Source: Leucogyrophana mollusca (Eukaryota; Basidiomycota; Agaricomycetes; Boletales). Taken from it: a DNA stretch of 64,000 bases. The stretch covers positions 90,303-154,302 of the forward strand of contig MU266372.1 in NCBI GenBank assembly GCA_021014945.1. Reading direction: 5' to 3'. The position numbers were made by a program, and so were the translations under genes. This document shows, in pieces, positions 1 through 64,000 of this stretch. Numbering within the stretch: position 1 is the first letter of the stretch; each line of letters begins with the position of its first letter. The notes beneath the pieces were generated by a model. It worked only from the letters and a program-made list of their open reading frames with translations, was not told the origin of the DNA and did no database searches.

Positions 1-46
1 GCTGTTGATTGTCATGAGCACTATCCCTTAACGTCTACGTTACTAG

Positions 47-3000
47 TTCGTCGAAGAGCTCTTCCAACCGATACTTGTCCACTACCTGGAGTCGACGAGC
101 ATGCTTCAGAAGTTTTTGGCTGCTATTGTTGCGGAGGAATGGGCTCGTGCCTACGAAGCAACCTCCCCAGCCTCATCCATCATCGAGAAATTTCCCCTCG
201 CCCTGGAGCTCAGCACAAGGTCTTTGGCCTGGCTACAAGCCCCTCCTCCAACGGCTTACCACGAGATGGCTTTCACCCTCCACCGCATTCACGCCGAGTG
301 CTATTCGTTACTTCATTGTTTTGCGAGTGATTGCAAGATTCCGATCTCCCTGATACCACATCTCGGCAACGAAATTGATATCACTGGCACGAAACCGGGA
401 TCGTTCACCATCGAGACCGCTCAGGAAGCCGTGGGTCCTTTGTACGCCAAGCTCAAGGACAGTCTGGGCCGGACGAAGAAACGGGAGCTTGCGGTCATCA
501 GTGAGAAGCGTCAGAAGGTCGTGCTTAGCATCCAATATTACGCAGAGGCGAAGGCTCAGCACGACATACGAGTTTCAGCCGCATTCGCTGCTGCATTTGT
601 TGCGTTCAGAAGCACTCCAGATAAGGTCAGCCCAGTGGTGAAAGGGATCATGAACGGTATCAAGGTGGGTCCTACTTTGGCAGATCTGAGTGCATGTGGT
701 TAACCCCGTTCCGAACAGAGCGAAGAGAATCTCGACCTTCAGACTCGATCTGCTGTTGCGGTCGCGCTGTTTATCTCCTTCTGTGTTCAACATAATCTTC
801 CCCAGCCTCCTGACAAGATCGTAAAGAATCTATGCACATTTCTTTGTCAGGACACAGAACAGACTCCGACTTTTGCCTATAACCGCACTATCTACAAGGG
901 CATCCTTACTTTCCAGGCATTATCGAAAGTGGCGAGTGCGCGAAACGGCAAGGACATCCCAGATAAAGGTGACAGCCCGACGCTCGATGATGACGTTTCA
1001 AAAGCACGTTTGTCCAGAAGAGGAGCAGGCCTTGCGTTTGATCAACTCTCTGAAAAGTTTGGACCGCAGCTCCTTCAAGCCATTCCGAAGATGTGGCATT
1101 CAATGGCGGGTGGCTTATTGAGCGCATGTAGTTCTGGTATGTCGACCCAGTGTGAATGTATGGATAGGGTCTCACAATGTTGGTTAGATTCACCGAAAGA
1201 CGCTGATACTCTCATGGACAAACAATACGGCCAGGACGTCATCGATTCCCTCAGTGTCCTCGAGGCTGTTGCGCCAACGCTTCATGCCGATCTCTGGCCC
1301 AAATTAGCCGAGCTGTTTCCAGTGATGACCGTTGCACTGCGAAGCCGATATGCGATCATCCGCCAGTCCGCTGCGAGGTGTTTTGCGACGATTTGCAATG
1401 TTATGACTTCTGACGCTATGCTGTTTGTTATCGAGAACATTATTCCGCTACTCGGTGACCCTGTGGTGTTATCAAATAGACAAGGAGCAGCGGAGGTGAT
1501 ATACCGTTAGCGTTTCATCATATTAACTCTCTTGGACTGGGCTAATCGAGCCCCACAGATATCGTGCAGACCCTCGATATCAAGGCGCTTCCGTATGTCA
1601 TCTTTATGGTTGTCCCTGTCCTGGGTCGTATGAGTGACTCAGATGACGACATACGGTCGACGGCCACAAACACTTTCGCCTCATTAGTGAAGATGGTACC
1701 TTTGGAGGTGAATGTTTCTCAAACATCACATCCGTGCTGTATGTTGACCCAAATCCATAGGCTGGTTTACCTGACCCCCCAGGCTTCCCTGACGAACTCC
1801 TCAAACGTCGAGAAACTGAGCGCCAGTTCCTCACTCAGCTACTGGATGGCAGTAAAGTCGAACAGTACACGATCACGGTGCCTATCAACGCTGAGCTTCG
1901 GAAGTATCAACAAGACGGTGTGAACTGGCTGGCATTCTTGGCGAAGTATCAGCTTCATGGCATACTTTGTGATGGTAAGCTTTGTGACACTTCTGTCTCT
2001 ACTCGTCGCTGATTACGTTCTCGTTAGATATGGGTCTCGGAAAGACACTTCAATCGATTTGCATCTTAGCTAGCAAGCATGCCGAGAGAGCCCGGAAGTA
2101 CGAAGAAACGAAGTCGCCCGACGCCGTTCACCTGCCATCCCTCATCGTCTGCCCCCCGACACTTACGGGCCATTGGTATTACGAAATTCAGAAGTACGCC
2201 GACAACTTAAGACCCATCCTTTACACTGGCAACTCCAAAGAACGAGCGCGGATACTCACCAAATTGGCCAAGAAAGATGTGGTGATCACGTCTTACGAGG
2301 TGGTACGAAATGACATATCAAGCTTGGAGGACATCAACTGGCTCTACTGCATCCTTGACGAGGGTCATGTCATCAAGAATGCGAAGACGAAATTAACGAA
2401 GGCTGTAAAATCCATACAAGCACAACATCGCCTCATTCTTTCCGGCACTCCTATCCAGAATAATGTGCTGGAGCTTTGGAGTCTCTTCGACTTTTTGATG
2501 CCGGGGTTCTTGGGCACGGAGGCATTATTCAACGAGCGCTTCAGCAAGCCTATTCTTTCCAACCGTGATGGTAAAGCAAAGACGGGTGAAGCTGGTGAGC
2601 AGCCATATGCTACCCGAGTGTCCTCGGCTAACATGAATACATGCCCCCAGCGGCTCTTGCTTTGGAGGCACTCCACAAACAAGTTCTTCCTTTCTTGCTC
2701 CGTCGGCTGAAAGAGGACGTCTTGAACGATCTCCCTCCCAAAATTATTCAAGATTATTATTGCGAGCTCTCTGAACTCCAGAAGACATTATATGACGACT
2801 TCGGCAAGTCACAGGCCAAGACCGAAGCGGAAGACGTTATCCAGTCAGCTACCCAGTCATCGTCGAAGGAAGGGGGGCAGCAACATGTGTTCCAGTCACT
2901 ACAATACCTTCGAAAGCTTTGTAATCACCCTTCACTCGTCCTGAAGAGCGACGCGAAATCGATCACGGCAGCGCTAGAAAAGGCGGGTTCCAAGGCTGGT

Positions 3001-3887
3001 AGCCTGAGTGAGATCCACCATGCTCCCAAGCTGCTCGCTCTTCGGTAAGTTTCCAGGCATTTCGTCGTGTGCATAGTAGTTCTGATTTCTGGGTCGAAGA
3101 CAACTTCTCACGGATTGTGGCATTGGATCCAACCCTGGCATTACAGCTGATGCCGGAAAGATCGAAGCCACGGACTCTGTTTCGGAGTCCACTGGGGCCT
3201 TCTCCCAGCACCGCGCTCTCATTTTCTGTCAGATGAAACAGATGCTGGACATCATAGAAAACGACTTGTTCAAACAGCACATGCCATCCGTGACCTACAT
3301 GCGCCTCGACGGAGGAACCGACCCTAACAAACGACACGCCATCGTACAGACCTTCAATGCTGACCCTAGTATAGACTGCCTGCTGTTGACGACTCACGTT
3401 GGAGGCCTTGGTCTCACGCTAACGGGCGCCGATACCGTGATTTTTGTCGAGCATGACTGGAATCCTATGAAGGATCTTCAAGCCATGGATCGAGCTCATC
3501 GTATCGGACAGAAGAAGGTCGTCAATGTCTACCGTCTGATCACAAAGGGTACTTTAGAAGAAAAGATTATGGGGTAAGAACTCCATCCGCACTTGCATTC
3601 TTCAGTTTCTCATAGTTCCTCGCAGATTACAACGATTCAAGCTGAACATTGCCAACTCGGTGGTGACGCAGCAGAATTCCGGTCTGGCGTCTATGGACAC
3701 TGATCTCGTCCTCGACCTCTTCAAACGGACCACTGACGATGAAGACGCGGCAGCAAAGAAGAAGGCAAAAGAAGCTTCTGGTCCTGTCACTCAGAAGAAT
3801 GTTCTTCAAGGTCTCGAAGATTTACCTGCAGAAGAGGAGTACGAGGGTCTTGACTTGTCCAGTTTCATGGGTTCCTTGGGGATGTGA
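47..3887 (+). CDS. MOT1: TATA-binding protein-associated factor MOT1/BTAF1 (Swi2/Snf2 ATPase), 5' partial
   Basis: Removes TBP from DNA using ATP and so redistributes it between promoters in the nucleus. The window opens inside an intron (acceptor TAG at 44-46), so the N-terminal third lies outside. The visible part begins with helical HEAT-type sequence and the MOT1-specific middle region (about 47-1930). The ATPase follows: motif I 'DMGLGKT' (intron inside, near 2030), motif II 'DEGH' as is characteristic of MOT1 (near 2353), motif III 'LSGTPIQNN', and the C-terminal lobe with 'LTTHVGGLGLTLTGADTV' and 'DRAHRIGQKK'. The protein ends in an acidic tail, 'SSFMGSLGM', stop at 3885-3887. Introns are short and GT-AG, for example 668-719, 1509-1560 and 1977-2027. 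All helicase motifs are intact. The identification is secure; only exact exon edges are by eye. Confidence 0.95.
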
Positions 3888-4109
3888 AGTTATGTTTTTC
3901 CACATTGTCTTTGGTTTCGCTTTCGACGTGATTACATATGTTGCACCTACTGTACTGATACACCGCACTAATGTATAATGTAGACTACACGTAGAGATTT
4001 CTTGAGATGCAGTAGAGAACCCAAATTAAATATGCACCATTCACGAAACGACCAATGATTCGGAACTTGTCTCTTGACGTTCTGCCACATCCACACCCAG
4101 ATCGTCCAC

Positions 4110-5438
4110 ATGTCTGCAATATCGGGGATTGGCCTCTCGCCTGAGCTAACCAAAGCATTTTCTTCCGCTGTCGAAACGAAGGATGTTCGATTCATCAAGG
4201 TCGTGATTCAGAACGGTCTCTACCCTTGTTGATTCGGTCGAAACGCTTGATCTCATTCACCGCCCAGAATCGCTCGTGCCAGTCACTGCTTTGAACGTTT
4301 CTGGATCATTGGATGAAGATCTGATTCACTTGCAAGATATTCTGGAGGAGAACGAACCCGCTTACATCTTGACACGGCTAGATGAACCTTCATCGGAATG
4401 GCTCGCTATAAACTATGTCCCAGAGTCCGCAAGAGTTAGAGACAAGGCAAGCTCCACGCGTGATCAGTCGCAGAGTATGCCGCTGATCCTGCCAAGATAG
4501 ATGCTCTACGCGTCCACGCGCAACGCTTTGACGAAATCGCTTGGATCTGCGGTCTTCACCGACTCGCTTTTTGCCACCTCTAAGTCGGATCTCACATCAG
4601 AATCTTACGCAGCTCATAAACGACATGCGGCTGCCCCGAGGCCATTGAGCTCGAGAGAGCAGGAAATGGCTGACATCAGGACGGCAGAACGAGAGGCCGG
4701 ATTCGCTTACGAGGGTAGCAGAGGGAGGCAGAATCATCTTGGTACGGGGGTGGTAGGGCTGCCCTGGTCCACCGAGGTCGAAGATGCCGTTAAAAACCTA
4801 GGAACGAGCGATGGCAACTGTCTTGTGACTATCGTATGTGCATTTATCTGCGCACTTAGGCTACTGGTATGTCACTAACAGAAACCCAGAAAATCGATCC
4901 ATCGTCAGAATGCCTTGTGTTGGACTCCGTCGCTGACATTCATGTTGACCAGCTAGGATCGAGTCTTCCTGCATCGGAACCCTGTAAGCACCCGATCGTG
5001 TTTTCTGCAACACCGATCAGATGAACGTCTCACCCAGGTTACGCGTTTTTCGCGTGGTCGAACAGCCCTTCGTCCAGTGGAAAAGACATCGGTGAGTAAT
5101 GGTCGACTTGTTCTGGCTGCTATTTTTCACCGGGACACGATCTTCTAGTTTTCGTTTACTCCTGTCCGAGTTCGTCACCTGTCAAGCACAGGATGGTCTA
5201 TTCTTCCGGTGCCTCGTCTGTGTTCCAGTCAGCGAAGGCGATTTTCACAGACCAAAGCTCCAGCTTTTCCCTTGCTTCTAAGAAGATTGAAACTTCAGAC
5301 CCGAAAGAGCTCGACGAGGCATATCTTAAGTCCGAACTCGGCTTTGGTGTGACTGGGACGAGCAACAATACCGCGCCTTCGGATGATACCGCGAAGCCAG
5401 CTTTTGCCAGGCCGAAAGGTCCGGGTAGAAGACGGTGA
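4110..5438 (+). CDS. TWF1: Twinfilin (actin monomer-binding, two ADF-H domains)
   Basis: Sequesters ADP-actin monomers and caps filament barbed ends in the cytoplasm. The start ATG at 4110 gives 'MSAISGIGLSPELTKAF', the typical opening of the first ADF-homology domain. Hallmarks are 'EPAYILTRLDEPSSEWL', then 'YVPESARVRDK' joined to 'MLYASTRNALTKSLG' across an intron. That intron (4447-4500) begins with GC rather than GT and ends TAG. The second ADF-H domain starts after a linker around 4740 and is cut by several further small introns to about 5300. The tail is basic and proline-rich, 'KPAFARPKGPGRRR', stop TGA at 5436-5438, as in fungal twinfilins. The start lies 222 bp after the MOT1 stop on the same strand. 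Middle exon boundaries (4830-5290) are approximate. Confidence 0.88.
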
Positions 5439-5798
5439 GTTGGATCCCGTGCTTGTAATGGGGGTGACGAACGCTATGCAACCTGGATTCTGTACTTTAC
5501 TCTGTATACGTTCGTATGTCAATCGATACGATGTTCTTGCAGTCGATGCCTTCTTCCGTGAGCCAGTCTAATGCATCATGCCGTGATTTTGTCCGGCTGG
5601 GGCCGCTGGGAAGCGGATGCCCGACGCTTGCTTGAGGGCGCGGATGAGGTCCGAAGACACGGTCGAGGTCTTCCACGCTCAATCTTGTGACCATTTCTCT
5701 ATCTTGCTATCGAGGATTATAAGTGCGGACGCTTCAAGATTTAGCAGCCCAAGCCAGTCCTTGAACTTGGACCAGTGACAGCTCTCAACAGACCCGAC
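5439..5798. other. Intergenic stretch, twinfilin 3' end to first SCOT gene
   Basis: No coding signal was found here. It should hold the twinfilin 3' UTR and the promoter of the first SCOT gene, whose TATA-like hexamer is listed separately. Confidence 0.5.
5718..5723 (+). promoter_or_regulatory. TATA-like box of first SCOT gene
   Basis: TATAAG lies 81 bp before the ATG at 5799. The second SCOT copy has a TATAAAT at the same 81-bp distance, which supports both the promoter call and the start codons. Confidence 0.45.
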
Positions 5799-7955
5799 AT
5801 GCTGGTGGCACGACTTTCAAGAGCTGTGCTTGCGCCAGTTCTGCGTGACGCTCACATACGTTGGTCACCGACAACGATCACCATCCGGCAATATAGCACC
5901 CCAACCGACCTCCCTGTTCCTAACAAGAAGAAAGTCTGGGAGTCTGCGGACGAGGCGGTCAAGGATGTCAAATCGGGGGATGTACTCCTGTGTGGTGGTG
6001 AGTGATGTTTGTAGTCCAGCAGCTGGCTGTAGAGTCGCTTCATTTCGTTGCTTTGTCCAGGTTTTGGTCTTGCTGGTGTGCCAGGTGAGATTCCCGGGAC
6101 TTCATGTGAACCACACTCAACGAATATCGTAGACACGCTTTTGGCCGCGTTGACCCGGAGGAAGGAAGTTACCCAGCTGACGGCGGTCTCAAATAATGCA
6201 GGCGCGGGGGACTCAGGTCTAGGTACTTACACACCATTTTCCTGACGCAGTGTTCTTTACACGTTGCGCAACAGGGAAGCTTTTCAACAGCAAGCAAATT
6301 GACAAGATCATCGCTTCCTACCCTGGGGGGTGAGTTATATCCAAACTTATGCCGTAGGCGTGATGATAAAGTGACTCCCGGCTCGAAGTAACAAGGTTTT
6401 CGAAGCACTGTATCTCAAGGGCGAGATATCATTGGAACTGTGTCCACAGGGTACTCTAGTGGAAAGGTTACGCGCTCATGCAGCAGGCATACCCGCATTC
6501 TTCACCCCTACAGGAGCATCGACTGCAGTTGAGGATGGATTGATTCCCGTTCGGTACAACAAAGGAGGATTTACTAATGGCATCATGATTCCGGGTATCA
6601 AGAAAGAAGCAAGGGAGTTTGGAGGCCGACGTTTTGTCATGGAGCCTAGCATCGCTGGAGATGTCGCATTCATCAGAGCGTGGAAAGTCGATGAGGTAGG
6701 GAATTGCGTATTCCGGTGAGTGTTTCGTTGATGTGGGGCTGATCACTATTTAACATGGTGGTGTCCTATACAGGTACGCGCAAAATAATTTCGGCACGGT
6801 AATGGGGAAGAATGCGAAGCTCACCATTGTAGAAGTGAGCAGTCGTTTTTTGAATGACGACATCGAACTCAGCTTTCTATCAGGCGGACCACATCGTACC
6901 AACTGGCTCTCTATCTCCTAACGCCATCCATCTTCCCGGTATCTACGTGGACCGTATTGTACCGGCCACGGAGCCCAAGCGGATCGAGTATACCACGCTA
7001 GCCTCAACTGCATCTGACGAAAGCTCCTCTCTAACTCCTGAGAAGGCCGCCGCCAAGGAACAGCGACACCGAATTGCGAAGCGTGCGGCCAAAGAGATCA
7101 AGGATGGATTCTATGTGAATCTTGGTATTGGTATGCCCACTCTAGTGCCGGAGCACTTGGAACCTGGCGTACGGGTTTGGCTCCAGAGCGAAAACGGAAT
7201 TCTCGGTATGGGCCCCTACCCCACGGAAGCAGAGCTTGACCCGTGAGTTGATACACATAGCTTCTCGCATCGTCTTGACTCCCGTCTTTCTTATGCAGAG
7301 ATATCATCAACGCGGGAAAGGAGACTGTGACCTTGCTACCAGGCGCTTCTATCTTTGGTATGTTCTGGAATGCAAAGCGACGGAAGCTGTGATCTTTATG
7401 CTGCGCATAGACTCCAGCGAGTCCTTCGCTATGATCCGGGGTGGTCATATCGACGTTGCTATCCTTGGGGTACGAATATTCTCCGTCAACGCTTATTTCC
7501 TGAATCATCATCTGACTGACTCTCGCATACCAGGCCATGCAAGTTTCTCAGGCTGGTGACATAGCGAACTTCATGATCCCCGGAAAATTGGTGAAAGGTA
7601 CGACCTTTTAGACGTCCGCCTTACTCGGTGCCTCTCCTTTTTCTCACCATCCCCGTGCTTCACAGGGATTGGTGGAGCTATGGATCTCGTCTCTAACCCA
7701 GACAAGACTAAGGTCATCGTGGTCATGGAACACTGTGCGAAGGACGGAAGCCCCAAGATCCTCAAAGAGTGCAGTCTGCCATTGACGGGAGCCCGAACTG
7801 TCAGCCAGATTATCACAGAATTGGCCGTCTTCGACGTTGACCGCAAGAATGGCGAGTTGGAACTTGTTGAGCTTCAAGAGGGAGTGACCCTTGAGGAGCT
7901 AAAAGCGAAGACTGGCTGTGGATTCAAGGTGAGGAGGGATATGAGCAAGCTTTGA
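5799..7955 (+). CDS. Succinyl-CoA:3-ketoacid-CoA transferase, mitochondrial (copy A)
   Basis: Transfers CoA from succinyl-CoA to acetoacetate (EC 2.8.3.5), linking ketone-body use to the TCA cycle in the mitochondrial matrix. The N-terminus ([20 protein letters not shown]) is basic, rich in Arg/Leu/Ala and free of acidic residues until D17, as expected of a transit peptide. The alpha half holds the glycine loop 'GGFGLAGVP', split over a 24-nt micro-exon (6061-6084), and 'VSNNAG'. The beta half holds '[11 protein letters not shown]' and '[12 protein letters not shown]', where the Glu of SENG is the catalytic residue. The end is '[10 protein letters not shown]', stop at 7953-7955. About nine introns of 50-70 nt interrupt the gene. 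It is followed head-to-tail by a paralogue at 8663. An in-frame GTG upstream (5775) is not a likely start; the ATG at 5799 matches the TATA spacing. Confidence 0.94.
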
Positions 7956-8662
7956 TCATGACTCTAGGTCTTCGGGACAATGGGCGGCTTCCCGATGGGC
8001 CTATTCAAGTTATTGATACCATGATTCGAGATAATTCGACTCTCGGCAACCATGTGCAGTATTAGCAATTGTATGTATCATTTTGCAGATCTACTTGGAA
8101 CTGTGGCAAGCGGTGAGCCTACGGCTCCACGGGCCCGCGTCATTCAAGTTTCTTCTATCCATTCCGCCCGGCGAGCTATTTATTACAGGGGTGATCTTTT
8201 ATCAGTTGTGAGTGCTTTGGTCCCGACGTCCTCTCACTGGCTTTGCAGCTTACTCGCACGCCTTTGGCAGGTGAGAAGGTGCGCCGAGTACCACGTGGAT
8301 GAGATCTACCCACCCGGCATCTCGCGGCACGCTTTCGGCAACGATGTGCGATAGGAAGGCAGACTCTGAGCCTCCAGCCGTGACCTGGGTGAAAGATACT
8401 AACTGGAGGCCGCTCTTGCCTTGTGTTCTTTCCCCACAACGTCGACATCAGAATTGACGCGGCAGATCCTAGGGAACCCTTATCCCACGGTGGGCCACCT
8501 GTGCTCTATATCCTTCTTCAGGTCGGCACAGTGTAGCCTGAGAGTTGGTTGAACGGCCGGGATGGCTGTCGGTGGACAAGGTATAAATTTGCCAAGGGGT
8601 ATCGATGCAGATGCTTCGATCCTCCAACTTCTGTTTATTCGTGAACTTCCACACTCTTTCTC
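7956..8662. other. Intergenic stretch between the SCOT copies
   Basis: No convincing coding sequence. It presumably holds the 3' UTR of copy A and the promoter of copy B. I saw no transposon remnant that would explain the duplication. Confidence 0.5.
8582..8588 (+). promoter_or_regulatory. TATA box of second SCOT gene
   Basis: TATAAAT lies 81 bp upstream of the ATG at 8663, the same spacing as in the first copy. Confidence 0.5.
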
Positions 8663-10776
8663 ATGTCCTCCACGATGCTCCTACCAAAAACCAGCCCTCG
8701 AGCTGCCCTCCGGTCGAGAACATTCGCACTCCATGTCCGTATAAGACATTACAGCGTCGCTGGGCAGGCTCCAAAGAAACGCAAAGTGTGGGATTCAGTA
8801 GATGAGGCTGTTGCAGATGTTAAGTCGGGGGATATCCTCCTGAGTGGAGGTGCGTAGCTAAGTAGATTTCGATGGATGGATGAGTGACATTCACTGGCCA
8901 ACCTAGGCTTTGGATTGTGCGGAACCCCTGGTGAGTCCTACCCTACGCGTTGACGGCACACCTAGCTGAGCTTGTTATAGAAACTCTGATTTCTGCCCTT
9001 GCAAGGAGGACAGGAGTACATGGTCTCACTGCTGTCTCGAATAACGCCGGCTCTGGCGATGGTGGTCTCGGTGAGTTTGTTGCATAATGCGCGACGGCGT
9101 GTTCTCATTGAACGCAGTCAAAATGCTCCGGGCCAGACAGCTCGACAAGCTCGTCATATCATATCTTGGGGGGTAGGTCCGATTTAACTCCCCTGAGAGT
9201 TTAGTACTCACCAGCAAACCCCTATCTCCAGCAACAAGTACCTCGAGCAGATGTACCTTGATGGTGGAATGTCCCTGGAGCTTGTTCCCCAAGGCACCCT
9301 CGTCGAACGTATGCGGGCCCACGCAGCTGGTATACCCGCCTTTTACACTCCAACGGGTGCCTCGACAACTGTCGAAACTGGTGGGATACCGATACGGTTC
9401 AAAGAGGGTGGTTTCAAGGATGGCGTCAAGATTCCGGGGAACAAAAAGGAATTTAGGGAGTTCAATGGCAAGCGATATGTCATGGAACCTGCCATCGCTG
9501 GAGATGTCGCATTCATTCATGCTTGGAAAGCGGATGAAGTGGGCAATCTAGTATTCAGGTAGCTCGTTGTCGTTCTCTTTCGCTGTGCACGTCACCGATA
9601 TGTTCCGCCCCATTTAGGTACACGGCGAATAACTACAACGCAGTGATGGCTAGAAACGCCAAGCTAACGATCGTAGAGGTGGGTACAGGACAGCTACTAG
9701 CTCATCCGTGTCTAAGCATCATCGTAGGCCGAAGAGATCGTCCCAATAGGCTCTCTGTCGCCTAACGCCATCCACGTCCCAGGGATATTCGTCGATCGCA
9801 TCGTCCAGGCAACTGAGCCAAAGCCGTTCGAGATTTTGGCGATCGCTCCCGAAGAAGCACAAGAAGGGCAGCCACCACCAGTCATGAAGCCCAGCGAGGC
9901 TATGCGTCGCCGGGTAGCGAAGCGAGCTGCGCAGGAGCTCGAGGACGGTTTCTACGTTAACCTTGGTGTTGGGATACCCACTCTCGTCACGGAGTACTTG
10001 CGTCCTGACGTGAAAATCTGGCTGCAAAGCGAGAACGGAATTCTCGGAATGGGACCATTCCCCACAGCAGAACGAGCTGACCCGTGAGCAGGACGCTTTC
10101 TTGCTCTGCCTGAACGTTGATGCTTACTCGATATATAGCGATATCACGAATGCGGGCAAGGAAACTGTTTCGCTATTGCCCGGTGCTGCGGTTTTCGGTG
10201 AAGTTCAACTAAGCCTGACGACCGAATTTTGTTTGACATTCCAATTTCAGACTCGAGCGACTCGTTTGGTATGATTCGTGGTGGTCACATCGACGTAGCA
10301 ATCCTCGGCGTACGTATCTCGTTTCCACCCTTGAGCGTGCGAACTGATTGACATTGATGCACCATGACAGGCTATGCAAGTGTCTCAAGCCGGTGATATC
10401 GCAAACTTCATGATTCCGGGAAAATTAGTGAAAGGTTCGATCATCCCGGCAAATCAGATCAAAAGTGAAACTCACTCTTTGCTTAGGTATCGGTGGTGCT
10501 ATGGATCTCGTGTCAAATCCCGACAAGACGAAGGTTATTGTTGCGATGGAGCACTGCGCAAAGGATGGCAGCCCAAAAATACGCAAGGAGTGTTCGCTGC
10601 CGCTGACAGGAGCTCGGACGGTCAGCCAGATTATCACAGACTTAGCTGTCTTCAACGTGGATCGTGTGGCAGGAGAGCTGGAGCTCATCGAGGTTGCCCC
10701 TGGTGTGACTGTAGAGGAAGTCAAGGCAAAGACCGCCTGCGACTTCAAAATATCAGCCTCGTTGGGGCAAATGTAA
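8663..10776 (+). CDS. Succinyl-CoA:3-ketoacid-CoA transferase, mitochondrial (copy B, tandem paralogue)
   Basis: Same reaction as its upstream neighbour (EC 2.8.3.5). The N-terminus has many Arg/Ser and no acidic residues for about 35 residues ('[19 protein letters not shown]'), a good mitochondrial transit peptide unlike that of copy A. The alpha half has 'GGFGLCGTP' with its 24-nt micro-exon (8907-8930) at the homologous place. The beta half has '[12 protein letters not shown]' and '[14 protein letters not shown]' with the catalytic Glu intact. The C-terminus ends 'SASLGQM', stop 10774-10776. Intron positions match copy A wherever I compared them, so this is a DNA-level tandem duplication rather than a retrocopy. 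The catalytic core is strongly conserved while transit peptide, linker (around 9840) and C-terminal tail have diverged, so both copies look functional. Confidence 0.94.
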
Positions 10777-11194
10777 GATTTTGTATTATCGAAGGCCGTT
10801 TTCCGTTACGCGTTTATCGCTTGTACCACTTATCTACATATTCCCACCAATGCATTGTGTTACGAGGGTTCGTTTCACGATACCGGCCGCGATGCCGGCG
10901 TCGTGGAGCAGCAGGAAAATTCACTGGGTATCCTGACCAATCGTGAGGTGTTTCCGGTGACGAATGGGCTATTTTGTGGAGATTTTTTGTGATTGGCGCC
11001 GGCGTATCATAGTGGATGAGAGAGAAAGAAGCGGATAGCTGGCATTGAGCTGGCACCTTGTGTAAGGGCGCGAGTGGCGCTGCGCTGGAAATAGCAATGA
11101 AAATCAAAGTTGCCGCTGTCTCTTTACCCTTACCTTTTAGCCACCGACAACAATACGCAACGGACCTAAGGGTTCGTCTTCAACCGCGCCAACT
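10777..11194. other. Intergenic stretch, SCOT copy B to KNR4
   Basis: No gene recognised. A purine-rich segment around 11010-11100 probably belongs to the KNR4 promoter and 5' UTR. Confidence 0.45.
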
Positions 11195-13325
11195 ATGAAC
11201 TGGCTTGCCTCTCTTTTTCCAAGCAGTAACAAGCAGTCTTTGAGAAGAGGACAAGCCATGTCGAGCACCCACGAAGCTTTCTCCTTACCAACATCATCAC
11301 CAGGCTTCTCAACACATCCAGATGCTTTCAATCCACAAGCCCTGTCCGCAGCAGATCCCGTGAGCCCGTCGTACACCTACCCTCCGACTTCCCCTGTCAG
11401 CGCATATGGTTATGTGCCAACATCGTGAGGATATTAGCGCTTAGTGTGCCTTGGTAGCTACTGACGTTGCATGCTATATCGGTAGTTCCGGCTCGCGTTC
11501 TCGTCCAGCATCCTTGCTTCCTCTGCATAACGTTCCTTATACAGACGCTCTAACCCCTCCGCCTCCCTATCCGCCCTTGGCGCACACTTGGAATCGTCTA
11601 AAAGCCTGGCTCGCTCGTGAATATCCTGAACTGGGAGATACTCTCAACTACGGTATTCTCCCTCAGGACCTGGCCCAGATTGAAATGCAGTTTGGCTTTG
11701 CTCTGCCAAATGCCATCCGGGAATCATATCTGGCAGTCGACGGCCAGGAAGCAGAGTCGTCTGCAGGTTGCTCAGAGGGTCTTTTCTTTGGGTTATCTCT
11801 ACTACCCCTTGAGGACGTACTAGAAGAGTGGCGTTTCTGGAGAGAAGTGGACGAAGATCCGACCACCGGTGGCAATCAACGTCTTCGCGAGCTCATGCAA
11901 TCGATACCGGACGGCTGGGTGCGCAGGGAGTACTCGCAACGCGGGTGGGTGCCTCTCGTCGTGGATAAGGCCGGAAATTACATTGGCGTGGACCTCAACC
12001 CTGGAGAAGGTGGTCATGTTGGACAGGTTATTGTTTTCGGGCGCGACTTTGATACGAAAGTGGTGCTGTGGCGTGGAGATGGTCCGGGCGGGTGGGCGAA
12101 GTGGTTGGCTAGCTTTGTGGATGAGCTGGAGAGTGGAGAGGGTTTCGAACTTGGTGTGGCTAACAGCGAAAGTGAAGGGAGCGAGGATGATCTTGGCTAC
12201 GAAGCCTACTTCTATGATGGGAACGGGCGAGGCCAAGGCGACGGTGGGGGTGAAGCTGGTGCGGGCGGGCTACGCTTTACTGGAGAATACCGAGGGTGGA
12301 GTCCGCTAGAAGCTTGGGCCGACCGGAGTGTTAAAAAATGGTACGAAGTCGGGTTGATTCAATCAGTTCCTTCACCACAGGAGAAGGGCAAGGTAAAAAT
12401 TACATTCCCCAGCCCTCCAGCTTTATTGAGTAATAACTGCTTGCAGGCTCCCGTAAAGCATGGTCTTGGTGTTCTCAATCTCTCGGATTCTGCTGCTGAG
12501 GTGCCCATCCCGGTCTTCGCGGAGTCTCCAATTGAAGCACCTGCACCCGCGCCAGCTCTTTCTAATGTCACAAACGTAGCCCCGTACCCCCCAGTTCCCG
12601 CCATCTCTGTCACAAAGCCGCCCGCACCGCTACCTATTGCGATTGGTCTCCCTACCGTCAACGACGTTGTTGCTCTTCCATCTCCACCGGATTCGACCCG
12701 AACCTCCAGCGACGACGACTTGGAAGCGGGACGCAGTCTTGGCATGCGGGAAATGGCCGTTGAAACCTTGGTCGGCGGGAAGCGACCGTCAACCTCGCTT
12801 GCCAGCCATGTCGACCTCCCTCTCTCCTCTGATATCACTCCACCTGAAGCTGCCCGAGTGCCGCAGCCTGCCCCATTGGCTGATGTCGCTGATCTGCTCG
12901 CAGATCCCGCTCCCGCTTTGGTCGCAGTACCCATCGACCCTTTGTCCCCGACCAAATCGGAAGCAGAGCTGGCCCTCCCACCAGAAGCTGCAGAAGCAGA
13001 TCTCATCCCACCCCCACAGCCATCTGAACAGGTCAATGACAGCGAGAACATTACCGCTGACACCACTATCCGTCTGGTCGGTGGCGGGGGTTCATCTGGT
13101 TTAGTTGATGGGGACATCCTTCCCCAGGAGGACGCACCTGAACCTGCCATAGAGCTGGCGGAGGTCACGTCTATTACGTCCGCAGGCTCCACCGATTCCT
13201 CACCCACGAAGAAGGATAAAAAGCACGAGAAGAGCAAGTCGAGTCTTTCGTCCGGACTGAAGAAGTTTAGCAACATTGGGAAACGGAAAAAGGACTCGAG
13301 CAGTAGTATTAAAGAGACGATATGA
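11195..13325 (+). CDS. KNR4: KNR4/SMI1 cell-wall assembly regulator homologue
   Basis: KNR4/SMI1 coordinates cell-wall glucan/chitin synthesis with the cell-integrity MAP kinase pathway. The first exon (11195 to about 11426) encodes 'MNWLASLFPSSNKQSL', a Ser/Pro/Tyr-rich segment ending '...YGYVPTS'. A 65-nt intron (gtgagg to the TAG before 11487) leads into one long exon. That exon holds the SMI1/KNR4 (SUKH) domain: 'LTPPPPYPPLAHTWNRLK', 'WLAREYPELGDTLNYG', and 'LPNAIRESYLAVDGQE', then 'LPLEDVLEEWRFWREV'. The C-terminal half is disordered, rich in Pro/Ala/Ser, and ends in a Lys-rich tail 'KKFSNIGKRKKDSSSS', as in fungal KNR4. Stop at 13323-13325. A 345-codon antisense reading frame over the repetitive second half is a shadow. 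Confidence 0.9.
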
Positions 13326-13784
13326 CGGCGCACCCACAGACACGCATTCTTGACTTCATTGGACATACTTTGCCTCATCAGCCATGCTAGGATCATGGTT
13401 GTTGTTAATTACGCTCATGTTTCATTTGCCTTATCTCCCCTCTTCACACAGATTACAACGCATTCATTCTTTTGTCTTTTTTCGTTATACCCACCCGTAA
13501 CTACGACCTAGTATCCATGCTTTGCCAACTCATCTAATGTATGCCTTGCAGAGGTCGTGTAATGCAATGCTGGACTCACCCGGATTAACTCACTGCCTGC
13601 ACTCAAGCTACAATTTGGCTACATTATTGAGGCAGAAAATCTTGTCAATTTCCAGGGATTTTTTTCTGGTAACCAAGTGTCACGTGATGTTTTCAGACAA
13701 ACGAACAAACATCGTGGTTTTGAATTTTGTGGCTTTGTTGGACGCGTTATCCTCTGATCCCTGTGCTGATTGCACTCGACAGCC
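13326..13784. other. Intergenic stretch, KNR4 to aldehyde dehydrogenase
   Basis: Nothing recognisable beyond expected 3' UTR and promoter sequence; pyrimidine-rich around 13420-13500. Confidence 0.4.
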
Positions 13785-16267
13785 ATGCGGAATTTCTTCT
13801 CGGTGCTCTTTCACCCTCTCAGGACCTTGAACTTATGGCTCGAAAACGACCCAAATGCCAGTGTTTTGGATGTAGTCTTTCTTTTGACGGTCTTCTCTGC
13901 CTTTGGAATCTGGCTGGTCTACGACAGATACCAAAAGGCGCGTAACAACGCGATACCATTTCGCCATCATGCACCAGACGTACGTGTACACGCTCTGTAC
14001 TGTTCCTGCCGTCGTGCCAGCACCTTAACCACCTTCCACGACAGCCTGCAGACCCCAAATGGGAGTCAATTGTACTTCACCACGCCAATCTCAAATCTCA
14101 TCTCACGAATCCCGAGCTCATGCCTTTCCACATTGAGGGCAGAGAATATATCACAAGCTACGACCCAGCAAACTCGTTACACATAAAAACCGCCATTGCC
14201 GACACCAAACCCGAGATCGAAGCGAGGATAGCTAGAGCACGTACTGCCCAACGGACGTGGTGCACCACTACGTTTTCAGAACGGCGGAGGGTAATGCGAA
14301 GTCTTTTGAAATGGCTCGTAGATAACCAAGATGTCTGCGCTCGGGTCGCGTGCCGTGACACTGGAAAGACTTGTGAGTGTAGGACCTTCAAAGGGTTGGA
14401 GCCATCCCCTAAATGACGCCTGAATAGTGATCGATGCGGCTCTTGGGGAAATTCTGACGACGTGCTCGAAGCTGGAGTGGCTAATTAACCACGGAGAAAG
14501 CGCGTTACAAACGGAAACCAGATACTCAAATTTAATGATGAGCTACAAGAAATCTCAGGTTATTTACGAACCCAAGGGCGTGGTTGCCGCCATCGTCTCC
14601 TGGAATTATCGTGCGCAACCACCTGAGCCGCTTCTTTCTCACCATGATCTGATATTCGTCTTGCAGCACTACATAATGCCTGGTCGCCGATTATCGCCTC
14701 GATATTCGCCGGAAACGCCATCGTCTTGAAATGTTCAGAACATGTAATTTGGTCCTCGGACTGGTTTGTGGGGGCCATCCACCAATGCCTTCAAGCTTGT
14801 GGACACGACCCCGACATTGTACAAGTTGGTGCACGCTAACTAACAATAGAACGTCAACTAACATGTCGTACAGATGATCTGTTGTTGGCCTGACCAAGCA
14901 GAAGCACTGACGAAGTCTCCACTGATCAAGCACATCACGTTCATCGGATCTGAGGAAGTAGGACGAAAGGTACGAAAGGCAAGGTCGGTTTTGCGTGGCT
15001 AATCCAACGCAATGCATAGGTAGCCATTGCAGCCACTGAACACCTTACCCCTGTCACCCTGGAGCTGGGTGGCAAGGATCCCGCAATCATTCTACCTGAT
15101 ACCGATCTGCACAAATGGGCAAGTGTCTGGATGCGCGGAATCTTGTAGGTGTACATATTTTTCTTATAATGCTGATGTTGATTTTCCATCAGCCAAAATG
15201 CTGGTCAAAATTGCATTGGCATTGAACGGCTTATCGTGCACTCGGAACAATATGACGAACTCTACGATATTCTGGTCGACCGAGTCTCCAAGCTTCGTTT
15301 TGGATCTGTCTTGGCCCCCTCGCGGGAGGGGTACATCAACACAGTGGACTGCGGCTCGATGATCTCAAACGACCGTTTCGAGGTACTCAAGGACCTCATT
15401 TTTGCTGCACAGAATGAGGGAGCGCGGATGGAAGTCGGAGGCGCTGCCATCCAACACCCTTACCATGCAGGAGATGCATACTTTGCTGGAACGGTCGTTG
15501 GTGATGTCAATCCGAAGTGGGAGATTGCGCAGAAAGAATGTGAGTCTCCGTCCTTTCATTGTCTAGTTTGAGATATCAATGCTCCAAAGTGTTTGCACCT
15601 ATTGCTCTTCTGATACGGTACGACGAAATCGACGAGGCAATTCAGATCGCCAACGGCACTCGATATGGTCTGGGTGCCAGCGTATTTGGACCCCACCAGG
15701 ATCTTTGCCTCGAAGTAGCGAGGGAGCTGGAGTGCGGCATGGTATCCATAAATGACTTTGGCGTGTTCTATGTAAGCATTTTTTGGGTGTCTTGTCAAAA
15801 TCATCACTGACTATTTGATAGCTGAAGTAAGTTTCATGTAATAACTTCGGAGATGTAATTAACAAAGTTACGCTACACAGTCAAGACCTGCCTTTTGGAG
15901 GAACGAAGGCAAGTGGTTATGGGCGATTTGGTAGGTTTCTTCGGCTTGTGTCTTGTCACGCAGCTGACAGCTATCGTTCTGTTCAGGTGGACCAGAAGGC
16001 TTGCGCGCTCTCACAAACCCTAAAGCCATTGTTGAGGACCGCTGGCCTTCGTTTATCCAAACTGGCATCCCCAAGGTCTTAGATTACCCCATTCGCTCTC
16101 TTGTGCGAAGTTGGTATGTGAATTGCCGCCCATCCTCCATAATACTGATCCTGACATGGTTTGGTTGCAGGGACTTCGTCAGCGGCCTCGTCATTCTCAT
16201 GTACGCAGATGGCTACCGAAACCGCTTCCACGGGCTCCTCCAGCTTGCCAAAGCTGCTCGAAGATAA
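13785..16267 (+). CDS. Membrane-anchored aldehyde dehydrogenase (MSC7-like)
   Basis: NAD(P)-dependent oxidation of aldehydes; physiological substrate unknown. The ATG at 13785 gives '[20 protein letters not shown]', followed by a hydrophobic segment (about residues 27-45, '[17 protein letters not shown]') that should anchor it in a membrane. ALDH landmarks follow: '[10 protein letters not shown]', '[13 protein letters not shown]', '[13 protein letters not shown]', the general-base Glu in 'TLELGGKDP', and the nucleophile Cys in 'QNAGQNCIG' (around 15192-15220). Near the end are '[16 protein letters not shown]' and 'GPEGLRALT'. A long C-terminal extension, '[17 protein letters not shown]', is typical of the fungal MSC7-type group. 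The gene has about ten short introns. Stop TAA at 16265-16267. Active-site residues are intact. Confidence 0.9.
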
Positions 16268-16754
16268 ATGCCTCCTCTGCCGATTCTCGTTCTAGGATAC
16301 ATACTACTGATAATTTCTGGACTGGGAGAGGGTTCATTGCTAATGAAAGAATCGATGGGCCGGGAATGCCCACGCGAGAACACTATACCATCTCATCCGT
16401 ATTTGCTTTGCTGGCTATGTAGTAGATACGCTTTCTTGCAACTTGTTTCACGCAGCGGCGTGGCTTGTGTATCACGACAGCCACCCGCCACATCGATGTC
16501 GGCATGCGGACGGCGGATGGCCGTGGGACTGCCATTTTAGGCAGCGAACTCCGCTACTCTGAACCACCACCATCTGAAGTCCAGCTACTTCCATAGTGAA
16601 CTCGTGGCTGCCGAAGGACTACGAGGTTGAAACGATTCCGCTCACGCATCACTTTGAGGTTAACGTTCAGCGAGACACTGAAGCTCAGGGTAGCAGTTTA
16701 CGTACCCGAGGTTGAGCCTGGAAAACAAACGCGGCGACGAGGGGCCTCTTGGTT
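16268..16754. other. Intergenic stretch, aldehyde dehydrogenase to EAF1
   Basis: No coding segment identified. Short reading frames here lack domain features and splice logic. Confidence 0.4.
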
Positions 16755-19700
16755 ATGCAAACATCGCAATCGCGAGAGTCTTTGGTAGAGGAACGAGTGG
16801 CACAACTTGAGTGAGCAGCGAGGCTTATGTGTCTTCATGCTCATGCCTGAATTCAATTTCCCTTCGCAGAGAAATATCCCGACGCAGAAATGAGCTCCTT
16901 CGACAAATGTACCATATGATGCGAAGAAGACACAATGCAGAGAGCGTCCTTGCTTTCAATGAGGACGACGATGAGGATCTTCATATGTTCTTAGACCAGT
17001 ATAATATAGAGAAAAAGTATGTGCCGTTCCCTTTGCGCCTCTTCTCAGATTTGACATCTGGCCTTAGCCCAGAGTCTGGGCTGGTATCAAATATTCCACA
17101 GAGTGAGCTTTTTGCACTCTCGCCGCCACAACAACAGGAGGAAAGGGCCCAGAGCAAGCCAGGGTCCACAGCGAGCGAACATGGCATTATAGACGTTGAC
17201 TCTCCCATGTCAGAACCCCCCGTCTCCCCACACACAGGACCATCTACTCCCCACAAGGAACCGGAGTCCGACGATCCCCTGGAAGTATCAGTGCCAGAAG
17301 GATCGCCGCCACAAGTGTTACCACAACAAGAAGATCCAGTTGATCAAGGAGACGCGGACGAGCTTAACCTTGTTGGATACTCTCAGTCCCAAACGGCTTC
17401 CAGATCCCCGACTGGTCGGCGAAGTCGTTCCGCAACCCAGCAGAGCTCGAGGTCACGCACCTTTAATTCAGAATCTCCCAAGCACATCGAGGAGGAAACT
17501 GCGGAAGACCCTCCCGCCACACAAGATGCCCGTGAGGCCATACCGATGAAGGTAGATAGAGAGGTTACCCCGGAGCTTCTGCTCCCAGGATCTTCACCCC
17601 TTGTTACGCGGAGGACCATTTCTCGAACTGGGACTGTCTCCAACGCCGTCGATGTTGTGCAACTACAGTCATCGCTCTTCATACCCGCCCCATCATCTCC
17701 AGGTTTAGGCCTTCCGGGTTTCAGTTTCGATGAAGTTGAACCGGGAAACACTGAAGTTCCGCCACCCCCCTCCCCGACAGAACTTCGTCATCACTTCGAT
17801 CCGCAGTACACCCTTCCTCCCATCAAGTCCTTGCCCGCGGATTATATCCGTAAAGGAAAATCAGCCAAGCAGCGCAAACGAGATAAGGAGCGGGAGAAGG
17901 ATAAAAGTGACCCTAAGAATAAAGAGGAATGGGCACTAATGGGGCTGAATAAATGGGGCGCAGCAATTCGCGCGAATCCGATCTGGAAGAAGGTCTCGCG
18001 AGCCTCAAAGTGCTTGAGCACTAGAGAGTGGAGTGTGCGTACACCGTTTGGTCCGTGAGGCGGATTCAACTCATAACCTGACAGGTGGCTATCACGGAGT
18101 TGAGGCTTGCTCGAACGCTCGAGCGCATCGAGAGCCTGGAGAACGTAGCGAAGTGGAGCTACAGACAGCCCAAGAAGCACAGTCGTCTTGGTGGTCAGAC
18201 CAAGACCCACTGGGACTACCTCATGGATGAAATGGTAATTCTTGCAAGAGCCGAGGTCATTTTCTGTGGTGCTCATGGTTTACTGCGTAGAAATGGATGC
18301 GTGTCGATTTTCGTGAAGAACGCCGATGGAAGTATGTTCTTGCGTTCAATCTGTCAACCGCCGTGCTTGAATGGCATGCTGCTGGCAGCCATGAAGAGAG
18401 ATTAAAGTTGGGTATTTGCGTGCTTTGGAAGCGTCCGCAAGTCTCGGACGAGGACAAATCTGGCCCCCCGCAGGACATGGTAGTCGATCAGCCTATTGAT
18501 CTCGCAGACGCTGGCTACACTCCAATGGCGGACGATTCCGATAATGACGACGACGATGCAGATGGGGAACAACGAGACATTATGGACCCATTGGAAACAG
18601 GAAATGCTCTCGAAGAGGCTCTTGAAGGTGCTACCTCTGCAGAGAATAGTCAACGTCAGAGTTCAGGACCAGAGCAGATTCAGCCAAAAGTTGAAGATAT
18701 GGATGATTCATCAGCCCTCCAAGGGAGCGCAATGGACATTGATAGTCAAGTGGAGGTCGGTGAAAGCAGTGAAACAAAGAAGGAGGAGCCCAGTGAGGGT
18801 GATACCACCGGTTTGAAGCCGACTTCGACGGATCCGCTACTCGTCTCTCTTCACAGCACGCAAACAGACCATAGCACCCAAGCAGACTCCGCACCCGCAT
18901 CAGCCACCCCGAAGTCTGCACCCAAGTCAGCCCTATACGCTCCATTGCGAGAACGTATAGCCTATTCTGATGAACGTAAACTCTTTCTCGACGACGATGA
19001 TCTTGACTTGGTGCATGCGCTTGCGGAATTGACCACCGACGACAAGGCCCCGGAGCCTTCGCAGCCACCTCCCGATCTGTCAGATATCTTCCCTGACCTG
19101 CAGCCTTACGGTCTGCCCGAGGTCTCTTCTGGTAGTATAAGCTCGTTGACCGAAAACAAGAAGAAATCGGACAAAAAATCAGATCGTGACGACACTAAGA
19201 GGGTGGAGGATATGGTTTATGGAAAAGTGGTCCCGTTCGGACGATTCATGCATTGCAAACCCACACTCCTTGGCCCTTTGCAACCTGTCAAACGCTGGAA
19301 GGGCGGGAAATGGATCAGCGCTGAAGAGCCTGCCGTCAATCCCGCCGAGTACGAGGGGCAATTAGGGAAAAGCCCTGATGAGTTGGCTTGTGGTGAGTAC
19401 ATCGTTTCGTGCGAGCTTCGTCGCGCAGTCACCGAACCATTTTTGCAGAGCTTTTCGACGGCAACAAGTCTATGAATCCATTGACGATCAACCCGTCCAT
19501 ACTCCAGCCGAAGGATGCTAAAAAGCGGGCCGAGCACATATGGAGCCCAAACGAAGACACTCTTCTCAAAACTATGGTCGAAAGGTACCCAAACAACTGG
19601 ACACTGGTCGCCGACTCATTCAATTCGTCTCGCGTCACTATATCAATAGACAAGAGAACTCCTTGGGAATGTTTCGAGCGCTGGAACTCGCGATGGGGAG

Positions 19701-20976
19701 GTATAAATCGGGCTGGGCCGTCTTCTATTCCCCCAGACATCAGTTCGCCTGCAACATATGATGGAACACCTCCACCAACCGCTCCGTCTTCACAGGCGCA
19801 AATGACTACAAGAGGCGTCAAACGCCTTGCTAGTATCAGTGTCGCGCAGGGTCAAGGGACTGGTGGGGGCAGTGGTCAGAGTTCAGATACGAAGAAGCGA
19901 CGCCGGCACGCGCTGATGTTTGAAACGATCAAAAAAGTTGCGAAGAAGCGCGACGCGACACAGAAGGCTGCTTGTAAGTGATTTACTATCATACTCATAC
20001 CCAATACCCCATAACTCATACTGCCAACGTTCAGTAACCCAAAGGAAACCTTCCGCAATTCACGACACTCACGGTCAATATAACAAGATGCCAAAGCTCA
20101 CGCCGGCCGAGCTAAGTCGTATGAAGGCCGAAAAAGAGACTCGAGATCAGCAAGAACTCATTTTGGCGAGGCGGCGGCACGAGGATATGGCTCGACAGCA
20201 GATGATGCGCGATTCTCGAATGCAAGGAGCTCAACCAGTAAGTGAAGATGCTAGTGGAGGCTTTGTAAAACCTGACATTTTGCTTGAGCAACCGCAGCCA
20301 GCGGCCGCCGGTCAACCACAGCCGACAAATGGGACTCCAAGACCAGCAGTCCAAGCTCCACAAGGAGTACCACAGATAAGGACCCAGCCGGTTCAACAAG
20401 TTAATATATCCCAGCAACAACGCATACCCACACCTATGGCTTCGGGCGCTGCGCGCATGTCACCTCAGCAGATGCTACAGGCCCAAGTTGCGCAAGCTCG
20501 CATGATGGCTGCTCAAGCCCAGGCCCAGGCCCAAGCGCAGATACAGGGAGCAAGCTCGACTCCTAACGCCAATGGGGTACCTTCTGGGAGTCATCTCTCC
20601 CCTCCGTACCAATCACGCGCTGCCACTTCCTCGCCGTCAATCCCACAGCAGGCTTCTCCTCCCCGCAACCCCATGGTACCTCTGGACGCTGCAAGTTCCC
20701 CGCGACCGCCCTCAGCCCAAGCACAGGTGGGATCACAGGCACCACAGGTCACCGGGAACCCAATCCCGCGCCAAACAAGTAGCATCCCCGCGCATTACTT
20801 TGCCGTTGTCCCTCCGGTTCTCACCCAAGAACAAAGGGAGCAAGCCCTACGTTACAATCTCATGCATGTGAGTGTTGTGTTTCAGTGAACGAGCCGATTC
20901 TTATTTGTTACCGCGTCAGCGACCCACTATGCCTCAAGTGCCGCAAAATAATCCGCCATATCCACCGCAGAGCTGA
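16755..20976 (+). CDS. EAF1: NuA4 histone acetyltransferase scaffold subunit EAF1/VID21 (HSA + SANT)
   Basis: EAF1/VID21 is the platform that assembles the NuA4 acetyltransferase complex in the nucleus. A short first exon (16755-16810, 'MQTSQSRESLVEERVAQLE') splices in frame at 16870 into 'EISRRRNELLRQMYHMMRRR', a coiled-coil start typical of the family. A long disordered Ser/Pro/Glu region follows. The HSA domain lies at about 18085-18330 ('THWDYLMDEM' joined to 'KWMRVDFREERRWK'). The SANT/Myb domain is at about 19537-19700 ('HIWSPNEDTLLKTMVERYPN' and 'TPWECFERWNSRW'). The C-terminus is Gln/Ala/Pro-rich with a run of about seven Ala-Gln dipeptides near 20510. A last mini-exon encodes 'PPYPPQS', stop 20974-20976. 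The domain order matches VID21 orthologues. Confidence 0.9.
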
Positions 20977-22052
20977 TCCATGTTTCTTGCTTTCTGTCGC
21001 TTCTGCTTTCCGGTCCAGTCCGTTGTGATTTTGTCCTTTGTACACGTCAATGATCTACGACAAATGTGCTTTTCCCATCCTATTGACGTGTGATGCTGGT
21101 CAGTTGCCCGCTAAATTCGAACCAACGCACACCAGCAACGCGATCCACGAATTCAACGCCAGCACCTTGAAGAACGTTTTCGTCTGCTTATGTATTCTAG
21201 TCATCCTATTTACTACGTACTCCACGGCTCCGTTTGATCGAAGTCATATATGAGCCCCTTGTGAAAATAACGTGACTTCCTTGCTCTACTTGAACGCTTC
21301 AATAACGGACCATATGATGTCGTCCGGCAAGACAGCGCAAGCACGTCTTCTCTAGGCTAAACGACCTGCGCAGCACTAACGAGACACGCATCAGCAGGAT
21401 CCTGTTTGGAAATCGAGAGAACAAGGAGAGGAGGCGCAATACATTCATGAAAAGGTAATGAACACACGAAATGTCGCTCCCTAAGGGGCAAGGACGGACG
21501 GATTCTCATTCATAGAGTCGACAGGAGAAGGTTCAGCTAGCTGCTCTCCGTGACAAGCGGGACAGCCATAGTTCCGATAGTGCCACCACCACCGCGACCA
21601 GCAATGATCGCGATTTCGAAGGGGGATATGGGGGTCAGGAAGACTTGGAAGACCGATATGCGACAACCAGTGGCGAGCACTAATTGGAGACTGAGTCTGA
21701 TCGTCAACGCATATCAAGGATGTCGCGGTGTGCTTGGATGGGTTCGATTCAATTGTGTAGTAAAGTACGAAAAGAATGGCTGGGGTGTAGGTTGTACTGC
21801 TGAAAATAAAGTCCAATAAACTACGAAGATGCCTGCAACTGCCCTAAGACGAAAATATATCGATCAATCTATAGACAAAAAGAATGGCAGGGAGATAGAT
21901 GAAAAGGCTGGATGGATGGGGGTGCAAACCGAGTGTTAAACATGAGCATAACCCGGAACCGTCCTACAAATAATCACAAACTGTCGAGGAAACTTCCCAA
22001 TGTCCGTCTAATCTACAAGAAGCTTTGCTGTCCGCGGGTTTGAAAACGACCA
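20977..22052. other. Intergenic stretch between convergent EAF1 and GH5 genes
   Basis: Contains the 3' ends of two convergent genes. No credible coding sequence was found; short frames at 21481-21819 occur on both strands and show no family resemblance. Confidence 0.45.
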
Positions 22053-24873
22053 CTACGAGCGCCGGGGGGGTGGGGTAATGTGCGGTTCTGGTACAGCTCG
22101 GGCTGCAGCAGCGCTGGAGCATAAAGGTGATGGCGGCGCAGCATCTCCAATCCACGGATTTAGGTAGCTGCACGTAGCAATGGCAACCATGCCACCAGCA
22201 GAGTCAGAAGGATTTGCCCAACCATCACCAGCATTGGCAGTGCTTGACGAACCGACAGAGAATGTTGGCGGCGGCAGGGTTGCGACAGTTCCCGTGGGCG
22301 TGTATGAGGGAAGAACAGCTAGTACACCGCCATTGCTGATTTGTGCGGGTGGCCAGGCATAAGAGGAGCTGACAGCAGGGGCAATCTGTCCAGCGCCTGC
22401 ACCACCAGTCTGCCACGCTTGCAGCGGGGGACTCCAGATGTTCTGGTTTTGGCATGTCCCGGAGGCAGTTCGTGGATCTGTGGGCATCCATCCATTCTGT
22501 AAACCAAGCTGGTATGACCACTGGGGGGATTCGACGACCCCAGTTACCGACGAGTTGCCAATCTTCCATGTCCAGAAGAACCAGTTCTATCATCCAGCTA
22601 GAAGTCAGCCATCATTCTCACTCCACAGGAAAATGACAACGCACCTGCAATGCATCCATACTCGCCATCGCGAATTGCTGGATACCCTGCTTCATGGTCG
22701 CATCCCATGTCTGCCAGTTTGTCCATGGATCGCAGCTGCCGACAGCCGGCCAGGTGCCGGAGGTATACGTTCCTTCGTAGCGGGTTCCCAAGTTGACACC
22801 ATTAACCCATAGACCACAGTCGGTAACGGCGTTGCTAAATTCGCCAGCAGCTGTCATGCCGAAGGCGCCCATGGAAGTGTTGAAAGACGAAGCCCAATTG
22901 TTGCACGGGGTCTGCGCATAGGTCGACATCGCAGCGTCAGATTGACCTCCGAAGCAGATGTAAGGATGTTCGTCAAGGGCAATGCGATCCGCGTTGGGAA
23001 GGAAGCCCGCCCATTTGGTGAGCCCAAGGAAGCCGTCATGGTATGAGACGTAAGGGCCGTTGCCTTCACCAATACCAGAAGCCTCACGGACGTTGTTGTA
23101 CGCCTGCATGTAGCTGACAAGGCACATTAGTAGCGAGTCAGCTGCATGAAGACAGGCGCCCTACTATCGCGATAGAGCATCCTGCCCAACTAGGGTGCCT
23201 TGAGGCTCGTTGGTAATTCCAAACATGACCACAACATCCCTGTACTCGGGCTGCGATATGAACTCGGCGATGATTCGAATATAGTCCAATGAGCGCTGTG
23301 CGTTAGCAAGACCCATAGGCCCGTTGAGTACGTTCACTGAACCGAGCTTGCCGGAGTGGTTCCAGCCATTCTGGCTACCAGGAAGAGCATGGAAATCGAG
23401 GTTGATACGGATACCATATTTGCGGGCCCACTCTATGGCCTTGAGGAAGTACCTGAACAAACATTATGAGGCTCCTTGCATGAGGCAAGGCGGAAAGGCA
23501 CACACTTCCAGGCGGTTTTGGGAAGGAAAGGCTCGCCAGCACGAGTCTCAATGGCCCAATAAGGAAGAGGAATACGGACGAAGTTGAGGCCAGCGCCTGC
23601 TATTTCCGCGAAATCTATTTCCGTCTGAAACAAGATATTAGTAGGTGCGCTGCTCAAATATGATGATATCTTACGATGAAGGTCTTATAGTGAGTTTCCA
23701 GCTGGTCGAGCCCACCGCTAGCCGTATCGGCAGCCATGCATTCGCTGAGAGTCCATTCATCGACGGGTGTCGGAGTAGAGTTGATGTACTTCTCGAAAAG
23801 AGCGGGAGCACTGTCACGTCAACCAGATTAGCTCAGATTGCGTGTCAACAAACTCAGCCACTTGCATAAACTGCCGGGAAGAGGGGTATGTTAGATATGA
23901 TCAGCGGTGAAAAGTGGCCGTATACTTACTGGTTCCGTGGTCAGCCAACCGCCGAGATTGACGCTAAGGCAGCCGATAAGTAAGCGGCAGGATGCAAAAA
24001 GTATACCCCATACCCAAAAATCCTGTCGGTACCGAATTTGAATGTCTGGTTAAGGGGAGGAGTCCAAGATTGAGCCTGAGCGTTATTGTTGAACGGGTCA
24101 TTCGGATCCCAATACCAGGTACCACCAAACGAGTTCGAGTATGTGAATGTCGTGCCATCATCCGTGGTGACCTTGCTTCCGTCACCACCGGTGACAGCGT
24201 TGACAGTGCCAGGCTTTCCTCCACTTGTCGACGAAGGGCTGGCCGGATTAGCGATAGATCCTTGATGATCGAGGTTTTTCGGCCTGATGACAGTGAAATA
24301 AACTGGTACAACGACGGCAACGACGACGAGGATCAAGCCACCCAGTGCGCCGAGGATGATAAGTCCACGCTTCGACTTCTGGCGGGGGGCAGTGTAGACA
24401 CTTCGCTTCTCAGCAAGATAGCGAGGGGATTGAGAGTCCGTTTCACCGGCGCCCCCAACGTATTCGCTATCACGAGGGTCGTCGCGATAAGCACCAAAGC
24501 CGCTAACGTTAGGCTGGTTGCCCTCAGGGTTGAGAGCATAAACCGACGAGTTGGCAGCGGATGGCGAACTTCGGAATGTGCCCTGCGAAGCAAACGAATC
24601 ACGATGACTTACACCACCCTCGTCATAGAGAGCAGGACCGAGGAAGCGTGGTGCGGCAGCGCCTGCAGGGACGCCTCCGTTGAGACTGGACATCTCAACA
24701 GGCGGTGTATCAAACCCAGAGGCATGCGGGGAGGGAGGGTCGCGGTAAATGGAGTCTCTGGGTTGATCGTGCGTCAAGGGCAGGGGATCATAAGGAATGT
24801 TGGGAGAATGTGCTCCGCTGGTGCGTGACATCTCTAGGGGCGGGGTGTCGTGTGGTGTGTTCTGGTCAGCCAT
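22053..24873 (-). CDS. GH5 exo-beta-1,3-glucanase, type II membrane protein
   Basis: Releases glucose from beta-1,3-glucan during wall remodelling; acts at the cell surface or in the secretory path. The first exon (24873 downwards) encodes a long disordered cytoplasmic region with the repeated motif 'TPPLEMS/TPPVEMS'. A basic stop-transfer 'RQKSKR' precedes one membrane helix (about residues 168-192, 'GLIILGALGGLILVVVAVVV'). The luminal part has the GH5 core: 'VNLGGWLTTEPFITP', 'GLNFVRIPLPYWAIE', 'INLDFHALPGSQNGW', the acid/base Glu in 'ITNEPQG', and the nucleophile Glu in 'AAGEFSNAVTDCG'. A Ser/Ala/Pro-rich tail ends 'PPPRRS'. Exons are separated by about seven short introns. The layout resembles the fungal glucan 1,3-beta-glucosidase D group. 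Both catalytic Glu are present. Confidence 0.92.
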
Positions 24874-27800
24874 CGTCAGTCAGTCAATTCAAAGTAGTAC
24901 AAGTCAGAGAGGAAGCAGAGACGAAGGCTTGCAGAACCCAAAAGGCGAGGTTATAAGGCAAAAGGCCTCATGGTCGCGATACAGGTCTGGTTGTAAAAAT
25001 AAGTAGCCGCTAGAAACTCACTGATAGTTTGTGATGCTGTAAGGTGCCCGCCACTAACAGGATTTGAAATCCTGGTCGGTAATTGACCGGGAGCGTCGAT
25101 AATCGACGTAAGGAACAAAGAACGAAATCGGAACTTGGAGTAAAAGTTGGGCGAGGCGAAGGAGGAGGAAAAGGTTAAAGATCAAAAGTGGCAAGCCAGA
25201 TTCAACGCGGGGTACATGTCCGTGACGTGACTTTTTGTGACTTTAGTCCCGATGCCGCGGCATGCCGACGGTGCCAGCAGTGGGGCGAGGTCACACGTCG
25301 GAGGAACATACCCTTCAGCAACCCTCAAGCACGCATGCGGCATATGTCAGACGAATAAAACGCGCTGTATCCATTCACCAAGTCTATCTTTGCATGATCA
25401 TCAGTCGCCGTTGCGAGGCATAATGATGAAAGGCGATTGAGCGCCAAAACCTGCGCGCATGACTGCCTGTAGGCTCTCTTCCAAAATATCTCCAACTGAA
25501 GATGACGAACCATTGGCGTTCTGTTCGGATTCGATTCCAGCCGCTCACCTGCCGCTCACAGGCGGAGTATGGGGCGGAGTCAAGTTAATTCTGGCCCTGA
25601 CAGGTCTTTCGGCTCCGCTGTCGTGCGGAGGTGGATGTGGGTTAGACCCATCCCAATTTCAGTCCAAGGGATGTCGACGAGGAAGCGTCTGTAGAGTGGT
25701 TGTGGTGAGAGGGCAAGGTGGGTGTCCGTGGGTATCACGACAACGCGCCTGGCGCTGGCTATATACACCTTGCCTATCTTTGTACGTGAGTTCGAAGCGG
25801 CGAAGCAGCGGCGGGTGGAGCCATCCGCCACTTTCGAAACTTCGCACCGCTCTTACTAATCCGCTGAAGGTGCCGTACCATTGCCATTGCTTCTGTAAGT
25901 GCAACCAGCTGATTTTTGACCTTTGAAGCCCACCCGGACGGCTATTCACTTGATCATCGAGCGAGAGTTTTAGGAACGTCCAACGGATCAAACCACTCTC
26001 AAACCTTTCCCAGCGCCGAGGTATGTACCTCACACCCTGAATTTATATCACTCCGATGAGCATGGGGATCCACCCTCCGAACAGCTCGTGGGGGGTTCGA
26101 GAGTCACATTTCCACAATATCCTGCACCACGTAGCCGTGTTCTTGTGCCAGCAATAACATTATAGTTGTCGAAGTCGTCGTCGGCTATCACACTATTGAG
26201 TGGCATTCGCGATGCTTGCTTTGGAATTCACTTTGTTCATTAAATAAAATAAAAGGTAGTGTCTCCTTCACTGACGCTGTGTTCTGGCTACCAGTCCATC
26301 CCAGTCAACGTTTTGGGTTCTACTGTAATCCGGACGGTCCATACTTTCAAGAGGCGAATCTATGAACCATGGGTCGGATGCAAAGCGAGAAGTCCAATTC
26401 TTCGCCGCGAATTCGGCTCGTGGTAGAGAACTTTCATTCAAGGGGGCTACATAAAATCCAATCCTTATGACCCTCGAGCATCGGTGGCACGTTCATTATG
26501 GCATACCACGCTTAGTCTCACTGATTCCACCATAGAACTCCTCAAGGCGTTGAGTGTGAGCTGCGTTTCAATGTGTAGCATCTCACCTACCCGCAAAGAA
26601 CAAAAGATAGTCTGAGAGTTTTGTGAGAGACCTCCAGCAATCACGCCTTCTTGGTGACGAGAACGAGACTGCACGCGCTTTTCTTTGCCCACCGATCGTA
26701 GGTTATATCAATGGTCTGCTCAATCCCTGGCAGCGAAACGATCTGCGTCGTGCATCGGGTGAATGTCCGAGGTACCGCAATTCGCACTGTATACACGCTC
26801 ATGCGCTGGCATCGGAAGTCTTGCCCGGTGACATGCGCTCCGAGATGTTGATCTTCGACTTCCACCCGCCGTCAATACGGTCCCCTTCCACACGGCGGTC
26901 CCTTATTTCTGCTACACCGCGGTTCATCGACACGTGGAAATGGTACGTTACTCAGATTTTTTCGTCATCATGTGTATTTGTCAGTGTGATGCTTTCAATG
27001 CGCTGGCATATAGGCCGCAACCGCATGTCATCACTTCAAGTGCACCCGGTTGTGAAAGCATCACGACTCACAATGAAATATAACATTCGTTCTCAGCGAG
27101 TGCTCTTCGACCAGCCTCTCACAGCTTCGTTATTGGACCAGATCAGACCATCGCCCTTCGCGAACAGCGACCTTGGGCTTTTCAAGCTGGAACACGTACG
27201 TGAGCGGAAGTCCTGTATTCCTCACTTCATATCCCCACGAACTCGCCGTCTTCTATTCTGTGTGTCGCTCTGAATATCTCCACAGCCCCATCTTCGGGTT
27301 TTCCCCACCACAAGGTGCGCTGGACCTCTAGTTTTGCGTTTACTGGAATGTCATCAGAGGGCGCTTACCTTAATTAACATGGCCTCTCGGTCCGATCTTT
27401 TCCCCCACAAACGTTAAACTTCTGGTTCTTGGTACGGAAAAGTCGGGTGTTTTTTGACAGCAAGAATGTATCAGTTTCACACCTCTTTGCATTTGGGACT
27501 GATGTCCGTCCAAGTGACTATTACTGGACACCTTTTGTTTGCGGGGTACTTCCGGTTAGAGGTGGCTGCCCGGGTCAGTTCCTCCCATGACTGTTCCATC
27601 TCGTTGGAGGTCCCACTGAGTCCCTCCTTCATCTTAATCATGCCACACTATCAGTGCGTTCTTCTCGTACATGTGTTATTCACTTATGTGCACTTAATAT
27701 TCATCGTAGTCCTGCGCTAGAGGGAAACAGCTGAAGCATCCACCACTGGTCGCGCGTAAAACTTATTCCATCCATTTGATGAACACACTCTAAGAAGTTA

Positions 27801-30800
27801 AACGGCATCCAAAACATGAGATATATGCCTTGATACTATTGGGCCAGCGGAACGTACCTTCGTCATCTGGCTCGTCGAAGCAACGATGCCAGCCGTGGTT
27901 CCCCTGCACGCATGGAGAAAACAATACAAGGACAAATGCGGACCGGAAAAGAAAGCGTGGACTCTAAGCTGAGAGAATTGTGTATGGTTCGAATTGGCAG
28001 CGTCGGGGAGTCGGGGATAAGGCCCGGATCGAAGGCGTGGTGGAAGCCTTAGTGTGTCTGCCATGTCAAACCCCGGGGTGTGTTTCCTCATGCTGTGTAA
28101 CTTTGAAGCATAAGAGCGTCCCCTAGTCAATATTCTCTACGGCTGAAGGAATTTCGCATCCCTCTTCAGTTGGACCCTTTCGGGAGTCCGAGGTAACCCC
28201 TGGAGCTGTTGAGCTAAGAATGAGTCGCGTGGAATTGTTGTTCGGGCGCCTTGCTTGAGAAACAGTGCCCATAGACCTTCTTTCCATGACACAATTGCTA
28301 GCTGGCACTGTATGTTCTTCACGCTCCCTCGTCATGATTCGGACATCCGGCTCGTCGAAGTTTCTGTGTGTGTTATGTTCTTTAGATCCAGTGCCCGATT
28401 TATCGATCAGGTTTGTGTTCCAGTGCCGCGGGAGTAAATATCGTCTGGAGTCGGACTTTGTCAATGTCCAAAACGAACCTCTTCATACCCATTCCCGCTC
28501 TGGTGGATACCATCGCCCTCTGGGCAGCCCCGGACACGCACGGCTACGCAACTACGTACCCTCTGACGCGTGATCCGATTAATCCGATTAACCCGAATTC
28601 TTGAATCCCTTTAACAGTTGTACGCTATTCAATCTCATCCATTTCTGACTGGACAGGATCAACTGGTGTTGTGCATTTTCTGGATCTAACCATCGAACTA
28701 GCATGTCACCATGTCAGTGATCGAATACGTATAGTGTTTGCTGCCCCTCGAGCTCCATAATATGACACACCTCATCAGTATGCAGATACCGTATTTCGAT
28801 ATTCCAAGCAATGTCTACAATGTGTAAGTTTCCGCGGATTTCTTAACTATATGCTGGCGTATTGGTAATATCGATGTCCAGATGTTCCCTCAGATACCGA
28901 ATTAGTTGCTGTGATACACTATACTAACTCAATGCAAACCCGGAAATCGGAGTCGCGCGTCTTGTTGCTTTTATAAAATCCCGCCATCCGCTTTGAAGCG
29001 TTGGTAAGATGGTGAGACAAGTTCTCGTGAATGAAACACCTCTGAGTTACTGTGGCGGATACACAAGTTATTTGCCTTGCAGAAAATGGGGTCCGGGTAA
29101 GACAAGCTGTGCATCAAGGATATCGATGCGATAGGCGAAGTTTCATTCAACTAGGCTGTAGCGCGACCGACAATTGTGGCTCGCTTTGTGGATGGGACTT
29201 AGTAACTTCGATGCTCCATTATGCGGGGGTGAATGGCCGCTACGCTGTAGGTCATTCTTTTCGTGCGGGTTTACCTTTTGTAAAATATTTAGTCTATTGC
29301 GGTCGTAAATCAGAGGTTTTCTTTCGACGACAAATTTTGAAAGAGAAACTCTGCATGATAGCGTACATGTCCAAGGAAAGGATCGGTTGATGTATGTGAT
29401 TGTACTTGCGCAGTTTTCTCTCTAAGAAGATACTGATTTTTTAGAGAGAAACCTATGCTAGGACAATCCAGTAGAGGGGGAATTGTTAGTAGTAGGAGAC
29501 AGAGGGGAGGTTACCCGTACTGTGATACATAGGTGCAACTATATATGACTCGGACTGGACCGTGGTGACCATTGCGTTACCATTACTCTTCTTCTTTTTT
29601 TTTTTTTTTATGCTTCAGGATTATGACACCTGAATGCGTACGCCGCGGGTTTCGTGGGGGGAGGAATTTTGCGAGAAGAGAAGATAGAGGGAGTGTCGGA
29701 CCGGGTCCAGGGGGTGCCCGATAGGGCTGTTTCTATACGCAGATACAGTGGATAGATGACGTGCAGTCAGTTAGAATAATGTAGTATAATGCTTGAGTAA
29801 TGTATACTAAAGATGCTGATAGCCTAAATCGGATATAACACAATGTCTGCATACATCGATCAACAGACTGTATGATAAGTAAGATGAAGTACCCTCATCT
29901 TGTTTCAGTTTCATATACACTGCAGGATGACCACCGTCGTTTACTTGTCCGACAGCGAAGACACAGGCTTTATACGCATCCGCAATCGTGATAATCGAAC
30001 ACTCGCACACAGCATCGTTGAGATCCTCCAAAATCCGACTTCAGTCGGATTTCTTCACACCACTGTTGGAGATAGATCCACGGTTGAGTCGTGCTGTCTA
30101 TTCGTTCTGTTCGATGCCGATTTGCAAAGGAGTCGTACAGCTCGGTATCTCGTGCTACTTTGTGGTCGCAGGCGTGGTACATTTCGGTCAGCGCAGTTGG
30201 CAAATTTATTCGCCATCATAGAGGCATGTTCTAGGTAAGTGAGTCTCACATGTAATAATAAGACAATGCTGCACCAACCACAATGCAGAGCCAGGATGTC
30301 TAGATGGGATTGAGGACGGACAACATGCGCGTTTCCCTACATACTCAAAGTTACTTAGTATGTACAAGTGAAGATAGGTCATTGTCCAGGACGTATTAAC
30401 ATTATATTTCAGACATTTTCGAAAACGTCCCGAACCCACCACGGTTCATACCACAAATGAAATCTACGCTTTCAATGAGAGTGTGTCGTCAAGCCGGAGC
30501 GTTGGATTTATTTCCATGATAGGGAGTATAAGCCTAGGGGATTGCGCTGGCACTGTCACTGCGGTGTATCCAAGGAACAATTGTATTTAAAGGTGCAACC
30601 GGACTACAGTGACCTACCACGGGCATCAACGCTTACTCGCTGAATCGTATCAGCCTGGTATCTTTCCACCCTCCCAGCTGACCACAGAGATTATTGTCTT
30701 TTGCAACTTCAAGCCCCTAGTTTTCGTTTATCTCGTGTATTGCGTGACATGCGCAAAATGGACGAGACCGAGTCGCATCGAGCACTGTCTGGATCCAATT

Positions 30801-32208
30801 ATTGCAATAGTACGCTGGTAACTGCATAGATTTTGCGCTCGCCTCGATACACAGCTATGTACCATCGACCCTCAAAATCAATTTCATTTTTGGTAAGGGA
30901 ATTTAGTACTGGTTTTCGCAGGGTTTCGCACTGGGTGATGGGGCCGTGGTGCTGCCACATTCGTTCACTCACCTTGTGTGACCGATATAACGGAGGTACG
31001 AAATTATCATGTGGCTGTCGTCGTGCTAGTACACACTGCAGTACTAATCGCCCTTCAGATGCGTTTTGGGCGTGCATACCATCCTACGCGAGATATCAAG
31101 CTTGCACGACTGAACACCTCCATGTCGCAAACGCAACCACGCGAGTCGTCTCCCCGGTTATTGGCCAGTCGTTAACCCTGAGACCTCGCACTGATGGAAA
31201 AGCGACAAACAATGAATTATGGTATTAAGAACTTACTATCAAGCTTTTGAATGAACAACTTGACGTGATCGAGCATGTTTAGCGGGCAAACTTTAGAGCA
31301 TGCCACAGATGAATTCAGGCAACATCTCAACGCTATTGTGCCGAGCTTGAAACAGTGAGTACGTCCGCTCGGCGTGCAGAATTTGAACACGTTTATACTG
31401 TTGTCAACGTGCATGCCTGACACTGCGCCATCGATGGATGTTATGTTTTGTGATGTCCACCGTTCTTGCAGGGGTATCCTTCCAAATCCGACACCGGATC
31501 ATCATGATCTGCGACAGAGGTGAAATCATTCAGATGTACTTCAGGTTACTGGGACAGTTGCAGATGCAAGAGGTTGTGTGCAGAGAGGAAGTGGCCCTCT
31601 GTTAGGGCTGGAAACGATGGATTTAGTGCTGTCATGCCTACCAATATAATTGAAGCAGCGAAACCACATATGTCCTCCTTCAACGTTGAGAAATTTGGGG
31701 ACCTCTACTTGACGTCGAAGCCGATCGGATGTATAGTTGATTTACCGCATTTTGGGAGGAGATTATAGCCAGAAACCTTTTGAGATTGTAAAGTACAACG
31801 GTATCGTGATCAACTATTGACCTTGCTTCACCTGCATGTACAATATGACAAATATACAGATTCGGACCGAGGACAGAAGCTGGGACCAGATTAATGGTTT
31901 ACATAAGAACCTAGACCCCAATTGAGTCCGCAAATATGGGGCGCCGTGGCATGGACCAACAAGCCACCTGTTAAAATTCGATTTGCGCCCGAATGCCATA
32001 ATATTCCTCCGAAACACTGAGTTCCCATCTAACTGGGTTCGGTTTGGCACATCGAACACAAAACTCCAACGTCAATGATCAACTCCCCACCGGATTATTC
32101 CTTCGATACGGGAACTCTCATTAGTTCGGTCATCTCAGTATAAATGTGATACCTTTTTCTACTAAGTATCCTCTTGCACATCGCACTATCAGCCAGCCAT
32201 CGCTTGGA
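24874..32208. other. Seven-kilobase gene-poor stretch, no gene firmly supported
   Basis: The first kilobase should hold the GH5 promoter. Beyond it I could not build any gene with both sensible splicing and recognisable protein sequence. The longest frame (26623-27273, plus, 216 codons) has a few protein-like stretches such as 'VLFDQPLTASLLDQIRPSPF', and canonical GT-AG sites fall within it, but no family is recognisable and no join was convincing. Frames at 28265-28573, 29052-29390, 29807-30249 and 30833-31228 are similarly weak. An oligo-T tract lies near 29595. The stretch could contain decayed or lineage-specific genes. Confidence 0.4.
32139..32145 (+). promoter_or_regulatory. TATA box of hypothetical gene at 32209
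   Basis: TATAAAT 70 bp upstream of the ATG at 32209; this spacing is close to that of other genes in the window. Confidence 0.35.
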
Positions 32209-33229
32209 ATGTCAGTCATCCGTTACAATAAACCTCCCACGACCAATAGATCTGATTCGGTCCGCTATTTCCTCCTCCTTCGGCGAATATCACCTCGTTG
32301 TATGCTACACTTCTTGAAGGAGAATTGACGTGGTTCTGACATACGATTTTCAACCTAGTCCGATTCGTAGATGTCTACCCCACTCACGGCGTGGAATTAG
32401 ACGAACGACAACAGCACAGAATTGTAGATGTGCTTAGCGCCCCTTATGACGATATACCAAATTTTCGTTATGATGAATTTCATTGGGCGCGCTCGCAGTC
32501 ACTCGCTGATATGTTGACGGTGAGTTCAATCAACGGCTCTCTTCAAGTATCTCACATACGTGCTACAATGTAGCCAAACTCTCGTCGCTACAACATGTCG
32601 CTGCACGACGACTTACATTTTATATCTGATGCAAGTGCACCAGCCCTCGTTATGTGGGAAAAACTTTCACCGTCGTCACCATTTCGCAAAGCGGCCACAC
32701 ACGCTGCTCATTTCTGGGTTTCTACGTCCGCCCCATGCTCCGGAATGGCCTTTGCCCATTTCTTATTGGCCTTTGTACAAATGTACGGCGATCATCCACA
32801 GCGTGAAGTGGAAGGTGTCGTGAGTAAGTACATTGTTGGTCTTGGATATCTTGTGGACCAGGGCGGCGTAGGTGGCACCATATTATGTCATAATCGGATA
32901 CTGGATCCGAACAAGGACATTACTCGCTATGACGCAAGCAATACAAAGTATCATTGCATCGGTGGGCGACTTTTTGCGGTTATTCACCTACCAAAAACCC
33001 GGGGCGATGATCTTCATTCAATCAGACAAATGGTCAGCTGTATTCATCTTTCTGAGTAAGTCCTCAATTCATACTGGCATTTTTGTTATGAGCTCAAAAT
33101 TGAATTACCGTAAAAGACATCTAGGTTTTGCGTAGGGGACAATACATATTTGAAAACAACCGTTATTTAGACATAGTAGTGAATGTAATCACCTCTGTCA
33201 AACCCGTTCGTATCTGTGGGTCACTGTGA
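32209..33229 (+). CDS. Hypothetical protein, five exons
   Basis: Not recognised. The model rests on consistent splicing: 'MSVIRYNKPPTTNRSDSVRY...RISPRF' joins through an intron starting gtatgc and ending cctag (about 32299-32358) to 'RFVDVYPTHGVELDERQQHR'. Next, a gtgagt intron (32520-32573) leads to 'PNSRRYNMSLHDDLHFISDA'. Another gtgagt intron (about 32820-32871) leads to 'VAPYYVIIGYWIRTRTLLAM'. A gtaagt intron (about 33056-33134) leads to the last exon, ending 'SVKPVRICGSL', stop 33227-33229. All joins keep one frame and remove every stop. The protein would be about 260 residues with a moderately hydrophobic stretch near residues 160-195. A TATA box sits 70 bp before the start. Function cannot be inferred. 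Confidence 0.45.
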
Positions 33230-33499
33230 TGTGCGTCAACTCAATATCTATCCATACAGCGGCTGTCAGGTGATGGGGTCTTGGTCTCGGAAGAAATCAT
33301 GCACCGGTTCCAAACAATTTATGGTTGATAGACCAGGTTTCCCTTTGCTTCACATCTATTTGTTCTTGTAGTACATGCACAATCACGACTGTGCTTCATG
33401 ACCGTGAACTTTTCACAGACCGCTTCAGCTGCTCTTAGTATACCATCAATCCTATGACTTTAGTATTATTTTCTGCTCAAGGAATGGGGTAACTTCATC

Positions 33500-33710
33500 C
33501 AACCTCGTAGAGTGTCATAACAGGAGTGCGATGAACTGAGAGGGTGTGGAAGGGGCCCGGAGAGTGTAGGTGGGGTTCAGGGTCACAGGCGACTAGCAGA
33601 TGACACGAGCGTAGCGCGGAGGACGCAGACAAGGGCTGAGGCCGCAAGTGAGACACAACGAGGTGTGGACAGAACAGAGTGAGGCACGGGGTGGCCGTGG
33701 AATGGTCCAA
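33500..33710. other. GC-rich insert-like segment
   Basis: About 200 bp that is purine-rich and clearly more GC-rich than the flanking AT-rich DNA. No coding sense or repeat ends were identified; it could be a repeat remnant. Confidence 0.25.
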
Positions 33711-33995
33711 CATTTGGGCCGAGCTTGTTTGCCAATCACATTATTTTCACCTCACACAAGATATCACATTAACAACTCTGACAGTACGAGTACCTGAAAC
33801 ATACCGTCACTACTCGAAACAATTGAAATCGAACCAATCAGAAAGTAGTCTGACAAGAAGACATGGCTGGTTTGTGTAGTCTATGGAGCGTATAGGATTC
33901 CAGACTTGAAGTATGCATGTTTCTCTGCGTGAGACAGCGTCATGCGATAGGCGGGGTTCAACAATGTGAGATGCTGAAGCAAATTGCAAAGAAGT

Positions 33996-35668
33996 TTATC
34001 TCCGATAAGTTGCTGAAAGAAATGTAAGCGCAAAAGTGCATATGTTGGAATTTAGATCACGCACTGTAATCGTGGGAGGCGTCACTAATTCTTCGGCAAC
34101 TACACCCCGGTCTTCAGGTCCTCTCTCTAGCCGACCAACGTTCACGTCAGGAAAGGTACTCGCTGCGACTTGAATAAGATGATCGGGATATCGCCCTAAC
34201 AGGTCGTAGGTGGATCGTAGATATTCAGGAATCTCATGCCAAGGAGGGATTAGAACATGGCCTATCACCAAATGAGATATTACACATCCCACTGCGAATG
34301 CGTCAACGGCATCTGTCCATGGGAGACCTATATCAAATAACACAGCAGTTGGCATACGAGCGGAATTGCGCACAACATTAGGGCACTTACTTAATACCAC
34401 TTCTGGGGCTCGATAGCAAGAAAGCCCAACAACTCGAGGACGTTTACGAATGGGCCGAGTGCGGTGGATAGCATTGTCGAAATTGAATATGCGAATAGAC
34501 GTATCCACAAGATATTCCTATACTATGTGTCAGTAAATCGATTCACCAAAACATGGAGTAGAAACTCACCTGTTTAACAAAACCGTACTCCTCCGACAAA
34601 CGATTGACAACCACAGTCTGATCATCCACCAGAAGGATATTGCAAGGCGCAATAGCCGTATGAATGACGCCCTTTGAATGAAGATCTACGGCGGAAGTAT
34701 CAGCAATAGTTAATGGTACAATAGCACACTTTTTACAAGCAGTACCCCGAACAAGTTGCAAAGATATTTCGTGTACGTGGCGCGACATGAGCGGCATAAG
34801 GCGATCGGATTGGAATAACGCTTCCAATGTAAGGCTGACATATGGAAATATGACAACCCGACATCCTCCATAGGTAAACGCGCCGGTAATTGTCATTAAG
34901 TACCTTGACAGTGTTAATCAATCAATAACTGTTGTAATCAAATGAAGAGATGTTAATACCTGGTATTAGTATGCTCTTTGTCATGGTCTTGAAGTACGAG
35001 GAGGATATTTTTTTCATTGTAATCAAGTCGACGGCACCGTTCTTTTGTTCTTGGTCCGTCGGAGTATAATTTGACCGTCCACTTAGATTGTGTGGAGACC
35101 TGCACCACACTGAATACGGTCACGTATGTGTTCGACATCAACCGACGTAAGATCTGGTCTGATAGAATTTAAGGTCAGCGAACATTAATAACGCATATTC
35201 CACGTGGACGACAACGACGACTCACATCGATCATCCAAAATAGTATCACCGACGGACTTGTGACGTCTAGATTCATATAACAGGAGTTGAGCAAGGTAAA
35301 TGGCGAAATAGTTTAATATGAAGTCATACTTACAGAAAAGCAGCAAAGCGACCAGAGTAATCGGGGGTCGTAGTTTGTCCACGATATCCGTTACTAGCCA
35401 GACGCATACGTGTAAGCATGGCACGACGCGCTGTGGGCGATATTGCTGCCTTCTTATGGTTCACCGGTGATAAATCGACCTTCTCGCGACTTGGACTTGA
35501 CACAACCGCAAAGGAAGTATCATCTGACGAAAGTGAGAAATTAGTATGACCGGCTGTATCGTGCGTACGAGCGAGAGGCGAGATAGGTGTCTTCCTTCCG
35601 ACGCGAGGAAGGCTTTCTTCATTGTTGTTCGAGGTAGTCGACGAAGGGCTTAAGTGGACGCGGTCCAT
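33996..35668 (-). CDS. Protein kinase-like pseudokinase (CLK/SRPK-like fold)
   Basis: The spliced minus-strand product starts 'MDRVHLSPSSTTSNNNEESL' with a disordered N-terminus. The kinase N-lobe follows: 'YQILRRLMSNTYVTVFSVVQ', where the glycine-rich loop has lost its glycines. The beta-3 Lys is kept in 'WTVKLY'. The catalytic loop reads 'YLHSKGVIHTAIAPCNILL' (across an intron near 34685-34735), so the HxD Asp and the following Lys are both Ala. The DFG position reads 'FNFDNA', losing the metal-binding Asp. The activation-segment end 'YRAPEVVL' and 'PWTDAVDAFAVGCVISHL' are normal. Five or so GT-AG introns splice in frame with no stop. I infer a non-catalytic scaffold or regulator. A TATATAA lies about 57 bp upstream of the ATG. 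A gene prediction would be needed to fix exon edges near 34900. Confidence 0.7.
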
Positions 35669-35849
35669 GATGAGACGTGCAAAATCCTGGAGGGTAGAAT
35701 TAAAGGTGCACGGTCAAATTATATATGTACGTTTACGACCTGTCAGGCAAGAGATTCCGAATATTGGTTAGGACTGCGGAGTCGTGATGACATACATTCA
35801 TACAAGTACAAGAAGGCGCCATGACAGTCAGATAGCATAAGGAAAACTG

Positions 35850-37233
35850 TTATGCAGCTATAAATGCGAAACAACGTCCGAGTTCCTCGTGTAATTCCTG
35901 TTTAATAGTTGCAGACAAATAATGAACGTCAGAAGCAAGATATATAATCCACCAGGCACGGGATGGGAGAAGGGTCCACCCCACTGGCGTAGACGATAGT
36001 CTTTTCCATATCATCGGCCCAAAGCACACTTCTGCAAGCCGAGTTCGATGGCGGCTGACGGCACTTATTAGGCCCGTATATTCATCCACCCTTCCCGCTA
36101 CACACTGCCGTTTACCAACAACGAGCGGTGGCGAATTTGCATACGGATTCATGTAAAGACGCGTCAAATGATTGAACACGTCACCATCTTTCAAGAGCAC
36201 ATGTAGAATAGCCTAGGACCAAAAACGATTAGAAGAAACAGCTGGAATGATACGTGCCATATACCTGAAGTGGAGCATGCGGGCGGACCAACACGAGATT
36301 CTCGAGAAGAGGGGCCGCGTGAGATAGTCCAATAAAGGTCTGAGCATCGCAAGGTACATCTGGACCTAGCCCCATAGCTAGATCCCGGAGACGGGGTAAC
36401 ACCCCATCATGAACGTATTTTCCAACAAAAAGTTCCAACTCGTAATATGAGAGGCAGCTGCTGAACGCAATGGACGTAACACCTCGAAAAGACGCGATTG
36501 GAAGTAACGCATGAGAGCGCGAAACACGTAGAGTGTTTAGTTCCGGGAGTGCCGAATTCTGCCATTGGTGATGCATGACCGCTGTGGAGGATACGAGTGG
36601 CCCATTCCCGCTACGCAAGATGTGGTAACGTTGGAGATGATTCATAAATTCGACTTCCGAGTTGGAAGGAACGAAAAGCGATAGTACACGCAACCTTGTC
36701 ATGCGATAGAGGGCGGAGCAAAATACGGGAAATATGACCAAGTTATCGGTTAATTTGGGTGCAGCGTGGAAAGTCAAGATTTTGATCTGCTCTGCATACA
36801 GCTGAGCGCGAGGATTTCCTCGCGAGCACAACACAACACAGCGCTGTCGACAAGCATGTGCGTTAAAGACTAGATTGGCATTCTGGATGCTGGTGACGGC
36901 CAGGAAAATGACACGACAAGTAACCAGTAACGCCTTCCGATCTGCAGGGGTAGTGTAGCCGATGATGCGAAAGATGACATCAAGAGGAACAGTAGACAGG
37001 GAAGCAGGGACAAATGGAAAGGAAGTTTCCAGTGAAGCACCTGGTTGGGACAAACGTGTACGCTCCTGCAAACCTTCCGCGGAGGAGCCTTTAGGAGTCC
37101 AGTGAACGAAACGACGCTCGCCAACGTTTGAGTTCGATGGAACAGGATTACGTGTATGACTGTTGAGGTAAGGACCAGTGATTAGCATATCGCGAAAATA
37201 AAACCAACCAAATACATACTCGTACATATTCAT
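35850..37233 (-). CDS. F-box-like protein
   Basis: Likely substrate-recognition subunit of an SCF ubiquitin ligase, by analogy with the many F-box-like proteins of Agaricomycetes. The F-box is seen as 'LSTVPLDVIFRIIGYTTPAD' followed by 'RKALLVTCRVIFLAVTSI'. After it comes a leucine-rich helical region with repeat-like spacing ('LRVLSLFVPS', 'LPELNTLRVS', 'LPRLRDLAMG', 'LLENLVLVRPHAPLQ'). One intron (about 36212-36264, donor gtatat, acceptor cctag) leads to the last exon, 'AILHVLLKDGDVFNHLTRLY', stop at 35850-35852. The reading frame is open back to an ATG at 37329, but a TATA box lies inside that extension; the ATG at 37233 ('MNMYEYVFGW') is 80 bp after the TATA and is preferred. Confidence 0.7.
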
Positions 37234-37306
37234 CAACTCGACTCGACGCTTGCCCTTCCCGATGTCTCTTTGGATGCAATGATGCCTCACATTTTCAGTA
37301 GCCGCC

Positions 37307-37314
37307 TTATATAG
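37307..37314 (-). promoter_or_regulatory. TATA box of F-box-like gene
   Basis: Reads CTATATAA on the minus strand, 80 bp upstream of the ATG at 37233. It lies downstream of the more distal in-frame ATG (37329), which argues for the shorter protein. Confidence 0.45.
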
Positions 37315-38050
37315 AGGCGATAACGACATTGAACAGATTAGTCGGAGGCGTGTGATTCCCTGCGACCTTTCTTACCTCAATGACGGATCCTCAACGAGGC
37401 TCACAAGACCAAGTCACCTCCGTAATCCACATACCAAACCGTATAGGACTACCGCTCCACGTACCAAGCGCATCCGGTTAAACCCTGGAATGTCATAATC
37501 TGATCTTTTGTGGAGTGTAGAAATAGCGCCATTGACGATGTTTGAGAATAATGAACAATTGCGCTGAACAGATCAGGGTATGGAACTGTGAATAGATCGA
37601 CTCCGAGTCGAACGTTACCTTCTGAAGTGTAATGAGGCACGCGCCATCAATGAACTCCCAACTTTACCGTAGCTCTGTATCCAAAAAAGGAATGCAATAA
37701 GTACATCACAACTAGCGTCACTCAAGACAGGATGAAGGTTGTGTAGTCATCGCAGGGTGAGAATATCTAGGGGTTGAACGTTGAACACTCCACCGGAATC
37801 TTGAACATCCAATCCATGTTTGACCCTTTACGTCTGGGCTTGGCATGGTAGTGGACAAGGCGGAGCCACTACCTCTGGATGGCTGACAGCACTCCTGCTC
37901 ACCCTCTTGCTGACGGTCACCACTTTATTCGGCATACCTGTTGTTCGACGCCTCTGCTTTTGTTATGTTGATAGTAGACCTGTCCGCTGTACGGGACTGC
38001 GAGGGTCTTCAAGGACCCGTTATAAAATCGCCTACTTTATGTTATCCATC

Positions 38051-38320
38051 ATGTATCATTTCCGAGACGTAACATTTATCAACCGCAGCCACCGACCGTC
38101 TCTGTCCATATCGCTCATCAACGGTCAAGTGCACAGCGTAGACCACCCGGAGATCGCGAAGAGAATTCTCAATACGTTTGCAATGGGCATAACACCAGGC
38201 ACCTTAGCAGAGCTTCTCGACAACATTACCTTAACGTTGATGTGGATCCAGACCACACAAATCCCAGTGTTAATTGGTGGCTTTGATCTTGGATTATCGA
38301 CTGATATGAGATTTTTGTAA
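38051..38320 (+). CDS. Small hypothetical ORF
   Basis: About 89 codons, 'MYHFRDVTFINRSHRPSLSI' to 'STDMRFL', no recognised family. The frame stays open upstream to 37820 but without an ATG; an alternative ATG lies 12 bp upstream (38039). A TATAAAA is present at 38021, only 30 bp before the chosen start, so the start is doubtful. The part 'SVDHPEIAKRILNTFAMGIT' looks protein-like. It may be one exon of a longer gene or noncoding. The rest of the 37330-38458 interval shows nothing I recognise. Confidence 0.25.
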   Translation: MYHFRDVTFINRSHRPSLSISLINGQVHSVDHPEIAKRILNTFAMGITPGTLAELLDNITLTLMWIQTTQIPVLIGGFDLGLSTDMRFL

Positions 38321-38458
38321 TTTACATGATCACTACTGTAGCTCTTGGATAACTTCCACGGTAGCGATTCTTCTCAAACGCATTCTGATTGCTGATGTGA
38401 ACGCTGCGAAGCGTAAATAACAAACGGCAGGGATGCACGACATGAACATAAAGAGGCA

Positions 38459-41400
38459 CTAGTATCCAAATCCACCCCTTCCTCCGGGTCCCTGATACGG
38501 ACTATTGTCAGGCAGTGGGTGGCCAGCTAGAATAGTTAGATTTAAAAACAGCCTCTGGTATACGTAGAAATCACTTACCTCCTCGAGAGGGCCCAGCTAG
38601 AGGTGGTGGTGGCGGAGTGGCCCCACTTGCTGCACTTGGAATGATAGCGTTCTGAAACATCATCATTATATTATCTACATGGAAAATTGGACCTAGGGTT
38701 AATATCGAGGTCAATCTAGTCACCTGGAAACACAAATGAAACAGACAAACCATCAAACGAGCTTGCGCTAGGGAGTTGTCCAACAAACCACGAGAGCGCG
38801 CTGGGCAATGGAGGACTATTCTCGTCACCCCCTCCCCTCTCTCTCCCGATAGGTAAGGGGACCCGCTCACGCTCCCTCTCCCAGGCTGCAGCGCCTCCAA
38901 AGCGGATCCGCGAAGGAGGGCCAGCCCACCTGTTGCGGTCTCTATCTCTGGGGGGTTGGGAAGACATTGGACGTGCACGCTTGGCAGGCGGGCCACTATC
39001 ACTCGACTGAGCAGAACCCTCGAAGCACTTGTAATTGGGCGATAAACATCGCTTCGAGGACGTGCTAAGCTGCGAGGAAGGAATATGTGAATGGGAGGAC
39101 AATGGGAGGAGGGCACCTGTCTGTTTCTGGAGAGGCACGCTTGAACCTGACAGATTCAACGCAGTGGATTGACGGATAACCATAGCAAGGCCTAGATCCC
39201 GTGCAGCGATGGCGTCGGTACCCAAGTACGCGTGACGTTGAGCGAATCGTTTAATTGGCGGATCTAAAATGATCTCACGTCAGGCCGTTTGTTTGAGTAG
39301 CACCGGGGCACACTTACCAGAGGGGTAGACCTTCGCTATACGCTTTTCCAGCTTCTGCGCTGCCGCCAGATCACCGTACTGGTATTCGTATTGTGCCCAA
39401 CGTGCCCACAGTGGCCTTGCGCGTTCAGAGGGAAACGTGATGACGACGCGTTCAAAAAGTGCTCGGGCGTCTAGAAACAGTTCATCAGTTTATATCACGT
39501 TACTATGGTAATGAAACCTCAACTGATGTCATCGTTGACATGTATCAGGAACTCAAGGTATCGCAAGACAAATCGGATTTCATCGCCAAAACTTTCTAAA
39601 CCCTTCTGAAATATTCTTGCAGCGACACCCACACCATCTTCTTTTGTACAATGGTACTCCATAAGTGCTATGTGATCCCTAAGCGTAATCTCGATGACCA
39701 TTCGTTGACTCAACGTACCTGCGGACTCGTAAACTTCCCAAGGCGTCCAATGATCCCTCCTGGCCTTCGCAAATTTCTGTCGGAAGGCCTTGATGCCCTG
39801 GGCCCGCTGCACGAAGCGGATGTACATAATCCAAACGAGGCCATATTCGATTCTCCGTTCCGCAAGTTCTTCAGCTTCTGTCGGTTTCTGGTCCGCACTC
39901 TGGGTCACAAGGAACGGCTTGTTTAAAGGTGTTCTGGCCTCACTTAGACCTGTAGTGGTGGGGGGTGGTGTATTCGCGGGGACAGTGTGACCAGACCCAT
40001 CAGATGAGAACGACGAGTTTGCCGGGTTGACTCGAGCTTCAAGGGCCTCCAGATCGATACGCAACCTATCGAGAAGCTTATCAAACGTCATGATAACATC
40101 ATTCAGGTCTCCTCGTGCTTCTGTTTGCTCGGCGTATGCAAAATGGAGAAGGAAGCTGGTCGGATTGGCTTTCATGCCTGCTTTCAAGATACTTATAGCA
40201 TCCTCTTCCTTACCAACACTGTTAGTCCAGACAAATGCCATGTACCTAACGAAATGAATGAGCTTTCTTCTATCACATGAGCAACACGATTTAGACCCAC
40301 CATATCTCGCTGTAATATCTCATACAGATAACGGCTTTGCGGTATACACCTTGGATCCGCGATATAAGGGTGGACCGGTCCTTGTCTTCAAATCCGAGCG
40401 GATTGCTCTCTTCCCACTTGAAATAGGTTTTCCATGCGCCGACGAGTGCTCTTTCAGCTGGGTTGAACGTGGGCGTAGGAGGCAAATAATGGAGTGGGCG
40501 CGCAGAAGAAGACTGGGCTGGCGGAGGGAAAAGAGGACGTTGGTGATGCTGAAGCTGTCGCAGGACTGTGCGAGCTCGAACATAGGAGGCAGAAAGGCCT
40601 GACAAGATTTTCGTAGCCTACGAAATGATTGGTTACTTATTGGCACAAAAAGGGAGATTTTGGGACTCACCGCGATTTTATTCAGATTGATTTCAAACGC
40701 TTCGAGCTCATACCAGAGTTTTTCTACATTTTCGAGGGGAATTTGAACTGCACGGTGATAGACTTTGCGCAGAGTGTCCGTCTTCTGCGATTCTTCCCAT
40801 GGCGTAGTAGTCTGTATGCATCGTAAATGATCGAGGATATCGCGAGACGCAAATTCATACCTTCACGCCTTTTACGAATTGGATGTAGTCATTCCAGACG
40901 TCACCACTGTCTTTATCTTGTCCTATGTGATTGAGAGCAAACTCGTACGCCTTGATGACTGCATCACACGTGTTCGGTGTAGTGTTGAATCGTCTGGGTA
41001 GTAGTTTGTTCAGTGTACAAGTTATGCTACCGCCACTCACACTGACCTGACATAAGAAAGATAAAGTTTCCACAAGTCAACTGATGGGGACGCTTTCAGG
41101 TATTTCTTGAATAAGTCTTCCGCAAACTGGAACAGTCCGAGCCTGAGAAAGTGATTGAGGTTTGCTATTTGCGCAGAGGACTTGATAGCGTTCGGCTATA
41201 TTAGGCGCGCAACCAGGAGAGAATGAAAGGTACATACCGTGTTTGGATAAGTCTCAAGCAGCAATTTGTAGGATTCTCTTATTTGCTCAGTGTCACCGGC
41301 ATTCTCAGCAAGATCGACGAGTCTGTTCCATCCGTCTGGATTATGCGGTTCTTCACGCAACTCTGAACACAGCATATGCCACTCAGAGGGAGAATTTTGA

Positions 41401-41504
41401 GATGTGGTTGTAAGTGCCTGCGGGTTCAATGAGTCCAGGCCATGCAGAACGCCTTCCGACAGCTCGGTATTGTCGCCGCTGTAGGAGATATCATTTTTGA
41501 GCAT
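38459..41504 (-). CDS. RNA14: mRNA 3'-end processing protein RNA14 (CstF77 homologue)
   Basis: HAT-repeat scaffold of the pre-mRNA cleavage and polyadenylation factor in the nucleus. The protein begins near '[20 protein letters not shown]', then '[20 protein letters not shown]' and successive HAT repeats, for example '[20 protein letters not shown]', '[18 protein letters not shown]', and '[20 protein letters not shown]'. The conserved Suf-domain sequence '[18 protein letters not shown]' follows. After '[20 protein letters not shown]' the C-terminus is disordered with an RNA-binding-type basic stretch and ends '[10 protein letters not shown]', stop complement at 38459-38461. I place the start at ATG 41504, but the frame continues upstream to an intron acceptor at about 41582, so a 5' exon between 41580 and 41800 is likely and was not resolved. 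The inferred transposon starts at 41830, very near this promoter. Confidence 0.9.
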
Positions 41505-41821
41505 ATTGGATTGAGGGACCGTATCTGACTTTTGGTGCTGTTCTGATATATTCGTCGCAGCATCAACAGATGTCTTGATATACTAGGTAGGGTACAGGGG
41601 AAATCGTAAAAATATCATGATAATCATAATCGTGGTCATGATGATCGCAATCGTGGCCCTGGCCCCGGTGCATCTCAGAATACAGTGGTGGCTCCGGGCC
41701 GGATTTTGTTTGGTCGATTTTAATTAGACTCCAAGCATATTCCAGCCACTCGCACGCCGGACCGTTCCCAGGCGAGGACCATGGCTTCAAGTTGCCTTTG
41801 ACAGATGCCGCCCCCCTCTAC

Positions 41822-41829
41822 CTCTAAGT
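41822..41829. repeat. Left copy of 8-bp target-site duplication
   Basis: CTCTAAGT directly abuts the left inverted repeat. The same octamer in the same orientation abuts the right inverted repeat at 48080-48087. Confidence 0.6.
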
Positions 41830-41882
41830 GAGGGTACTGAATCGACTGGGGTGGGTAGCCGTAGATTCTACACAGAGAAAAT
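41830..41882 (+). repeat. Left terminal inverted repeat of the putative transposon
   Basis: Core TGGGGTGGGTAGCCGTAGA (19 nt) is shared exactly with the right end in inverted orientation. The outermost 8 bp match at only 4 positions, so the tips have decayed. Confidence 0.65.
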
Positions 41883-42020
41883 GCGTAGAATGGCGGAATG
41901 AGTTCGGAGACTCGCGTAGACAGTCCGTAGATAGCGCCAGTCGCCGAAAAGCGACCAAACAAACCCTTTTCGGCAAAAGTCGGCTAAGCGCCAGTTGCCT
42001 ACGACGTGTCTTCGTGGTCT

Positions 42021-42030
42021 TATAATATAA
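42021..42030 (+). promoter_or_regulatory. TATA box of CxC gene
   Basis: TATAATATAA starts 81 bp before the ATG at 42102 and lies inside the element, so the gene carries its own promoter. Confidence 0.45.
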
Positions 42031-42101
42031 GGACATGGTTGTTGTTGCCTTCAACGCCCACCCACACCACGTACTCCCCATACCCTTCGCCGGCGCTGAT
42101 A

Positions 42102-44317
42102 ATGGACCTCAAAGCCCTCGTGGGTGCACTACGTGACCATGAATTCTCTTCTCTCCTCGACACACCGCTAGTGGACGTTCTCAACTTTTTTCGTCTTTGT
42201 TGCATCGCTCTGCCCGCCATCCAACGACGCGTTGTTGATATCCACCAGGCACCCACCGATCTCCCTGTTGACGTCCTCCTCCTACTCTCGGCGATATTCG
42301 CAAGAGATGTCACGTTCGTTCGAGATTTTTGGAACGTGCTGAGAACAGCGGTGTGGGTTCACGGCGAGGTCTTCCCAACTGAACATGAAATCAAGGTATT
42401 TAACGCACATGGACGACATTTCGATATAGGCGAGCGTTCTACTTGATGTAACACTATGTATTGTGGTACTCATGTCTGTCTCTACAGCCTACGGTGATCT
42501 ATTCCCTCCAACGCGTGTCTGCCAAGTCCCTGACTGCCCCAATTATCGCGAGGACGACCATGTCTCGACCTTGACGGACCCTGTGACGCACAAAGCAACT
42601 CTCTTCACGTTGCGAGATGGGGCTATTCCCGTCCATTCTACGTCAACTTACTGTCGCAGTAAGTCTTCACCTATCCTTTCGATCACATCACCATGCCGAT
42701 GAATACTCAGAATGTCACCATCGCTATCACCATAACTATAGAGTGCACAAGAGCAGCTCGGAACGGCTCTACTATGGCGGTGTTCCAAGAGTGATTCAAG
42801 CCGCTCAACACTTTTTTCTCGAAAGTTCACTCCTCGAACTCTTTGCGGTGGCCAAGGTTTTCGGATGGTTAGTTCAGGTCTCGTCTTCGCTGCACTTTAT
42901 CAACATCATTTTTAGGCTGTCGAGCATGAACTGTGCGCGGGTATATAACGAGGCGCTTGCCGTACGTCACTCCTACATCTTGAACAACAAGCTAGCGTTC
43001 TCGTCTATCTACGAAAGTCACTTGGACGAAACATTGACTTGGCCTTGCTCTCTTCGTCTTCGGGATGCTGATGTCCTTAACGGCTTTTTCCTATACTCGC
43101 TACTACTTGACAAGGCGGAGAGAGGCAGTCTTCTTATCCTCCCTCATGACGCTGGAAGTCAGAAGCTTCGTATTGAGCCAGCGCTCATGGAACGGAACAA
43201 GGAAATGGAGGGGATAGGACAAGAGGCTTACCCACATGCGTGTGGTCTGTGCTTTATTGTTTTCGAAGACGACGATGGCCGTAAAAGTGAGACTCATCAG
43301 TGTGCACAAGCGTATCTGATTATTTCTGTCCACAGTGAAGATTCAACCTGCCGTATGCGACGGTAATACGATAGGACATCCATGCTGTGCTGTCCATGAC
43401 TGCAAGATCCCACTCATCACAAATAACCATCGATTCTGTGCTGACCATGCTCATCTACGTTTTGTATGTGCGGTCGAAGGTTGCAGTGTCAATGCCGCTC
43501 CGGGTTTTCGTACTTGTGACGGCGCCGAGCACCGGGCGTGCGAGCTTGCGTACTTCAGGCCAGCAAAGGCTCTCTTTCAGCTTCGAGCGAAGCTGAAGAA
43601 AGCAGGTATATCTATCCCATCTGACTCAGTTCCTTCGGGAGAAGGGGCCGACGACGAAGAAGTCATTATTGAATGTGACGGTAAAGCTGATGAAGGTAAT
43701 CAGAAGCTGCGGGCAAGATTTGGGCGACGTCGCACACATAACGAGCAGTTAATCATGCGTCCATGTGGTGTCATCCTGTCACGGGCGACATTTTTCGGAT
43801 CAGAAGCTATTTCGTCAGTCAATGTAAGGATATGATATGATGATGGTGGTCGAACAACACTGATTGTAGCGGTGTTTGTCAGGATTTTGCGAAGGCCACA
43901 TTTCCAACTCCTGGATCCACTCCCGAGTACTTCGTCTTCGATAATAACTGCAAACTGCGTGCCCACCAGGACAAAATCAAAGATACTCACTTTTCCCAAA
44001 CGGGTATGCCAGTAGATGTCTTCCACTTCAAGTCCAAGCATAAGGAAACAGACCTGTACTGCCAGCGGCAATGTAATCCTGCAGCGTTTCCGGAGCTCAT
44101 TCAAGATGGCAAGTGGCGGTTCAACACTTCCGTCTGCGAGCAGACTAATGTTTGGCTTGGTGGGTATCAAGCAATCCTGCGAGATATGGGGGTATACCGA
44201 TTTAATTTCTATCTTGATGAGATGATCAAGCGGCGGAATCGATATGTTATCTCGGAACTCAGAAGAAAAGGGCACGAGCCATGGAAAATACATATAGATG
44301 CACTTTTTCGTGGGTAG
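42102..44317 (+). CDS. CxC5/CxC6-type cysteine-cluster protein associated with KDZ transposons
   Basis: Belongs to the basidiomycete family of CxC cysteine-cluster proteins found with Kyakuja-Dileera-Zisupton transposases; biochemical role unknown, DNA or chromatin binding presumed. Exon 1 is helical ('MDLKALVGALRDHEFSSLLD'). A GC-AG intron (about 42430-42489) joins 'GRHFDI' to 'AYGDLFPPTRVC'. The first cluster reads 'CQVPDCPNY' then 'YCRKCHHRYHHNYRVH', spliced through a gtaagt intron. After a long helical middle comes a second cluster: 'CCAVHDCKIPL', 'RFCADHAHLRFVCAVEGCSV'. The conserved C-terminal part follows: 'EYFVFDNNCKLRAHQD', 'GMPVDVFHFKSKHKETDLYC', 'EQTNVWLGGYQAILRDMGV', 'YRFNFYLDEMIKRRN'. 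Stop at 44315-44317. All metal-binding residues seem intact. Convergent with the alpha-kinase gene. Confidence 0.82.
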
Positions 44318-44581
44318 TATACATAGGACAATAGACACCGATGAGGGAACTACTTTCCATGACCTACCCATGACCCTCCAACATCGAGGCTTAACTTGAT
44401 CCTCACAAGCAAGTCGTATTCACCTCTAGTAATGAATCAATTCAGCATTTATGATCAAAGATACTATACTAACCATGTAGCTCGGTATGGTAGTTAAGAA
44501 TGAAGTTGGTATAGAGAGAATGATGTCCAAATGATTAGTTGAATCGTAGGTAAGGAAAAATCGTAGCCAGTGAATTGATAA

Positions 44582-47456
44582 TCACAAAAAGGCTGACTGG
44601 CTATGGATCATAGACAAACCCAAAGAACTGCAGATTGTATTGCAGACGTGCTCGCCGGCAAAATTTTGTAGTCCTGACCATGAACCGTCATTGAGGTAAC
44701 TGGTCTTATTTACGGCATTGACACATGAGTGGGTCTTGCTGTCGAAGATATGAATGCCATCTACAGCAATTAGCACTGTTGAGAATAAGGGTGAATTTTA
44801 AATTATGATGAAGGCGCCAACGATGAAACGCACCTTGAAAATCGCAGTGAACTTTCTCACCACTGCTCACATGGAATGTGTGATGGGCAAATGCAGCAAG
44901 AGTATCCGTGAGCAATACAAAGCTATCGATCCGAAGAGAAGTCAGGTCACTCGTACCCTCAACCCATGGCTGACCAAGCCAAGTGGATTGATTAGGCTTG
45001 TTGAACAAGTACGACGGGAGAACATGGAAAGCTATTGTGAAGTTTTCCATGAGAAGTCATCGTAAAATGACGATCAGATTGTACTCACGATGTATGTCAA
45101 TAGCAGCCCTCTGAGCCGCCTGCTTGAATATAATAGATGCCAACCAACATTCGGTGAGCCGGTGAGCCTCATTCCAAACAGCGGTATCTTCTGTACCCCA
45201 TGGTTTCCACCAGTCGCCAGGCAAGGTGATACTCTTTGCAGCGAAGAACATATCTGCTCCGTTATGAGCACAGCGAAGCTGTAAATATTCTCTCAGCGAT
45301 CATATGAATGACATCGTAAGCAAAAGTCCCACCAGGAACACCTTCTTACAGCTTCCGATAGCGGCAGGTTGGTCACAAACCGATACTTCCTTCTTCACAC
45401 TATCTGCTGACGAGAAGCATGCTGGTGTGCCATCATCGCCGAGAGCAAACCACTCCATCCTCAGAACAAATTGAGAGATTGACATCTGATCCGAAGGTGA
45501 TGGTGAAATGTGAGGGAGAAAGGGCTCCGACATCGATTCCAAGGAATCTAGCAGATTCTGAATCTCTGGTGATAGCACAAACTCTGGGGGTGAAAATGGA
45601 CTTTCATTAGTCGGGAAGAGTTTTACATGGAATAACAAACCTTCAGTGACCACATCGGACAGTGTGGAGGGAGCCTCCTCGAACGAGGGATCGAGAATCG
45701 GGTCTTCCAAGATAGGCGGGGATTCAAGTGGTACCGAAGCCGTAGGGGATGAAATTGTCCCCGTCATAAGCTCACTAGACTGGTTAGCAGTATCGTAAGG
45801 TGGCTTTGAAGGTTTTTCTGTGGAAAACAATCATAAGCAACAGGAATATAACATATTAAATCCATCGCCTACCAAAACCCCGACGTGGGCCCTTGGAAGC
45901 AATCTTCTCTACTGCGCCAACAAGACGAGACCACTCGCCATCAGGAGTCTGACCATGCTCAACAAGGTCATCGATGAGCCCATTGTTCAAACCAATCACA
46001 TAGATACGTCTGTGCTTATGCACAGTGGAATTCACGAACATGATACCCGGGAAAACTCTGGCAAACGCCACACGAAGAGCTTTATCAGTCTTAATGCCTA
46101 CCAAGCTAGCTATTCCTGGGGCCATGTCGCAGACATACTCTCGTGGAAATTTGGTGCTCAAGGTCTGAAAAACAACGGGGCCAGCGGACAGCGTGCACAG
46201 ACTCGGAGACGTGATGGTCAATGGAGTTGGGCTTCCAGGATTAGTGACACGCCGCCGTTTAGGTGATAGGACAGTGGCATAGTCATCGAAGTCGAGAGAT
46301 CGCTTGACACTGGGGGAAAGGGAAGCCAATGCATCTTGAAGGCCCTCACACTCGTCGTTCGATAGCGTTATTGAACGTAGGAGGATACGAGCCTCAGATA
46401 CCACAGCTATAGGCAGCGCAACGTCTTGTGTCACCCATTCTGGTACTGGACGCTGAAAAAACACTGCGACATCGGTATCACGTAATTGGCTCGTGACTTT
46501 GCTATGCTCCGCAGGGATGAATTTCCCAGGGCAGGAGTTGGCAAGATTCATCCTGAACGGCGCTTGAGTTGCCTGCACACTTGTTAGATGTAATCAACAC
46601 AATAGAGGTTGACGCTGCACGCACCGTAGTCCACAATAAAACATGGACCATGTTCTTGATGCTCATTGCATGTCGCTGGTCGGCTTCGATACCTTTCTCT
46701 GCTTCATAGGTCCTCCGATGAGCTCGAGCCCATCCATCTGCGTAGCTATCCGCAAGTGGACGAGCATAGACGCGGGTGGCAACTGATCCAGAGGCCAGTG
46801 ACGTGATCGCTGATGGTGGACCAGCAGACCGCTGAGAAACGGGATCGCTCGAGTGCACAAAAGACGGCTGAGGTGAGGAGTCATGTGGACGTGAAAGAGA
46901 TGGCTGAAGAGACTGTGTACTCGGGCTTGTGCTGTTGACTATTGGACACAGTATTGTAGCGTGTGAGCTAGCAGCGGGAACTTCGTTGCCAGCCGTCGAA
47001 TGATGAACGCTGCATCCACCCGCCGCCTTGCAGCACTGAGAACACTGCACGGGTGTTCGACCGCATGACTTGTTAGCTTGGCGTGGCTGATTTTCCGCTG
47101 TGAGGCAGTTGATGGCCTGGCACAAGACAACAGTCTTCGCGCCTTGCATGCTCGAGACCTTGCGCACATGGCGCACTTGAACGTTGCTAGGGACATCGTC
47201 TAGCGGGGTCGGAGGGCTGTGCCATACGAAAAAGTTGCACTTCGCACACTGCCAAACCAAACGCAAATGAAAATTTATCTAAAAACATGTGCATTGTACT
47301 CACTCGTTGATAGAGTCTTCCGTAGTTGGTGATCTCCTTTCCAGTGCCCTCACAGCGGCGAACATCAGTCAGAGCGTCGTGATGACATGCAGGACACGTG
47401 TCAACCGCGGAGGGAGGGGGCTGTAAGGACTGTGGTGGTGCGCTGGAAAGGCTCAT
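44582..47456 (-). CDS. GRF-like zinc finger, cysteine cluster and alpha-kinase domain protein
   Basis: Atypical Ser/Thr kinase of the alpha-kinase (MHCK/eEF2K) class fused to an N-terminal zinc module. The ATG at 47456 gives 'MSLSSAPPQSLQPPPSAVDT', then a GRF-like finger 'CPACHHDALTDVRRC' to 'NYGRLYQR', spliced to 'CAKCNFFVWHS'. A second cluster reads 'CGRTPVQCSQCCKAAGGC'. A long middle region precedes the kinase: beta-3 Lys in 'ADMFFAAKSI', then 'LAAFAHHTFHVSSGEKVHCD' running into 'FQ', whose Asp and Gln match the alpha-kinase DxQ motif. Zinc ligands are in 'GEHVCNTICSSLGL'. Stop complement at 44582-44584. About seven introns; the one near 45310-45350 has a weak donor. A TATATAA lies 91 bp upstream of the ATG. 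The gene seems able to encode an active kinase. Both genes of the element carry cysteine clusters. Confidence 0.8.
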
Positions 47457-47540
47457 GGCGCCAATGAGCAGAGGCAAACGTCTGAATGAGAGTGAGGAGG
47501 AGGTGGAGGCACGAGAATCTGAATACTAACCAGGCGCAAA

Positions 47541-47547
47541 TTATATA
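47541..47547 (-). promoter_or_regulatory. TATA box of alpha-kinase gene
   Basis: TATATAA on the minus strand, 91 bp before the ATG at 47456. Confidence 0.4.
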
Positions 47548-47778
47548 GATTTGTGGAACCATTTCACGGTGAAGGTGGCCACGAAGGTGCCCTTGCGTGA
47601 TGTAAAAAGGCAGTGGAACAGAGATTGGCGACGACATATCACGCTAGGATCAGCGGGGGTGTTCGACTCGCAGATGTAAAGGTGTCCAAACAAGAGCGCA
47701 AGTATGAAAACAAAAGCGCCGAAGATTGTCCTGCGGGCGGAACAGGTCGCATCAGCGTTGTTCTTGTTCTTGTTGTTG

Positions 47779-47779
47779 A

Positions 47780-47811
<32 letters not shown>
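47779..47811. repeat. (GTC)n microsatellite
   Basis: Eleven uninterrupted 3-bp repeats at 47779-47811. It lies in the upstream region of the alpha-kinase gene, inside the putative transposon, and is likely to vary in length. Confidence 0.9.
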
Positions 47812-47812
<1 letters not shown>

Positions 47813-48026
47813 AGGTGGCAAGGGCGGGGAACGAGCACACTTGGTGGGAAAAACATCCCAAGAGTTCTCGGACCGATACCTATATATCCGGAGTTAGCAA
47901 TCTACCCGAACTCTTGCCGAATTCTACGGGAATTCTACCAAGAATCTACGCGGTTTGTTTGGTTGACCCCGACGTATACTACCCGAAATCCACGCAAAAT
48001 CCACGCGCTCTCGGGAATTCTCGCAG

Positions 48027-48079
48027 ATTTTCTCTGAGTGGATTCTACGGCTACCCACCCCAGCGGATTCAGACTTCTG
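48027..48079 (-). repeat. Right terminal inverted repeat of the putative transposon
   Basis: Reverse complement of the left repeat with 10 mismatches in 53 positions. Inward of it (47890-48020) are several copies of short strings such as GAATTCTAC and AATCCACGC, which look like subterminal repeats. Confidence 0.65.
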
Positions 48080-48087
48080 CTCTAAGT
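48080..48087. repeat. Right copy of 8-bp target-site duplication
   Basis: CTCTAAGT, identical to the octamer at 41822-41829 and in the same orientation. Confidence 0.6.
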
Positions 48088-48405
48088 GTAAGTCAGGAAG
48101 GTTACTCCGACAAATCCACGACCCTCATCTTAGGCAGTAGTTTTCGGCGGCAATACGCCGTCTAGAAGATCAGTTTTTATTGAGAGAAAACGACCATGAT
48201 GATCTCTGCAAAACCTCTGAGCACTTTCTCCCGGCCGTGCCTGGGTCCTCGCGACTCTCCCGTTCTTCCTCTGCTCCTCCAGCGCGCATCCAGGATAGGC
48301 CTCGCTATCCGTCACGAACCTGTACCGCCCAGGCGCCGTACCTACGCCTTTGTTATGTTCTCAAACTTTGTGAGCTTGTCGTCATAGCTGCTCGGATGCT
48401 CTTTC

Positions 48406-48777
<372 letters not shown>

Positions 48778-49294
48778 TTATGAGCTTGGATCCCGTTGAC
48801 TGTGACGAGGTATGTAGGTCGATGTATTGTTAATTCACTTTTGGGGTGATGCTCACGCACTCTTCATGTCTCCCGCGCCTTATACCACGCTGCGTATCCC
48901 CATGCACCTCCGACACCATCTGATGCCGTCATGCACCTGCCTGAACTCCCCATGAACCTCCCTCATTTTTCTGCAATCACCTGCATGCTCTTACGACCTC
49001 TCACATACGGTGCCTGGTGATTCGTCCTCTGGTATCCACTACCACCCTGACGTTAGGATTATCTCTCGCCATTTTTGTTACTTATGACCTTGACAACACT
49101 GGCGCTAACGGACAGACAATTGGCATACAATTACACTGAGATGCCAAACCCAACTACACTCGTCTAGGTCCTGGTCGACCATGCACGGAGACATAACTAA
49201 ATCATAGAGTGGAATCAATACAAGTACATATATGAACGCATATAGGAAACACTATCGAAAATACTATACTTGCAACTACGGTTATACTATGACA

Positions 49295-51956
49295 CTATGC
49301 GGAGCAAGGGATACAAACATCACGCTCTACGTTGGAATCATACACCTTCCTATTTTCTTCGGGATCATTGTTCATGGTCTTTACCGCAGCCCCTTCGTGA
49401 CCCTCTACTGTGAATGCCAAAGGAAATGCAGCGGGTTGTGTTCTCAAGTAGTACATCCCGGTTTTCAGGCCCCTTTTCCACCCGTAGAAGTGCATACTCG
49501 TCTGCCAGGTAATTATGAGCCACACCTCATTTCGAGGTACAAATTGTGCGTACCAGCGATTGTGTAGTAGGTGCGGCCACATAGATGGTGAGGCTCTGGC
49601 TTTGACAAATAAAGGGAGCTCTTCCTACCGCGAGGTCGATAATAGCCTGTTGGCTGATCTCCCATGCAGTTTTGAAGAGATCTTTAAGATGAGCAGGGAT
49701 GTGTTCGATATGCTGTATAGAACCTTCAAAACGATGAATCAGAGACGACACCTCGCCAATCAACCCAGTACATACCACGACCCTCAAACAACTGACGCCT
49801 AACATTTGGAGTCCACAACCCAAGTCCACTGAGTTCATGTACGAGCGTGGAAGATACCACTTGAAACTCGCCAGACAATACTCGACGATTGAAAAGGTTG
49901 CTACAGAAGGATAAGTCGACGTGCAGAGTAAGCCATGGATACGTTACCTCATCGGAACTTCTATCCCCTCTGAAAAACCTAGGATTTGACTCGTGCTCGC
50001 TGTTGGCATAAGTGCAACCAAGAGGGAATTACGGAGGCCATATTTCGCGATGCGCGCGCGTAATGACGTCCAATCCCACATATCGCTGGGGGCTACCCCC
50101 CACAGATCGAATTGAAGGCTACCGTGCCATGCGTTGGAGTCGGTCCAAGAGTCGTACGCTCCATCACCAACTGCCAACTCGCAACTCGCATCAAGGGTGG
50201 CATGATAAATGGTCTCGAAGATCCGAGCGTTCAACTCCAGAGCGGCCGATGACTCGACGGGCAAACGGAGACGATAAAATGTTTCGACCAACCCTTGGAC
50301 GCCTACCCCAATTGCACGATGCCGTACGCTTGAGCGCCTGGCATCTGGGGTAGGATATATCCCAGCATCGATAACACGATTCAGATTCACGGTGACGATC
50401 TTGGTCACTCTGTGAAGATCCTGGAAGTCAAATGTCTGGTCTGCTAGAACGAAACTTGGCAACGCGACAGATGCCAAGTTACACACGGCGGTCTCCTCGT
50501 CGGATGAGAACTGGATAATTTCCGTGCAAAGATTGGAACATGTGATGGTACCAAGATGATTGTGGTTGCTCTTCACTGTGCACCAATTAGGAACAATACA
50601 GAACGCAATAAATGTCGCGTACCATTTGTCGCGTCCTTGTACAACATAAATGGCATTCCCGTCTCCACTTGAACTTGAATAATTTTCTGCCATAATTCTC
50701 GGGCAGGAAACGACTTTTTTCGCACATCCGCACGCTCATAGGAGGCGTAGAGATCTTCGAACTCTTCTCCATACGAAGAGCTGAGGAGGGGTGCCGAACG
50801 AGGACAAAATAATGTCCACAAGGCGTCCGACTCGACTCGTTTCATACTAGGGGGGAATTACTGTGAGCCGTTCCAAAACATATGAAGTAACACTAACAAG
50901 AGATCCGGAATCCATAATGCGTAAAAGAGGTTTCGCGCCCGCATTTCTTCCTTACCGTGGTTTCTACGGAGGTCCAGAAATTCGAATATCTCCATATGCC
51001 ATGGCTCCAGGTAAACAGCCATGGCACCCGGTCGTTTATTAACCCCTTGGTCAACAAGATTAACTGATTCATTGAAAAGCTTCAATAAAGGAACCAATCC
51101 GGCCGCAGTAATCCCGGTATCTGGATCAACACTTCTAAACAGAGCTGATAAGCCGGCATTCAACGCGATATAAACACGACCAACAAACCCGGATGCAGGT
51201 ACGTCATGCACACTGATCCCAATGCCACCGGTTTCCTCGCTGATCGTGGCACATTTTCGAAGACATGCATACATGTCATCCCGGCTGTTGCAGGGAAGGG
51301 GGAGAAGGAAGCAGGAAGCAAGTTGTCCGTTCCTAAACCCGGCGTTGTAGAGCGTGGGAGAGGCGTGAATGAAGTAACGTCTGGACATAAGATCGTAGGT
51401 TTCGATGATATGCTCCAGGTCCTCGTTATGAATTGCCACTGCGACACGCATGAACAAATGTTGAGGACGTTCCATTGGCACCCGGTTAATATCACTGGCA
51501 AGATAACTATTCGATAGTGTTTTCACGGCAAAGCTAGATGTCCATAATCAGCTCATTAATCTGGAGATCAAAGATGCAGATCGTACTAGTCCAGATCGAA
51601 ATCTCGACTTTGTACAATTGCACTGTCCAACTCATCCGCATGCATCCTAACATATTTCAAGAAGCTCGCCCGGAGGGAAAGTGTTCGGCCTTCAATACAT
51701 TAACATTGACCACCATTGACTGTTTTATTATGGGACATTACCTGGAAAATAAAGTCCTTCCATAGCTGTGGAAAATCGCTTTGGTGTCTTTTTGTAAAGA
51801 CGAGACATTTCAATTCTCCCGGCCAGTAAAGCGTAGTGAGGATGCTCCGCGGTCAGGTTTGCAGCCGTCTCTGCGACGTGTTTCTATCACGTCGTTAACA
51901 TCAACGGCATATCAAATAGATCCTGATTGTCTCACCTCCAACTCGGCGCTCGTCAT
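49295..51956 (-). CDS. Ribonucleotide reductase large subunit, divergent copy
   Basis: Class Ia RNR alpha subunit, reduces NDPs to dNDPs. Spliced protein: 'MTSAELE' joins '[19 protein letters not shown]', then '[20 protein letters not shown]' and 'YFAVKTL'. Active-site features are all present: first thiyl-pair Cys in 'ASCFLL', the loop 'SNLCTE' (Asn, Cys, Glu), second Cys in '[11 protein letters not shown]', '[11 protein letters not shown]', the Tyr pair in '[10 protein letters not shown]', and the C-terminal shuttle 'CIPCSA'. About nine GT-AG introns splice perfectly, for example 'IPDLF' to 'MKRVES' (intron near 50850-50898) and 'EGRGSIQHI' (intron near 49696-49750). The N-terminal ATP-cone that should precede 'MTSAELE' was not found in frame; an exon near 52000-52100 ('YKLDLKFVNVER') may hold part of it. 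The start is therefore uncertain. The copy is more diverged than expected for the essential housekeeping gene, suggesting a paralogue. Confidence 0.82.
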
Positions 51957-52970
51957 CCTAGCTTTATAAGTAGTGCGGGAAATGTTTAATACCCTGAACG
52001 ATTTAATTAGTATACACGGCACATTTCCCTTTTTTTAAGTACGCACCGCTCGACATTGACGAACTTCAAGTCCAATTTGTACGTAGCCTGCATTAACCAC
52101 TCAATCACTTAGTACATTCATGCGAGACCCATTTCGCGCACCCACCCTTTCCAATCGACTTTTCAGCTGCAAGACACATCAATGTACACGTCGCACAACA
52201 CAGAGACCCCACATACCTTATCAGCATTAAACTGTTCAACCCTTCTACACAACAATTGTGTTAAGGAAGACGTAACAACAGCATATATGGAAAACATCGA
52301 TACACACCCATCTACAAAAGCCCATGTCAAGACGAAAAACATTCAAGTAAACTATCCACTCACCTGCTTTGACTATTTCGAATAATAAAGAGGGGCTCAT
52401 TGTTCCAGCGGTGAATAGAGATATCAATCCAACAAAACATAGTTAGGTATTTATCGGTAAGACCAGAGGTAACGTAGCAATGCCATACCCACGACAAAAG
52501 CTTACAACGCTGCGTCATTATCCCATCCCATCGTCATAAAAGCCAGACTTTTAAAATGGTTAGTATAAAGAAACAAAGCGACTCGTTATTGCAGATTACA
52601 CACCGCAATACACCGTTACCGCTAACTCCAAGAAACCCACTCCAGGAAACTCAAATGATCAAAGTGATTTCGCGAGAATCATAGATACATCCAAATACGC
52701 ACATAATGTAGACCGAATTTCGAGTAATGCACCTATACTAGTATCACCAATAACAAATGAGCAGCGTGGGTGGGAAACAGACAGTAAGGAGGGACATTTG
52801 ACATGATGAATGACTTACGACGTCGCACCAACAACCCACAACCACAGAAACACTAGCACCCGACAAGTTGACTCCATCCAAATATTGAAAGCCGCCAAAC
52901 GTTCGTGCATTTTACACGAATGTAAAAAACAAAAACGTAAGCTGTCATATAGATCCAATCTATCCTCATA

Positions 52971-53074
52971 ATGTGTCAGTGTACCTTACTGGAGATGTCA
53001 TGCACCAACTAGTCCTGAAACCAAATAATGTGTCAGTGTACCTTGCTGGAGATGTTACAGTCCTGAAACCAAAT
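52971..53074. repeat. Imperfect two-unit tandem repeat
   Basis: Two units of about 57 and 47 bp, each beginning ATGTGTCAGTGTACCTT and ending CCTGAAACCAAAT. The second unit lacks about 10 bp. Not evidently coding. Confidence 0.7.
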
Positions 53075-53572
53075 GCCCAGCGTAAGATAAATCGTCTAAA
53101 CGGCATACACACATGTCAACCAAATAAGTATAATACAAAGGTGGAAGACCGGAATACCACTTACATCGTAATATTCGCAACTAAGAGCCCAAAGACCATA
53201 TCTCCACAAAAGATGCATTGAACTAGTCCACATTGACCAACGTCCTCCCCCAGCGCCACTGTAAACAAACCACATACGATACTCACATAAGGCATACCAA
53301 AACATACTCCTTAACACACCACGCCGAATTCAGTGCGACGGATTCGGTCACTCCAGCGACACCTTCTAGCAATAACCAAGAATGAGATAGGCACGGGGTA
53401 AAAGGTCGTCTTGATGCTACTTACGATGCACGGCGCGGAGCGCCATAAAACCCATGTTCTAAAAACGATACCTGAGGGCTTGGCAAGTGAGACAAACCCG
53501 TACAAGTGGAGATCTACGTCCTAACCAGTCTGGAAAACAAAAAACAGGATGAATGTTCCTAGTTTTCAAACT

Positions 53573-53579
53573 TATAAAT
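53573..53579 (+). promoter_or_regulatory. TATA box of first nucleotidyltransferase-like gene
   Basis: TATAAAT 63 bp before the ATG at 53636. It lies downstream of the other in-frame ATG (53549), which is therefore an unlikely start. Confidence 0.45.
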
Positions 53580-53635
53580 GTGACACTAACTGTACCCACC
53601 TGCCTCATTGTGAACCCGGACATCTTACTACTACA

Positions 53636-54904
53636 ATGCCCCAAACCTTTACTTGGTCATCCTTGGAACTCGCTCTTTTCAAACTCGACACCGTCGGGAT
53701 TTGTGCGACCTTTGATCACCTGACGCCGGATGTTATAGTGCGCATTGGTGGCTTGAACCACAATCTCCAATCCCTCGTACGTTTTTACACAGCAACGGCA
53801 TGGGACGTGGACGAATTTATTCGTCAACGTTTTTCCAATCCTACCACATTTCGGCTTGCATTAGATTCATCGAACTCTATCATCGCAGGGCTTGCGCCCT
53901 ACCACTTTTTTGGACGTACCCCACTCCAGAACGACACAGAATTCGAGATCTTGGTCGGATATGACGGCCTTCGTATCATGGGCCATTTCATCAACCATTC
54001 TGGTTATACGTTTCTTCCCGAAACCTGGAAATGGGATACTAACGATTTCTCCACCTCCGCGATGATATTCCCAACCAATGCCAGAATCAGATCGCAAGCA
54101 TTTCATCGTATTCGATTTCCTGCCATCAAGACATTTCGGTTTAGCAGACTCGTCAATCACCACTTACAAACCGTTCGTCTGACTTTACTCACATGTGATC
54201 CGATCCATTATGTGTTATTGTCCCCTTCAAGTAAGTCTACTCGACCTATACATCTTCGCTCTCAGCATGTAGTCCTGAATACCAATTCACAGCTAAGTTG
54301 GTATCATTCATAACCGCAACCTACGCTGCTTCGATTTTCCCGAAATCCACCTTTTCTACAAATCGCGAGTACTATTGCGATACGCAGGCTTCCCCCACAG
54401 ACCCATCTTTCCGGTGGTTCAGGGACTTGGATACTAGCCACGTCATTATTCCGCCGGGTCACCCAGAAACGCGGGAAACTCAAAGTAGTATTAGATCGAT
54501 CAGTGATCCGAGATCGTGGATCCTTCCTTTTAACGAAAAGGGTAGGTTAACTTTTACTATGCTATTGGCGGTCGTTGATCAGACAAAGGAGAACGCCATA
54601 AACTTCCACGCAAATACGATGCTCAACTCCACCAAAAATTTGAAATTCTGAACTGGGTATCTTCTATTCCGGAGGAAGGTACATATCTAAGAATAACCGA
54701 ACCTTTCGTCAGCAGGTAAGCTCTTGCGTATCCTACTCCTGTTACCGCTAATCCTAGTAGTTCTCGTGCGATGCTTTTAGGAACGATACAAGATTTTTTC
54801 ACCCCAGATGGACATTAACTGCGAAGAAAGGCGCCGGACTGAACTATGAATGTAATACTAAAGACCAGTGCTGTATTGATGCACTCGACATCCCCTCGTC
54901 GTAA
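53636..54904 (+). CDS. Nucleotidyltransferase-like family protein, copy 1 (degenerate motif)
   Basis: Member of a lineage-specific Agaricomycete family with a helical F-box-like N-terminus and a nucleotidyltransferase-like core; function unknown. Starts 'MPQTFTWSSLELALFKLDTV'. The core region 'SIIAGLAPYHFFGRTPLQND' then 'TEFEILV' aligns with 'SGSQVVQFF...DSDLDIF' of the next gene, but both the Gly-Ser and the Asp-x-Asp carboxylates are lost. Four exons: 53636-54231, 54293-54541, 54583-54715 and 54781-54904. The introns are 61, 41 and 65 nt, all GT-AG. A stop at 54649 in the unspliced frame is avoided by the 41-nt intron. The last exon ends 'DALDIPSS', TAA at 54902-54904, only 2 bp before the ATG of the paralogue. 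Confidence 0.65.
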
Positions 54905-54906
54905 CG

Positions 54907-56155
54907 ATGAGTATCAATGATAACATCCCTTTCTCTATTCTCTCACAGCTAGAAAGTACTCTATTCACACTTCGCATGGAGAACATCTCCATATTCCTCT
55001 CTACTCTGTCGTTGCGAGATCTATTCGCACTCCAGAGTACCAACTCACGCCTTCGAAGCCTCGTACAGGCTTTCAAATCTACTCGTTGGGATATCAATGC
55101 GCTCTTCTCTAAATTCTTTTCCGACCCCCTTATTTTTCGTCGCCAGTTATATGCCTGTGACGCCATCGTTTCGGGCTCACAAGTTGTGCAATTTTTTGCG
55201 AATGTTCAATATCCAGACAGTGACCTGGACATCTTCCTCTGCTTAGAAGGAGCTTTGCCGATGGCACGATGGCTAACAGCAAACGGTTACTTATTCCAAC
55301 CAGCGTCGTATCTCCAAACACACGTGGAAAGATTCATTCTCTCACTATCTCGCGAATTCGACTTACGCTCGGCACCGTACAAGCCCCGGTATCTCGACGA
55401 ACAAATCATCGCAGTCTTAAACTTCTATAAACATATAGGCGGAATCCAGACAATGAAAGTGCAGATAATAATCGTTCCCCATAATCCAATCCGTCATGTA
55501 CTGGATTTCCACTCCAGTAAGTTAAACGGTACCCTTCTCGATCCGTGCCACCATACTGAACTGATATGCGTACTTTCAGCCCTTGTGATGAATTTCATTG
55601 CCTGGGATCGAGCCGTTTCCATCTTTCCCAACCAGAGTTTCGTCGACAATTGCTCTTTCGTAGCACACTTATCTAAAACTCAATACCCCACACCCCGGTG
55701 GTCACGCAAATGGGCAAACCGCGGCTATCGGATGGTCCACGCGCGCGACGACGACCATCGGCAAAGTATATGGACAGGTTCCAGGACGACAAGCGACTCG
55801 AAATGTTGGATAATTCATCTAGACACAACGGGTACCATCCACTGCACTATGGTACTTCACACACTAATACCCATCACAGATGTCAAAACTAGCATCCCAA
55901 TCAATACCAAAACATGGAAAACCGTCCCGTTCGATGTTTTTGACTGCACATCTGGCATTACAAAACAGCGTGCGTCTGTAAGACTGACCGACCCATATAT
56001 CTGGAGGTAAGAACTATTTATTATTGTACCTACGTTCTAATGACACTTACATCACCAGCACACAAGCGTATATCATGGGGAATGTTCGATGGAGATACGG
56101 AACCCCCCTACCTCCAGCAATCACCAACTTTGCGGCCTGGGACAACGTACTGTAA
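54907..56155 (+). CDS. Nucleotidyltransferase-like family protein, copy 2
   Basis: Paralogue of the preceding gene, about 378 residues. 'LSLRDLFALQSTNSRLRSLV' resembles an F-box-type helix pair. The core 'AIVSGSQVVQFF' followed by 'YPDSDLDIFL' carries the Gly-Ser and Asp-x-Asp pattern of the nucleotidyltransferase fold. Exons: 54907-55516, 55580-56006, 56059-56155. The first intron (63 nt, gtaagt to tttcag) is a multiple of three with no stop, so it also reads through; its position matches the first intron of copy 1, and removing it restores alignment ('HSS' to 'TLVMNFIAWDRAVSIFP'). The last exon ends 'NFAAWDNVL', TAA 56153-56155, and overlaps an antisense frame of the next gene. An internal ATG at 54976 is an alternative start given the 2-bp gap to copy 1. 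Confidence 0.65.
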
Positions 56156-56228
56156 TATTGATCCCAAGTATTATACACGAACGGAAATCTGTATGCAAAC
56201 CACCTTCCAGTAATAAATCGAATACATC

Positions 56229-56820
56229 CTACGAAAGCCGATGAGTAAGCCATCTAAGTCAGCCTAATATCAGAGTCTAAACTTCGAGTATTATGCAGAT
56301 AGTGGTACTCACAACCCTATAATGGTATCAACAAGTCTCAGGTCACCAGACGTCATTTGTAGCGCACGACAACTTGATCTACATCCACCTTTCACAACCA
56401 CAATGTTGCCATACCATAGCAAATCAAACATGCGCCCCACACAAGCATTAGCGAGGCTCCTAACAGGATCTCGAACTGTAAAAACCCAGAACGGATTTTT
56501 CAGCTTGAACGATGTTCCTGGCACATGAGATATCATGGTGGTGTTGACGGTTGACGGAAACCACCGATGCAGATCCAAATCGTTGATACAATAAGGTGGG
56601 ATGCTTTCCGCTGACGTTGGACGAATCTCTGTCCACATCGGTCGAGATCGCGTGTCTCCTGTTGCGAAAATCACGGTTCGAAACGTCCAGACCTGCGTCT
56701 ACGCATTACGAACAATGAGCTCCACGTAGACACAATACGTAGATCAACACTCACCGGATTCCAAGCAACTAAGCGACTTTCCCCAATAACATCCTCGCGA
56801 GTGACGTATTGTTCTTCCAT
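56229..56820 (-). CDS. Hypothetical protein, minus strand, 3' end uncertain
   Basis: No family recognised. Exon 1 starts at ATG 56820, 'MEEQYVTREDVIGESRLVAW', and a gtgagt intron (about 56701-56754) joins 'AWNPTQVWTFRTVIFATGD'. Then come 'SRPMWTEIRPTSAES', 'HVPGTSFKLKNPFWVFTVRD' and 'YGNIVVVKGG'. After 'LVDTIIG' a gtgagt intron (about 56256-56314) leads to 'LWLTHRLS' and a stop at 56229-56231. A further intron there could instead extend the protein to 56047, antisense to the last exon of the preceding gene. The first two exons have convincing coding character. Confidence 0.45.
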
Positions 56821-57890
56821 TGTTATGCAGCTGCGTAACAGGAATCTGAAACCTATCGGGTCAGGGCTTACGCATGTCACTTCCCGTCCTGTACAACTTA
56901 CCGTCTTTTACCATGTACACTAGGGGTCTAAAGCAGATGATTGTGGAGACGCCTGTGGGTTCAGGCCAAGATGTGGGGAACAATGATGCCAAGGACGAAA
57001 CGCCGTTTGAAACACGCAGCCCGAATGATGAGCGAGAGATGGCAATATCCCAACTGAGAAACAAGATGCGAGTAAGGGGCGACTGCAGTAGATGACTGTA
57101 GCCAAAGAACGACAAGCGGAATGAGATAATTGCTTACACATTGGCGTGAAACGTCACATTGCAATCAAGTGTTGGAGTGCGAATTGCTCTTAACGAGAAA
57201 TGTGTTAACAATACTTACAAAGTTAAACATAACTTACTGTTCAATAGCGGTAAAGCATCCACTGAGAGAAACCCTTCCTAGTATCAATGGATCCACTATA
57301 GTTGGGCCGGCGTAGAAAGGTCCGGCGTGAACACGTTTCGAAGTGCGTCCTAAACGTTTTGGCATCAACACGCCTTCTGCCCAGTAGAAAGTTCAGGACA
57401 AGTGGCGTCGATTTATCTGAGTTTACTCACCGATACTATATATCGAAAATGTCTGACAAGGAACCTCAGGGCGTCATATTTGATGTCCGCTACACTGCCC
57501 AACTTGGGTGTATTACATCGTTTTGCAAAAGGCGTCAGGTTCCATACCACTTTTATTTTTCTCACACTGTCTATTCTACTCATTTTTACCCTAGCTTTCA
57601 TTTGGAAGCCAACACGAGTTCCGGCATGGGTTGTGCCAAAACGTCACTGTCCATACTTCCAGAAAACGGCAACGGTACTGAAAGAGTCTAGCTGACAATG
57701 TCAAAAGAACATCAACATGGTACACACTGACACGCAGCAGTAGTTCCAGGAAACCAAGACAATCGACCACTACATCTAACAGACTACGTCGATATTTCGA
57801 GTCATTAACACACGTCATGCTGACACTAGCATCAGCGCTTTTGCGACTATAACCACAAAAGAAATGACGACGAGCCAATACGTCAACACT

Positions 57891-57898
57891 TATAAAAG
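57891..57898 (+). promoter_or_regulatory. TATA box near gene at 57937
   Basis: TATAAAAG lies only 25 bp before the first ATG (57916) and 46 bp before the second (57937), which favours the second as the start. Confidence 0.35.
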
Positions 57899-57936
57899 CC
57901 TCATCCCAATGTAACATGTCCACTCATAACATCGCA

Positions 57937-59190
57937 ATGGACAACACCATACTCGCTCATCTTGAACGCTGGCAACAGCAAAGGATCAAAGACGAATTGC
58001 CTCTTGTAAAGGCCGTGCAGTCTCTCGACACTGACTCTCCTCTTATCTACCTACATGCAGATGACAGATACAAGACCAGTTGGACGGTGAGTTCGCCACA
58101 CAATCAGGTAATACAACACTCTCAAGTATAGATTGTCATATAGATACACGATCAACGAACGAAGAAGGCCGCTCTATTTTGCCATGCTACAAGATGGCAA
58201 TGGTCATCTAACCTCAAGACGGGAAATTATGTTCCCCCGCGTGAACTCCCACCTCCGGGACTACCCCCAAGCCGAATGTAACTGACCATACAATTTGCCC
58301 ATCATAATACTCACCAATAATATTTTAGTCGCTCAATACCGTCTACCAATCAATGCTCCTTTACGTTTTGCTTTAACACCGACAACGACGAGTCATTTTT
58401 TGATCATCAGAAGGTTTGCCACGTTGATCTACTCCATATTATGCATTCGCTTATATACACCACAGGCCCTCGAGACATTTGCGAAACAAACGAAAGGGTT
58501 TAACAAGGATGAACGACCACGTCGTGACTGGCAAAACGGAGCAGGGGATCAGACTCGCTTTCTCATGACATGGAACATGTTCGAGAGAAAAAATCCATTC
58601 AATTCAAACTGGGCCGATAACATCAAATTTGACCTTCACCCCTGGATTCAAGACGCTATAAAATCCCGGCCGTATTTCGTACCCAACATCCACCGTCCAT
58701 CGTTGTTCACTCTCGATGACAACGTGCTCACCGATATCACTGATTCTGATTCCGTACACTTCAATCGTGGCGACGTTGTTTGGGTCTCATTCACACTGAA
58801 GTACATCGTGGGATCCGACTGGGCGCCACTATACACACCAGTAGATCTCGTTCGCGTCTACAGCGTACCTGCCGTAGACGACACAGACGAGTCTACTTCG
58901 ACATCTCATCCCGTCAACCGACGTCTCTCAGCAGGCGAAGTTATACTACCTGCTCTTGGTAAGCAGAAACCTCACGTTGATCTAAAGCGTGAAAATCGCT
59001 AACAGGCAAACCCACAGACACCGACGACGGCATGAATATCGACGAAGCGGCATCTTCTTCGCAGGTTGGGACCGAGGGTCTTAAGAGAAAGATAGAGGAT
59101 GATCATAACACAACAGGAACTCTCACAGATTCTGATAATAGTCCCCCTCCTCCCGTCACGCGGCGCACAGGGAAAAGAAGAGCGTTTTGA
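57937..59190 (+). CDS. Hypothetical protein with repeated 'DVVW' type beta domain, Agaricomycete-specific
   Basis: Function unknown. Spliced in frame from 'MDNTILAHLERWQQQRI' (or the ATG at 57916) through a gtgagt intron (58087-58141) to 'IHDQRTKKAALFCHATRWQW'. Then a gtaact intron (about 58279-58329) leads to 'CSFTFCFNTDNDESFFDHQK', and a gtttgc intron (about 58414-58466) to 'ALETFAKQTKGFNKDERPRR'. The main exon includes 'DQTRFLMTWNMFERKNPF', 'YFVPNIHRPSLFTLDDNVLT' and 'HFNRGDVVWVSFTLKYIVG'. A last gtaagc intron (58960-59005) leads to a low-complexity acidic and basic tail ending 'RRTGKRRAF', stop 59188-59190. The tail looks like a nuclear localisation signal. Similar proteins are, to my memory, common as lineage-specific families in Agaricomycetes; that is not verified here. 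Confidence 0.6.
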
Positions 59191-59662
59191 ATTAACATCA
59201 CATACTAGTTACAATATAGCACATGCACATCGACCACTGCTCGGGGATAACTGGTATCGTCACCGCACGAGGCCGTCACCTGGGTGTACTCTCTACGTAC
59301 TTGTAACGAGCCTCGATAGGAAATATACTTGGCTTTCGTTAACCTTGTAAACGTGACAGAGCGTATATCCTGACTTATCAGGTCCCGGGCCAACATCTTT
59401 ACCACCCAACAAGTGTACTCGGACCCACCACCCGACAGGAATTCCACGATCACCGATAGCGAGCGGCATATGAAGGATACAACACCAGTGAACAAGAACA
59501 TGAGGAGAGGATCAGTCAGAAGTACTTAGCTGAGCATACTGGCCACAGCTTAGACATTGTCTAATAAGGCTACTCATCCCCCGTAATACTATAATCGTGA
59601 CCGAGCTTGACTGACCGCACGGCGCACGCAATACATATCGCCATGATAATAGCTACTACTAA

Positions 59663-59698
59663 AGTGGGCCAGTCCCGGCAGGTACAAATCCCCGCTCA
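59663..59698 (+). repeat. Short repeat with B-box-like string, copy 1
   Basis: AGTGGGCC...CAGGTACAAATCCCCG. Similar to 60063-60098 at about three quarters of positions. GGTACAAATCC resembles the tRNA B-box consensus GGTTCGANTCC at most positions. An 8-bp inverted repeat (CTCACGGG/CCCGTGAG) follows. Confidence 0.4.
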
Positions 59699-60062
59699 CG
59701 GGATTTAGGTATGTGGCCCCGTGAGGAAAAGCTTTCTATACTTGTGCTCGTGTGAACAGTAAATGTTTATGTTTCTCTGTACAGTGTACACTATGCATTC
59801 TTTGACCATCACCATGGGTGGCATTTACTTCGATTTCTTCGATTTCGTTGATGACATCGATGGGATCGATGTACTTGTGTCTCCATCCTGTAGCACTATT
59901 GTTTCAATCCACTCTATTGGCTGCCTCCAAGCATGAATCAAATCTGACACCATAGAATATCTATTCGTATCCCTTGACCCACATGTGCCGAGAGAGACAA
60001 GAAAGTCGCAAACGTGGTGACGCTGTGCGATGGCACTTGCACAATCGACATAACCAGCTTAT

Positions 60063-60098
60063 AGTGGGCCAATCCTGACAGGTACGAGTCCCCGTTTC
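60063..60098 (+). repeat. Short repeat with B-box-like string, copy 2
   Basis: AGTGGGCC...CAGGTACGAGTCCCCG. GGTACGAGTCC differs from the B-box consensus at a single fixed position. No complete tRNA fold was found, so a tRNA-derived SINE remnant is a possibility only. Confidence 0.4.
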
Positions 60099-60349
60099 CA
60101 CTTACAAATAATATTTATGGTACTTAATACTTATCGTGTAAAGATACGATATACTGTCCTACAGAGTATATGATCACAGGTACCATATAATGTTCGTCGC
60201 GTACGTACGCTGTGGATGAGTGAGCAAATATACACTGTTAACGTGTTTTGGGACTAACTCTAGCCTTTCTTTTGTGCAGGTTCATCAGCAAACTCCTAAG
60301 GAACTGTACAAAACTGGACTCCGGGCTCTGGGGGATTCATCTAGCCAAA

Positions 60350-60955
60350 GCGTATGTCATTCAATGTGCGGGGTGGCATATCCAGGGTGAGCCTGGCTTG
60401 TCTGGGGCTTACTGAGTTCGCCGGGGGTGTACCTCCTTCACCCGAGGACCGCTTGCCTCGCTCGGGGTGTGCCAACCTTGTTGGGGGTGTGCCTGCCTCG
60501 TCCGGGACTTGCCTGGGATGCGCTTGCCTCGTCCTCTGGGTTTCTCGCCCGTCGTCTGTGCATTCTCGTCCCTGTCGTCTGCACATTCTCATTCATGCAC
60601 CTCGTGGTCTGCGCGTTCCTGTTGCATCATCATCCACCTGTGCTTGTTGCACCATCGTCCATATGTCCTCGTTGAGCTGTCGTCAGTGCGTCCCCATCAC
60701 TTCGTTCCGTGCATGTCTTGTTCCTTGGCCTACCCCGTGCGTCTTCCGTCCTGGGTTTTCCCTATGCGTGCGTCCTGGTCACCTGTCTTGGCCGACGCGG
60801 TCCCCCCCGTGCATCCTGGGACCCCCGTGCCGGAGCGCTCTTGTTGCGCCGTCTTCTGCGTGCGGTCGGAGGCCTTGTTGCTAGTCTTATCGGGCCTTCT
60901 CGTCCGTCCTGGTTGTGCATCCATCGTTGTGTGCGTGCGCCCTGAATCGATGAAG
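60350..60955. repeat. GC-rich degenerate tandem-repeat tract
   Basis: Sharp change to GC-rich DNA made of loosely repeated strings such as GGGTGTGCC, TGCCTCGTCC and GTCGTCTG. Reading frames stay open in all three plus-strand frames because stop codons are rare in this composition, which argues against coding. It looks like a decayed minisatellite or the edge of a transposable element. Confidence 0.5.
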
Positions 60956-61319
60956 GAAGAAGGTGGAAAAGAAAATGTAAGACGCCACGTCACTTGCGAC
61001 AATGTGACTAGATGTGACCAGCTGTCACGTTCACATCGAAATTATTCTAAGTCCAAAGTCGCGCATAGTTCAAAGTCACATTCCTATATTGGTACAAGTA
61101 TCTCTACTTTAGTCTATGCTACTTGTATGTTACATTACATAGTATGAATAAAACATAATGAATTTCGAGATTGAATGGCCTGTCGACACTGTGAGCGCTG
61201 TGAGTTGCTGTGGATTTGCTGTGGATTTGCTGTGGATTGCTGTGGCAGGTGTGGTGCTGTGGGAATTTCCGGGGTTTGCTGATGGAGACACAGAACAAGA
61301 AACTTGGTGAGCATCACAC

Positions 61320-61577
61320 TTGCCAGGCAACTACTCATATTATGACACTGCGCAAGCGGCTCCGCAGCCTGTTAAACCAGCGAGTGCCACGCCATCGCAA
61401 GCGCCCTCTGAAGCCCCCTTGACTCTGGGTGTACCGACGGAGATTGATACCATGACATTCCGAAGGCCCCCGCCAGAGAGGAAAGACCATCGTTACCAAG
61501 AAAGTTTATGTTTGTATTGTGGACAGGGTCAGCATCTTACTCGTAACTGTCTCAATATGTCTGCATGCGCCAAATGA
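61320..61577 (+). pseudogene. Retrotransposon gag remnant with CCHC zinc knuckle
   Basis: An 85-codon frame whose end reads 'CLYCGQGQHLTRNC', a CX2CX4HX4C zinc knuckle typical of Ty3/gypsy-type gag proteins. Upstream sequence is Pro/Ala/Ser-rich as in gag linkers. The frame stops right after the knuckle and downstream sequence (61580-62060) shows no readable protease or reverse transcriptase, so this is a broken copy. LTRs were not identified. Confidence 0.6.
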
Positions 61578-62062
61578 TCACATGCGGCACGCAAGGCCAA
61601 CCCTTACTGGCCTTACCCTTCGGGGAGGGCCTAGACACTAGACTTTGCGTTCCTGGGTCACCAACAGATGTACAGCTGCGTCATCTTTCTATGTTGGACC
61701 CAATTCATGTCCATCTTTGGATGTGATATATCCCCTTGTTCCTGACTTCTCTCCTCGATCATCTATTCAATTCCCTGTATGCTATTAGTCGATATGTATC
61801 TTTGTCTATCATCACTACGTCTCACGGATGTACTATACCTGTATCCACCCTGTACTTGGTTGAAGTGTCAGGCTGATCACTCGCACTATTCCACCACCTG
61901 GCTGTGCCAGACTCCTTGCTTCATTATATTTCCTCCCTTGGCTACCATAAGCTTTGGTCGTGTGCCACATAATTCTGCTAGATTTGGATTCTCCTTGGTT
62001 TCCGCTTCAGTCTATGCGACACATCTTGTCTACTTGACTCTCGTCTTGTCATATTACTGTAC

Positions 62063-62430
62063 CCTTTCGACCTTAGGTTCGTGGGGGGTCGACCGTGACG
62101 CGCCGTCACGTTAGGTTCGTAGGTTCGTCGGGGGGTCGGACGCGTGACGCGGAAAAATTAGGTTCGCAGGATCCAATTTTCTGCGGTCCGTCGCAACCTG
62201 TTGTGACTGATTCGCCGGCTTGGAAGATCGTTACAAGGGTGCCCTGAACATATATGAGGGCCGTTAGAGTGTATATTTTAGTGTATTTTGACATGTAGAA
62301 TTTCACAAAATATGCCTGTACCGTCGTCTGGATTTTAGGTTCGTCCCCCTCCGAATTCATGTGACCGTCACATCATATAGGTTCGGTTCACGACCCCGCG
62401 TGATGTCGTGATGAACCTAAGGTCGAAAGG
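62063..62430. mobile_element. 368-bp MITE-like element with perfect 18-bp terminal inverted repeats
   Basis: Left end CCTTTCGACCTTAGGTTC (62063-62080) is the exact reverse complement of 62413-62430. Inside, AGGTTCG recurs about six times (for example near 62074, 62112, 62121, 62160, 62336 and 62380), with a short palindrome CGTGACG...CGTCACG near 62095-62110. It has no coding capacity. A convincing target-site duplication was not found at these borders. Confidence 0.7.
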
Positions 62431-62787
62431 CCACAGTAGGCTTTCATCTAATGGGCTACCCCTTTCTATGTGCCTTTATGAGCCCATCTCACCCCAACTC
62501 TCCTTACTTGTCACTGTCCCCACCCCGACCTGGTGCTGGGATGGCTATGGTCACTCCACACCCCCGTCCCTCAAAGATTTGGCTTTGGTCATAACTTCAC
62601 CCTATTGCCCTTGTCATGCGATATCTCCACTATTATCCCTCCTTCGCTTCACATAAAAAGGGGCATAATACCCCTCACACTAATTCCGTATTGTCACTAG
62701 TGTTTCTTTACTCCCTCGATTCAAGCGCCGCCTGAACATGGCTCATATTCCCTGCTCAATCGCCACTCATTCCATCTCCATCGCAAC

Positions 62788-63291
62788 ATGCCCATCTCTA
62801 TCCCTCTTCTTTCTGTCACTTCGAGAAAATCCTCCCACAGTCCTTCCACAGAATTATTCATTCCCACCATCTCTCTCCCCGATGTTATCGTCAACCGTGC
62901 TACCAACTGTCCAAATGTCAACTGCAAGATTAATTTTGCACACACATATTGCAATGGTGTCGGTGTTCCTGCACGTCCACCCCATATACCCAACATCAAA
63001 GTCCGCCGATTCCAGGATAACGCACATCCCTTCCCACAGATGAACTGCTTCGAAGTCACCGACACGTCAGGCCTTCTACTCCAGACTGGACGTAAAGCTT
63101 ATATTTGGCTCTACGGCACCGTTCACTTGGAGGAAGTTACGCTACTGTCGCCACAGTGGCGCATCTTCAAGTGCCTTCAACGTATTGACTATGATGACCA
63201 ACTTGTCACTGTGATTGTAGCGCGTAAAGAGTTTTGCCAACGACACAATACTTGGAAACGTTACCTTTGTTGTTTTTCTGCTTTTATCTGA
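62788..63291 (+). CDS. Small single-exon hypothetical protein
   Basis: 167 codons from ATG 62788 to TGA 63289-63291, not recognised. The first 25 residues are Ser-rich and moderately hydrophobic ('MPISIPLLSVTSRKSS'). The middle is Cys-rich ('NCPNVNCK', 'YCNGVG') and the second half protein-like ('GRKAYIWLYGTVHLEEVTLL', 'QLVTVIVARKEFCQRHNTWK'). A TATA-like ATAAAAAG lies about 135 bp upstream. It sits among repeats 350 bp after the MITE, so it may belong to a transposable element. An overlapping frame (62738-63043) is less convincing. Confidence 0.35.
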   Translation: MPISIPLLSVTSRKSSHSPSTELFIPTISLPDVIVNRATNCPNVNCKINFAHTYCNGVGVPARPPHIPNIKVRRFQDNAHPFPQMNCFEVTDTSGLLLQTGRKAYIWLYGTVHLEEVTLLSPQWRIFKCLQRIDYDDQLVTVIVARKEFCQRHNTWKRYLCCFSAFI

Positions 63292-64000
63292 TTGATACTC
63301 CAAGTTTTCATCTAGTCTCCCTTTATATAGTTCATTCTTGTTTACACTCGTTCCTTTCAGATCTTCTCATTTACATGTGATATTACCACACTCGCTTCTT
63401 TCACATTAATATCCCGCCCAAACTACTGATCCACCATATCCATTTCTGTTCAGATCTCACCTCTCACCCTTTGCTCGTCGTGCCACATCTCCACTGTCAT
63501 CCGTGCTCCTCTCCGTCATGCTGCGTCTCCGCTGTCCTCCGCACTGTTCCCGTGTCTTGCACCCTGCCGACAGGCTCAATCTTTGACATTATTCACTTGC
63601 CCTGAAAGGGGGATGATGTCATGGTTACGGTCACTGTTGCACAAATGGTCATTTTACCTACCTTGATGGTCAATCGCGGACTCGTAGATAATCATTGCAT
63701 GACTGTATCAATTTGCACGTTCCGGATGTACCCACTGATAGTATTAGTCAGCACGAGACTTTGTTTGGTTTAGGGGGTTGTACTTTCTTCGTCGAATCAA
63801 TGCCAGTAATTGGCAACTTCCTGGCTATTTATTGTATCGCGCTCCATCAACGCCTCATGAGTAACGGTGCCCGTTACATCAATCTCATTGCACGCATTCT
63901 GGATGCATCAGCAAAACTACAAATCACTTGACTGTACTCAAACACATACTTAAACACAATTAAGTCCCGAATTCAGGCAATTCGAACTAAGCCAGTCCAA
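63292..64000. other. Pyrimidine-rich terminal stretch
   Basis: Rich in C and T from 63292 to about 63560. No supported gene; a 78-codon frame at 63695-63931 has no recognisable features. Confidence 0.35.

Follow-up and report, generated by a model that had tools for sequence, protein, structure and literature searches.

The window analysed here (the whole 64-kb stretch of Leucogyrophana mollusca DNA) contains an element of 6,250 bp between two identical copies of an 8-bp sequence, CTCTAAGT, whose sole further copy in the 64 kb lies at 4578. Terminal inverted repeats (TIRs) lie directly inside this target-site duplication (TSD) and are inverted-complementary at 43 of 53 positions, as the preliminary description had reported; shifting the register by -12 to +12 gave at most 18 matches. 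A repeat search of the window returned a 46-nt inverted core with 89% identity. Among 10,544 identical 8-mer pairs lying 3-14 kb apart in the window, the CTCTAAGT pair bounds ends matching at 40 of 50 positions, and the next best pair reached 24 of 50. The two ends are distinguishable by their terminal pentamers, GAGGG on the left and CAGAA on the right. The second shared string described earlier at about 120 bp inward was also recovered and corresponds to CCAAACAAACC. A subterminal motif picked by eye, CGTAGA, occurs (both strands counted) 7 times in the two terminal 220-bp stretches versus 3 times in the 5,810-bp interior, and 46 times in the whole 64 kb. The flanks carry a HAT-repeat gene (PRP39/Suf-like, below the Pfam cut-offs) and an MCM gene, so the insertion site appears to lie between genes. 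A GTC microsatellite is present inside the element at 47772-47812, upstream of the kinase gene. On the right side of the window, from 52001 to 64000, the GC skew is negative (-0.04 to -0.22 per 2 kb). The features of the element are collected in the table.

Table. Coordinates of the features of the element, numbered by position in the window
Feature	Position	Strand	Evidence or remark
Left TSD, CTCTAAGT	41822..41829	.	exact 8-mer
Left TIR, begins GAGGGTACTGAATC	41830..41882	+	43/53 vs right end; 42/53 vs MITE left end
Left subterminal region with CGTAGA repeats	41830..42049	.	
Subterminal string CCAAACAAACC	41955..41965	+	125 bp in from left end
CxC5-CxC6 transposase gene (most likely), 651 aa	42102..44317	+	splice model; all introns GT..AG
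Exons of CxC5-CxC6 gene	42102-42435, 42488-42658, 42711-42867, 42916-43286, 43336-43823, 43883-44317	+	
CxC5 domain, residues 115-234, exons 2-4	42496..42955	+	Pfam 122.7 bits
CxC6 domain, residues 351-414	43353..43544	+	Pfam 83.8 bits
Candidate catalytic Asp 1 codon, D353 (VCDGN)	43359..43361	+	D in 57/58 relatives, one gap; on model strand 314-320
Candidate catalytic Asp 2 codon, D527 (FDNNC)	43940..43942	+	58/58 relatives; directly after model strand 488-491
Candidate catalytic Glu codon, E593 (CEQTN)	44138..44140	+	58/58 relatives; on model helix 556-565
Accessory gene, convergent with transposase, 844 aa (825 aa if 45640-45584 is an intron)	44582..47456	-	splice models, Pfam
Exons of accessory gene	47456-47304, 47248-46625, 46572-45873, 45817-45342, 45278-45089, 45031-44834, 44775-44582	-	
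GRF-like zinc finger (C..C, NYGR.YQRC..CNFFVW), exon 1 into exon 2	47249..47456	-	motif by eye
Domain common with C52 accessory protein	45904..46137	-	BLASTP 27% over 79 aa, E 1e-8 and 2e-7
Alpha-kinase region	44630..45278	-	Pfam match 45029-44630; PF02816 32.8 bits, cut-off 21.3
Candidate kinase Lys (FFAAKSI)	45234-45236	-	upstream of Pfam match; N-lobe, assigned by eye
Candidate kinase Asp (CDFQ)	44841-44843	-	
Candidate kinase Asp (IFDSK)	44741-44743	-	
Kinase H.CN..C motif	from 44648-44650	-	
Right subterminal region with CGTAGA repeats	47860..48079	.	
CCAAACAAACC, inverted	47952..47962	-	117 bp in from right end
Right TIR, begins CAGAAGTCTGAATC read inward	48027..48079	-	47/53 vs MITE right end
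Right TSD, CTCTAAGT	48080..48087	.	exact 8-mer

The left gene of the element has an intact frame, and both CxC5 and CxC6 score above the Pfam cut-off in its protein. The gene matches NCBI BV22DRAFT_1103930 (P0001), a 616-aa model that omits part of CxC5 (window 42396-42530); the relatives are better fitted by the 651-aa form. The predicted structure was built on P0001, not on the 651-aa splice model, and a fold search with it returned integrases among the matches. We scored 241 relatives in the protein database, and the three candidate catalytic residues D, D and E were compared across 58 aligned sequences, including P0037 of Pleurotus ostreatus (658 aa, 51% identity to the window transposase). 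No match to the rve or rva Pfam models was found in the two genes of the element, and the BFVD fold search gave 0 matches at E<=0.001. Neither the 31 stretches from viral contigs nor the 15 from prokaryote contigs contained a confirmed relative of the transposase. ISCth4, of the IS256 family, is a bacterial transposase without CxC clusters, and its identity with the window transposase is 7%. The predicted fold and the residue conservation together indicate that the DDE transposase of the element is most likely the CxC5/CxC6 protein, and we regard the case for this reading as strong. The unit had been described as lacking a transposase, as non-autonomous and as carrying a domesticated or accessory CxC gene; the predicted transposase fold, the conserved DDE residues and the intact frame speak against all three statements.

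To find relatives of the element, we searched the same genome with each end. The left end gave 4 matches (the two own ends, C426 and C2) and the right end 3 (the two own ends and C2); a search with the C2 element yielded no additional place in the genome. At C2, both ends bound a miniature element (MITE) of 579 bp with the TSD ATTTCAGG on each side. Its ends resemble those of the window element like to like (left-left 42/53, right-right 47/53) more than crosswise (40 and 36), and it contains only 2 copies of CGTAGA. This MITE, with like ends and a TSD of its own, is strong evidence that ends of the window type move. C426 (L011, reverse strand, about 5513-5600) is a one-ended relic with the left end only, beginning GAGGGTACCG, for which neither a partner end nor a second TSD copy was found. 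The last transposase exon and CxC6 each occur in at least 2 places in the genome, namely the window and C52. At C52, the 8-mer pair GCCAAACA bounds 5,240 bp, the terminal pentamers are identical to those of the window element (GAGGG and CAGAA), the transposase is intact (667 aa, 35% identity to that of the window), and a convergent second gene encodes 726 aa. The inverted ends of C52 are similar at 26 of 50 positions, a value equalled in 4 of 60 shuffled scans (three-base blocks), and we assign C52 to the family because of the position and the shared terminal pentamers, not because of end similarity alone. Its ends contain no CGTAGA; another motif picked by eye, GTCCGG, occurs there 4 times subterminally versus 0 in the interior. 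The results revealed a small family of two full elements, one MITE and one relic, with a TSD of 8 bp in all three two-ended elements (CTCTAAGT, ATTTCAGG and GCCAAACA). The assembly has a single copy of the element with the kinase; no empty site with one CTCTAAGT was found there, with only the two flanks themselves matching.

The convergent second gene has seven or eight exons, depending on a 57-nt GT..AG stretch (45640-45584), and its product contains, in order, a GRF-like finger, a Cys-rich motif, the domain shared with C52 and an alpha-kinase. The preliminary description had named the gene after GRF and alpha-kinase; the kinase is borne out, whereas GRF stands as a motif seen by eye, with no Pfam match at E<=1 in the window protein. 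A GRF-like ribbon in an exon of C52 reached E 0.048 in the Pfam search, below the cut-off. A weak alignment with 4kuj covers the Asp residues of the C-lobe and the H.CN..C motif of the kinase; the PDB search gave E 0.0026 for 4kuj and 0.005 for unrelated chains. The Gly-rich loop is degenerate, and an alignment of three kinase sequences was too poor for use. Searches with the kinase gene recovered no relative among 8,000 and 778 candidates in the protein database. The host's own gene was absent from these results too, so it seems to be unannotated in the database or of another length there.

Alpha-kinases on DNA transposons have a precedent. In the passages of Kojima 2025 (PMC12730594) on IS3EU elements of rust fungi, transposase and alpha-kinase genes lie in opposite orientations, as in the window element; alpha-kinase cargo, which had been thought new, is therefore already in print in another superfamily. 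The same passages give IS3EU a 6-bp TSD, the ends TAYGG..CCRTA and, in the described families, a TET/JBP gene in between. The window element, with its 8-bp TSD and ends GAGGG/CAGAA, does not belong to IS3EU, and TET/JBP had no match in its two genes. Among open papers, we recognised no report of a transposon-borne alpha-kinase apart from Kojima 2025. An alpha-kinase family search of the L. mollusca genome matched C255 and C18; the window gene, whose exons are singly weak, was unlisted. The C18 kinase lies between 212-nt inverted repeats (95%) in an element with the body L024:474-5608 (C18:33474-38608) and the 6-bp TSD CACATG on both sides. Another frame in it weakly matches an integrase core (rva_4, 5e-5, below the cut-off), and the kinase is on the same strand. 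This element resembles IS3EU in TSD length and integrase core but has the terminal sequence TACGA instead of TAYGG. At C255 (L023:4762-5805), no TIRs were found around the kinase, in a search limited by the nearby contig end.

Rather less likely, in our view, the window kinase is an independent gene downstream, or a chance passenger, and does no work for the transposon as part of a fusion. In C52, the shared domain is the last of the accessory protein and no kinase follows, which means that the kinase was either gained in the window element or lost in C52, and the frame of exon 3 runs into a stop codon once it has read through about 15 nt of the predicted intron (junction 45873/45817). Against this, predicted GT..AG introns link the kinase to a continuous accessory frame, its candidate catalytic and zinc motifs are kept, a transposase paired with a convergent alpha-kinase is seen again in the IS3EU elements described from rusts, and the C18 element also contains an alpha-kinase.

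The CxC clusters invite comparison with KDZ (Zisupton, Dileera and Kyakuja), a group credited to Iyer 2014 in the passages of Kojima 2025 (PMC12730594). According to these passages, Zisupton and a Dileera lineage have an 8-bp TSD, as the window element does, and Kyakuja has a 7-bp TSD and no TIR. The element might thus be a canonical KDZ transposon whose sequence evolves fast, which we consider improbable without dismissing it. The cysteine clusters are shared, and by eye the motif order D..C / FH..H / CQ / E is similar; in the best weak profile alignment (E 0.13), the first motif of the series is in register. However, the KDZ transposase model PF18758 had no match on the CxC5/CxC6 protein at E<=1, nor in any of 120 relatives among the matches listed. 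Comparison by hhalign with KDZ pieces from the same genome (16 of 29 extracted pieces used) was not significant, with KDZ profiles that are short and thin and cover part of the domain, which limits the comparison; in the control two KDZ subgroups found each other (98%, E 1.9e-13). Moreover, the passages of Lavrijssen 2020 (PMC7641404) on P. ostreatus place intact KDZ transposons with CxC2 and never with CxC5/CxC6. We therefore make no claim of canonical KDZ membership. Of the earlier label "KDZ-like", the part that stands is the naming by Pfam of CxC5/CxC6 as KDZ-associated cysteine clusters; the KDZ transposase itself is unmatched. The label "hAT-like" is rejected: the hAT transposase Pfam domain had no match at E<=1, and the element fits hAT in nothing beyond TSD length, which is not specific.

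Movement in trans is a still weaker reading, in which a KDZ or hAT transposase from elsewhere would mobilise a non-autonomous element whose cargo is a kinase gene and a domesticated CxC gene. Possible sources of such a transposase exist: 46 PF18758 matches, several with internal stops, are listed in the genome and mark canonical KDZ loci. The Pfam name also associates CxC5/CxC6 with KDZ, but none of the 46 lies in the window element or C52, and these loci form a population apart from the CxC5/CxC6 elements. Since the CxC5/CxC6 protein has a predicted DDE core of its own, and C52 combines a like gene pair with the same end pentamers, we consider this reading quite improbable. Finally, that two unrelated short MITEs flank two host genes by chance can be rejected as extremely improbable: the one MITE found in the family is indeed short, but the single TSD pair sits exactly at the outer ends, inspection by eye showed no separate TSD around each end, the left end and the right end are of different types, each agreeing with the corresponding end of one MITE, and C52 has a like gene pair between like ends. 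The original reading of one TIR-bounded unit with an 8-bp TSD and an alpha-kinase gene is upheld.

With its paired ends, TSD, family members and open frames, the window element is very probably a DNA transposon of L. mollusca that looks intact and could be autonomous, with CxC5/CxC6 as its DDE transposase and an accessory gene bearing an alpha-kinase. In the mechanism that we propose, the CxC5/CxC6 zinc clusters would recognise the subterminal CGTAGA repeats, and the transposase would pair the two distinguishable ends, cut, and insert the element with an 8-bp stagger. The convergent gene, with its GRF-like finger, Cys motif and C52-shared domain, would supply a DNA- or chromatin-binding accessory protein, to whose C-terminus an alpha-kinase would have been added in the window copy. 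At the DNA of the element, this kinase would most likely phosphorylate chromatin, repair factors or the transposase, favouring transposition or escape from silencing.

In the passages of Lavrijssen 2020 (PMC7641404) on the sporeless mutation of the oyster mushroom, the cause is a 6,792-bp insert in MSH4 that carries a CxC5/CxC6 gene (739 aa) and exists in several copies; near such genes, the authors observed no KDZ transposon, and their suspicion fell on a Copia retrotransposon. These passages name no alpha-kinase in the insert, whereas the window element bears one. Should CxC5/CxC6 prove to be a transposase in its own right, the insert would plausibly belong to the same kind of transposon as the window element.

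The unclassified insert that makes the commercial oyster mushroom sporeless thereby gains a possible explanation, and CxC5/CxC6, a widespread mushroom gene family, becomes a testable transposon group. A broader reading, which we put forward tentatively and rate somewhat below an even chance, is that CxC5/CxC6 proteins serve as the transposases of a mushroom DNA-transposon group of their own, whose DDE core resembles that of ISCth4, and that alpha-kinases have been captured recurrently by unrelated fungal transposons (the window element, rust IS3EU and the C18 element) as a weapon on host chromatin or repair, parallel to the capture of TET/JBP. The same genome has a further alpha-kinase, in a transposon unrelated to the window element, and this, together with the rust IS3EU elements in the passages of Kojima 2025, suggests that kinase capture by transposons is recurrent and probably useful to them. 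Such recurrence would fit the published account of an alpha-kinase family highly expanded in rusts; another account describes the family as enriched, and neither passage draws a link to transposons. The kinase-ended second gene suggests a mobile element that carries its own signalling enzyme.
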